Of a stretch of 48,100 nt of DNA, positions 1 to 48,100 are shown piece after piece (the stretch's first letter is position 1; every line of letters starts with the position of its first letter). Source of the DNA: Lujinxingiaceae bacterium. GTDB taxonomy: Bacteria; Myxococcota_A; Bradymonadia; Bradymonadales; Bradymonadaceae. Location: assembly GCA_013697635.1 (NCBI GenBank), contig JACCWM010000193.1, positions 1-48,100 on the forward strand. The letters run 5' to 3'. The translations under genes were made by a program, and so were the position numbers. The notes under the pieces were generated by a model, which did not search any database, was not told where the DNA came from, and worked only from the letters and a program-made list of their open reading frames with translations.

Positions 1-57
1 GGGCAGCGTCGGGGGGGCAGGGGGCCCGACTCCGACGCCGGCGGGGGGCAGGGACGC
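1..57. repeat. G-rich intergenic repeat (partial)
   Basis: The window opens with runs of seven, five and six G, arranged twice as a G6-7, CA, G3-5 core followed by C/G-rich dyads. The same core, as G6-TCA-G3-5 followed by a GCCGAC motif, occurs twice more at about 1295-1323 and 1356-1384. It is therefore a dispersed intergenic repeat on both sides of the first gene. The G runs could form a G-quadruplex. The true left border lies outside the window. Confidence 0.5.
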
Positions 58-176
58 TTGCCAACGCCTCCACGATCAGGCAGCATGAGGACATTGCGAG
101 CACTTCAATACCAGTCTTCCTTTTGGCTTCTGTCCCTGCACCGCATCACGCGGTCGATCGGTGGTGATACGACGAT

Positions 177-1209
177 ATGTTCTCTCGGCTTTGCGCTGTG
201 GTTGTGCTGGTCGCTGCTCTCCTGCTCGTCATTCATCCCGCGGATGCCGGGGCCGAGCCCGATGGCATCATTGAACTTCAAGCCCGCTGTAGCGCGACAT
301 CATCTATCGCTCCAGACCGGACTCGGCTCGACGATAGGCTATCTTGGTGCAGCCTGGGCCTATGCTCTCCATGACAACCTGCGTATCGAAACTGGGCTGG
401 GCCTCGGGGCGACAGGCCTGCAGTTGTCAATCATGCCGATGGTCGCCATCGGCTCGGGGCGCACACGTTTTGTTTCGGGAGCAGGCCTGTCCGCTGGCCT
501 CTTTGTCCACGGTTGCCAAGGCCAAGCCGGCTGTTACTGGTTCAACCTCGGCGCGCTGGGTTGCGAGCACGTCTTCGAGAGTGGGCGCAGTGTCTTGTTG
601 AGCGCCGGAATCACGATGCCGTTCCAGAGCGTCGGTGGCGGGCGCGGAAGCCTGTATTACTGGGCGCCCTACGAGATCCTGCCTCAGCTGAAGATCGGAA
701 TGGGCTGGTGGAATGGACCTCTTGCCCGCGGCACCGGCGCGAACCCCGGCGAAACCAAAGGTGCCCGAATTCGTGTCTCGCTCGAGACGATGCTCGATGG
801 TTACGGAAGCACGACGGGCGTCACCATTGCCTACGCAGTATCGGAGAGGGCGCGAATCGACGTTGGCGCGGCCTACGCCTCGCCCGGCCTGCAGCTCTCC
901 TTGCTGCCGTCGCTTGCCTTCGGCTCGGCGCGCAACCGCTTCGTCATCGCCGGCGGTTTCTCGGCGCGATTCTTCAAGAATCGCGAGCCACGCTCCGATG
1001 ACGTATATACCGTGGAGCGGCATTGGCGAAACCACTGTCCTGCCGGCGCGTGTATTTCGATGGACCTCTACCCCCTTGGCTACGAGCACATCTTCCCTGG
1101 CGGCCTCACTGTGAGCGCCGCGCTCGGTGTCATGGGCGATTTCGGCGATTACATGCGCAACTGGGACGTGATTCCCCAAATGAAGCTCGGCCTTGGTTGG
1201 TGGTTCTAA
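177..1209 (+). CDS. Secreted beta-barrel-like protein, internally duplicated, apparent frameshift near the signal peptide
   Basis: I do not recognise a named family. The long open frame runs from about 58 to 1209, but its first 80 residues look non-coding. A different frame, starting at ATG 177, encodes a clean signal peptide (MFSRLC, a VVVLVAALLLV core, and a cleavage region ADAGAE). It must shift by +1 between about 250 and 300 to join the mature part. That mature part is two homologous modules of about 140 residues (about 298-714 and 769-1206). Each has alternating hydrophobic/polar strands, a LQLS..P..A.GS.R.RFV segment, a Cys pair, a GYEH/GCEH.F segment and an ending P.(L)K(I/L)G(M/L)GWW. 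Aromatic C-terminal strands and glycine turns suggest an outer-membrane or surface beta-sheet protein. The frameshift is either a real lesion or an assembly error. It is the only gene before the repeat region. Confidence 0.6.
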
Positions 1210-1221
1210 CCCGATCTGCGC

Positions 1222-1287
1222 GCGTCGGGTCCCTTGACACCCCGACTCTTGGCGTCGTTACTTGATGATCCGCACGGCCAGGGCCCC
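1222..1287. repeat. 66-bp direct repeat, copy 1
   Basis: This segment, beginning GCGTCGGGTCCCTTGACACC and ending CCAGGGCCCC, recurs without a mismatch at 1658-1723, 436 bp downstream. Read on the minus strand it contains an open segment translating to ALAVRIIK followed by a stop. It may therefore be a duplicated gene 3' end with its trailing region. Confidence 0.85.
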
Positions 1288-1294
1288 CACCGGT

Positions 1295-1389
1295 GCCGGC
1301 GTCGGGGGGTCAGGGCTGCCGACAGCACCTGGGGCCGACGTTCGCGTGGCCGGCCGCCGGCGTTGGGGGGTCAGGGGGAGCCGACAGCG
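1295..1389. repeat. Two copies of a G-rich GCCGGCG-G6-TCAGGG repeat
   Basis: Copies at about 1295-1329 and 1356-1389 share GCCGGCGTYGGGGGGTCAGG, a short variable part, and GCCGACAGC. The core resembles the G-rich sequence at positions 1-57. Nothing coding is seen here. Confidence 0.6.
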
Positions 1390-1605
1390 CCCTATCGACA
1401 TTTTCGCATCCGAGTCAGAAAATACCGACCCCCTATCGACATTTTCGTATCCGAGTCAGAAAATACCGCCCCCCCTATCGCCTCCGCTCGATGTTGAGTC
1501 AGAAAATGTCGACCCCCTATCGACCTTTTCGGACCCGAGTCAGAAAATGTCGGTGGGGGTACCGACTCCGTTTACATTCGGGTCAGAAAATGTTGATACC
1601 CGATC
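1390..1605. repeat. Five-copy, roughly 42-bp tandem repeat, each unit a potential hairpin
   Basis: Units begin at about 1390, 1431, 1473, 1515 and 1560. The consensus order is CCCTATCGAC, ATTTTCG, a short variable stretch, CGAGTCAGAAAAT, then (G/A)(T/C)CGACC. Within a unit GACATTTTC and GAAAATGTC form an inverted repeat, and neighbouring units can also pair across the CCCCTA junction. Units 1 and 2 are nearly identical; 3 to 5 are more divergent. The array is AT-richer than the flanks and lies between the two 66-bp direct repeats. Serial oriented motifs like this are typical of transposase-binding sites at the ends of IS21- or Tn7-type elements, but no transposase is present. Confidence 0.75.
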
Positions 1606-1657
1606 GATTTCCATGCCTGTTCATCATACGTAACGCCGATAGACCACCCAAAGCGCG

Positions 1658-1723
1658 GCGTCGGGTCCCTTGACACCCCGACTCTTGGCGTCGTTACTTG
1701 ATGATCCGCACGGCCAGGGCCCC
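1658..1723. repeat. 66-bp direct repeat, copy 2
   Basis: Identical to 1222-1287. It lies just downstream of the prfA stop codon (1752-1754, minus strand), so the repeat pair brackets the hairpin array. Confidence 0.85.
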
Positions 1724-1724
1724 A

Positions 1725-1741
1725 CCGGCGCTGCGCGCCGG
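1725..1741 (-). terminator. GC hairpin after prfA
   Basis: CCGGCGC, a TGC loop and GCGCCGG form a perfect 7-bp stem ten bases after the prfA stop codon. No T-run follows on the minus strand, so it may be a Rho-dependent or processing hairpin, not an intrinsic terminator. Confidence 0.35.
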
Positions 1742-1751
1742 CTCCCCTTCT

Positions 1752-2813
1752 TTAGGAGGATTGCAGGGCTTCGGCCTGGTGGAAGGCCTGGAGGGGATCG
1801 ATGAGCTCGTCGAGGTTGCCGGCCAGGACGTCGTCGAGGCGGTGGGTGGTGAAGCCGATGCGGTGGTCGGTGATGCGTGACTGAGGCCAGTGGTAGGTGC
1901 GGATGCGCTCGGAGCGGTCGCCGCTGCCGACCTGGTCGCGGCGCTCGGTGGCGATTTGCAGCTGCTGCTCGGAGCGCTCGCGCTCGAAGAGGCGAGCCTT
2001 GAGCTCCTTGAGGGCCTTGGCCTTGTTCTTGTGCTGGCTCTTTTCGTCCTGGCAGATCACGACGACGCCGGTGGGCACGTGGGTGACGCGTATGGCCGAG
2101 TCGGTGGTGTTGACGTGCTGGCCGCCGGCGCCGCTGGCGCGGTAGGTGTCGACCTTGACGTCTTTGTCCTGCATGTCGATCTCGATGTCGTCGGCTTCGA
2201 CGAGGATCGCCACGGTCACCGCCGAGGTGTGCAGTCGGCCCTGGCTCTCGGTGTCGGGCACGCGCTGGACGCGGTGCACGCCGGCCTCGTATTTGAGGCG
2301 GCTGTAGACGTCGTCGCCCTCGATCAGGGCGATGATCTCTTTGTAGCCGCCGCGGTCGGTCTCGCTCAAGCGTGAGACCTCCACACGCCAGCCGCGGCGC
2401 TCGGCGTAGCGTGAATACATGCGAAACAGGTCGACGACAAACAGGGCCGCTTCGTCGCCGCCGGTGCCGGCGCGGATTTCAAGATAGATGTTTTTCTCGT
2501 CGAGCGGATCTTTGGGCAGCAGGAGGCGCTTCATTTGCGCCTCGAGCTGCTCTTGTTCGACGTCGAGCTCCTCGAGTTCGGCCTTGGCCATCTGGCGGAT
2601 GGCCTCATCTTTGTCGGCGAGCATCTGGCGGTTGTCTTCGATCTGCTCGCGCACCTCGCGGTAGCGTGAGTAGGCCGTGACCAGCGCCTGGATGTGGGCG
2701 TGCTCCTTGGCGATGCGTCGAAACGTCGCCTGGTCTGCGGCTACCTGGGGGTCCGCGAGCTGGCTGTTGAGCTCGTGGTAGCGCTGTTCAACCTCTTGGA
2801 GCTTATCGAACAT
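1752..2813 (-). CDS. prfA: Peptide chain release factor 1
   Basis: Class I release factor that reads UAA and UAG in the ribosomal A site and triggers peptidyl-tRNA hydrolysis. The catalytic GGQ loop is present (SGAGGQHVNTTDSA). The codon-reading tripeptide is of the RF1 type: RVPDTESQGR, i.e. P-D-T in the P-x-T position, where RF2 would have SPF. At 353 residues it has the usual family length, with the N-terminal helical domain intact. The start ATG lies only five bases after the rho stop and has no clear Shine-Dalgarno sequence, which suggests translation coupled to rho. The rho-prfA order fits the common release-factor neighbourhood, though no prmC follows; a repeat region does. Confidence 0.97.
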   Translation of the reverse strand: MFDKLQEVEQRYHELNSQLADPQVAADQATFRRIAKEHAHIQALVTAYSRYREVREQIEDNRQMLADKDEAIRQMAKAELEELDVEQEQLEAQMKRLLLPKDPLDEKNIYLEIRAGTGGDEAALFVVDLFRMYSRYAERRGWRVEVSRLSETDRGGYKEIIALIEGDDVYSRLKYEAGVHRVQRVPDTESQGRLHTSAVTVAILVEADDIEIDMQDKDVKVDTYRASGAGGQHVNTTDSAIRVTHVPTGVVVICQDEKSQHKNKAKALKELKARLFERERSEQQLQIATERRDQVGSGDRSERIRTYHWPQSRITDHRIGFTTHRLDDVLAGNLDELIDPLQAFHQAEALQSS

Positions 2814-2818
2814 AGGGA

Positions 2819-4066
<1,248 letters not shown>

Positions 4067-4130
4067 GAAGTACTCCTTCAAGTGGAAAGCTGGTGCAATC
4101 GCCGTCGGGGACGAGATTGAGCGCGTCTAT

Positions 4131-4180
4131 GACTGGATTTGGGACTGGATTTTGGACTGGATTTTGGACTGGATTTTTGG
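4131..4180 (-). repeat. Four-copy 12-bp tandem repeat in the rho leader
   Basis: On the plus strand the unit is GACTGGATTTTG, with one shortened and one extended copy. In the rho transcript (minus strand) it reads CCAAAATCCAGT repeated. It begins about 65 bases upstream of the rho start codon. The transcribed form supplies regularly spaced UC and CC dinucleotides in an otherwise A/U-containing sequence, the kind of RNA that Rho loads on. Confidence 0.8.
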
Positions 4181-4548
4181 GGATATGCTGGAAGAGAGTG
4201 GCTGATTCGTTGCGCTGGGCCAGGCGTTGATCGCGGACTTGACACTCCCAGCAGCCTTGAGCTCGGGTCACGTCAAGATTTTCATACCAAAAACGAGAAG
4301 GATGACACCGCGAACTGGGTCAAAAGATCAGAGCCGGACTCCCAGAGATGGGCCGCTCTTGAGATTTTTCAAAGTGGTAAGCACGAATGCTGAATGGGGC
4401 AATGCTTCCGGCAAACTACATCAGGCGATGAGCGGAAGCAATTGTGTTTAGCAAATACATGCAATTCTCGTAGTCCGTGTGCATGTGGTTGTCAAGACAC
4501 CTGACCGCTGGGCTTTATTCCGAAGGCCGAAATGGCCAAGAAACCAGC

Positions 4549-4580
4549 TCGGGCGCCGGGGCAATTTGCCCGGCGCCCGA
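4549..4580. repeat. Perfect 12-bp inverted repeat
   Basis: TCGGGCGCCGGG and CCCGGCGCCCGA are separated by an eight-base GCAATTTG loop. The stem is strong on either strand. On the plus strand it is followed by a T/G-rich stretch but not a clean T-run, so terminator function is uncertain. Confidence 0.6.
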
Positions 4581-4736
4581 CCTTGTGGTTTTGGGAGCGC
4601 TCTGGAGTGTTGGGGGGACAGTAGTCGCTTTCTCCCTTGTGATGCTGAAGTACATGTTCTGCAGAAGCTGTGCCACTCGATGAAAGCACCAGAAAATAAA
4701 CAGCAAGCCATTGAAAACAAAGCGCTTTATTAACAC

Positions 4737-4762
4737 GCCTCGCTTTTGCGGGGCAAGTTTTT
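4737..4762 (+). terminator. Candidate intrinsic terminator with no assigned gene
   Basis: GCCTCGC, a TTTT loop and GCGGGGC form a 7-bp stem with one G-U pair, followed by AAGTTTTT. This is a classic rho-independent layout on the plus strand. No convincing protein-coding gene ends before it, so it may terminate a small RNA from the AT-richer stretch upstream. Confidence 0.4.
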
Positions 4763-5215
4763 CGTCCGGACTAATCGGTGTCCGTGACATCGATGTCAGG
4801 CTGTGGCGAAAATGTCGGCACACCGGATTGGGATCGCTTCGGCGAGGGCATCGAGCACAATCGTTGCTAGGCGATCCTGGCACCTTATGTTATAAGGCGG
4901 GCGCTTGAAGCGCTCCACGGCATCGCCGCCAAGATCGGCGTCGGCGCCTGGCGCGCTTCACCCAATTTTTTGGTTTTGGTTTGTCGCTCTTTTGCTGTCC
5001 ATTATCCCATAGACGTTCGATTTTCTCCTCAGGCATCCAGTCCTAGCGGATGTAGATACGCGGACGCCTCGCCAGATTCTGCTTTGTTGGGCCCGGCCGA
5101 CACCCTACGGTCTGGGCGCCTTGAGGGTGCGCCGCCAATAGGCGCGCCGCGCTGCAGGCTCTCATGGTGAGCTTCGTACTTCATCTGACTGGTTTGCCTC
5201 CTTAGGTGAGGTACC

Positions 5216-6727
5216 ATGTCCAACATTCTCGTTGTCAATTCCACGTTGTCCGAGACGCGTGTCGCCCTGATCGAGGGCGGCATCTTGAGCGAATTGTACA
5301 TGGAGCGCCGCCGCGATCGCGGTGTGGTCGGTAACATCTACAAAGGCAAGGTGCTGCGCGTGCTTCCGGGCATGCAGGCGGCCTTTGTGGACGTCGCCCA
5401 CGAGAAGGCCGGCTTTCTTCACGTCAGCGACTTTTACAACTTCGAGGAGGACATCGGCGCGCTCGAGGACGACGGCGACGACGCCTGGCCGCCGCCCTCG
5501 CGCGGCAAGGTCAGCCGTAAGATCACGATCTCTGATTGCATCAACGAGGGCGAGGAGGTGCTGGTCCAGGTCGCCAAGGAGCCGATGGGCTCCAAGGGCG
5601 CGCGCCTGACCAGCCATATCTCCATTCCCGGGCGCTACGTGGTCTTCATGCCCACCGTCTCGCACATCGGCATCTCGCGGCGCATCGAATCCGAGCGCGA
5701 GCGCAAGCGTCTGCGCCGCATCGTCGAGGAGAACCGCCCGCCGGGCACGGGCTTTATCGTGCGCACCGTGAGCGAGGACATCGACGAGGAGAAGCTGCTT
5801 CGCGACATGGAGCTTTTGGTCAAGCTCTGGAGCGACGTGCTCGACAAGTCCAACAAGGTCAAGGCGCCCTATTTGCTCTACGAAGAGCCCGACTTGCTGC
5901 TTCGCGCCACGCGCGATCTGTTCACGACCAACGTGCAGCGCCTGATCATCGACGACCCCAAGGCCCACGCCCACGTCGCCGAGTTCACGCAGACCTTCAT
6001 GCCGAGCTTCTCGCCCTACATCGAGCTCTACACCTCCAACGAGCCGATCTTTGACGCCTACGGCATCGAGATCGAGATCAAGCGCGCGCTCTCGCGCGAG
6101 GTGCCGCTCAAGTCCGGCGGCTCGCTGGTCTTCGACAAGACCGAGGCCCTGGCCGCGGTCGACGTCAACACCGGCAAGTTCGTCGGCTCCTCGAACAATC
6201 TCGAGGAGACGATCCTTCGCACCAACCTCGAGGCCGCCGAGGAGGTGGTCTACCAGCTTCGCCTGCGCAACATCGGCGGGATCATCATCATCGATTTCAT
6301 CGATATGGAAGACCCCAAGAACCGCGAGAAGGTCTACCGCACGCTCGAGGCTTGCCTCAAAAAAGACCGCGTCACCACCAACGCCCTGGCGATCTCGGAG
6401 TTCGGTCTCGTCGAGATGACCCGAAAGCGCGTGCGCGAATCGCTCGTGCAGTACCTCTGTGAGCCTTGCAGCTACTGTGAGGGCCGTGGTTACGTCAAAT
6501 CCGGCGAGACGGTGGTCTTCGAGATCTTTCGCGAGCTGCGCCGCGAAGCGCCGCTTGTTGCCGAGAACGACATTTATGTCAGCGCCCACCCAAGTGTGGT
6601 ATCAATTCTCCAGAGCGCCGAGCGCAAGCCCCTCGAGGAGCTCTCCAAGAGCGTGAACAAGAAGGTACACCTCAAGAGCATGCGCGACGTTCACCAGGAG
6701 TGGTACGAGATCGCCGGAGCCAAATAG
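5216..6727 (+). CDS. rng: Ribonuclease E/G family endoribonuclease
   Basis: Single-strand-specific endoribonuclease acting in RNA processing and decay. The protein has an N-terminal S1 RNA-binding domain (YKGKVLRVLPGMQAAFVDVA...GFLH) interrupted by an acidic insert near residues 78-95. The 5'-sensor and DNase-I-like catalytic region follows, with the two metal-binding aspartates in AAVDVNTG and IIIIDFIDM. The zinc-link is CEPCSYCEGRG, a C-P-x-C-type hook. At 503 residues, with no long degradosome scaffold, it resembles RNase G more than full RNase E. Start ATG 5216 is preceded by an AGGTGAGG-like ribosome site. The PilZ gene begins four bases after its stop, so the two are probably co-transcribed. 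Confidence 0.93.
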   Translation: MSNILVVNSTLSETRVALIEGGILSELYMERRRDRGVVGNIYKGKVLRVLPGMQAAFVDVAHEKAGFLHVSDFYNFEEDIGALEDDGDDAWPPPSRGKVSRKITISDCINEGEEVLVQVAKEPMGSKGARLTSHISIPGRYVVFMPTVSHIGISRRIESERERKRLRRIVEENRPPGTGFIVRTVSEDIDEEKLLRDMELLVKLWSDVLDKSNKVKAPYLLYEEPDLLLRATRDLFTTNVQRLIIDDPKAHAHVAEFTQTFMPSFSPYIELYTSNEPIFDAYGIEIEIKRALSREVPLKSGGSLVFDKTEALAAVDVNTGKFVGSSNNLEETILRTNLEAAEEVVYQLRLRNIGGIIIIDFIDMEDPKNREKVYRTLEACLKKDRVTTNALAISEFGLVEMTRKRVRESLVQYLCEPCSYCEGRGYVKSGETVVFEIFRELRREAPLVAENDIYVSAHPSVVSILQSAERKPLEELSKSVNKKVHLKSMRDVHQEWYEIAGAK

Positions 6728-6731
6728 AGCC

Positions 6732-7124
6732 ATGTCCTCCGAACACGAAAAAGAGACGGTCAACCAACCCGCCCACCTGATGGCCGACATCGGCGGCGAC
6801 GAGAAGCGCCAACATGACCGCGTCGACATCAACGTCGAGCTGCAGTGCATCGAGGACTACATCGCCGAGTACGTGATCAGCCTCTCGCAAGGCGGCGTCT
6901 TCATCCGCTCCAAAAAACCCCTGGCCCTTGGCACCAAGGTCACCCTGAAGTTCTCCGTGATCCTCGACGACGTCGAAACCGTCGATGGCGAGGGCGAGGT
7001 GGTGCGTGTCGAGACGGCACCGGGCAACACCGGCATGGGCGTGGCATTCACCAAGCTCACCGCCGAAAGCAAGGAGCTCATCGACGAGCTCTTTGCGCGT
7101 GCAGCGGCAGCGGCTGCGAAATAG
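6732..7124 (+). CDS. PilZ domain protein (Myxococcus-type TIGR02266-like)
   Basis: Small cytosolic protein, 130 residues, of the PilZ fold that typically binds cyclic di-GMP. The RxxxR motif is visible as RQHDR near residue 26. The second motif, usually D/N-x-S-x-x-G, reads SLSQGG, with Ser replacing the acidic/amide residue, so binding affinity may be reduced or altered. The rest (GTKVTLKF, GEVVRVE, GMGVAFTKL) matches the pattern of stand-alone PilZ domains common in myxobacteria. It ends with an Ala-rich tail. It lies four bases after the RNase gene, suggesting an operon. The link of an RNase to a second-messenger receptor is inference. Confidence 0.85.
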   Translation: MSSEHEKETVNQPAHLMADIGGDEKRQHDRVDINVELQCIEDYIAEYVISLSQGGVFIRSKKPLALGTKVTLKFSVILDDVETVDGEGEVVRVETAPGNTGMGVAFTKLTAESKELIDELFARAAAAAAK

Positions 7125-7138
7125 CGCGCCCCGCCCGA

Positions 7139-7407
7139 CCCCGGACGTCGGCTGCGCGCCCCTTCGGGTCGCGCGGACGCCTTTGTCCGGGGCTAGCGAA
7201 CAGCCTGGACCGCCTCTACGAGGCTCGTGGTTGTTTGAGCCATGGGTTTTGCTCACACCTTCGAGTGCGTGCGCCGCCGCGATCGTCTTGGGCAACGGGA
7301 TTGGGCGTCGCGAGCCTCTGGAAGAGGCGATCCGGGCTGTTGTGTAGCCCCGGACAAAGACCCGGTGGTGGCCTCGATAGAGGCCGACATGGGGTCGACG
7401 TCCGGGG
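7139..7407. repeat. Long imperfect inverted repeat (about 80-bp arms) between convergent genes
   Basis: The left arm, 7139-7217, and right arm, 7323-7407, are reverse complements with interruptions. Matched blocks include CCCCGGACGTCG/CGACGTCCGGGG, TTTGTCCGGGGCT/AGCCCCGGACAAA, and AACAGCC...CCGCCTCT with AGAGGCG...GGGCTGTT. A further AGGCTCG/CGAGCCT pair extends the stem inward. The central 105 bp show no coding signal. The element fills the gap between the converging PilZ and nadE genes. It could act as a bidirectional terminator or be a MITE-like relic. Confidence 0.75.
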
Positions 7408-7415
7408 AGAGGTAC

Positions 7416-9119
7416 TCAGGGGGTCCAGCGGTAGTTTGCCGCGAGCGGGTAGCGCCAGCCAAAGCCGAAGGCTTTGGTGCTGATTTTGAGCACGGGGGCG
7501 CCCTGCCAGCGCTTGTATTCGGCGCGGTGGATCATGGCGATGGTGCGCTCGACGACGGGGCGCTCAAAGCCCTGGGCGCAGATGGCGTCGGCTTCGAGGC
7601 CGAGGCGCATGTAGGCGTCGATGATCGCGTCGAGGATCTCGTAGGGGGGCAGGGTGTCCTGGTCGGTCTGGTCGGGGCGAAGCTCGGCGGAGGGGGGCTT
7701 TTGGAGGATGTTTTCGGGGATGACTTCGTAGCCAGCGAGCGCGTTGACGTGGCGGCAGATGCGGTAGACGAGCATCTTGGGGGTGTCGCCGATGACCATC
7801 AGGGCGCCGTTCATGTCGCCGTAGAGGGTGGTGTAGCCGGTGGCGAGCTCGCTTTTGTTGCCGGTGGCGAGCACGAGGTGGCCGAGCTTGTTGCTGAGCG
7901 CCATCAGAAACATGCCGCGCACGCGGGCCTGCAGGTTTTCTTCGGTGACGTCGGCGGCGAGGCCGGCAAAGAGCGGGTCGAGCTGGGTGAGAAAGGCCTG
8001 GAACTGGGGCTCGATCGAGCTGAGCTCAAAGCGCACGCCGAGGTTTTTTGCGAGCGTTTGGGCGTCGGCGACGCTGTGATCGGAGGAGTAGCGCGAGGGC
8101 ATGCCGACGGTGAGCACGTTGTCGGGGCCAAGGGCCTCTACGGCGATCGCTGCGACCAGGGCGGAGTCGACGCCGCCGGAGAGGCCGATGAGCGCGCCCT
8201 TGAAGCCGGATTTGTGGACGTAGTCGCGCAGGCCGAGCACGAGGGCGCGGTAGGCCTGCTCGGCCTCAGCGGTGGTTGTGGGGTGGAGCAGCGCGGGGTC
8301 GAGGCTGACCGGGGCGCCGGCTAGAATGGGCAAATCGATGACGGCAAAGTCCTCGACGAAATCGCCAAGCTGGCAGACCAACTCGCCTTGTGGCGAGAGC
8401 ACAAAAGAGCGGCCATCGAAGATCAGCTCGTCGTTGCCGCCGACCTGGTTGACGAAGACGAAGCTGCGGGCGTGTTTTTGGGCGTGGCCGGCCAACAGCT
8501 CGCGGCGAAACAAGTTTTTGTCGATGCCAAAGGGGCTGGCCGAGATGTTGATCAAGAGCTCGGCGCCGTCTTTGACCAGCGCACTTATCGGATCGTTGGC
8601 GTAGCGCGGCATCTCCCAGCCGTTTGGCGAATTCCAAGCGTCCTCGCAGATGCTGATGCCCAGGCGCACGCCCTTGAACAGATGGGTGCCGACGCGCTGG
8701 GCGCGCTCAAAATAGCGCTCCTCATCAAAAACGTCGTAGGTGGGCAGCAGGCTCTTGTGGATGCGGGCGACCACCTTGCCGTCGTGGCACAGGGCGGCGG
8801 CGTTGTAGAGGTGTTTGCCGCGCGCGTCGTGGTTGTAGTCGACGTAGCCGACGACGACGCCAAGCGAGGCGTCGGTGAGCTTTGCGACGCGCTCGAGGTT
8901 GGCCAACTGGGCGTCGAGCATGCTCTTTCGATGAACCATGTCCATGGCCGGATAGCCGATCAGGGCCATCTCGGAGAAGACGACGAGCTCGACGCCCTGG
9001 GCGCGCGCGCGCTCGATCGTGGCCGCAATCTTGGCGAAGTTGGCCTCGAGATCTCCGACCTTGTAGTTGAGCTGGGCCAGGCCGATGCGAAGGCGGCTCG
9101 ATTGTTCGGCGTGAGTCAT
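7416..9119 (-). CDS. nadE: Glutamine-dependent NAD+ synthetase
   Basis: Catalyses ATP-dependent amidation of deamido-NAD to NAD, with ammonia channelled from glutamine. The N-terminal half is a carbon-nitrogen hydrolase with the expected Glu (VVFSEMALIGYP), Lys (HKSLLPTYDVFDE) and Cys (LGISICEDAWN) triad. The C-terminal half is the ATP-pyrophosphatase domain with SGGVDSALVAA. At 567 residues it matches bacterial two-domain NadE enzymes. The ATG has a GAGG sequence five bases upstream. It lies ten bases after the antiporter gene in the same direction. Downstream lies a long inverted repeat that probably marks the end of the unit. Confidence 0.96.
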   Translation of the reverse strand: MTHAEQSSRLRIGLAQLNYKVGDLEANFAKIAATIERARAQGVELVVFSEMALIGYPAMDMVHRKSMLDAQLANLERVAKLTDASLGVVVGYVDYNHDARGKHLYNAAALCHDGKVVARIHKSLLPTYDVFDEERYFERAQRVGTHLFKGVRLGISICEDAWNSPNGWEMPRYANDPISALVKDGAELLINISASPFGIDKNLFRRELLAGHAQKHARSFVFVNQVGGNDELIFDGRSFVLSPQGELVCQLGDFVEDFAVIDLPILAGAPVSLDPALLHPTTTAEAEQAYRALVLGLRDYVHKSGFKGALIGLSGGVDSALVAAIAVEALGPDNVLTVGMPSRYSSDHSVADAQTLAKNLGVRFELSSIEPQFQAFLTQLDPLFAGLAADVTEENLQARVRGMFLMALSNKLGHLVLATGNKSELATGYTTLYGDMNGALMVIGDTPKMLVYRICRHVNALAGYEVIPENILQKPPSAELRPDQTDQDTLPPYEILDAIIDAYMRLGLEADAICAQGFERPVVERTIAMIHRAEYKRWQGAPVLKISTKAFGFGWRYPLAANYRWTP

Positions 9120-9129
9120 GAGCGCCTCG

Positions 9130-10074
9130 TCAGCGAAGGAACAGGGACACCATGTAGGCGATGTAGACGGCTATCAGCAAGAAGCCTTCCCAGCGGTGGA
9201 GGCGATGGCCGGTGCGAAGCAGCGGCCAGATGCCGATCGAGACGGCCAGCATCACCCACAGATCGATGCCCAGCGCGTCGCCGCTCAGGGTCAGATCGGA
9301 GACGACGGCCACCACACCGAGCACCAGGAAGATGTTGAAGATGTTCGAGCCGACGACGTTGCCAACCGAGATGTCCGATTGGTTGCGATAGGAGGCCACG
9401 AGGCTGGTCGCAAGCTCGGGCAGGCTGGTGCCGATGGCGACGATCGAGATACCGATGACCAGCTCGGAGATACCAAAATGCTGGGCAATCTCGACGGCCG
9501 AGTCGACCATGAGCTTGGCGCCGCCGGCCAGGCCGACGATGCCCAAGACGAGCTTGGCGACGTCGGCCATGGGCGAGGCCTTGGCCACATCGACCTCGTC
9601 GAGCCCGTCGCCGACCAGGGCCGCGAGCGCCTCCATATCCTTTTTGGCCTGAAAATAGGTGTAGATCAGGTAGCCGGCCATGCCCATCAACAAGATGATG
9701 CCGTCGTAGCGCGAGAGCGTGCCGTCGATGGCGAGCAGGATGAAGAGCAGCGAGGCGGCCACCATGACGGGGAATTCGCGGGCGACCACGCGCGCGTGCA
9801 CCTCGATCGGGCGCACCATCGCCGCCGCGCCTAGAATCAGCGCGAGGTTGGCGATGTTGCTGCCGATGATGTTGCCCACCGAGACGTCGTTGGTGCCGAG
9901 CAGGCAGACGAGCAGCTCGGGGGCGCTGGTGCCAAAGGAGACGACCGTCAGGCCGACGATGAGCGGCGTTATGCCCAGGCGCAGCGCCAGCGAGCTCGCG
10001 CCGTTGACGAGGCCCTCGGCCCCGAAGTAGAGCAATACCAACCCCAAAATGAGTAGACCAATGGTCAGCAGCAT
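9130..10074 (-). CDS. Calcium/sodium antiporter, CaCA family (YrbG-like)
   Basis: Inner-membrane cation exchanger. The two inverted alpha repeats are clear. The first has GTSAPELLV and GNIIGSNIANLALILG. The second has GTSLPELATSLVAS and GNVVGSNIFNIFLVLG. At 314 residues and about ten hydrophobic segments, it fits the short bacterial YrbG/CaxA group. The exchange of Na+ or K+ for Ca2+ is family knowledge; the substrate is not proven by sequence. It lies 31 bases after the small HupE-like gene and ten before nadE, so a three-gene transcript is likely. No clear Shine-Dalgarno sequence precedes the ATG. Confidence 0.92.
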   Translation of the reverse strand: MLLTIGLLILGLVLLYFGAEGLVNGASSLALRLGITPLIVGLTVVSFGTSAPELLVCLLGTNDVSVGNIIGSNIANLALILGAAAMVRPIEVHARVVAREFPVMVAASLLFILLAIDGTLSRYDGIILLMGMAGYLIYTYFQAKKDMEALAALVGDGLDEVDVAKASPMADVAKLVLGIVGLAGGAKLMVDSAVEIAQHFGISELVIGISIVAIGTSLPELATSLVASYRNQSDISVGNVVGSNIFNIFLVLGVVAVVSDLTLSGDALGIDLWVMLAVSIGIWPLLRTGHRLHRWEGFLLIAVYIAYMVSLFLR

Positions 10075-10105
10075 ATGCTTGGGAGCTCGGGCGAGGGGGT
10101 GATGT

Positions 10106-10408
10106 TCAGGTGGCGAAGACGCTCAGATGAAGTGCGAGCGTGGCCGCGCAGGCGATCGCGACGCCTGCGGCCATGCTCTTTTGGGTGGGCGCCTGGCCGG
10201 TGACGAGCTTGCGAAGCAGCAAGGCGGCAGCGAGCAGCAGACAACTCACGACAAAGGTGGCGAGCAGGTGGTCAAAGCTGCTAAAAGCGTGCACTATGCT
10301 TGCCCACATGCCCAAATCGGCGTGGTGGTGGCCGGCGTGGGCCAAAACCTGGGCCGGTGCGAGCAAGGCAAGTGAACCAAAGACCAGCAATTCAAAGTAT
10401 TTTTTCAT
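10106..10408 (-). CDS. Small His-rich HupE/UreJ-like membrane protein
   Basis: About 100 residues from ATG 10408, chosen because GAAAGG lies seven bases upstream; a longer in-frame extension to 10630 is unconvincing. It has a signal peptide (MKKYFELLVFGSLALLAPAQVLA), a His-rich mature start (HAGHHHADL), the segment FSSFDHLLATF and two hydrophobic stretches. HupE/UreJ metal permeases carry a similar signal-His-rich-FDHLL arrangement but are about twice as long. This may be a short relative or a truncated form. A metal-related role at the inner membrane is inference. It probably leads the operon with the cation antiporter and nadE. A 6-bp hairpin (GGTGCC/GGCACC, 10431-10446) lies in its leader. 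Confidence 0.6.
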   Translation of the reverse strand: MKKYFELLVFGSLALLAPAQVLAHAGHHHADLGMWASIVHAFSSFDHLLATFVVSCLLLAAALLLRKLVTGQAPTQKSMAAGVAIACAATLALHLSVFAT

Positions 10409-10507
10409 CGTACGACCTTTCATGTCATCGGGTGCCTTGGGGCACCGCTCACAGGCGCTTAAAACAAGCGTCTGGGCCGAAATCAGAACAATCGCTGGGC
10501 ACGCTAC

Positions 10508-10536
10508 ATTCTTTCTTGGCTTGTGCAAAGTGACAA
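10508..10536 (-). promoter_or_regulatory. Candidate sigma70-type promoter for the HupE-like/antiporter/nadE unit
   Basis: On the minus strand TTGTCA (10531-10536) and AAGAAT (10508-10513) are 17 bases apart, about 100 bases upstream of the start codon. On the plus strand of the same 335-bp gap (10409-10743), a TTGACA at 10583-10588 could serve the divergent kinase gene, but its -10 partner is weak. The rest of the gap holds no gene I can support. Confidence 0.35.
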
Positions 10537-10743
10537 CAACATCGATTACGGCTTCGGGCTGGCTGCAGGCGGCACGCGGTAGTTGACAATTCGCCGTTGG
10601 TTTCTTTAGGATTCTAGCGCTGTCGCGCACCTTAAACCCCCCATTATTGGGCTCTTTGCGACGGTTCCGATAGTGGTGACTCGCTTATCGTCTGGTTTGC
10701 TTGGCTGACAAGCACCCAACGACTGGCTTTTGATAGTAGGCTC

Positions 10744-13275
10744 ATGAGCGAACCGGGAATCCTTCCAAAACCCATAGCTTTCGGCAAATATTACCTCCTC
10801 GAGCGTGTCAACGTCGGAGGGATGGCCGAGATCTTCAAGGCCAAAGCGTTTGGCGTGGAGGGATTTGAGCGGCTTTTGGCGGTCAAGCAGATCTTGTCGA
10901 GCATTGCTGAGGATGAGTCCTTCATCAACATGTTCATCGACGAGGCCAAGATCGCCGGCCAACTCAATCACCCGAACGTGGCGCAGATCTTCGATCTGGG
11001 TAAGGTCGACGGCTCCTATTTCATCGCGCTCGAGTACATCAGCGGCAAGGACTTAAAGACGAGCTTTGAGCGGGCGCGTCGCATCGGCGAGAAGGTGAGC
11101 ATCCCCAGGGTTTGCTACAACATCTCCAAGGTGTGCGAGGGTCTGGGCTATGCTCACGCCAAGAAGGATTCGCAGGGCCGCGATTTGAACATCGTGCACC
11201 GCGACGTCTCACCGCAAAACATCCTGGTTTCCTACGAGGGCGAGGTCAAGGTCATCGACTTTGGCATCGCCAAGGCGCAGGGCAAGAGCAGCCAGACGCA
11301 GGTGGGCATCCTCAAGGGCAAGTTCAGCTACATGAGCCCCGAGCAGGTGCGCGGCCTTCACGTCGACCACCGCAGCGACATCTTCAGCCTGGGCATCGTG
11401 CTCTACGAGCTGCTCACGCTCGAGCGCCTGTTTTTGGGTGACAGCGACTTCGACACGCTCGAGAAGATTCGCAAAGTCGAGATGAGCCCGCCCTCGTTGT
11501 ACAATCCGCACATCCCCAAAGAGCTCGAAGACATCGTGCTCAAGGCGCTTGCGCGCACGCCCGAGGAGCGCTTTCAGTCGGCCTACGATCTCTCCGAGGC
11601 GCTCGAGCGCTTCATGCGCAACCAGGGCTACTACTACACGAACAAAGATCTGGCCTCGTACATGAAGGAGGCCTTCAGCGCCGACATCGAGTTCGAGAAC
11701 AAGAAATTCGAGTACTATCAAAGCCTCAACCTCAAGCCTTTGTCCGACGATCCCCAGCCCTCCTCGCCCAGCGGCCAGCGCCAGGCGGTGCGCTCGGCGC
11801 CCAAGGGCCGCGGCCAGCTCAGCTGGGGCGAGGACGAGATGGAGACGCAGATCTTCGACCGCGCGATGGGCGAAGACGAGGAGGAAGAGGAGATCGGCGA
11901 GTCGGCGATCATCTACAGCCAGGATGTGATCGGGCGAAACGAGGAGCCGCCCACGCGCGAGTTCGATCGCTGGGATGTGAACCTCGATCTTGCCCACATC
12001 ACCTTCAAAGACGAGCCCGAAGCGCCCGCTGCGCGGCGAAAGCCTGCGCCCACGGCGCAGTTGGAGGCGATCGAGCGCCGCAACGGCGCGCCGGTCACCG
12101 CCCAGGTCAGCGTTCCGCCGACGATGCTGCGCGCACAAAATGCCGCCGGCCCCAAGTTTGGCAAGATCGGTCTGATCGCCGCGCTGGTGCTCGTGCTCGG
12201 TTGCATTCCCATGTATTTGTACGCCACGCGAGAGCGTCCGGCGCCGCTGATCGTCTTTGAGACCGAGCCTGGCGCGGTCAAGATCCTGCTCAACGACGCG
12301 CTCATTCACGACGGTCCCACGCCCTTTGAGTACAAGGCGGTGCCAGGCATGGCCCGGCTGGTGATTCGCCAGGATGGATTCGAGCCTTATGAGAGCTCGG
12401 TCGATCTGGTCGGTGGCAAGACCTACAAGCTCAACCAGACGCTCAAACGCGCGCTCAACGACACCACCGGAATCAAGGTGCAGACCACGCCTGCGGGCGC
12501 GCGCGTCGAGATCGCCGGTGTCGCCTCCCAGGAGCAGACGCCGCTCACCGTGCGCCAGCTCAAGGCGGGTAAGCACAGCGTCAAGATTTCGCTCGAAGGT
12601 TATTTTGAGGAGGTGCGCGAGATCGAGATCGAGGCCGAGAAGATCGCCGAGATCGAGATCGCCCTGCGGCCCAAGAAGCTCGCGCTGGCGATCAACAGCA
12701 ATCCGGATCGCTCGGATTTCACGGTCTTCGAGAAGGACGGCGATCAGCGCATCGCCAGCGGAAAGACCCCGGAGGTCGTGCGCGATCTGGACGCGACCAA
12801 AGCCTACAAGATCGTCGTCGAGCGCCGCGGCTTCGACAACTGGGAGCACATCCTCGAGCCGGGCCTCGAGGCTGCGCCGACGCTCTCCGCCGAGATGGCG
12901 CGCAACCGTCGCGACGACTTCACCCAGACCGAGCGCGTCATACCGCCCGTGGTGGCAACGACGACCACGCGCACGAACCTACCCAAGACTCAGCCCAAGA
13001 CGGAGCCCAAGACCGAGCCGACGGTGCGCACGACGCCGACCAAGACGGCCTCCGCCGATGACGACTCTGGCACGGCCATGCTCAGCATCGCCTCGCGTCC
13101 TGTGGCCCGTGTCTACATCAACGACAAAGACACCGGGCGTTATACGCCCCTGATCGACTTCAAGATCAAGTCGGGCAACCACAAGATCGGGCTGGTCAAC
13201 CCGGATTTTGGGCTCAACAAAACGTATTTTGTCGAGTTGAAAGGCGGCGAAAGCAAGCGCATTATCAACCGGTAG
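10744..13275 (+). CDS. Membrane Ser/Thr protein kinase with extracytoplasmic PEGA repeats
   Basis: Hanks-type kinase, 843 residues. The kinase domain spans about residues 15-290, with the ATP-binding Lys in AVKQIL (48), HRDVSPQN (catalytic Asp 154), DFG (172-174) and MSPEQ. The glycine loop reads VNVGGMAEIF, lacking the full GxGxxG. An acidic linker (about 330-470) carries ETQIF (367-371) and PPTR (402-405), plausible phospho-Thr sites. One TM helix (about 474-494) leads to PEGA-type beta repeats (about 500-570, 575-640, 645-720) and, after a Thr/Pro/Lys linker, a fourth at about 765-843. PEGA domains are thought to bind surface structures. The organisation is common in myxobacterial sensors. 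A second kinase gene follows 82 bases downstream on the same strand. Confidence 0.92.
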   Translation: MSEPGILPKPIAFGKYYLLERVNVGGMAEIFKAKAFGVEGFERLLAVKQILSSIAEDESFINMFIDEAKIAGQLNHPNVAQIFDLGKVDGSYFIALEYISGKDLKTSFERARRIGEKVSIPRVCYNISKVCEGLGYAHAKKDSQGRDLNIVHRDVSPQNILVSYEGEVKVIDFGIAKAQGKSSQTQVGILKGKFSYMSPEQVRGLHVDHRSDIFSLGIVLYELLTLERLFLGDSDFDTLEKIRKVEMSPPSLYNPHIPKELEDIVLKALARTPEERFQSAYDLSEALERFMRNQGYYYTNKDLASYMKEAFSADIEFENKKFEYYQSLNLKPLSDDPQPSSPSGQRQAVRSAPKGRGQLSWGEDEMETQIFDRAMGEDEEEEEIGESAIIYSQDVIGRNEEPPTREFDRWDVNLDLAHITFKDEPEAPAARRKPAPTAQLEAIERRNGAPVTAQVSVPPTMLRAQNAAGPKFGKIGLIAALVLVLGCIPMYLYATRERPAPLIVFETEPGAVKILLNDALIHDGPTPFEYKAVPGMARLVIRQDGFEPYESSVDLVGGKTYKLNQTLKRALNDTTGIKVQTTPAGARVEIAGVASQEQTPLTVRQLKAGKHSVKISLEGYFEEVREIEIEAEKIAEIEIALRPKKLALAINSNPDRSDFTVFEKDGDQRIASGKTPEVVRDLDATKAYKIVVERRGFDNWEHILEPGLEAAPTLSAEMARNRRDDFTQTERVIPPVVATTTTRTNLPKTQPKTEPKTEPTVRTTPTKTASADDDSGTAMLSIASRPVARVYINDKDTGRYTPLIDFKIKSGNHKIGLVNPDFGLNKTYFVELKGGESKRIINR

Positions 13276-13357
13276 CCATGTTGGCCGAACCGATCCCCAA
13301 TCTCCGCTAGTTCATCTGAGGGGCGTACGTGCGAATCTTTGAGCCGGTGCACAAGCC

Positions 13358-15271
13358 ATGAGCCGTCCGCTTGGCCCATCTGAATTTTCTCACTATTGCC
13401 CGCTGTGCACGAGCTGTCAGGAGGCTCAGACGACCGTGTGCCTGGAGTGCGATTGCCGGCGCCCCGAGCAGGGTTGGCCGCTGATCGAGGCCGGGCCATA
13501 CCCGTACCTGGGTCAGCTCGCTGACGAGCGCTATTTGCTCATGCAGTTTCTGGGCGCCGGCACCAGCGGACAGGTCTACCGCGCCCGCGCCACGCGCGTG
13601 CAGCGCTCGTTTGCGCTCAAGATCGTCGATACTCGCCGCCATAGCCGCCCGGAGTTCCAACAGGAGATGGTGCGCCGCTTCGAGCGCGAAGTCGAAGCGA
13701 TGAGCCGGCTGCGAAACCCGCACGTCGTCAATCTCTACGAGACGATTCAATTGCCCGATCAGGTCTTCATCCTGGTGATGGATCTGGTTCAAGGCGTGAC
13801 GCTGCAGGCGATGTTGGACCGTGTCGGTCGCATCAAGTATCGCCATTGCCTCGAGATCGTGCGCCAGGTGGCCAACGGCCTGCACGAGGCCCACGGCTCG
13901 GGCATCGTGCATCGGGACTTGAAGCCTGAGAACATCATGGTCGAGCAACTCCCGGCGGCCGGTTTTTTCGCGCGCATTTTGGATTTCGGCATCGCTCAGA
14001 TGAGCGAGACGACCAAGAATACCCATGGATTTCGGGGCACGCCGCTCTACGCCTCACCGGAGCAATGTGTCGAAGACCCGAGCATCGATCATCGCAGCGA
14101 CATCTACAGCCTGGGCTGCGTCTTTTTTCATTGCTTGACGGGGCGGCCGCCCTTTGATTTTCCCGTGGCGCTCGACGTCATGGATAGTCACGTGGAGAGC
14201 CCCCCGCCGTCGATCTTCGCGCTCAACCCGGAACTGGTCGTGCCGGCGGCGATCGACACCTTGATCCAGGGCATGCTCGCCAAGAAGCCCTCGGATCGTC
14301 CGGAGAATCTCAACAAGGTGATCCAGAGCATCGATCTGATTTTGCGTGGTGATGTGCGCCTCGAGGAGACGACTTCTCCGCATGAGCCGCCGAGGCTTGC
14401 GCGCGCGGTAGCGGTCAAGTCCACGTTGACCAACGAGCCGCCGGCGCTGCTCGTCGACGCCAAGGCGAAAGGCTCAGAGCGCGTGGCGATGGAGCACATG
14501 CACGATATTGCGCTGCCCCAGGCCATCTTGAGCCATGCGGGCGCCTGGCGGGTCGTGGTGATGGGGGTGGGGGGCAAGGTCTGCGCGCTGGTCGACGACA
14601 AGGACTGCATCCATGTGTTGAGCCTGCATGGAGACGGCTACAGCGAGACGTTGGTGGGAGCGAGCGCGCCGATCACGGCCGTGGCCCTGGATTTGGCCAA
14701 CGGTCGGGTCTTTGGCGGTGACGTCAGCGGACGGATCTTCTCGTGGAGCCTGGGTTCGCCCGGCCAGCAGCCCCAGATCTTAAGTGAGCAGGGCTCTTCG
14801 GTGCGCTGCCTGGATTTGGCGGCGATGAGCCATACAATCGTCGCTGGCAACGACGACGGGCGCATCGTCTCGTTGGATTTGCGCACCGGTAAGAAGAAGG
14901 TGCTGCTTCAGACCCAAACGCCGGTCATGACGCTCTCCTACTCGCCACGCGCGCGACGCACTCTGGCCGGCTTGAAGGATGGCCGGCTGTGCTGGCTCGA
15001 CATGGACTCGCTGGTGGCCGAAGAGCTGCCCAGCCTGACGCAGCACGGGGTCGCATCAAGCCTGCGCGCCGGGGACACCCACGCTGCGATGCTTACGGCG
15101 GCGGGCAGCATTGAACTGGTTGGCCTGCAGGGCGCCGACGCGCTCTCGCAAACTTTGACCGCGCAGGCTGTCAAACTGCGCAGCATGGCGTTTGGGCAGG
15201 ACGGGCGCCTGCTCGGCCTGGAGATCGACAAGGCCGTGCTGCGACTGTGGTCCATCGCGCACGGCCTGTAG
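13358..15271 (+). CDS. Soluble Ser/Thr protein kinase with N-terminal Cys cluster and C-terminal beta-propeller
   Basis: Hanks-type kinase of 637 residues. It opens with a zinc-ribbon-like cluster (CPLCTSC...CLECDC, Cys 14, 17, 20, 28, 31, 33). The kinase domain follows (about 58-330): GAGTSGQVY loop, ALKIV Lys 88, HRDLKPEN (Asp 187), DFG (209-211), YASPEQ. From about 390 there are repeated strand blocks ending in W/D-containing turns, such as GGDVSGRIFSWSL, GNDDGRIVSLDL, GLKDGRLCWLDM and a final LRLWSI. These read as degenerate WD40-type propeller blades. No TM helix is seen, so it is cytosolic, unlike its PEGA neighbour. The start ATG has only a weak ribosome site. It ends 35 bases from the converging VWA lipoprotein gene. 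Confidence 0.9.
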   Translation: MSRPLGPSEFSHYCPLCTSCQEAQTTVCLECDCRRPEQGWPLIEAGPYPYLGQLADERYLLMQFLGAGTSGQVYRARATRVQRSFALKIVDTRRHSRPEFQQEMVRRFEREVEAMSRLRNPHVVNLYETIQLPDQVFILVMDLVQGVTLQAMLDRVGRIKYRHCLEIVRQVANGLHEAHGSGIVHRDLKPENIMVEQLPAAGFFARILDFGIAQMSETTKNTHGFRGTPLYASPEQCVEDPSIDHRSDIYSLGCVFFHCLTGRPPFDFPVALDVMDSHVESPPPSIFALNPELVVPAAIDTLIQGMLAKKPSDRPENLNKVIQSIDLILRGDVRLEETTSPHEPPRLARAVAVKSTLTNEPPALLVDAKAKGSERVAMEHMHDIALPQAILSHAGAWRVVVMGVGGKVCALVDDKDCIHVLSLHGDGYSETLVGASAPITAVALDLANGRVFGGDVSGRIFSWSLGSPGQQPQILSEQGSSVRCLDLAAMSHTIVAGNDDGRIVSLDLRTGKKKVLLQTQTPVMTLSYSPRARRTLAGLKDGRLCWLDMDSLVAEELPSLTQHGVASSLRAGDTHAAMLTAAGSIELVGLQGADALSQTLTAQAVKLRSMAFGQDGRLLGLEIDKAVLRLWSIAHGL

Positions 15272-15306
15272 GGACAAGCAAAAGGGTATGGAGAAGGACA
15301 GCGGGC

Positions 15307-17184
15307 TCAGCCGCCGATGCAGGCGCCGCGAGTCTCGCCGCCGGCGATCGCGCACTGGCCCGAGCAGCACTCGGCGTTGGACGAGCAAACCACGCCAAGC
15401 GGATAGCAAGGCGGCACGCAGATGCCCTGGGCATTGCAGATAAGCTCGCCGCAGCACTCGGCGCTGGTGGTGCACGATTCGCCGCGGATCTGACAGTCCG
15501 GGCAACCGTCGTCGATGATGCCGTTGCAGTCGTTGTCGGTGCCGTCGCAGACCTCCGGCGAGCAGCTCTCACAGGGGTAGGGTTGGCCGCAGGTCTTGTA
15601 GTAGAGATCGCACAGCCCTTCGGGGGAGCCCGGCTTGCAGTTGTCGGCGCAGCCCATCTTGATCTCGAGGCCGACTTGATTCTGGTTGAGCCCGCGAAGC
15701 TGCTGGCAGGCCTGCGCCTCCAAGGTCAACAAGTTGTCGCCGACGTTGTAGGAATACTCGCTGCGGTCCAGATAATTGCCGTTGACCGAGACCCAGATCT
15801 TGGAGGGGTCTTGGGGCGCAGGATTGAGCGAGTAGGAGCAGCTGATCAGCAAGTTGGAGATCTGGCGAATCGCTTCGACGAGCGCATTGGCGTCATTGGC
15901 GCGGTAGTAGTCGTTGGTGCCGCCGGCCTGGGCAATGCTCGTGAGGTTTGCCGAGCCGTGGGCGAAGCCGATGACGTAGGTTGGCAGACCCGCTGCCAAA
16001 TTCGCCGCGGCTGCGGCGCGCGTGTTCGACACCGTAGCGTAGCAACTAGGCTCGCCGTCGGTGACCAAGATCAGCGCCTTGGCGCGATCGGTGTTATGCG
16101 CATCGTTGTTGTCCTGGAGCCAGTTGGACGTGCGAACGGCGCTGATCGCGTCGTTCATCGGCGTGCCGGCATTGGGATTGAGCGTGATCGTATTGTAGGA
16201 ACTCTTGATCTGTTGGGCCGTGTAGTCGCCGATCGGCAAGCGCAACAGTGTGCTCGGTGTGCAAGAGTCGCTGTTGAGGTTGAGCGAGGGGAAGACGGCT
16301 ACACCCAGGCGCACCTCGTTCCACAACTCGTCGGCAATGCGGTTGAGGCCGGTCGTGGCCTCCGTCCAACGAACCGGCGTGGAGTTGTTGTTTTGCACGA
16401 CGCGCCAGGTCATCGAACCGGAGACGTCGAGCATGATGAAGAGGTTGGGCTTTAGCCGCTCGAACTCCGTGGACTGCTGGTTGCAAATCGCGATCGGCCC
16501 GGGGGTTGCGGAGCAGGCATCGCCGATGCCGTCACCGCTGGTATCGGTCTGCTCGGCGTTGGCATGGTTGGGGCAGTTGTCGCACGCATCGCCGACGCCG
16601 TCGCCGTCGCTGTCGGCCTGATCGGAGTTGGGGTGGCTGGGACAGTTGTCGAGGATGTCGGGGATGCCGTCGCCGTCGCTGTCTTTGTCGGTGTCGATGT
16701 AGATCACGCCTGGCGCGCAGGCATCACCCATGACGATACCGCGCGCATCGGTGGGATTGCCCGGCGTGACCTTTTGGTTGGCGTTGGCAACGTCGGGGCA
16801 GTTGTCGCAAGCGTCGCCGACGCCGTCGCCGTCGCTGTCACGCTGATCGGGGTTGCTGTGGCGCGGGCAGTTGTCGAACTGGTTGGGCACGCCGTCGCCG
16901 GACTCATCGCCCCAGGGGTCAAGGCCGTTGTTCGGATTGTAAGGGTCGCTACTATCAGGGGTGTCGGTATGCCCGGCGTCCTGAGGGGTGTTGTTGGCGT
17001 TGTTGGTGTTGTTGGCGTTGTTATTGGGGTTCGGGTCGCCTACACAGGCTCCGGTAACCGTGTTCTTCGTCTGACCGGCCGGGCATTTGCCCTTGTCCGA
17101 ATCACTTCCCGGGAAATTGTCGGTACAAGCGCCCAGGGCAAACAGCAACGAAAAGGTCCAGATCAGCGACGAGCGACGTTTCAT
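15307..17184 (-). CDS. VWA-domain lipoprotein with thrombospondin type-3 repeats
   Basis: Exported lipoprotein of 625 residues. The signal peptide ends in a lipobox, LFALGAC (Cys 20). An Asn/Thr linker (NNANNTNNANNT) leads to three or four Ca-binding TSP3 repeats ([15 protein letters not shown] type). The VWA domain has an intact MIDAS: DVSGSM, then Thr in AGTPMNDA, then Asp in LVTDGEPS. The C-terminal part is Cys-rich, with [16 protein letters not shown] resembling MopE-type metal-binding motifs and two CSSxAECC-type knots. It is likely displayed on the outer membrane as an adhesive or scaffold protein. GAAAGAGAG lies upstream of the ATG within an AT-rich 112-bp gap, suggesting its own promoter. 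It lies downstream of the FHA-ABC gene on the same strand. Confidence 0.9.
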
Positions 17185-17296
17185 CCGTTTCTCTCTTTCA
17201 TAGACAATGTCGTTGCAATACTTACATCATTTAACGAGGCTAAACTAACAGATTACTTTCTTGAATTCGATAGCAAGGATCGAAAAAAAACCGCAA

Positions 17297-20296
17297 TCAC
17301 CATGTTTCTCGAACGCGCAGGGTCAAACCGACGCCCACCAGCAAGAGCAGGGTAAAGCCCAGGACGACGCCAAAATCGACGGCCAACCAGGTCTCGGCGT
17401 CTCCAAAGAAGCGATCGAGGGGGTTTGGCGGCGGCGGCAGCGCCGGCAGCCCGGGAGCGAGCGGCTTGGGCAGCTGATCGGCGCTGAGTTCGTAGGCGTC
17501 GGCTAGATGCTCGGCCTGCAGCATGCCCTCAAAGCCCCAGCGGCTGACCACGCTGTGGCTGGCAAGCCAGGTCGGATGGCTCATGCGATCGACGGGCATG
17601 ATCGCGCCGCCCAAAATCACCTGGGGGATCAACAAGATCGGAACCAGCGCGATCGCCGCCTCGCTGGTTCGCACCAGCGCCGAGAGCATCAGGCCCATGG
17701 CCACGCCGGCCAACGAGCACACCCAGAGCACGCCCAGATGAAAGAGCGGGTTGCCCTTGAAGTCGAGCACGAAGTAGGTGAAGGCCAGCAAGGTGGTGCA
17801 TTGCACGAAGCACAAGATCGCCAAAATGGCGAATTTGCTCGCGACGTAGGCCGCCACCGACAGGTTGACCATGCGCTCGCGCTTGTAGATGACCTGTTCG
17901 CCGACGATCTCACGCGCGGCGTTGGAGCAGCCAAACCAGATCGCCGAGACCACCATCAAGAAGAGTGCGTAGGGGGTAAACTGCATGCGGCTCAAGACGC
18001 CGCCCGTCTCGCTGATGAACACCAGGTTGAGCAACAGTGCCACGATCGGCGCCTGAATGAGCAAGATCCAGGTGCCGACGCGGTCTTTGAGCTTGATGTT
18101 GAGGTAGCGCCGACAAAGCGTCAGCCACTGGCGCACGCTAAAGCGCGGCGGGCGGCGCTCGCCGGAGCCGGTGACGCGAACGCCCGTGCGGTTTTTGCGC
18201 CGCTCGACGACGAACTCCTCGTGGTACATGCTCTGGCGGTAGCGCGCGGCAAACGTCTCCATGGGCTCGCCGCCGCGCTTGGCTTCGACGAGCGGGCGCA
18301 TGCACGAGCCCGGATCGGCCAGGACCTCCTCGGCTTCGGCGGAGTTGGTCTTGAGCTCCGGGTGAAAGTAGAGCAGCGAGTCTGGATAGGCCGGCCCGTA
18401 GTAGACCATCTCGCCGTCGGCCAGATAGAGCGTGTTGTCGAGCAGGCGGTAAACCTGCAGCGAGGGCTGGTGGATCGTCATCATGATTGTGCGCCCGCCG
18501 TCGGCGAGCTTTCGAAGCAGGCGCACGACGTTGAGGGCGTCTTCGCTGGCCAGGCCGCTTGTCGGCTCGTCGAGGCAGAGCAGACTGGGCTCGGTGAGCA
18601 GCTCCATGGCCAGGTTGACGCGCTTTCGCTGTCCGCCGGAGATGCCCTTTCTGGCCGGCGAGCCAATCTGGACGTTGCGCGTCTCCAGGATTTCGAGATC
18701 GGCCAACACCTTGGTGATGCGCCAATCGATCTCCTCGTCGGTCGTGTCCGGGGGCAGGCGCAGCTTGGCCGTGTAGTAGAGCGCCTCGTAGACCGTGAGC
18801 TGGTCGTGGATGATGTCCTCTTGGGGCACGTAGCCGATCGCGCCGCGGTAGCGATCGTAGTGCGTGCTGAGCTCGTCGCCGTTCAAGAGCGTGCGCCCAT
18901 AGGTGGGGCGCAGATAGCCGATGAGCGACATCAAGAGCGTGGTCTTTCCGGCGCCCGAGGGGCCGAGCAGGCCGACGACCTCGGTGGGATAGACGGTGAA
19001 GCTGACGCCGTCGAGGATGCGAAGCGGCGTGCCGGCGTCGTCGACCTCGACGCGCAGGTTCTCGGCCTGCAGCAAGATGTCGCCGCTGTAGCTCTTCTGG
19101 ATCGTGCCGCGCGCCAGATCGAGGCGAATGGTGTACGAGCCAAAGCTGACGGTTTGTCCGGGCTCGAGGCAGGCGCGCTGAATGCGCTCGCCTTCGATGA
19201 AGGTGCCGTTGGCGCTGCCCAGGTCTTCGAGAAAGAGCTGCCCCTCGCTGCGGATGATGCGCGCATGGTGGCGCGAGATCTGCGGGCCGTCGAGCACAAC
19301 GTCGTTGTCCAGGCCGCGCCCGACGCTGACCACGGGCTTGTCTGTGGGCAAGTACACCAGGCCGCTGTGCACGGCCTCACGCTCGCCATCGAGGAAGTCA
19401 TGCAGGCGGCTGACCGGGAAGCGGTAGCTGCCCAGAAACAAGACGTCGTCGTCGGTGACCAGGGCGTCTTCGACGCGGTTGTTGCGCTCGTTGACGAAAG
19501 TGCCGTTGGCCGAATCCAGATCTTGCAGGCGCCAGCCGTTGGCGTTGGGGTGCAGGCGCAGGTGGCGGCGCGAGATCTGCGGCGCGTCGAGCACGATGTC
19601 ACAGTCGCTATCGCGCCCGATCACCACGGGCTGGCGCAAAGCCACGCCAATGGCCCCCAGCGCCTGGGTCGCTTGCAGCGGCGCCTGATCGCTGATGCGC
19701 TCGGTGATCGAGGTGTTGAGCACAAACTCGTAGCTGCCCAGGCCGACCTTGTCGCCGGGTTTGACGTGGGCCAGCAAGACGCGGTGGCCATTGATGTAGG
19801 TGCCGTTGGTCGAGCCCAGATCTTTGAGCACATAGGCGCCGCTCGAATAGCCGAGCACGGCGTGGTGGGCCGAGACCTGGGGAACCGGAATCACCAGATC
19901 GTTGTCCTTGGAGTAGCCAATGCGCAAGGTACGCGCATCGATGGGCAGCTCGTCGGCCGCCAGGGGCGCGGGCATAATCAGCGCGCTGGCGCGCTCGGCA
20001 GCCTCGCGGGCCACGCTGATCTGGGTGAGCGCCGGACTCGAGACGGCTTTTTGCGTGAGCGTGGGATTGTTCGCGCGCGCGGTGAGCGTCTGTGTGTCGT
20101 CGGCGCTCGACAGCGCCACGAGCCCCACGTTCGAGTCGAAGGAGGGCATCTTTTGCTCGGGGCGAGTCGTCTCGGCCACCACGGCGTGCAGGCCGGGCAA
20201 GGTCAGACCGCAGCCCTGACAGACGATCTCATCGTCGGTGTTGGTCGCCTGGCAATTTGGACAAGGATTGGGCATGGAGCACACGGACTGAGGCAT
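17297..20296 (-). CDS. Triple-FHA ABCG-type ABC transporter (ATPase fused to permease)
   Basis: Single-chain half transporter of 999 residues. A zinc ribbon comes first (CPNCQ...CQGCG, Cys 12, 15, 26, 29). A Thr-rich linker follows (about 65-95). Three FHA domains lie at about 124-192, 222-296 and 320-393, each with a GR/GY loop, an S..H and an (S/A)NGT core. The ABC ATPase (about 415-630) has Walker A GPSGAGKTT, signature ISGGQRKR and CLDEPTSGL. A permease with about six TM helices completes the chain. The ATPase-then-permease order is that of ABCG/White exporters. FHA domains bind phospho-threonine, so transport is probably tied to Ser/Thr kinases; two kinase genes lie within 10 kb. Start ATG 20296 or 20278 is possible; neither has a clear ribosome site. 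Confidence 0.92.
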   Translation of the reverse strand: MPQSVCSMPNPCPNCQATNTDDEIVCQGCGLTLPGLHAVVAETTRPEQKMPSFDSNVGLVALSSADDTQTLTARANNPTLTQKAVSSPALTQISVAREAAERASALIMPAPLAADELPIDARTLRIGYSKDNDLVIPVPQVSAHHAVLGYSSGAYVLKDLGSTNGTYINGHRVLLAHVKPGDKVGLGSYEFVLNTSITERISDQAPLQATQALGAIGVALRQPVVIGRDSDCDIVLDAPQISRRHLRLHPNANGWRLQDLDSANGTFVNERNNRVEDALVTDDDVLFLGSYRFPVSRLHDFLDGEREAVHSGLVYLPTDKPVVSVGRGLDNDVVLDGPQISRHHARIIRSEGQLFLEDLGSANGTFIEGERIQRACLEPGQTVSFGSYTIRLDLARGTIQKSYSGDILLQAENLRVEVDDAGTPLRILDGVSFTVYPTEVVGLLGPSGAGKTTLLMSLIGYLRPTYGRTLLNGDELSTHYDRYRGAIGYVPQEDIIHDQLTVYEALYYTAKLRLPPDTTDEEIDWRITKVLADLEILETRNVQIGSPARKGISGGQRKRVNLAMELLTEPSLLCLDEPTSGLASEDALNVVRLLRKLADGGRTIMMTIHQPSLQVYRLLDNTLYLADGEMVYYGPAYPDSLLYFHPELKTNSAEAEEVLADPGSCMRPLVEAKRGGEPMETFAARYRQSMYHEEFVVERRKNRTGVRVTGSGERRPPRFSVRQWLTLCRRYLNIKLKDRVGTWILLIQAPIVALLLNLVFISETGGVLSRMQFTPYALFLMVVSAIWFGCSNAAREIVGEQVIYKRERMVNLSVAAYVASKFAILAILCFVQCTTLLAFTYFVLDFKGNPLFHLGVLWVCSLAGVAMGLMLSALVRTSEAAIALVPILLIPQVILGGAIMPVDRMSHPTWLASHSVVSRWGFEGMLQAEHLADAYELSADQLPKPLAPGLPALPPPPNPLDRFFGDAETWLAVDFGVVLGFTLLLLVGVGLTLRVRETW

Positions 20297-20301
20297 GAAA
20301 A

Positions 20302-20333
20302 GCGCTTGAAAGCGCTGACTAAATTAGTCAGCG
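20302..20333 (-). promoter_or_regulatory. Palindrome between moaC-moaB and the FHA-ABC gene
   Basis: CGCTGACTA, AAT and TAGTCAGCG (about 20313-20333) form a 9-bp dyad. Next to it, on the minus strand, AGCGCT-TTCA-AGCGCT followed by TTTT resembles a weak terminator for the Moco operon. The dyad could equally be an operator for the transporter gene, whose start codon is less than 20 bases away. Confidence 0.45.
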
Positions 20334-20367
20334 TAGCCCACAAGCGCAACCCCAATCGGCGTCTGGC

Positions 20368-21279
20368 TCAGCACTGCTCAAAGTAGTGAAGCACGCCGGG
20401 AAAGAGCGCATCGCAGCTCTCGCGCGCGCCGCGCGTGCTTCCGGGAAGCGCGAGCACGAGCGTGCCCTCGACGCTGCCGGCGATGCCGCGCGAGAGCATC
20501 GCGCGGGGCGTGCGCCGCTGGCCGTGGGCGCGCGCAAACTCCATGATCCCCGGAATCTGGCGATCGAGCACGCGCTCGAGGGTCTCGACGGTGAGATCGC
20601 GCTCGCCCAGGCCGGTGCCACCCACGGTGACGAGCAGATCGAGGCCGCGCGCGAGCAGGCCGTCGACGCTCTGGCGTAGCAGGTCGGTGTCATTGCTCAA
20701 GATCTCGTAGTCGACGAGCTCGATGTGTGCGTAGCGCTTGAGGCGCTCGAGCACGACCTGGGCGGCAGCGTCGTCCTTGTCGCCTGCGACCACGGCATCG
20801 GAGACCATGAGCACGGCCGCGCGAAGCGGGCGATCGCCGGCCTGGAGCCGGAAATCGGATTTGCCCCCGGATTTGGCGACCAGGCGAATCGACTGGATCT
20901 CGATCACGCCGGTATCGGCCGGTGCGTGGGGCTTGAGCATGTCGTAGAGCGTGAGCGCGCACATGCTCGCGGCGCTGAGCGCCTCCATCTCGACGCCGGT
21001 CGAGGCCATGGTCTTGACCGTGGCGCGAAGGGCGATGCCGTCGGCCTCAAAACTGTAGGCGACGTTGGCGTAGGTTATCGGCACCGGATGGCAAAAGGGG
21101 ATGTTCTCCCAGGTGCGCTTCGCGGCCATGACGCCGGCCACGCGGGCCACCTCGAGCGCATCGCCCTTGTCGGTGCGACGGCCCTGGTCGACGCTCTCGA
21201 GGATGGCAGCGTCGATCTTCAAGAAAGCCTCGGCCACGGCCGTGCGCAGCGTCTCGATTTTATCGGTGATGTCTTTCAT
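20368..21279 (-). CDS. moaCB: MoaC-MoaB fusion, bifunctional molybdenum cofactor biosynthesis protein
   Basis: Two Moco enzymes in one 303-residue chain. The N-terminal half (about 1-148) is MoaC, cyclic pyranopterin monophosphate synthase: KGDALEVARVAGVMAAKRT, IPFCHP, VKTMASTGVEMEAL and LVAKSGGKSDF are all conserved. The C-terminal half (about 155-303) is MoaB/Mog-like, the molybdopterin adenylyltransferase fold, with VTVGGTGLGERD and LPGSTRGARES. MoaC-MoaB fusions are known in other bacteria. The ATG overlaps the moaDE stop by four bases (ATGA), so translation is coupled. It is last in the moaA-moaDE-moaCB operon. It acts in the cytosol. Confidence 0.93.
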   Translation of the reverse strand: MKDITDKIETLRTAVAEAFLKIDAAILESVDQGRRTDKGDALEVARVAGVMAAKRTWENIPFCHPVPITYANVAYSFEADGIALRATVKTMASTGVEMEALSAASMCALTLYDMLKPHAPADTGVIEIQSIRLVAKSGGKSDFRLQAGDRPLRAAVLMVSDAVVAGDKDDAAAQVVLERLKRYAHIELVDYEILSNDTDLLRQSVDGLLARGLDLLVTVGGTGLGERDLTVETLERVLDRQIPGIMEFARAHGQRRTPRAMLSRGIAGSVEGTLVLALPGSTRGARESCDALFPGVLHYFEQC

Positions 21280-21986
21280 GGTTTGGGGCCTTCTCGCATG
21301 GGCACGCCGTCCAAAAACTGGCTGTCGCCCTCCTCGTAATGTTCCTGCTTCCAGATCGGCGTGCGCTCCTTGAGCTCGTCGATCGCGTAGCGTGCGCCCT
21401 CAAAGGCCGCCGCGCGATGGGCGGCGCGCACCACGACGAGCACGCTCGACTGGCCGACCTCGACGCGCCCGATGCGATGCTGGATGCGGCATCGCCTGGT
21501 CGCAAAGCGCGTGAGCACCTCTTGTTCGATCGCAGCGAGCACGCCGGCGGCGATCGGCTCGTGGGCCTCGTAGGTGATCGCGACCACGCGCCTTCCCAGA
21601 TTGTGATCGCGAATGTCGCCGCTAAAGACCACCAGGCCGCCGCAGTGCGCATCGTCAGTCTGGGCGAGCAGGGCCAAGAGATCGAGGGGCGCCTCGCTCA
21701 GGTGGGCCTCGCTGGGCCGGTGAGCGCCGCTGCCGCCGCTCACCGGCGGCAGCAGGCAAACCTCGTCGCCGTCTTGCACGAGGTAGTCGCGCCCGACGAT
21801 CTCCGGGCCCACCGAGAGTGCAACCTTGCCAAGGTTTTGCGCCAGGGCCGGGAACTGAGCGGCGACCAGCTCGAGCAAGGCCGAGGCAGCCAGCGTCTGG
21901 GCGCCGGCCACGCTCAAGCAGTGCTCACGGCAGCCGGCCTGGTAGCGCAGTCCCCCAAAGAATACGATTTTCACCTGCATGATCAC
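21276..21986 (-). CDS. moaX: MoaD-MoaE fusion (MoaX-like molybdopterin synthase)
   Basis: Both subunits of molybdopterin synthase in one 236-residue chain. Residues 1-85 are the ubiquitin-like sulfur carrier MoaD, ending in LLPPVSGG (Gly84-Gly85 from the GTG start at 21986). Residues from Ser 86 on are MoaE, with FSGDIRDHN, TYEAH, HRIGRVEVG, AHR and TPIWKQEHY. MoaD normally needs a free C-terminal Gly-Gly to be adenylated and thiocarboxylated. Here Gly-Gly is internal and followed by Ser, so processing after the second Gly is expected, as reported for the mycobacterial fusion MoaX. An ATG two codons downstream is an alternative start. The gene overlaps moaCB by four bases and follows moaA by 18. 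Confidence 0.92.
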   Translation of the reverse strand: MIMQVKIVFFGGLRYQAGCREHCLSVAGAQTLAASALLELVAAQFPALAQNLGKVALSVGPEIVGRDYLVQDGDEVCLLPPVSGGSGAHRPSEAHLSEAPLDLLALLAQTDDAHCGGLVVFSGDIRDHNLGRRVVAITYEAHEPIAAGVLAAIEQEVLTRFATRRCRIQHRIGRVEVGQSSVLVVVRAAHRAAAFEGARYAIDELKERTPIWKQEHYEEGDSQFLDGVPMREGPKP

Positions 21987-22004
21987 CCGCTAGTTTTGAG
22001 CGAT

Positions 22005-22988
22005 CTAGCCGCCCAGCGTCGACATCCCGATGCGCGTCACCTGCCCGTTCTCCCAGTTGTGGCCGGCGGGTTTCTCGCCGATGGCGCGCACAAAGCCGGC
22101 CTCGATGCCCTCCTCGTCGCCGCGGCGAATCGCCTCGGAGATGTCGACGTGTTTGTCGAAGGCCAAACAGGCGCGCAGCTCGCCCGTTGAGGTCAGGCGC
22201 ATGCGCGAGCAGGTGCCGCAATACTTGTTGGAGAGCGGCGTAATGAAGCCGAGTTTCCCCTTGGCGCCGGGCACGCCGTAGTAGCAGGCTGGGCCGTTGC
22301 CACCGTCGCCTCCCAGCGCGACGAGCCCGCGCGTCTCGACGAGGCGATCCTTGAGCTCGGTCAAATTGAGGTAGCCGCCGATGTCGCCCATCTTGGCCCC
22401 TTCGCCAATGGGCATCAGCTCCATGAAGCGCACGGAGATGTCATGCTGCATGGTCAGCTCGATCCAGTCGTCGATCTCGTCGTCGTTAAAGCCGCTGAGC
22501 AGCAAGGTGTTGATCTTGATCGGCGCCAAGCCAACGCGCGTGGCCGCCTCGATACCTCGCCATACCGTCTCGAGCACGCCGTGGCGCGTAATCTTCTCAA
22601 AGCGATCGGGGCGCAAGGAGTCCAGGCTGACGTTGACCCGGTCGAGGCCGGCCTCGGCCAGCGCCTCGGCGTGGCGCTCGAGCAGCAAAGCGTTGGTCGT
22701 CAGCGAGACATTCGTGCTGTCGGTCTCACGCTTGAGCATTCCGATCAGCGCCGGCAACTCCCGGCGCAGCAGCGGCTCACCACCGGTCACCCGGATGCGG
22801 TCGATGCCCAGCCGATTGGCCACGCGCACCGTGGCGACGATCTGCTCGAAGCTCAAGAGCTGCTCGCGCGGCGCACAGGCCACGCCCGTTACCGGCATGC
22901 AGTAGTGACAGCGCAGATTGCACTTGTCTGTCACCGAGATGCGCATTGCGTTGTGAACGCGACCAAACCGATCGATCAACTGCTTCAT
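22005..22988 (-). CDS. moaA: GTP 3',8-cyclase MoaA (radical SAM)
   Basis: Radical SAM enzyme that, with MoaC, turns GTP into cyclic pyranopterin monophosphate, the first Moco step. The N-terminal 4Fe-4S motif is CNLRCHYC. The GGEPLLR motif follows. The C-terminal cluster cysteines are in YCGTCSRMRLTSTGELRACL. The chain ends in STLGG; a C-terminal Gly-Gly is functionally important in MoaA. At 327 residues it has normal length. The ATG is preceded by GGGAAAG. It opens the operon; a promoter-like pair lies 50-78 bases upstream. No moeA, mogA or molybdate transporter gene is within the window. Confidence 0.96.
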   Translation of the reverse strand: MKQLIDRFGRVHNAMRISVTDKCNLRCHYCMPVTGVACAPREQLLSFEQIVATVRVANRLGIDRIRVTGGEPLLRRELPALIGMLKRETDSTNVSLTTNALLLERHAEALAEAGLDRVNVSLDSLRPDRFEKITRHGVLETVWRGIEAATRVGLAPIKINTLLLSGFNDDEIDDWIELTMQHDISVRFMELMPIGEGAKMGDIGGYLNLTELKDRLVETRGLVALGGDGGNGPACYYGVPGAKGKLGFITPLSNKYCGTCSRMRLTSTGELRACLAFDKHVDISEAIRRGDEEGIEAGFVRAIGEKPAGHNWENGQVTRIGMSTLGG

Positions 22989-23011
22989 AGCTTTCCCAAA
23001 AAACGTTCAAG

Positions 23012-23066
23012 CGCGCTGACCAGAACAGCGCGGCCCCGAGTATAACGGCTCGGCCACGGCTGGCAA
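23012..23066 (-). promoter_or_regulatory. Candidate sigma70 promoter and leader hairpin of the moa operon
   Basis: On the minus strand TTGCCA (23061-23066) and TATACT (23039-23044) are 16 bases apart, a good match to the housekeeping consensus. Downstream in the leader, CGCGCTG and CAGCGCG (23012-23032) form a 7-bp stem with a 7-base loop. The leader is too short for a full Moco riboswitch. Confidence 0.45.
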
Positions 23067-23188
23067 CCATGCGACCAAAGAGCGCAGCCATGATAATCAC
23101 CGCGCTTGTCGAACAAAACCCGAGCGTGGCTCATGCCACATATTGTCATCTGCTTTGTGGCGGATCAGCTTTTGGACCCACCGATGGT

Positions 23189-24865
23189 TTATTCGCGAGC
23201 GGCGACGCGCTCGCGCACGAGCTCGCGAAGCAAGCGTGTGTTGATGGGCTTGAGCAGCTGGGTGTTGGGGATGTCCTCGAGAAAGGCGCGCACATGGGGG
23301 GCGAAGGCGCCGCCGGTGATGAAGACCAGACGATCGAGGTATTCGGGGGCCTGCTCGGCCAGGGCGATGTGCAGGTCCATGCCGGTCATCTCGGGCATCA
23401 TCAGATCGCAAAAGACGACGTCGAAGTGTTCGGTGTTTGCCAACAGGCGAGCGAGCGCGGCGCTGGCGCTCGTCAGCGTGACGACGTCATGGCTGCGCGA
23501 GAGCAGCCGGCTCAGGCCGCTGAGAAGCTCGGGCTCGTCGTCGATGATCATCACGCGCCCGCGCGCTTCGACGCTGGCCGCGGCGCCGGCGTCGATAGCC
23601 TCCATGGGCGCAGGCGTCTGGTGGGCCAGGGCGGCGGGCAAGACGACACGAAAGACACTGCCGCAGCCCACGACCGAGTCGACCTCGATGTGGCCGCCGA
23701 AAGCCTCGACGATGTTGTGACAGATCGACAGGCCGAGCCCCGTGCCCACGCCCACGGGCTTGGTCGTAAAAAAGGGATCGAAGATGCGGCTCATGTTCTC
23801 CTCGGCGATCCCGGCGCCGCTGTCGTGCACTTCGATGAGCGCGCGGCCATCGGTCGTGGTCCCGGTGACCAGCCGGATCTCGTTTTGGCTGGTGTCGTTG
23901 ACCACGATCGACTGAGTGGCGTTGATCAACAAGTTGAGAAAGACCTGGCCCAGGCGGTTGGGGTTGGCCCAGACCAGCGGGGCCGCGTCGAATTGCTCGA
24001 CGAGTTTTGCGCAGTGGCGGATCTCGTTGCTGACCAGCCTGACGGCCGTACGAAGCACCTCGCCCAGATCAACCGCTTCGAGCTCCTCCTCATTGGTCCA
24101 GGAGAAGGTCTTGAGCCCGCCGACGATCGTGCGCACGCGCTCGGCACCGTCGCGCGCGGCGCGCATGGCGCTCAGCCACTCGGGATCGAACGCGCCGGCG
24201 CGATCGCCAGTGGCTGCTCTTTCGAGTTCGTGTTCGACGAACTCGAGGTTGGCCATCAGGTAGGCCAGCGGATTGTTGATCTCGTGGGCGATGCCGGCGG
24301 CCAGCGTGCCCAGCGACATCAGCCGCTCGGCCACCTTGAGGCGCGCCTCGAGCTTGCGCCGCTCGGTGATGTCGCGGATCACGCCCACGAGCATCTTGTT
24401 GCCGGCGGCGTCGACGAACATGCGCTTTTTGGTCGAGATCACGTGGACGCGGCCCTTGATGTCGGTGATCTCCTCTTCGTTTTCGTCCGGCTCGCCGCTG
24501 ACAAACACCTGGGCGTCCCTTTGCCAGAAGACGTCGGCCTGCTCTTTGGGGAAGAACTCGTAATCGGACTTGCCCAGCATTTGCTCGCGATCGTGGCCGA
24601 TCAAAGTGCAAAACGCCTGGTTCAACAAGATCCAGCGATGGTCTTCGTCCTTGACGAAGATCGGATCGGCTATCGCATCGATGACCGTGCGAAAGATCGC
24701 GCCGTCGTGGGCCATGGCCCCGTCGTCGAGCAGCGCGACCAGGGCGTCGGCGATCTCCTCGACAACCGCTGCGTCGGCGTTCACGCCCCGGCGCTCATGC
24801 GTCCCACGTACGCAGTCAGCCACCATTTGGCGGCGCAACTGTGCTCTATTTGGAGTGGACTTCAA
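23189..24865 (-). CDS. PAS-domain hybrid histidine kinase with C-terminal receiver
   Basis: Cytosolic two-component sensor. A PAS domain (about 55-170, DPIFVKDEDHRWILLNQAF, ending IRDITERRK) precedes a histidine kinase with the H-box AAGIAHEINNPL (His 194). The ATPase domain shows INATQ (N box), DSGAGI and GTGLGLSI. A receiver domain (about 445-558) has the phospho-acceptor Asp 487 in FCDLMMPEMTG and Lys in LLKP. No TM helix is present. At 558 residues it is typical of cytosolic hybrid kinases. Start is uncertain: TTG 24865 lacks a well-spaced ribosome site and ATG 24826 is an alternative. It has the same architecture from PAS onward as the kinase at 31141-33255. No separate partner regulator lies next to it. 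Confidence 0.93.
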   Translation of the reverse strand: MKSTPNRAQLRRQMVADCVRGTHERRGVNADAAVVEEIADALVALLDDGAMAHDGAIFRTVIDAIADPIFVKDEDHRWILLNQAFCTLIGHDREQMLGKSDYEFFPKEQADVFWQRDAQVFVSGEPDENEEEITDIKGRVHVISTKKRMFVDAAGNKMLVGVIRDITERRKLEARLKVAERLMSLGTLAAGIAHEINNPLAYLMANLEFVEHELERAATGDRAGAFDPEWLSAMRAARDGAERVRTIVGGLKTFSWTNEEELEAVDLGEVLRTAVRLVSNEIRHCAKLVEQFDAAPLVWANPNRLGQVFLNLLINATQSIVVNDTSQNEIRLVTGTTTDGRALIEVHDSGAGIAEENMSRIFDPFFTTKPVGVGTGLGLSICHNIVEAFGGHIEVDSVVGCGSVFRVVLPAALAHQTPAPMEAIDAGAAASVEARGRVMIIDDEPELLSGLSRLLSRSHDVVTLTSASAALARLLANTEHFDVVFCDLMMPEMTGMDLHIALAEQAPEYLDRLVFITGGAFAPHVRAFLEDIPNTQLLKPINTRLLRELVRERVAARE

Positions 24866-24959
24866 GGCTCACCGCATCGATCAATTTTGTCCAGAACTGG
24901 CACCCACTAGAGAACACACCGTGACTAGAAATGATTCTATACCACACTCTCATGGCTGC

Positions 24960-24975
24960 AGTGACAAAGGTCACT
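24960..24975. promoter_or_regulatory. AGTGAC-AAAG-GTCACT dyad
   Basis: A perfect 6-bp inverted repeat in the divergent gap between the hybrid kinase (minus) and the SPW gene (plus). Position and symmetry suit a dimeric regulator's operator. No regulator family can be assigned. Confidence 0.35.
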
Positions 24976-25079
24976 TCTCAAAAAGAGCGCTGTCTTGATT
25001 TCTCACTTTTCGTGATGTCCTTTGATCCAAGAGGGACGGCGCAGTGACGCGCAAGCACGTGAAGTTAAGGAGTCGTACT

Positions 25080-25457
25080 ATGGCCAGCCTCGACGACAAA
25101 CGAAAAAGCGTGACCGGGATGAGCGGTGTCAACGTCATCGCCGGCATCTGGTTGTTCATCTCGCCGTTTATCCTGGGCATCAGCATGCTCGAGGGTGCGA
25201 CCTTGAACTTTCTGCTCGTCGGCGCAGCGATCGCGATCTTGGCCGTGGTGCGCATGGTGCGCCCGCTGCGCTTTGAGACGCTCAGTTGGACCAACGGCGT
25301 ATTGGGGCTTTGGCTGATCGTCTCGCCCTTTATCATCGGCTACTCGGCCTATCCCAGCGCGCTTTGGAACAGCATCGTGGTGGGCGCGATCGTGCTGGTC
25401 ATCGCCGCGCTCAGCGCCAAGAGCACCGGCGATCTGCGCCACGCCGGAGCCTACTGA
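25080..25457 (+). CDS. SPW-repeat membrane protein
   Basis: Small integral membrane protein of 125 residues with four TM segments. Two SPW-type repeats are visible: GIWLFISPFILGI and GLWLIVSPFIIGY, each followed by a second hydrophobic helix. The family has no well-established biochemical role. ATG 25080 is chosen because AAGGAG lies seven bases upstream; the longer frame to 25044 is unsupported. Its stop codon overlaps the start of the FAD/Rieske oxidoreductase gene by one base (TGATG), so the two are translationally coupled. This suggests that it anchors or cooperates with that enzyme at the membrane, an inference from gene order. Confidence 0.85.
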   Translation: MASLDDKRKSVTGMSGVNVIAGIWLFISPFILGISMLEGATLNFLLVGAAIAILAVVRMVRPLRFETLSWTNGVLGLWLIVSPFIIGYSAYPSALWNSIVVGAIVLVIAALSAKSTGDLRHAGAY

Positions 25458-26971
25458 TGGTGCGCCCCACCCACCACGCGCTCTGGTATGCGAGCACGCG
25501 CGCGCCAAGCTTTAGGCGCCATGAGGGCGAGCTCGAGGTCGACGTGGTCGTCGTGGGCGCCGGCATCACAGGGCTCACCACAGCGCTCAAGCTCAAGCGC
25601 AAGGGGCTGAGCGTGGCCCTGCTCGAGCGCAACTTCGTGGGCGCCGGCACCAGCGGGCGCACCACGGCCCACTTAACGGCCTTGATCGATGCGCGCTTTC
25701 GGGTGCTCGAGCAAAGCTTTGGCCCAAAAGAGGCCCGCCTGGTGGCCGGAGCGATGACCGGCGCAATCGCGCGCGTCGAGGGTTTTGTGCACGAGCTCGC
25801 CATCGCCTGCGATTTCGAGCGTGTGCCGGGCTACTTCTATGCCGAGAGCGCCGACGGTGCAGCCGAGGTCGAGGCTGAGATGCAAGCCGCGCGCCGCGCA
25901 GGCCTGGCGATCGAGGCCGCCGCCGGCGTGCCCTTGCCCTTTGCCACAACCGCCGGTTTTGTCGTCGCCCAGCAAGCCCAGTTTCAGCCGATAGCCTATC
26001 TCGATGCGCTCGCTGGCGCCGTCGACGGCCAGGGCAGCCACGTCTTTGAGCAAACGGGCGTGGTCGACTTCGAAGACGGCGAGCCCTGCATGGTCCACAC
26101 CACCCACGGCAGGCTTCGCGCCCGCCATGTCGTCTTGGCCACGCACACCCCGCTTGGCATCAACGCCTTGCACACCGCCGTCGCCCCCTATCGCTCCTAT
26201 GTGATGGTCGTTCGCACCCACGGCGCGCTCTGCGAGGGCCTGTTCTGGGACACCGCATCGCCCTACAACTACACGCGTCGCTACTCGCGCGAGCGAGCCG
26301 ACGTGGTGATTGTCGGCGGCAAGGATCACAAGACCGGCCACTCCCAAGACGAGCGTGAGTCCTACCGCGCGCTCGATGCCTATGTCAGCGAGCGCTTTGA
26401 CGTGGCCGAGGTGCTCTATCGCTGGTCGGGACAATTCTACGAGCCCGTCGACGGCCTGCCCTTTATCGGACGAAGCCCGCTGGCGGAGCACGTCTTTGTT
26501 GCCACCGGCTTCTCCGGCGACGGCATGACCCTGGGCACGCTCTCGGCGATGATTTTAGCCGACACCTTGCTCGAGCAACCCAACCCCTACGCCGAGCTCT
26601 TTCGCGCCACGCGCGTCAAGCCTGTGGCCGGCGCGCGCAGCTTCCTCAAGGAAAACTTCGACGTGGCCCGGCGCTTTGTATGGGACCGACTAAGCGCCAA
26701 TCAGCGCCAAAAGCTCGACAAACTCACACCCGGAGATGGCGTCGTGCTGCGCGGCGGAAAGAATCCGATCGCCATTCACCGCGACGAAAGTGGCGAGCTG
26801 CAGGCGATGAGCGCGGTCTGCCCGCACATGAAGTGTATCGTCGCCTGGAACCGCGCCGAGAACACCTGGGATTGTCCCTGCCACGGCGCGCGCTACGCCC
26901 AGGACGGCTCGATCCTCGAAGGGCCGCCGCTCTCGGGGCTTCGCCGCTTCGACGTCGATGATAGCCGCTGA
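25457..26971 (+). CDS. FAD-dependent oxidoreductase with C-terminal Rieske domain
   Basis: Soluble flavoprotein of 504 residues. The N-terminal part is a D-amino-acid-oxidase (DAO)-like FAD fold: VVVVGAGITGLTTALKL (Rossmann), the E of LLERN for ribose, GTSGRTTAHL, and a late FATGFSGDGMTLG-type block (VATGFSGDG). The last 90 residues form a Rieske 2Fe-2S domain with CPHM and CPCHGARY, the C-x-H and C-x-x-H ligands, and GSILEGPPL. Such fusions exist in many bacteria, but their substrates are mostly unknown. Start ATG overlaps the SPW stop. No signal peptide is seen, so a cytosolic role is likely. Confidence 0.93.
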   Translation: MVRPTHHALWYASTRAPSFRRHEGELEVDVVVVGAGITGLTTALKLKRKGLSVALLERNFVGAGTSGRTTAHLTALIDARFRVLEQSFGPKEARLVAGAMTGAIARVEGFVHELAIACDFERVPGYFYAESADGAAEVEAEMQAARRAGLAIEAAAGVPLPFATTAGFVVAQQAQFQPIAYLDALAGAVDGQGSHVFEQTGVVDFEDGEPCMVHTTHGRLRARHVVLATHTPLGINALHTAVAPYRSYVMVVRTHGALCEGLFWDTASPYNYTRRYSRERADVVIVGGKDHKTGHSQDERESYRALDAYVSERFDVAEVLYRWSGQFYEPVDGLPFIGRSPLAEHVFVATGFSGDGMTLGTLSAMILADTLLEQPNPYAELFRATRVKPVAGARSFLKENFDVARRFVWDRLSANQRQKLDKLTPGDGVVLRGGKNPIAIHRDESGELQAMSAVCPHMKCIVAWNRAENTWDCPCHGARYAQDGSILEGPPLSGLRRFDVDDSR

Positions 26972-26986
26972 GGCTCAAGAGCGCGC

Positions 26987-27276
26987 TCAGTCGCAGTCGA
27001 CCAGGGTCGTCTCGTAGCTCCAGGCATCGTTGCCCGACTGCACATCGATGCGATAGGTCTCGCCGACCACGGGGTTTTGTTCGGGCTTGAGGCTGACCGT
27101 GTTTTGGCCGGCGCCGCCGCCTTGAGGCCGACCAGCCAGCGGTAGACGTTTAGCCGGCGCATGGCGTCGTCGTGGGCGACGGCATCGACGCGGCCCCGAT
27201 CGCAGGTGCCGCCACTGAGCGCGTGCCAGCCCACCGTCGAGACGCTCGGATTCGCGCGTGGGACATGTCGAAAAAC
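26987..27276 (-). pseudogene. Decayed gene fragment, possibly a CAP/SCP-like secreted protein
   Basis: Between the oxidoreductase and the Cys-rich lipoprotein the minus strand carries two coding-like pieces in different frames. The upstream piece reads ANPSVSTVGWHALSGGTC and continues to AMRRLNVYRWLVGL, which resembles the N-terminal RLNxYRxLxGL helix of CAP-domain secreted proteins. The downstream piece reads VSLKPEQNPVVGETYRIDVQ and ends ETTLVDCD at the stop at 26987. They join in a GGC-rich run near 27110-27120. The central catalytic-like region is absent and there is no start codon or ribosome site, so I read this as a deletion plus frameshift remnant. The family assignment is tentative. 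Confidence 0.45.
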
Positions 27277-27307
27277 CGTGGCTGGGGTGCGAACAGCGCG
27301 ACGAAGC

Positions 27308-28675
27308 TCAGTTACAATCGCCCGAGAGCCTGCAAATCGGCCCGCTGAAGGTGAAACAACACACTTGACCGGTGCTGCATTGACTCGACGAGGGCCAATC
27401 GCATGTGCAGGCCCTCACAAAGGGGTGGCAGGACTCCGATGGGCAGGTGGCGTCGCTCGTGCAAACGGAGGTGCCCTTCTCGTGGCACAAATTTTTGAAG
27501 CAGCGCTGGGTCGGCCCGCATTGGCCGTCATTGACGCACTGAAAGCAGACATTGCTCGAGCAAACTGGGCGGTTACTGGGGCAATCCGACGGCTGGTTGC
27601 ACTCGACGCAAGTATTGTTGGCCGCGCACACGCGCCCAAGCGGGCAGTCGCTGTTCACCACGCACTGCTCACAGGTGTTTAGAGACGAGCAGACCCGGCC
27701 CAGCGGGCAATCACTCTTGGCCGTGCACTGCACGCAGGTGTAGTTGGGCGAGCAGACCAAAGAGCCGCAGTGGCTGTTGTTAACGCAGTCGCGGCAGACG
27801 CCGGCGTTCAAGTCACAGGCACCGCCCGGGCACTGCACGTCGTCAAAGCAGCCCACGCAGGTGTTGTCGCTCGGGCGGCAGTGACCCGAGGGGCAGTCGC
27901 TGGTCGCAACGCATTGAACGCAGACCGATTGGGCCGTATCGCAGACCTGATTCTGGCCGCAATCGGCGTTCTCCACACAACCCAGGCAGCGGCCCTCGTG
28001 GCAGAGCCCCTTGGCGCAGTCGCCTTCTGTGACGCATTGCACGCAGCGGCTCTCGTCGGGGTGACACAGCTCGCCGGCGGCGCAATCACCGGCGCCAACA
28101 CATCCCACGCAGGTATTCGTTGGCGTCGAACAGACCGGGGCTTGCCCGTCGATGCAATCGGTGTTTGCGGCGCAGATCACGCAGCGCCCATCGCTGGAGC
28201 AGGCCAGTCCATCTTCGCAATCCGCGCGGTTCAAGCACTCCTTGCACGTGCCGCCGGCCGCATCGCAGCGGCCCTCGTCGCAGTGCCCGTCGGTGACGCA
28301 GGCGTAACAAAGCCCATTGTCGTTATTGCAGTGATCGGGTGCGCAGTTGGCATCGCTCAGGCAGGGAGCCACGCAGCGCCCGCTGCGCGTATCGCATACT
28401 TGGCCATTCTCCGAGCAATCTTGAGTGTTCGTGCAACCGACCGGCGTGTGGACGTCGGGCAGGCCGCGGTCGGGCCGGTCGGCGTCAATCACTACTTTGG
28501 TGTCGGGCTCGACTTTGGTGTCGTGCTCGCCACTCGAATCGGTCGTGATCGTATCGCCGTGATGTGACGCATCCTGGTCGCTCAGCGGCAGCTCACTTTG
28601 CGCGCAGCCAAATATTCCAGCGCTGGCGATCACCAAAACAGCCAAAGCCAGACCCTGACAATATCTCGTAAACAT
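27308..28675 (-). CDS. Cys-rich tandem-repeat lipoprotein
   Basis: Exported lipoprotein of 455 residues from ATG 28675; an in-frame extension to 28726 is less likely. The signal peptide ends in a lipobox (SAGIFGC). An Asp/Thr-rich linker precedes about 15 tandem repeats of 20-25 residues with a C-x2-C-x5-C-x4-6-C-x5-6-C pattern, for example ECNQPSDCPSNRPVC. Two adjacent units share DCPLGRVC and are nearly identical, a sign of recent duplication. Similar Cys-rich repeat proteins are abundant in myxobacteria and Bradymonadota, with no defined function. Disulfide-bonded surface display is inferred. It is transcribed divergently from the dehydrogenase-cytochrome gene. A 6-bp hairpin (GCCCCA/TGGGGC, 28703-28718) lies in its leader. 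Confidence 0.85.
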   Translation of the reverse strand: MFTRYCQGLALAVLVIASAGIFGCAQSELPLSDQDASHHGDTITTDSSGEHDTKVEPDTKVVIDADRPDRGLPDVHTPVGCTNTQDCSENGQVCDTRSGRCVAPCLSDANCAPDHCNNDNGLCYACVTDGHCDEGRCDAAGGTCKECLNRADCEDGLACSSDGRCVICAANTDCIDGQAPVCSTPTNTCVGCVGAGDCAAGELCHPDESRCVQCVTEGDCAKGLCHEGRCLGCVENADCGQNQVCDTAQSVCVQCVATSDCPSGHCRPSDNTCVGCFDDVQCPGGACDLNAGVCRDCVNNSHCGSLVCSPNYTCVQCTAKSDCPLGRVCSSLNTCEQCVVNSDCPLGRVCAANNTCVECNQPSDCPSNRPVCSSNVCFQCVNDGQCGPTQRCFKNLCHEKGTSVCTSDATCPSESCHPFVRACTCDWPSSSQCSTGQVCCFTFSGPICRLSGDCN

Positions 28676-28784
28676 CGAATTGACCGTCCACAGGGTTTGC
28701 GCGCCCCACAAATGGGGCACCAACAAAGGGGTACAGCCTACGTCCTCACCTGGCGCAAGGCAAGTACACCACGATTCCCAAGTG

Positions 28785-28806
28785 GTTGACCGGTGTGCCG
28801 GTCAAC
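28785..28806. promoter_or_regulatory. GTTGACCGG-TGTG-CCGGTCAAC dyad
   Basis: A perfect 9-bp inverted repeat with a 4-base spacer in the 182-bp gap between divergent genes (Cys-rich lipoprotein, minus; dehydrogenase-cytochrome, plus). It lies 52 bases before the plus-strand start, a suitable operator position for a dimeric repressor. No regulator is identified. Confidence 0.5.
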
Positions 28807-28857
28807 GCTAGGTTGGGAGTTTGCCTTTCTTTGCTACACCAGCCGTGAGAGTTACCC

Positions 28858-31131
28858 ATGAAGAGCCCGATCGCCCGCCTGCTCGCTGCCGCACTCTTGA
28901 GCGCGGCCTGCTCCTCGCCCGAGCCCAGGCTCATCCAGGCTCCGGCCGTCGAGGACGTGGCCAGCACGCCCGATACAAGCGGCAATGACGCCGTCACCAC
29001 GGCCGACACCAGCGGCCATGACGTGCCCCATCGCCCCGATCTGGGCGGCCAGGACATCGGCCCGGATGCGCCCGGCATCGAAGACGCCGCCTTTGGCCTG
29101 GACTTGCGCCCGGTCAACGCAACCTGCCATGCCTGGGCGCGGCCGGCGAGCGGCTCGTCGGTCGAGATCGTGCGCGCCTTTGCCAACCTCTCGTTTAGCC
29201 AGCCTATCTGGATGACGCAGGCGCCACATCGCGCCGACCGGTGGTACGTGGTCGAGCAGGCCGGCCGCGTGCGCATCTTCGACAACGACGAGGCCACCAG
29301 CGAGGTGGCGACCTTTGCCGACATTCGACAGCGCGTGACCTCCGGCGGCGAGCGCGGCCTGCTCGGGCTGGCCTTTCATCCCCAATTCGAAACCAACGGC
29401 CAGGTCTTCTTCTCGTACACCGCAGGGAATCAGTCGCGGATCTCGCGCTTTGTCAGCACCGACGCCGGCACGACGATCGACCACGACAGCGAGACGATCC
29501 TCTTGACCATCAGCCAGCCCTACGCCAACCACAACGGCGGCCAGATAGGCTTTGGGCCCGACGGCTATCTGTACATCGGCATGGGCGACGGTGGCTCGAG
29601 CGGCGATCCCCTCAAGCACGGCCAGAACACCGACACCTTGCTCGGCGCCATGCTGCGCATCGACATCGATGGCACAGCGCCCTACGCCATTCCCTCGGAC
29701 AACCCCTTTGTCGAAGGCGGCGGCGCACCCGAGATCTTTGCCTGGGGCCTTCGCAATCCATGGCGCTGGAGCTTTGATCGCGAGACCGGTGAGCTCTGGG
29801 CCGGCGATGTCGGCCAAAACGCCGTTGAGGAGGTCAGCATCATTCGCCGAGGCGGCAACTATGGCTGGAGCGCCAAAGAAGGCTTTCGCTGCCACGACGT
29901 CAACCCCTGCGACAGCGGCGAATGGCTCGATCCCGTGGTCGATTACGGCCGCCAAAACGGCGATCTGTCGATCACCGGCGGCTACGTCTATCGCGGCCAG
30001 GCGATCGCCAGCCTGATCGGCACCTACGTCTATGCCGACTTCGTCTCCGGACGCATCTGGGCGCTGCTCTTCGACGCCGAGAGCGGCGCGCCCCGGCCCG
30101 CCGAGTTGCTTCGCGCGGGCTTTAACGTGGCCTCCTTTGCCGAGAGCAAAGACGGCGAGCTCTACGTGCTCAACCATGGCGGCTCGATCCACCGCTTGAT
30201 GCCGGCTGGCGAGGCTGTGGCCGATCCGGTGCCGGCGCGCTTGAGCCTGACGGGCTGCGTGCAGCCCAACGACGTGCGCCAGCCGGCGGCCGGGCTTGTG
30301 CCCTACGACGTCAACGCGCCGCTGTGGTCGGACGGCGCCGACAAACGCCGTTTTTTGGCGCTGCCCGACGGCAAAACGATCGACGTCGCCTCCGATGGCA
30401 ACTGGGTGTTGCCGCAGGGTTCGGTGCTGATCAAGCACTTCGTTTTGGGCACGCGTTTTATCGAGACGCGCTTTCTGGTGCGCCACGACGATGGCGGCTG
30501 GGCCGGCTACACCTACGAGTGGAACGAGGCGCAGACCGAAGCCACGCTCTTGGCCGGCTCCAAGACCAAGATGATCGACGGCCAGCGCTGGTCCTATCCG
30601 GGGCGCGCCGAGTGCACGACCTGCCACACTCAGGCCGCCGGCGTCACGCTCGGTCTGGAGACGGCCCAGCTCAACGCCGGCTTTGTCTATCCCACGCTTC
30701 GGCGCGCAAACCAGCTCGCCACCTTCGAGCACATCGGCCTGCTGAGCGCCCCACTGGGGGCCTTGCCTGAGGCGTTACCGGCGCTTGCCGATCCTCACGG
30801 CACGGGCGCGCTTGCGGCGCGCGCGAGCGCCTACATGCACGCCAACTGCGCCCAGTGCCACCGCCCCGATGGCCCGACACCAAGCGAGATGGACCTGCGC
30901 TACGACACGGAGCTTGGCGATCGCAACATCTGCGACGTGCTCCCCAGCGGGCGCACCCTGGGCGAGGATGCGCGCCTGCTTGCCCCCGGCTCGGCCAGCC
31001 TCTCGCTGATTGCGCATCGAATGCAAACTCTGGACGCCTACCGGATGCCGCCCATTGGCTCACACCTGGTCGATGACCAGGGCACGGCGTTGATCGAGGC
31101 CTGGATCGAGGCGCTCCAGGCGTGCCCCTGA
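28858..31131 (+). CDS. Lipoprotein sugar (sorbosone-type) dehydrogenase fused to a cytochrome c-like domain
   Basis: Exported protein of 757 residues with lipobox LLSAAC. A Thr/Asp linker precedes a six-bladed glucose/sorbosone dehydrogenase domain (about 95-460), recognised by GERGLLGLAFHP, IGFGPDGYLYIGMGDGG, WGLRNPWRWSFD and GGNYGW. The C-terminal 300 residues match the TIGR03806 (HNE_0200/SO2930-like) type: VPYDVNAPLWSDGADKRRFL, GSVLIKHF, then two heme motifs, CTTCH and CAQCH. This suggests oxidation of a substrate by a quinone cofactor with electrons passed to heme in the same chain. The substrate is unknown. The ATG lies 52 bases after a 9-bp palindrome. It converges on the hybrid kinase gene with nine bases between stops. 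Confidence 0.9.
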   Translation: MKSPIARLLAAALLSAACSSPEPRLIQAPAVEDVASTPDTSGNDAVTTADTSGHDVPHRPDLGGQDIGPDAPGIEDAAFGLDLRPVNATCHAWARPASGSSVEIVRAFANLSFSQPIWMTQAPHRADRWYVVEQAGRVRIFDNDEATSEVATFADIRQRVTSGGERGLLGLAFHPQFETNGQVFFSYTAGNQSRISRFVSTDAGTTIDHDSETILLTISQPYANHNGGQIGFGPDGYLYIGMGDGGSSGDPLKHGQNTDTLLGAMLRIDIDGTAPYAIPSDNPFVEGGGAPEIFAWGLRNPWRWSFDRETGELWAGDVGQNAVEEVSIIRRGGNYGWSAKEGFRCHDVNPCDSGEWLDPVVDYGRQNGDLSITGGYVYRGQAIASLIGTYVYADFVSGRIWALLFDAESGAPRPAELLRAGFNVASFAESKDGELYVLNHGGSIHRLMPAGEAVADPVPARLSLTGCVQPNDVRQPAAGLVPYDVNAPLWSDGADKRRFLALPDGKTIDVASDGNWVLPQGSVLIKHFVLGTRFIETRFLVRHDDGGWAGYTYEWNEAQTEATLLAGSKTKMIDGQRWSYPGRAECTTCHTQAAGVTLGLETAQLNAGFVYPTLRRANQLATFEHIGLLSAPLGALPEALPALADPHGTGALAARASAYMHANCAQCHRPDGPTPSEMDLRYDTELGDRNICDVLPSGRTLGEDARLLAPGSASLSLIAHRMQTLDAYRMPPIGSHLVDDQGTALIEAWIEALQACP

Positions 31132-31140
31132 AGGCCAGCC

Positions 31141-33255
<2,115 letters not shown>

Positions 33256-33381
33256 AGTTCCTCCCAGATTTTTTTGTGTGTGTTGGTTGTTGCGAAGTGA
33301 CTCCCCCTGGCAACCAATTATCAACACGGCGTGGGAGCTTCCTATCTGGGAGTCAGGCAAATGTCGCGCGAGCGAAAAAAA

Positions 33382-34866
33382 TCACGCCGCTGGCGGTGCC
33401 AGACGCTTGAGCGTTCGAAGGCCACCGCGAAGGCTGAAGGCCTTATAGCCCAGCGGGCGCAGCGCCTCGGCCAAAAAGGCGCTCTTGAGGCCGACATCGC
33501 AAAACAGCAAATAGCAGCGATCGCGGGGCAGCAGCGTGAACTGGTGGATCGCTGTCTCAAAGGCCACGTTGACCGCGTCAGGATAACTCCAGCTCTTGAA
33601 GGCCGCCGGCGAGCGAAGGTCGACCACGAGCGCGTCGCCGGGCACGCGGTCGACCTCGACGTCGATCAAAAGCGGCTCGCCCAGCTCGTCCATCGAGAGC
33701 ACGCGCCGGTGGGCGACCAGCGTCTCGAGCAGGCTCGAATCCAGGCGCGCCTCCTCGGCGTCGAGCTGCTCCATGGTCGAGCGGGTCACCGGCTTGCCGC
33801 CGCCGAGCGCGCAAAACTCCGGCACCCCCGAGCAGATCTCGTAGGTGCCGATGAGGCGCGCCTGGGCGATGATCTCGTCCTTGTTAAAGCCCAGCAGCGG
33901 GCGCAGCACGGGCGTGGCCAGCGGCACCGAGATCGCCGCCAGATTCGACAAGGTCTGGGACGACACCTGGCCGAGCGCCTCGCCGGTGATCAGGGCGATG
34001 TGCGTGCCGTCGCGCGCGACGAGATCGCCCGCGCGCACCATCAAACGCTTGAGCAAGAGCTGCCAGAAGCGACCGCGCACGCCCTGCTTCATCTCCGCTA
34101 TCACCGGGCGAAAATCGACGATGTGCAGCTTGGCCGCATAGCCGTGAACCCAGGCTTTGGCCAACACGTCGGTGACCTCGCGCACGGCGCGCTGGTGAGG
34201 CGGGCCGCCCAGATCGAAGAACAAAAAGTCCAGCGCCACCCCGCGCTTGAGCATCATCCACGAGGCGACGGCCGAGTCGAAGCCGCCCGACATCAACGAG
34301 AGCGCGCGGCCCTCCACGCCGCTGGGAAGGCCGGCCGGCCCGCTCAACTCGCGATCGAAGAAGAACACCTCTTTGGGCCGAAGTTCGACACCGACATGGA
34401 CCTCGGCCGAGCTCAGATCGACGCGTCCGCCGGCCTCGACGAGGCGTTTTCCCAGCGCCCGCTCGAGATCCTGGGAGTTGAAATCAAAGAGCTCGCGGTT
34501 TCCCACGCGGCGCGCCTCGACGGCGAAGCGCTTGTTGGCCACGCGCGCATCGAACAGGCTCGCGCCGATCGCCACGATGTCCTCGATCGTGCTCCAGTTC
34601 TGGGCGCGCGAGTAGTAGAGCTTTTGGACGCCGAAGACGCGGCTCAATATCTCGACGGCGCGCTCATCGTCGGTCTCGACGTCGACGCGATACCACTGAT
34701 CGCGGATCGTGTGGCTGATGTTCGCCGCGCCGAGCGCGGCTGCAATATTGCGAAGGAATTGACTCTGAAAGCGCTTTCGGGTGCTCGGCGCCTTGGTGCA
34801 CATCTCCCCGGACAACCGCAACACGATCACAAGGCGGTTGTTCGACAGCTCCTGGGCCAAACTCAC
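33382..34866 (-). CDS. thiI: tRNA 4-thiouridine synthase ThiI with rhodanese domain
   Basis: Sulfurtransferase that makes s4U8 in tRNA and, in organisms with the rhodanese domain, can also supply sulfur to thiamine thiazole. A ferredoxin-like/THUMP region (about 1-180) precedes the ATP-pyrophosphatase with SGGFDSAVASW. The first catalytic Cys region is VPEFCALGGGKPVT. The C-terminal rhodanese domain (about 385-494) has Cys in LLFCDVGLKSA. I start it at GTG 34866, which overlaps the agmatinase stop by four bases (GTGA) and has AGAGG seven bases upstream; TTG 34872 is an alternative. It is last in the dynamin-agmatinase-thiI unit. Confidence 0.94.
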   Translation of the reverse strand: MSLAQELSNNRLVIVLRLSGEMCTKAPSTRKRFQSQFLRNIAAALGAANISHTIRDQWYRVDVETDDERAVEILSRVFGVQKLYYSRAQNWSTIEDIVAIGASLFDARVANKRFAVEARRVGNRELFDFNSQDLERALGKRLVEAGGRVDLSSAEVHVGVELRPKEVFFFDRELSGPAGLPSGVEGRALSLMSGGFDSAVASWMMLKRGVALDFLFFDLGGPPHQRAVREVTDVLAKAWVHGYAAKLHIVDFRPVIAEMKQGVRGRFWQLLLKRLMVRAGDLVARDGTHIALITGEALGQVSSQTLSNLAAISVPLATPVLRPLLGFNKDEIIAQARLIGTYEICSGVPEFCALGGGKPVTRSTMEQLDAEEARLDSSLLETLVAHRRVLSMDELGEPLLIDVEVDRVPGDALVVDLRSPAAFKSWSYPDAVNVAFETAIHQFTLLPRDRCYLLFCDVGLKSAFLAEALRPLGYKAFSLRGGLRTLKRLAPPAA

Positions 34867-35774
34867 AAGCAAACCTCTTCACTGGCGGCATCGAGCGCGA
34901 TCAAGAGCTCGCGGATCATCTTGGCCGCGAGCGCCGAGGTGATCCCCGCGTGGTCGAGCACCGGGCTGACCTCGACCAGATCGAAGCCGACCAGGTTGAA
35001 GCGCGGCAAAAAGCGCATGATCTCGAGCGCCTCGCGACTGCTCAGCCCACCGGCCTCGGGCGTGCCCGTGCCCGGCGCAAAGGCCGGATCGAGCGCGTCG
35101 ATGTCAAAGGTGCAGTAGACCGGCCGATCGCCCCACATCTGGCGCACGGACTCGAGCTGGCGGCGCACATCCAAGGCACCCTCCACCTGAAGCTGCAATA
35201 TGTGCTCGCGGGCAAAGATCGCCTCCTCGCGTGGCCCGCTGCGAATGCCCAGCTGCACCAGCCGCGACGGCGAATCCGAGGTCGAGAATCCCAGCGTATT
35301 CCAGCACTGGCGAAGCGCCGTCGCGTGGCTGAGCGCTTGCCCGGCATAGGTCTCGCGAAGGTCGAAGTGCGCGTCGATGTGCAAGATCACCACGTCCGGA
35401 TAGTGGCGCCCGATCGCGCGAATAATCCCGGCCGTCACCAGATGCTCGCCGCCGAGCGCTATCGGACGCTTGCCGCTGGCCAAGATCGCCTCGACGGCGG
35501 CATCAATCGCCTCGAGCGAGCCCGCCGCATTGCCAAAGGGCAGCTCCACATCGCCCGCGTCAAAAAAAGAGTCCTCGCGCAGCTCACGGCCCTGCTCGAC
35601 CGAATAGGTCTCCAGATTGTCCGAGAAATAGCGGATCTCTTTGGGCCCAAGGCGCGTGCCAGCGCGAAAACAGCACGTAAAATCCATCGGAATACCAAAG
35701 AGCACGTTGCGCACCCCTTCGGCCGACTGGGCTGAACCGATAAATGAGCCATAAGGCTGGTGAAGCAGGGACAT
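34863..35774 (-). CDS. speB: Agmatinase-family ureohydrolase
   Basis: Di-manganese ureohydrolase, 303 residues, that by family membership splits agmatine into putrescine and urea. Metal ligands are all present: GGEH (His), HIDAHFDLR (Asp, His, Asp) and TFDIDALDPAFAPGTGTPE (Asp, Asp). The N-terminal segment is the usual one of agmatinases, and the overall length fits. Agmatinase is more likely than arginase, but substrate choice cannot be settled by eye. ATG 35774 follows GGAG by six bases. It starts 17 bases after the dynamin-like gene and overlaps thiI. No arginine decarboxylase gene is in the window. Confidence 0.88.
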   Translation of the reverse strand: MSLLHQPYGSFIGSAQSAEGVRNVLFGIPMDFTCCFRAGTRLGPKEIRYFSDNLETYSVEQGRELREDSFFDAGDVELPFGNAAGSLEAIDAAVEAILASGKRPIALGGEHLVTAGIIRAIGRHYPDVVILHIDAHFDLRETYAGQALSHATALRQCWNTLGFSTSDSPSRLVQLGIRSGPREEAIFAREHILQLQVEGALDVRRQLESVRQMWGDRPVYCTFDIDALDPAFAPGTGTPEAGGLSSREALEIMRFLPRFNLVGFDLVEVSPVLDHAGITSALAAKMIRELLIALDAASEEVCL

Positions 35775-35791
35775 CGTTTACTCCAGAGTGC

Positions 35792-37633
35792 TCAGCTGAG
35801 CGTAAGCTTCTCGCGGCTGGTTTTGATCATCTTGGCAACACGGCGCACCGACTTGAGGTGGGCGTCGACCTCTGAGACGAGGCGCTCGCGATCGGCCTCG
35901 GGCAGCTCGCCTTTGGTCTCGCGTTGGACCTGCTCGAGGGCCTCCTCGATCTGGCTGTAGAGGCGATCGCCGGCGGTCTCGATGAAATTCTTGAGGCGGT
36001 CGCCGTAGTCGTGAATCACGCGCAAGAGCTCGTCTTCGATGATCGCGCTTGCGGCGCTGATCGCCTTGACGCCTTCGTCGCGCGCTCGCTCCTTGAGCTT
36101 CTCGTCGACCTTGCCTTTGAGAAAGACCGCGAGCACGGGGGTGGCCAGGGTGAGCAGGCCGCCGACCAGGGCGTTGGCAAAGAGAAAGACCGAGACGCCC
36201 AGGGTGCCAAGGGCAAAAACGCTGACGTCGTAGCGGATCGTGTCGATCTCTAAGTCGAGATCGCGTTTGAGGCCCATCTCCTCGCGAAGCGTGCCGACGA
36301 TGTCGCGCAGCGACTCGTTGGTGATCTCGATGATCTCCTCGGCGAGCTCCTCGAGGCTCGAGGCGACCTCCTGGCCCTCGCTTTCGAGCCATTGCTTGAA
36401 GGTGTCCTGGATCCACACCGGCAGGTAGCGCTTGACGTCTTTGGCCTCGGCGCGCTCGATTTGCAGGGGCAGCGACTCGGCAAAGTTGTCGCTGAAGGCG
36501 CGCAGATTGTGGCGCGCGGTCGCGGCGATGCCGCCGATGCCCTCCTCGATGCGGTCGACGTTCTCGGCGATGAGCTTTCGCGACTCGCGCAGCTTCTGGT
36601 GCACGGCGTCGATGCGCCGCTGCAAATCTTCTCTGTGCAGGGTGTAGCCCTGGCGCTTGATCGCGAGGTTTTGCTCGAGCACCCCGGCGATGCGCAGCGC
36701 GCCGCCAAGGGCGCTGTCGATGATGATCAGGCTCTTGTTCTCGCGCAAGAAAGCAAACATGCTCTGGCGAAAGCGCTCGAACTCCTCGGGCGCGGCCTCG
36801 CCCTTGAGCTGGGCCTCGAGCGCGCGCCGCGCCGAGAAGGCGTAGAGCTCGACCGGGCCGATCAGGGCCGCCAGGCGCTGGCGAGCATACTCCTCGACCT
36901 CGCGGGCCTCGTCGGCGCTCAGAGCGTCGACCTTGCCGAGCACGAAGATGATCCGGTTGCGGTTGGCCTTGAGCAGGCGGTCGCGAATAAAGCTCACCTC
37001 GCTCTTCTTGAGCACCTGGGTGGCGTCGAGCACGTAGAGGATGACGTCGGCGCGCGGCACATAGCCGTAGGTGATCTCGACCTTCTGGCGCGAGATGTCG
37101 TTGACGCCCGGGGTGTCGACGAGCACGAGCGAGTCGCTCAAGATCTCGTTGGGGTACGAGATCTCGACGTACTCGGGCTCCTTGCCGTCGTCGGCGGCGT
37201 GGCGAATCGCGGCCTCCATGCCGTCGTATTCGATCTCGATCGCGGCCTCGCCGCGCGGCGGCTTGATGCGAACGCTGCGCTGCTCGCCGTAGACCAGGTG
37301 GGTGATCACGGCCGTGGTCGGCGTAATCCCCACGGGAAGCACGTTCTCGCCCAGCAGGGCGTTGACCACCGTGGATTTGCCGTGATTGAACTCGCCCAAA
37401 ACGACCAGCGACATGCGCCCGCTGTGCAGCGCGGGCAGGCGCTCGTCGCGCACCTCGCGCGCGATCGAGCCCAGGCCGCTGCTCGTGGCGATCTCGCCAA
37501 GCTCACTCAAGAGGTCGGCGACGTAGTCGCGACTCACCGAGAGGCCGTGCTCGGGGCCGGCCACACCATGTGCGTTGCCCGAGGGCGATTTCGAGCTGTT
37601 CGAACGTGGTGTCTCTTCGATATTGTCTGCCAT
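35792..37633 (-). CDS. Bacterial dynamin-like GTPase
   Basis: Large membrane-remodelling GTPase of 613 residues from ATG 37633, preceded by AGGAGAGGGG; the longer frame to 37708 is unsupported. Motifs: G1 GEFNHGKSTVVNALLG, a G2 Thr in GITPTTAVI, G3 LVDTPGVND, and G4 LGKVDAL in place of the usual T/NKxD. After the GTPase (about 50-250) come long helical segments with strong coiled-coil character. A central hydrophobic stretch (about 465-500, FALGTLGVSVFLFANALVGG and on) could form one or two membrane-inserting helices. A C-terminal helical region follows. Such proteins maintain or shape membranes, and some protect against phage. Its position ahead of agmatinase and thiI is unusual. Confidence 0.9.
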   Translation of the reverse strand: MADNIEETPRSNSSKSPSGNAHGVAGPEHGLSVSRDYVADLLSELGEIATSSGLGSIAREVRDERLPALHSGRMSLVVLGEFNHGKSTVVNALLGENVLPVGITPTTAVITHLVYGEQRSVRIKPPRGEAAIEIEYDGMEAAIRHAADDGKEPEYVEISYPNEILSDSLVLVDTPGVNDISRQKVEITYGYVPRADVILYVLDATQVLKKSEVSFIRDRLLKANRNRIIFVLGKVDALSADEAREVEEYARQRLAALIGPVELYAFSARRALEAQLKGEAAPEEFERFRQSMFAFLRENKSLIIIDSALGGALRIAGVLEQNLAIKRQGYTLHREDLQRRIDAVHQKLRESRKLIAENVDRIEEGIGGIAATARHNLRAFSDNFAESLPLQIERAEAKDVKRYLPVWIQDTFKQWLESEGQEVASSLEELAEEIIEITNESLRDIVGTLREEMGLKRDLDLEIDTIRYDVSVFALGTLGVSVFLFANALVGGLLTLATPVLAVFLKGKVDEKLKERARDEGVKAISAASAIIEDELLRVIHDYGDRLKNFIETAGDRLYSQIEEALEQVQRETKGELPEADRERLVSEVDAHLKSVRRVAKMIKTSREKLTLS

Positions 37634-38005
37634 CGGCCCCTCTCCTGTCCCCGGCCATGCTGGGGAGACATGCGTAAGATAAAAGAAGGCCCACGCAAAG
37701 GTGGGCAAAGTTTCGTGTACGTCCTTGATACGCCTCGGTGAACTTACGCGGTATACCTGGCTTTAAGTCGAGCACCTATGCCGCTTCGATTGTAAAACGA
37801 GGTCTTTGCGAGAATTACGACGACTTGGAATGGGCGCCCAGAGAGCGTCGAGCCGAGCCATGTTTCTCGCGATTCCTCGAACAATCGATTGCGATGAGGG
37901 CCAAACAAATCCAGCCGGGGAACCCGTTCGCTCGTGGGGGCGAAAACGTGATCTACTCCTTGCCAGCTCCGCGTGGGCTGCCGCACACCGTCCGAAGGCG
38001 ATGCG
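37634..38005. other. 372-bp gap between the M48 peptidase and dynamin genes
   Basis: No coding frame here is convincing on either strand. A small hairpin GCCCAC-GCAAAG-GTGGGC occurs at about 37690-37707, 57 bases upstream of the dynamin start, and may be part of its leader. The gap probably holds the promoter for the dynamin-agmatinase-thiI unit. A TATACC sequence near 37750 on the minus strand could be a -10 element, but I find no good -35. Confidence 0.3.
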
Positions 38006-38893
38006 CTAGTAGACTTGTATGACCTTTTCCACGGCCCTGTCAACCTCGTCGAGGGCGACGCCGCCGGGCAGCCCGAGCATGTGGCGGTAATAACTGCTGC
38101 CGGTAAACAACTTCAGAGCATGCACGCGCTTTGGCAAGTAGGGGTGGGCATCGAAGTATTCTTGAAAGCGGCCCATGCCCTCTTTGATGCCGTCGAGCTG
38201 GGAGAGGTACTCCTCGAGATCGATCTCCTCGAAGAGCTTCTCGCTGCCCAGCGCGATCTTCATGATCGCCTTGAGCGCGACCTGCTCATCGCGACAGCAC
38301 ACCAGGCCGGCACGGTCGCAGGTGATCTCACCGCGCCTACTCCAGGCGTTGAGCGCGACCGAGGCCGGCACCACCGCCCACTTGACGAAGGAGACCACGC
38401 CCTGGGTGAGAAACTGCGCGGCCGTGTGGTAGACGACGTGGTTGTTTTGGATGTGGCCGCACTCGTGGCCGATCACGAACTTGAGCTCGGCCTCGTCGAA
38501 GCGATCGACGAGCGCGGAGTTGATCACGATAAACGACTCGTCGTCGGTGCCATAGGTGCCGGCGTTGAGGCTGGCCAAATTCTGGGCGACGTAGACGGTG
38601 GGCATCGGGATATCGAGCGTCTTGGCGCACTGGGCGACGAGCTCGTGGAGCTGGGGAAACTGGCGAGCGCTGACCTTGACGCTGCGGCCCAAGAGCTCGT
38701 TTTTGCGCACGGCCTTCCAAAAGCGCACGGTGGCCTCGACCGAGACGCGCACCGCGCGCGCGCTGTCGAGCTTTCGCAGCACACGCAGATCGCCGGAGAA
38801 GGCATAGTCACCAAAGCCGGTCTTCTCCTCGCGACCGCTTTGCGGGGCCTTCTGGCGACTGACGTACTTTAAGAAATCAAAGTCTCTGGACAT
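38006..38893 (-). CDS. M48-family zinc metallopeptidase
   Basis: Zinc protease of 295 residues of the HtpX/Ste24 superfamily. The catalytic motif is HECGH (HExxH), and the third ligand lies in RRGEITCDRAG. A hydrophobic segment after the active site (QFLTQGVVSFVKWAVVPASVALNAW) could be a membrane anchor. There is no signal peptide. The N-terminal part (FDFLKYVSRQ...RVSVEATVRFWKAVRKNELLG) resembles small M48 proteins that lack the four-TM HtpX layout. Its substrate is unknown. It begins 27 bases after the FHA/coiled-coil gene on the same strand and probably belongs to one transcript with that gene. Confidence 0.88.
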   Translation of the reverse strand: MSRDFDFLKYVSRQKAPQSGREEKTGFGDYAFSGDLRVLRKLDSARAVRVSVEATVRFWKAVRKNELLGRSVKVSARQFPQLHELVAQCAKTLDIPMPTVYVAQNLASLNAGTYGTDDESFIVINSALVDRFDEAELKFVIGHECGHIQNNHVVYHTAAQFLTQGVVSFVKWAVVPASVALNAWSRRGEITCDRAGLVCCRDEQVALKAIMKIALGSEKLFEEIDLEEYLSQLDGIKEGMGRFQEYFDAHPYLPKRVHALKLFTGSSYYRHMLGLPGGVALDEVDRAVEKVIQVY

Positions 38894-38920
38894 GCTCGGG
38901 TTTGCTCCTGGGGCGAAAAA

Positions 38921-40996
38921 TTAGTCGGTCTTATCCAACACCTCAGAGGTCATGCGCCGCAGATCCTGCAGCGTCTTCTTGGGCGTGGTGTCGCGAATCG
39001 CCGACTGCAAACGAATACGATCGACGGTGGTCAACGGCTGCAAATCGGTGCGCTCGATCGCGTCGACGATGCGATCGAGGGTGTCAATGCGTCCGCGCAG
39101 ATCTTCGATGAACTGCGGCGAGATCGCCGCCGTTGAGCTCACTGCGGCGACGGTGTCGTTGGCCTCGGCCAGCGCGCCGCTCGCCACGGCATAGGCCGAG
39201 CGAAGCGTCTCCAGCTCGCCCTCGAGCTCGAGCACGCGGGCGTTGAGACGCTCGTTCTCTTTTTGATGGCCTTCGTCGCCCTTGGCGCGGTCCTTCTCCA
39301 TCTTGAGGCGGCGCTTGAGGCCCTCGATCTCGTTTTTCAAATCACGAACGCTCGCACCGATCTCCTCAGCCGAGGCCTCGGCCTTGAGCCGCGCCTTGTC
39401 GAGCTTGTCGAGGGTCTTGACCGCCTTGTCGCGCTCCTTGGTGATCTTCTTGAGCTCGTCTTGGTGGCTCTCCTGAGCGCTCTCGAGCTCGTCGAGGCGC
39501 TCTTCGTTGGCGGCGACCAGCTCGCGCAGGCTTGCGCCACTGGCGGCCTCGGCGTCGAGCTCGACCTGCAGCTCGCGGTTTCGACGCTCGAACTCGCTCA
39601 ACAGTCGGCCCTGGCGCTCGAGCTCCTTTCGAAGCGCGTCGGACTCTTCGCGCACCTTGTCCGAGGAGCTACTCTGGCGTGAGACGTGCTCGATCTGCTC
39701 GCTCGTGGTGCGAAGCTCGGCCTGAGAGCGCTCGAGCTCGTCCTCGAGCAGCTTGATGTCGCGCTCTTTGTTGCCGATGATCTCGCGCAGCTCCACAAGC
39801 TCAACCGCGCTTCGTCCGGCCTTGTCGACGCTTGTGCGCAGGACGTCGATCTCGGCCAGCGCCTCGGCCAGCTGGTACTCCAACTCGCTGGCGCGGCTTT
39901 GCTCGAGCTGGCTGCCCTCGGAGGTCTGGCGCGCAAAGTTGAGCTCCTCTTTGAGACGAATCTGCTCACCGCGCACGGCCTCGAACTCGGCCGAGAGGCG
40001 ATCGTAGGCATCGCTGGCCACGCTGTCCTGGGCCTGGCGCTGGAGCTGCTCGAGCTGCCTTCGCAACTGTTCGAGCTCGCGCGCTTGCTCATCGGCGCGC
40101 GCCTGCAATGCGTCGACCTCCTGGTCTTGCTCGGCGGTGCGCGATTGCAGCGTCTCGTAGAGTTGATCGCGCTCGGACAGGCGATTTCGCAGATCGTCGA
40201 CCTCCATGGCCTGGCGAGCAGCGAGCTCCTCGATCGAATCCTTCTCGGCTTGGAGCCGACTCAAATCGATGCCGGGAGAGGATTCTTCGCCGTTGTTGGT
40301 GAAATCCTCCTCGAGGATGTCGTCGAACTCGTCGTAGCTCAGCGATTCGGCGCCAAATTCCTTGGCGAAGTCCATGCCAAAGGGCACGTTTCGCGTTTGC
40401 GGCTCCATCTCGCTAAAGTCCACGGCACCAAACGAGGCGTTTCGCGTGGGCGGATCGTGATCGCCATAGTCAACGGCCTCAAAGGGCGTGTTTCGCGTGG
40501 GCGGATCGAGCTCACCAAAATCGTAGGTCGGCGGCCCGCTGACAAAATCCGCGCCGTTGCCGAAATCGCTGCCATAATCCGAGCCCCGGCCAAAGTCGGG
40601 CTCGACGTGGGCTGAGGCAAACGCCGAATGCATATCACCCGAGGAGCGATTGATCGTCGAATCCAACTCATCTTCGACGACCTGGGTGGCCTCGTCGTAA
40701 AAACGCAGGATGAAATCGCCGCACCAAACCTCGTCGCTGTGGCTGATGAACTCACGCCCGAGCACGGGGCGGCGCTCGTCGTTGATGATCAGGTAGGTGC
40801 CATTGGAGCTGCCCAGGTCAATGACCTCGAAGCGACCGTTGGTGAAGTGGAACTCCGCGTGATGGCGAGAAACCGACTTGCGATTGGAGCGAATGGTGCA
40901 ATCGGTCGCCCGCCCAATCGTGACCACTGGCGCTTCAGGGCCAAGCGGGACGCTGAGCTCACGGCCCGAGAGATCCGTATAAACAATCCTACCCAC
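38921..40996 (-). CDS. FHA-domain protein with Thr-repeat linker and long coiled coil
   Basis: Cytosolic protein of 691 residues. I start it at GTG 40996, because AGGAG lies seven bases upstream; the ATG frame to 41029 puts that ribosome site inside the gene. The FHA domain (about 5-100) has VTIGRATDC, SVSRHHAEF and GSSNGTYL. A low-complexity linker follows, with three tandem 17-residue units carrying DPPTRN, DPPTRN and EPQTRN, each followed by an F.(A/M).DF core. From about 230 to 620 it is a long Glu/Arg/Leu coiled coil. A C-terminal helical tail ends in LDKTD. This layout suits a scaffold that binds phospho-threonine and self-associates. It lies between the two-TM protein and the M48 peptidase genes. 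Confidence 0.88.
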   Translation of the reverse strand: MGRIVYTDLSGRELSVPLGPEAPVVTIGRATDCTIRSNRKSVSRHHAEFHFTNGRFEVIDLGSSNGTYLIINDERRPVLGREFISHSDEVWCGDFILRFYDEATQVVEDELDSTINRSSGDMHSAFASAHVEPDFGRGSDYGSDFGNGADFVSGPPTYDFGELDPPTRNTPFEAVDYGDHDPPTRNASFGAVDFSEMEPQTRNVPFGMDFAKEFGAESLSYDEFDDILEEDFTNNGEESSPGIDLSRLQAEKDSIEELAARQAMEVDDLRNRLSERDQLYETLQSRTAEQDQEVDALQARADEQARELEQLRRQLEQLQRQAQDSVASDAYDRLSAEFEAVRGEQIRLKEELNFARQTSEGSQLEQSRASELEYQLAEALAEIDVLRTSVDKAGRSAVELVELREIIGNKERDIKLLEDELERSQAELRTTSEQIEHVSRQSSSSDKVREESDALRKELERQGRLLSEFERRNRELQVELDAEAASGASLRELVAANEERLDELESAQESHQDELKKITKERDKAVKTLDKLDKARLKAEASAEEIGASVRDLKNEIEGLKRRLKMEKDRAKGDEGHQKENERLNARVLELEGELETLRSAYAVASGALAEANDTVAAVSSTAAISPQFIEDLRGRIDTLDRIVDAIERTDLQPLTTVDRIRLQSAIRDTTPKKTLQDLRRMTSEVLDKTD

Positions 40997-41138
40997 AGGT
41001 AGACTCCTGACATTTTGACGCGGTGACATCTAGCGGCCATCAAGCATGCCACCAGGAGGATGAACCCGAACGCGGTTTTCGCACTGCATAGTATGTAGCC
41101 GCGCACGATGTCGTCAATGCGCACGTGGACCGTGGGCA

Positions 41139-42044
41139 CTAAGGCTTGAAGAAGTGAATGATCCAGCGGGCGAGCATCACGGTGTTGAAGACCACAAAAA
41201 AGCCAATCAGTGCCGCCAGCGTCACATGCCACCAGTGATCGCGCGGCTGTGTGCCGACCTGCACCAGGTAGGCGTTGACGCACAGCGGCTCGCTGTTGAA
41301 GACCTCCTCGAGCTCGGCCGCGCTCGGCTCGGGACGCAGACCCTTTTGCTCGCGCAGCTCGGGGCTGGCCTGCTCGTACTCGAGCGCCCAGTTGGCCAAA
41401 ATCGTCTCGCGCCGTCGCCGGGCAAGCTCGGCCAGCGAGCGCTCGTCGTATTGTTCGCAAAACTGCGTGTTGTAGCGCTGCGAATAATAGCGGCGAAGGC
41501 CGCCGTAGCGATCGGATATCTGTGAGAAGGCGATCAGTCGGCCCGAGCCCGAAAAGAACGTGCGATCGACATCGCCCACCTTCTTGGTGGCCAGCTCGCG
41601 CTCCAGAGCGTTTTTGATGTAGTCGTCGCGCGCCGCCTCGACATAGATCTCACCGCCGACGAGCTTGAAGTAGTTGTAGCGCTCGCTCTGGCTTCGCCGC
41701 GTCGGCACCCCGCTCATCGTCACATAGCGGTTGTGCACCAGGGGTGCCACCCAGCCGGGCTCCTCGGACATGCGCAGCGGATACTCGGTGACGTTGCCCA
41801 TGTTCACCGGCTCCGAGGAGGCGAAGAAATAAGCGATGTTGTCGCGCCAGTCGTTGATGATCGATGCCCCAAAGAGGATCACCGCGATCATCAAGATCGG
41901 GCGCAAAAGCGAGCCGCGCGATCGTTCCTCGGCCAGCTCCATAAGCTCCGGATCGAAGTCCTCCTCGTCGAAGACGTCGTTCTCGCGCTCCAGGTCGACG
42001 TCCTCGATGGCGGACGCCACTTTCTTGGAATCTTCTTCGCCCAT
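41139..42044 (-). CDS. Two-TM protein of unknown function
   Basis: I recognise no family. The 301-residue protein has an acidic N-terminal tail (about 1-45, many Glu/Asp). One TM helix follows (about 48-64, LLRPILMIAVILFGASII), then a roughly 200-residue middle region, then a second TM helix near the C-terminus (about 275-297). The middle domain likely lies in the periplasm, with the acidic tail in the cytosol. The middle contains mixed helices (LARRRRETILANWALEYEQ) and two scattered Cys. It precedes the FHA/coiled-coil gene by about 140 bases on the same strand, so it could be a membrane partner of that scaffold. Confidence 0.75.
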   Translation of the reverse strand: MGEEDSKKVASAIEDVDLERENDVFDEEDFDPELMELAEERSRGSLLRPILMIAVILFGASIINDWRDNIAYFFASSEPVNMGNVTEYPLRMSEEPGWVAPLVHNRYVTMSGVPTRRSQSERYNYFKLVGGEIYVEAARDDYIKNALERELATKKVGDVDRTFFSGSGRLIAFSQISDRYGGLRRYYSQRYNTQFCEQYDERSLAELARRRRETILANWALEYEQASPELREQKGLRPEPSAAELEEVFNSEPLCVNAYLVQVGTQPRDHWWHVTLAALIGFFVVFNTVMLARWIIHFFKP

Positions 42045-42139
42045 GCTCTACTCGATTCGTTTAGTGTGGCCAGGCGCAGCTCTCAGGGCCAGTCCCTGAA
42101 ACAGGAGCGTCAAACCATGTGTTCCAACAATTGGACAAC

Positions 42140-42168
42140 TTGACAAGTAATAAGTTCTCCCGTGTAAC
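42140..42168 (+). promoter_or_regulatory. Sigma70-like promoter for the amidinotransferase-fold gene
   Basis: TTGACA (42140-42145) and TGTAAC (42163-42168) are 17 bases apart, 48 bases upstream of the ATG. A short TCCAA/TTGGA inverted repeat lies at 42123-42135, just upstream. Confidence 0.5.
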
Positions 42169-42215
42169 AACGTTGACTCACAGCTCACGTTCAAGATGAC
42201 CCACCGCGAGAATTC

Positions 42216-43163
42216 ATGGCGCCCTCACCGACCCCACCGATCTACCTGATGAGCCCACCGCGCAAGGACTGGTCGCTTCGCGGCAAGGCCAACTTCAAGT
42301 CCGCCGCCGCCGATGCAGCCGACGCCTCCAAGGCGCGCCAGGAGTGGGCCGCGCTCGCTGACGCGATCGTCGCCGCCGGCGGCGAGGTGCTGGTATGCCC
42401 GCCGCACCCCGAGCAGGCACTGACCGGCATGATCTACACCGCCGAGGCCGGTGAACTCTACCGCGACGCGCGCGGCGAAACGCGTTTTTTGTTGCCCAAT
42501 ATGGCTGCCGCCCACCGCCGCCTCGAGGCCGATCACCTCGGCCCCTTTTTTGAGGCCCTCGGCATCGCCACCGAGCGTGCCAGCGCGGTATGGGAGGCAC
42601 AAGGTGACGCGATTCGCGCCAGCGGCGCCGATGAGATCGTTCACACCTTCGGCACCGGCCCCTTTGCACGCACCACACGTGCCGCCTATGCCGAGCTCGC
42701 ACAGCGCCTGGGCGGTCGCCACATCCAACTCGAATTTCTGGCCGACCCCTGGTTTCACGGCAACACGTTCCTCCAAATCCTTCGCCATCCCAGCGCGCCC
42801 CGCGCGCTCGTCGTCGTCTGCCCCGAGGCCCTGGCCCCCGGCGAACTGGAGCGCTTGCAGGCGTTTTTGCCTGACGCGCGCTTTGTCACGATCTCGGCGG
42901 CCCAGAGCCAGGGCTACGACACCAATTCACTGCAGGTCAACGAGACGGTCATCGCGCCGCAGAGCCTCTCACAGACGGCACGCGCGGCGATCGAGGATTT
43001 TGGCCTGGTCGTGCGCACGTTGGATCTGAGCGAGCTGTTCTTGAAAGGTGGCGGCGCGCCGGTCTGTTTGACCAACCGGCTGTGGGCGATGGACGAGGGC
43101 GAGTTGCCTGAGCGTTTTTGCTGGTCCAAGCTTGGCAGCATCGAGGCCGTCACCGAGGCTTGA
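42216..43163 (+). CDS. Amidinotransferase/DDAH-like hydrolase
   Basis: Protein of 315 residues in the pentein (amidinotransferase) superfamily, whose members hydrolyse or transfer guanidino groups through a catalytic Cys. The N-terminal segment LMSPPRKDWSLRGKANF and LTGMIYTAEAGEL fit the arginine-binding first blade; GGEVLVCPP and WEAQGDAI follow. Catalytic His is likely in WFHGNTF, and Cys in GGGAPVCLTNRLW. The substrate is not determinable by eye; dimethylarginine or arginine derivatives are possible. The ATG has no clear Shine-Dalgarno sequence, but a good promoter lies 48-76 bases upstream. It converges on the single-TM protein gene with two bases between stops. Confidence 0.85.
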   Translation: MAPSPTPPIYLMSPPRKDWSLRGKANFKSAAADAADASKARQEWAALADAIVAAGGEVLVCPPHPEQALTGMIYTAEAGELYRDARGETRFLLPNMAAAHRRLEADHLGPFFEALGIATERASAVWEAQGDAIRASGADEIVHTFGTGPFARTTRAAYAELAQRLGGRHIQLEFLADPWFHGNTFLQILRHPSAPRALVVVCPEALAPGELERLQAFLPDARFVTISAAQSQGYDTNSLQVNETVIAPQSLSQTARAAIEDFGLVVRTLDLSELFLKGGGAPVCLTNRLWAMDEGELPERFCWSKLGSIEAVTEA

Positions 43164-43165
43164 GC

Positions 43166-44023
43166 TCACTTGGCCGAGGGTTTGTCGACCATCACCTGGA
43201 AGGTCTTGAGCAGCTCGCCCATCTCGCGCATGCCGACGCGCGAGACATTCTCGTTTTCGCTGGGCGCAAACTTGACCACGGTGGTCCCGAACACCGCGCT
43301 CTTTGCTGGCGGGTGGATGCGCGCCACGGCCCGGTCGACATCTTCTCGGTCGCCAAACTCCCACAGCGTCATGTCGATCACCGATTGGCGCCTGATCAAG
43401 CGCGCGTGAAGCTGGCGGGTGCCATCGCTGAGTTCGAGGCGAAGCGGCTCGGTGCTCGTGCGCCAGCCCCCGTTTCGAACGGCCAAAAACACGGTCTCGG
43501 AGGCAACCGTCGTCAGCGTGCTGACCTCCGAGCTGGTCACGACCGCCGCGAGCGGCTCCACGACGGCCGGCTCTTCGACGACCGCCGCCGCGAGCTCCAC
43601 CGGGGCCGGTGCCTCGTCTTTGGCGCCGCTGGCCACAAAAAACACGCCCCCGAGCACGACAAACCCACCGAGCACGAGCGCCATCTTGATCATCACATGC
43701 GCCGGCAGCATCGGCCTGCCCAGGCTTGGGTAGACCCGCGTTCGCGACGGCCGCAGCGCCGCGCTCGGCAAGGGTCGTGCGCTGGCAACAGGCTCGCGAA
43801 AAGGCGCCTGCGCCGGGCGCGCTGCCAGCTCTGGAATCGTGAACTCTTCGGCCCTGGTCGGCGCCAGATCGTGAGCCTGCGCTTCGTCTTGATCCGGATC
43901 GTCGGCCAGCAGCTCCGAACTCAGCTCCTCGAGCGAGTCGGCGTCGGCGATCGCCGACTTTTTCTGAGCAACGCCAGCTGGCAGCGGCGGCGGCTTATGA
44001 CCAAGATAGCCCGGATCAGACAT
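43166..44023 (-). CDS. Single-TM protein overlapping the metal ATPase gene
   Basis: Unrecognised 286-residue protein, started at ATG 44023 within the P-type ATPase stop codon (8-bp overlap); the longer frame to 44134 runs through the ATPase gene and is rejected. A Pro-rich cytosolic N-terminus (KPPPLP) with acidic stretches is followed by one TM helix (about 112-134, MIKMALVLGGFVVLGGVFFVA). A Val/Ala/Glu linker leads to a C-terminal domain with beta-strand-like segments (EPLRLELSDG, HARLIRRQSV, TTVVKFAPSE), probably periplasmic. The overlap implies coupled translation, so a role with the metal exporter is possible but unproven. Confidence 0.75.
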   Translation of the reverse strand: MSDPGYLGHKPPPLPAGVAQKKSAIADADSLEELSSELLADDPDQDEAQAHDLAPTRAEEFTIPELAARPAQAPFREPVASARPLPSAALRPSRTRVYPSLGRPMLPAHVMIKMALVLGGFVVLGGVFFVASGAKDEAPAPVELAAAVVEEPAVVEPLAAVVTSSEVSTLTTVASETVFLAVRNGGWRTSTEPLRLELSDGTRQLHARLIRRQSVIDMTLWEFGDREDVDRAVARIHPPAKSAVFGTTVVKFAPSENENVSRVGMREMGELLKTFQVMVDKPSAK

Positions 44024-46298
44024 GTGGCGTCCTGCCTTCGGTGTTGGCTTCGCGCGCGAGCAGACGCAGGGCATTGAAGATGACGAGCAAACTCGCTCCC
44101 ATGTCGGCCACGATCGCCATCCAAAGCGTCGCAACGCCGATCATGGCCAGCGTCAAAAAGACGACCTTGAAGCCCAGCGCAATCGCGATGTTTTGTTGGA
44201 TGATCGCCACGGTGCGCCGCCCAATTTCGACGGCCTCGGCGATCTTGTTGAGATCGTCGGACATCAGTGCCACATCCGCCGACTCCAGGGCAACGTCGGC
44301 ACCTGCTGCTCCCATGGCAATGCCCACCGAGGCGGCCGCCAGCGCCGGCGCGTCGTTGATGCCGTCGCCGACCATGGCCACAACGCCGTGGGCCGCCGTC
44401 AGCCGATGCACCATCTCGACCTTGTCCTGGGGCAAGAGGCGCGCGTGCACGCCGGCATCGCCCACACCCACCTCGGCGGCGATCGCACGCGCCGTGGCCG
44501 GATTGTCGCCGGTCAACAGATGATGCTCGCCCAGGCCGAGCGCGCTTAAGCGTGCGAGCGCCTCGCGCGCCTGGGGGCGCACCGTGTCGGCGATCGCGAC
44601 CAGCCCGATAAGCTGGCCATCACGGCTGATGCCGACCACCGTCTGCGCCTGGGCCTCGAGCGCTTCCCAGCGCTGCTCGAGCGCGCTCAGATCGATGCCG
44701 GCGCGCTCGAGCAGCGCGCGGGTGCCGACACGAACCTGGGTGGGCGTCTGGGCCAGCGAGACGAAGACCTCGGCCTCGACTCCCTCGCCAATCTCGGCCA
44801 TGAAGTGGCCAAGCCTGCTGTCATCAATCGCAAGCTCGCGCCGGCGCGCCTCCTGGACTATCGCCTCGGCCAGATGATGTTCACTTCGCAGCTCCGCCAT
44901 CGCCGCCAGCGCCAGCAACTCGGACTCGTCGACGCCCTCGGCGCTGACCACGGCGGTCACGCGGGGCTTGCCTTCGGTGAGCGTGCCAGTCTTGTCGAAG
45001 GCCACGGCCTTGAGGCCGCCGAGCAGCTCGAGGATTCGACCGCCCTTGATCAAGATGCCCCGGCGCGCGGCGCGGGCAAGCCCGGCGACCGTGGCAATCG
45101 GCGTCGAGATCACCAGCGCGCACGGGCAGGCGATCACCAAGAACACCAGCGCGCGGTAGAACCACTCTTGCCAGAGGCCGGCGAAGAGCAGCGGCGGAAT
45201 CACGGCCACGAGCGCAGCGAGGATCACCACGCCGGGCGTGTAGACGCGTGCAAAACGGTCGATGAAGCGCTCGGCCGAGCTCTGGTTGGCCCGCGCCTCC
45301 TCGACGGCATCGATGATGTGGGCCAGGGTGCTCTTGGAGGTGGGCGTATCGGTGTGCACCTCGAGGCTGCCTCGCCCGTTGAGCGTACCGGCAAAGACCT
45401 GGCTGCCTTCGCTCTTGATCGCCGGCAGTGACTCGCCGGTGATCGGCGCCTCGTTGACGTCGCTCTTGCCCGAGATCACCGTGCCGTCGACCGGGATTTT
45501 TGCCCCGGGGCGCACGATCACGACATCACCCACGACGACGTCATCGATCGACAGCTCGACCTCGTGCAGGCCGCGGCGCACCGTGGCCACGGGCGGCGCA
45601 AGCTCCATCAAATCGGTGATCGCGCGGCGTGCACGCGCCATGCTCAGCCCCTCGAGCCACTCGGCAAAGGCAAAGAGCACGACCACCGTCGCCGCCTCGA
45701 ACCACTCGCCAAGCGCCACGGCGCCGACCACGGCGATGCTCATCAAGACGCTGATATCGAGCTGCTTGTGGCGCGCGGCCAAAAAGGCCGCCCGAAAAAC
45801 AAAGACGCCACCGATCGCGATGGCGCTTGCGAACAGCGCCGTCGCCGGTCCGTCCAGGGCCAGCGCGTAGCGCGCCACGCTCGCCAAGATCAGCAGCACG
45901 ACGCCGATACCCATGGTCGCAAAGCGCGCATTGGCAAAGGGCGTGGCGCTGGGCTGGGTGCGAACGACCGAATCGCGAACGCGCGCCTTGATGCCAATCG
46001 TGTTCAAAGAGGCCGTGATGCGCGCCGGCGTGACCAGCTCGGGCCGATAATAGGTGGCGACGGTTCCGGCCGGGATGTTGATCGCGATGTCGAAGATGCC
46101 CTGCAGCTCGCGCAGCTTCTCCTCGATCAAGCGCGCTTCGCTCTGGCAGCACAGCCCTTCGACGTCAAAGACGCTGCGCGTCGAGTGGACCTCGGCCAGC
46201 GCTCTGGCCGCCGCCGGCGGCAGCGTGATCATCGGCAGGTCGTGATCGCAGCCAGGAGCATGCGCCGTGCATCGTTTTTGGGTTACCACATGCCACAC
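44016..46298 (-). CDS. P1B-type heavy-metal ATPase (Zn/Cd/Pb exporter-like)
   Basis: Inner-membrane ATPase, 760 residues, that exports divalent soft metals. The N-terminal segment is Cys/His-rich (CTAHAPGCDHD). An HMA domain follows with GLCCQSEARL, a CC-x-x-E metal motif seen in Zn/Cd-type pumps. The TM metal site is CPC (IACPCALV). The phosphorylation loop is DKTGTLTEG. The hinge is GDGINDAPAL. The nucleotide-domain His-Pro motif is SEHHLAEAI, with His in the place of Pro, a deviation worth noting. Start GTG 46298 has no strong ribosome site; another GTG lies three codons downstream. The downstream single-TM gene overlaps it by eight bases. Confidence 0.93.
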   Translation of the reverse strand: MWHVVTQKRCTAHAPGCDHDLPMITLPPAAARALAEVHSTRSVFDVEGLCCQSEARLIEEKLRELQGIFDIAINIPAGTVATYYRPELVTPARITASLNTIGIKARVRDSVVRTQPSATPFANARFATMGIGVVLLILASVARYALALDGPATALFASAIAIGGVFVFRAAFLAARHKQLDISVLMSIAVVGAVALGEWFEAATVVVLFAFAEWLEGLSMARARRAITDLMELAPPVATVRRGLHEVELSIDDVVVGDVVIVRPGAKIPVDGTVISGKSDVNEAPITGESLPAIKSEGSQVFAGTLNGRGSLEVHTDTPTSKSTLAHIIDAVEEARANQSSAERFIDRFARVYTPGVVILAALVAVIPPLLFAGLWQEWFYRALVFLVIACPCALVISTPIATVAGLARAARRGILIKGGRILELLGGLKAVAFDKTGTLTEGKPRVTAVVSAEGVDESELLALAAMAELRSEHHLAEAIVQEARRRELAIDDSRLGHFMAEIGEGVEAEVFVSLAQTPTQVRVGTRALLERAGIDLSALEQRWEALEAQAQTVVGISRDGQLIGLVAIADTVRPQAREALARLSALGLGEHHLLTGDNPATARAIAAEVGVGDAGVHARLLPQDKVEMVHRLTAAHGVVAMVGDGINDAPALAAASVGIAMGAAGADVALESADVALMSDDLNKIAEAVEIGRRTVAIIQQNIAIALGFKVVFLTLAMIGVATLWMAIVADMGASLLVIFNALRLLAREANTEGRTPHV

Positions 46299-46658
46299 CA
46301 GGGAAGCAGATTCACAAGAGAGTGCCCGAAGGCCAGCTTACAGGATTCAAGCACGGCTTCACAAAAGATGGCAAGCAACAGGGCGCCACCGATCGCTTAT
46401 CTATCACCGCTGATCTATCGTCAGGCACTGCACGTCAAGCCTCTAAACACCTCGAAGCGAGCGAATATGCCGTCGCACTCTGGGCCAGGAGCGAAATTCC
46501 ACGCGCGATGCGTTGGTTTTAACAACACCTTGGATCGGCGGCCCCCATGGGCCAGCTTGTGCGATCCTGGCCGCCCGGCCCACAGGTTGTATATTTGTGC
46601 GGGCAGCGCTAGTGTGAGTGCGCCCCGAACTTCGTTGATGCCAGCCCCGGAAGCCGAC
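46299..46658. other. 360-bp gap between the metal ATPase and M50-like genes
   Basis: Divergent promoter region. A 66-codon open frame at 46322-46522 (plus) has no ribosome site or recognisable features, and I do not call it a gene. TATATT near 46590 could be a -10 element for the downstream membrane protein. No regulator gene (MerR or ArsR) is nearby for the ATPase. Confidence 0.3.
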
Positions 46659-47543
46659 ATGACCGACCAGCAGACCAATTACAACGCCAAGACCTTGTTG
46701 CTCATCGCGATCGGCGTGGTCGTCGCGTGCATGATCATCCCGTTTGGCGCCTTGCTGATCTACCCGTTTCGCCTCTTTGGCACGTTTGTGCACGAGACGG
46801 CCCACGCGCTGGCGGCCGTACTCACCGGCGGCGAGGTGGTCGGTATGAGCGTCAACTGGGACACGAGCGGTCTGACGCTGTCACGCGGCGGCTCGCGCTT
46901 TTTCACCGCCTCGGCAGGCTACCTGGGCTCGATGGTCGTCGGCGCCGGCTTGCTCGTCGCCGGGCGCCGCCCGCAGTGGGCCAAGCCCACACTGATCGTG
47001 CTCGGCGCGGCTACCCTGCTCGCCATGGCCTTCTTTGGCGGCTACGGAAGCGCCCTGCTCCCGATGTTGGGCTTTGGCCTGGGCATCGCGCTCATTGCCT
47101 TTGGCCGACTCAAAGGCCATCGCGACGACGTTCCCGAAGCCAAACTCATCGCCGCCGGCGCGCTCGCCATTGCGCTCTCCTTTGCTTATCTGGCCTTCTC
47201 CGGTGGCCTGCTCACCTGGGCGATTGGCCTGGCCGTAGGCGGCGCCTTCTTGGCCGTCGGCCTGTTGGGCTCGCGCGTGCTGGCCCACGCCACCGTGCTC
47301 TTTACCGCCGTGACGCTCTCGCTCGATGGATTGGAGAGCCTCAAACAACTGGTCTCGCTCAACATGCTCGGCCACGGCCACAATGACGCCGCCACCCTGG
47401 CCACGCTCACCGGCGTGCCAGCCACGCTCTGGGCCTTTGTCTGGAGCGTCAGCGCCCTGCTGCTGGTCGGCGCCGCGCTGTGGATCTTCTGGCGAGACGA
47501 GAAGCGCCAGAGCAATCAAAAAGCCTTTGCAACCAAGAAGTAG
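46659..47543 (+). CDS. M50B-like membrane metallopeptidase
   Basis: Polytopic membrane protein, 294 residues, from ATG 46659 with GGAAG five bases upstream. Near residue 45 a TM segment carries HETAH (HExxH motif) in FGTFVHETAHALAAVLTGG, as in site-2-protease-like M50B proteins. Around eight TM segments follow. The typical second M50 motif (NxxPxxxLDG) is not obvious, but LDGLESLKQL may supply the Asp ligand. The substrate is unknown. It is followed nine bases later by a J-domain gene in the same direction, so they are probably co-transcribed. Confidence 0.75.
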   Translation: MTDQQTNYNAKTLLLIAIGVVVACMIIPFGALLIYPFRLFGTFVHETAHALAAVLTGGEVVGMSVNWDTSGLTLSRGGSRFFTASAGYLGSMVVGAGLLVAGRRPQWAKPTLIVLGAATLLAMAFFGGYGSALLPMLGFGLGIALIAFGRLKGHRDDVPEAKLIAAGALAIALSFAYLAFSGGLLTWAIGLAVGGAFLAVGLLGSRVLAHATVLFTAVTLSLDGLESLKQLVSLNMLGHGHNDAATLATLTGVPATLWAFVWSVSALLLVGAALWIFWRDEKRQSNQKAFATKK

Positions 47544-47552
47544 GCAAGCTTC

Positions 47553-47963
47553 ATGAATCAGTTCAAAGACAGGCTGCTTCGCAGCGTGCGCGCAAACCTC
47601 AACCACCTCCTCGACCAGGTCAAGGACTTCGAGGAGCGCGGCGGCATCAAGCACGTCTTCGACGACGACGCCGAGCCCGCCGAAGGCTGGGAGGACATCG
47701 GCCTTGGTGCCTCCCGCAGCGCACCGCCCGGCCCCCAACCCTCGGTCAACAAGACCCTGCACGACTACTACGCCAACCTCGAGGTGCCCTTTGGCTCCGA
47801 TCTACCCACCGTCAAGGCCGCCTACCGCCGCCTGATGCGCAACTACCACCCCGACAAGTTTGCCAACGACCCCCAGATGGAATCCAAGGCCACCGAGCTC
47901 TCCCAAGAACTCGCGCACGCCTACCAACGCATCGAATCCTACCTCAAGACCGGCCGCTTTTGA
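47553..47963 (+). CDS. J-domain protein with PspA-like N-terminal helix
   Basis: Small co-chaperone of 136 residues. The C-terminal J domain (about 67-136) has the HPD motif in YRRLMRNYHPDKFAND. The first 30 residues (RSVRANLNHLLDQVKDFEER) look like the amphipathic N-terminal helix of PspA/IM30, which contacts membranes. An acidic linker joins the two. J-domain proteins activate DnaK, and this helix suggests recruitment to the membrane or to a PspA-like coat. There is no DnaK gene here. The ATG follows a purine-rich AGGCAAG stretch. The 137 bases after the stop hold no gene I can support. Confidence 0.85.
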   Translation: MNQFKDRLLRSVRANLNHLLDQVKDFEERGGIKHVFDDDAEPAEGWEDIGLGASRSAPPGPQPSVNKTLHDYYANLEVPFGSDLPTVKAAYRRLMRNYHPDKFANDPQMESKATELSQELAHAYQRIESYLKTGRF

Positions 47964-48100
47964 TCTATCGCTGACCCACTCGATCCGCATCCACTCTCAG
48001 GCTGTATTTATGCGGTCGAGAAGAGGGCGGCTGCAATCGGAGTACGCTTTATTATGATGTCGACCGGTGCTTTGAGACGGTTGTACGAGAGTCGCTCTTC

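Follow-up and report, generated by a model that had tools for sequence, protein, structure and literature searches.

How does a MoaD protein become available for molybdopterin synthesis when its sulfur-accepting Gly-Gly lies in the middle of a longer chain? In molybdopterin synthase chemistry, as outlined in PMC4326299, the end of MoaD must be free for adenylation and thiocarboxylation. The question is posed by a Moco operon of the window (the whole stretch of 48,100 nucleotides analysed here), where MoaD is joined in one frame to MoaE.

Make-up of the Moco operon

The initial annotation had read five Moco functions in three ORFs: MoaA, a MoaD-MoaE fusion and a MoaC-MoaB fusion. We found these three ORFs on the minus strand and confirmed all five domains with Pfam and NCBIfam profiles (Table 1). 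The MoaD and MoaE halves both pass their Pfam cut-offs, and both miss the NCBIfam equivalog cut-offs (for moaD, TIGR01682, 47.5 vs 66.15 bits; for MoaE, 86.2 vs 175 bits). The MoaC-MoaB protein has the same domain order as the bifunctional MoaC/MoaB proteins described by NF002947, and the profile shows no difference between them. The spacing of the genes was borne out in part. The 4-base overlap of moaD-moaE with moaC-moaB is as described, the shared bases being ATGA, and the 18-base gap after moaA holds if moaD-moaE starts at the GTG at 21986; an ATG at 21980, two codons further on, is the likelier start, as judged by its better fit to the N termini of aligned relatives, and with it the gap would be 24 bases. 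Some 10 kb from the operon (33382-34872, minus strand), the window also encodes a ThiI with THUMP and C-terminal rhodanese-like domains, a sulfur-transfer protein. Elsewhere the genome encodes a separate MogA (NF006932, 281 bits, cut-off 158), two further MoCF-domain proteins and three molybdopterin oxidoreductase family matches, and from this gene content the Moco pathway looks to be in use.

Table 1. Features of the Moco operon in the window and of the candidate protease locus on another contig
Feature	Coordinates	Strand	Evidence and remarks
moaA, GTP 3',8-cyclase	22005..22988	-	TIGR02666 344 bits, cut-off 284; Radical_SAM and Mob_synth_C
moaD-moaE fusion	21276..21986	-	Pfam ThiS then MoaE
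MoaD half, ending Gly84-Gly85	21732..21986	-	Pfam ThiS residues 7-85, 38.3 bits, cut-off 22.5
Junction Gly84-Gly85-Ser86	21729..21737	-	Sulfur-accepting Gly-Gly; codons of Gly84-Gly85 21737-21732, of Ser86 21731-21729; predicted scissile bond Gly85/Ser86
MoaE half	21276..21731	-	Pfam MoaE residues 97-208, 108.6 bits; stop 21276-21278
moaC-moaB fusion	20368..21279	-	Pfam MoaC then MoCF_biosynth; NF002947 323.9 bits, cut-off 285
MoaC half	20863..21279	-	Pfam MoaC residues 1-139, 146.8 bits
MoaB half (MoCF_biosynth domain)	20398..20817	-	PF00994 residues 155-294, 83.4 bits
Candidate JAMM protease, 162 aa	L023 1318-1806 (different contig from window)		Pfam Prok-JAB 60.9 bits, cut-off 25
CysO-like ThiS-type protein, 93 aa	L023:2754-3035		Ends AIAGGRA

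The Gly-Gly junction and the distribution of the fusion

As had been noted, the Gly-Gly of MoaD is internal and followed by Ser. The likeness to MoaX of M. tuberculosis, also a MoaD-MoaE fusion with Gly-Gly followed by Ser, holds for the junction; in MoaX the bond joining Gly82 to Ser83 is cut, and this cut is reported as required for activity (PMC4326299). The M. tuberculosis genome, however, encodes several molybdopterin synthases, MoaX among them, whereas here no MoaE match other than the fusion was found, and the arrangement is far more widespread than the mycobacterial comparison suggests. In a scan of named genomes, the fusion formed one frame in 69 of the 80 loci kept, among them loci of Acidobacteria, Myxococcus, Paenibacillus, Thermus and Chloroflexi; Myxococcus xanthus AM003 is one of the genomes with the single-frame form. 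Both fusions of the operon are thus of known kinds, and the MoaD-MoaE fusion, which occurs often both within the phylum and among public genomes, is already understood in other bacteria. Since the scan pattern itself contained GG, conservation of GG in the named loci would be circular, and our claim of conservation is based on an alignment from the class alone.

The class set comprised 57 genomes, 39 of which had a match to the fusion protein. Reading the loci behind these matches, we found a fused frame in 28 genomes and separate moaD and moaE genes in 11. Four of the 28 fused loci reach a contig end (G006, G021, G055 and G056), and the alignment holds 25 fusions, G006, G021 and G056 being partial there and omitted. 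PPV followed by Gly-Gly is invariant in all 25; the three omitted partial fusions have the GG as well, in G006 after PPA, not PPV. The residue after Gly-Gly varies (S in 11, A in 8, T in 3, V in 2 and H in 1 of the 25), as does the length of the linker. Where the genes are separate, in 11 class genomes, the moaD frame ends exactly after GG without exception. The unfused proteins thus place the fusion junction at the native C terminus of MoaD, which a cut at this point would regenerate. On the MoaE side, R126, H190, R191, K206 and K213 are invariant in all 25 aligned fusions; these presumably correspond to the catalytic residues of E. coli MoaE. An earlier study cited in PMC8832034 found that HvJAMM1 cuts linear fusions in vitro without needing a diglycine, so that the invariance of GG would reflect the chemistry of MoaD more than recognition by a protease. 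Taking chemistry, conservation and published precedents together, a cut after Gly-Gly is the best reading of the fusion, and the chain very probably becomes functional only once it is cut.

A candidate JAMM protease and its co-occurrence with the fusion

What, then, might make the cut? The initial annotation had seen M48 and M50-like proteases in the window and no gene obviously dedicated to this task. Genes for an M48 and an M50B-like protease are indeed there, and for the window the statement stands. It fails for the genome (6.2 Mb, 99.45% complete), in which the search for a JAMM/Mec+-type protease that had been proposed found one Prok-JAB (PF14464) match, outside the window. The JAMM motif, defined as Glu plus H-S/T-H-x7-S-x2-D (PMC8832034), is intact in the candidate: E22, H85, S86, H87, S95 and D98 are invariant across it and 18 relatives (19 sequences aligned). 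Its gene lies downstream of a PALP-family gene, whose product is likely a cysteine synthase, and of the gene for the CysO-like protein, all on the same strand of L023. A CysO-like Ubl, a cysteine-synthase-like gene and a JAMM gene adjoining one another are the make-up of a cysO-cysM-mec+ type cluster. The CysO of M. tuberculosis ends in Gly-Gly; the protein here ends in GG-RA. Among relatives, the CysO-like C termini are GG in some and GG plus one or two residues in others. The residues after this Gly-Gly vary (RA, RS, QS, KP, LR, RL, EA, VF, R and H in L104-L133 and L023), and the CysO-like genes of relatives adjoin a JAMM gene in many cases. Operons of the same make-up, with a ThiS/MoaD-like gene, a JAB gene and a cysteine synthase gene, are described in a Genome Biol. 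2006 article (PMC1779556, rows 4c and 4d); the cluster here differs from them in that the E1 is on another contig and in the two residues after the Gly-Gly of the CysO-like protein. In the relatives G002, G004 and G005, where wider loci were read, the JAMM gene likewise adjoins a cysteine-synthase-like gene, not moaDE. Because it is located with cysteine-synthase-like and CysO-like genes, the JAMM is probably shared rather than dedicated to the moaDE cut. The window's genome has two carriers with a blocked Gly-Gly: two residues block it in the CysO-like protein, and all of MoaE does so in MoaD. ThiS, third of the ThiS-family matches, has GG as its C terminus and adjoins thiG- and thiE-like genes (by eye).

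We compared the occurrence of JAMM with that of the fusion. Within the class, a JAMM was found in 25 of the 28 fusion-bearing genomes, compared with 4 of the 11 whose moaD and moaE are separate (Fisher p 0.0018, kinship uncorrected), the 25 including a weak hit in G021 that our own JAMM profile did not confirm, so that the count may be 24. G005 is positive by this own profile only; applied to the seven genomes that have separate genes and had scored negative for a JAMM, the same profile gave no hit. Three of these seven (G039, G012 and G001) have a completeness of only 81-87%, and gaps may account for some of the absences. The 4 of 11 genomes that carry a JAMM beside separate moaD and moaE genes show that the protease has other work. 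A fusion with no JAMM found occurs in G014, G056 and G006 of the class and, elsewhere in the phylum, in G254, G265 and G371; five of these six, including all three of the class, are 87-89% complete, and G371 is 92% complete. The one-contig genome G005 had been a further candidate counter-example and was dropped when the profile built from relatives found a JAMM with an intact motif in it. In the rest of the phylum, Prok-JAB was found in 104 of 107 genomes with an unbroken fusion among the matches listed, that is, with listed matches spanning both domains without a stop (kinship uncorrected; four of the 104 are weak, namely G166, G210, G229 and G237, with E 2.6e-5 to 9.0e-4, and Prok-JAB includes proteins with other work). 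The corresponding counts are 32 of 58 genomes without a fusion match and 137 of 155 in a mixed remainder that pools stop-containing, partial and unlisted matches. A tree-controlled comparison was not significant, the MoaE-half tree of 38 class genomes (G006 absent) offering only two supported independent pairs, or four when all branches are used. Judged by family, singleness and co-occurrence, the MoaD-MoaE protein is most likely a substrate of this JAMM.

The MoaE tree has a feature of its own. Rooted at its midpoint, it splits the window's MoaE and 13 others from the remaining 24 by a branch of 1.76 changes per column, and family f1 falls on both sides of this long branch. The class would hold two MoaE lineages, perhaps by transfer.

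Proposed maturation route and its alternatives

We propose, with a probability of roughly 0.82, that this is an ordinary Moco operon whose MoaD-MoaE protein, a widespread Ubl-MoaE fusion of the MoaX or DR2607 kind, is made inactive, is cut by a JAMM after Gly85 and then enters the normal sulfur route; of this route, we infer the cut, the protease making it and the order of the steps. The chain would be synthesised inactive, and a JAMM encoded elsewhere, most likely the candidate whose gene adjoins those of the cysteine-synthase-like and CysO-like proteins, would cut it after Gly85, freeing a normal MoaD with C-terminal Gly-Gly and a normal MoaE. A MoeB-like E1 with a rhodanese domain would then adenylate and sulfurate the end of MoaD, and MoaD would pass the sulfur on to MoaE, as happens in other molybdopterin synthases. 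The genome has two ThiF matches, one being this rhodanese-ThiF E1 and the other looking like TcdA by eye. In the E1 (L021:1438-2598, minus strand, G000), the rhodanese domain is N-terminal (residues 21-112), before ThiF (131-366); in mycobacterial MoeZR the rhodanese domain is C-terminal.

A close precedent comes from Deinococcus radiodurans, whose JAMM, DR0402, cleaves the fusion DR2607; a JAMM mutant is reported to accumulate precursor cPMP (PMC8832034). There as here, MoaD and MoaE form one chain and the JAMM is encoded away from it; here, in contrast, the JAMM gene adjoins cysteine-synthase-like and CysO-like genes, and the cutting is predicted. In Haloferax, a SAMP1-MoaE fusion is activated when HvJAMM1 cleaves it after Gly (PMC4443979). 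That system is alike in combining a linear Ubl-MoaE fusion with a JAMM as cutter and differs in that the fusion is artificial, the natural genes being separate.

The cut after Gly-Gly could instead be made by a protease other than the candidate JAMM, which we regard as unlikely. Such a view would suit the MoaX protease, described in 2015 as still to be identified (PMC4326299), the position of the JAMM gene beside a cysteine-synthase-like gene rather than moaDE in this genome and in G002, G004 and G005, and the six genomes in which the fusion is present and no JAMM was found. It would also suit the named genomes, where our own JAMM profile found no JAMM gene near moaDE in any of the 80 loci, taken with flanks of up to 3 kb. 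Yet exactly this bond is reported to be cut by JAMMs in Deinococcus and, within an artificial fusion, in Haloferax (PMC8832034, PMC4443979). The incompleteness of five of the six genomes also speaks against another protease, as does G005, which was first scored negative. The window offers conceivable cutters of its own in its M48 and M50B-like genes, but proteases of these two families are membrane-bound as a rule, and we found nothing that ties the two genes to a Gly-Gly cut or to Ubl processing.

That the fusion works uncut, with MoaD tethered and sulfur delivered by another carrier, seems to us highly improbable. The genome does have two other ThiS-type carriers, ThiS and the CysO-like protein, and in mycobacteria the MoaE part of cut MoaX was functional with another MoaD (PMC4326299). 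A tethered MoaD, however, would need no Gly-Gly, which all 25 aligned fusions keep; uncut MoaX and uncut SAMP1-MoaE are reported to be inactive (PMC4326299, PMC4443979); and the genomic neighbourhood of ThiS is that of thiG- and thiE-like genes. Relatives with unfused moaD and moaE, such as G011 of the same family, might raise the suspicion that the fusion is an artefact of assembly or annotation. We give this next to no weight, as it is refuted by the fused frame in 28 class genomes and by the single frame in 69 of the 80 named loci.

Other MoaD fusions were met as well. In G020 (contig C449; L042:3089-4120, plus strand, also L229), MoaD is joined via Gly-Gly-Ser to a regulator of the CRP/FNR type (Pfam ThiS, cNMP_binding and HTH_Crp_2); the gene comes after another moaA, the second of this genome, which belongs to a narK-usp-narK-usp-moaA cluster (genes labelled in part by eye). 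A full-length match to this MoaD-CRP protein was found in G020 only among the 57 class genomes (E <= 1e-20). One match, on contig C280 of G017, extends past a stop codon into the MoaD part of the query. The nearest regulator in G014 begins directly behind moaA and lacks a MoaD. A literature search gave no report of a MoaD-CRP fusion. A Thaumarchaeota MAG holds a possible MoaA-MoaD fusion (L220:1525-2910, plus strand), a single 462-aa frame whose MoaA-like part was recognised by eye and which stops right after the Gly-Gly of MoaD.

What is new here is that a likely protease can be named: a locus with no protease in sight becomes one with a candidate JAMM in the same genome. We tentatively suggest, at odds somewhat below even, that one JAMM matures two end-blocked Ubl carriers, the CysO-like protein (between GG and RA) and MoaD (between GG and Ser), so that cysteine and Moco synthesis would share one proteolytic checkpoint; in G020, where the same junction type joins MoaD to the CRP/FNR-type regulator, the same cut would release a transcription factor. 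Were one JAMM to mature both carriers, the supply of sulfur to cysteine and to Moco alike would depend on a single enzyme.
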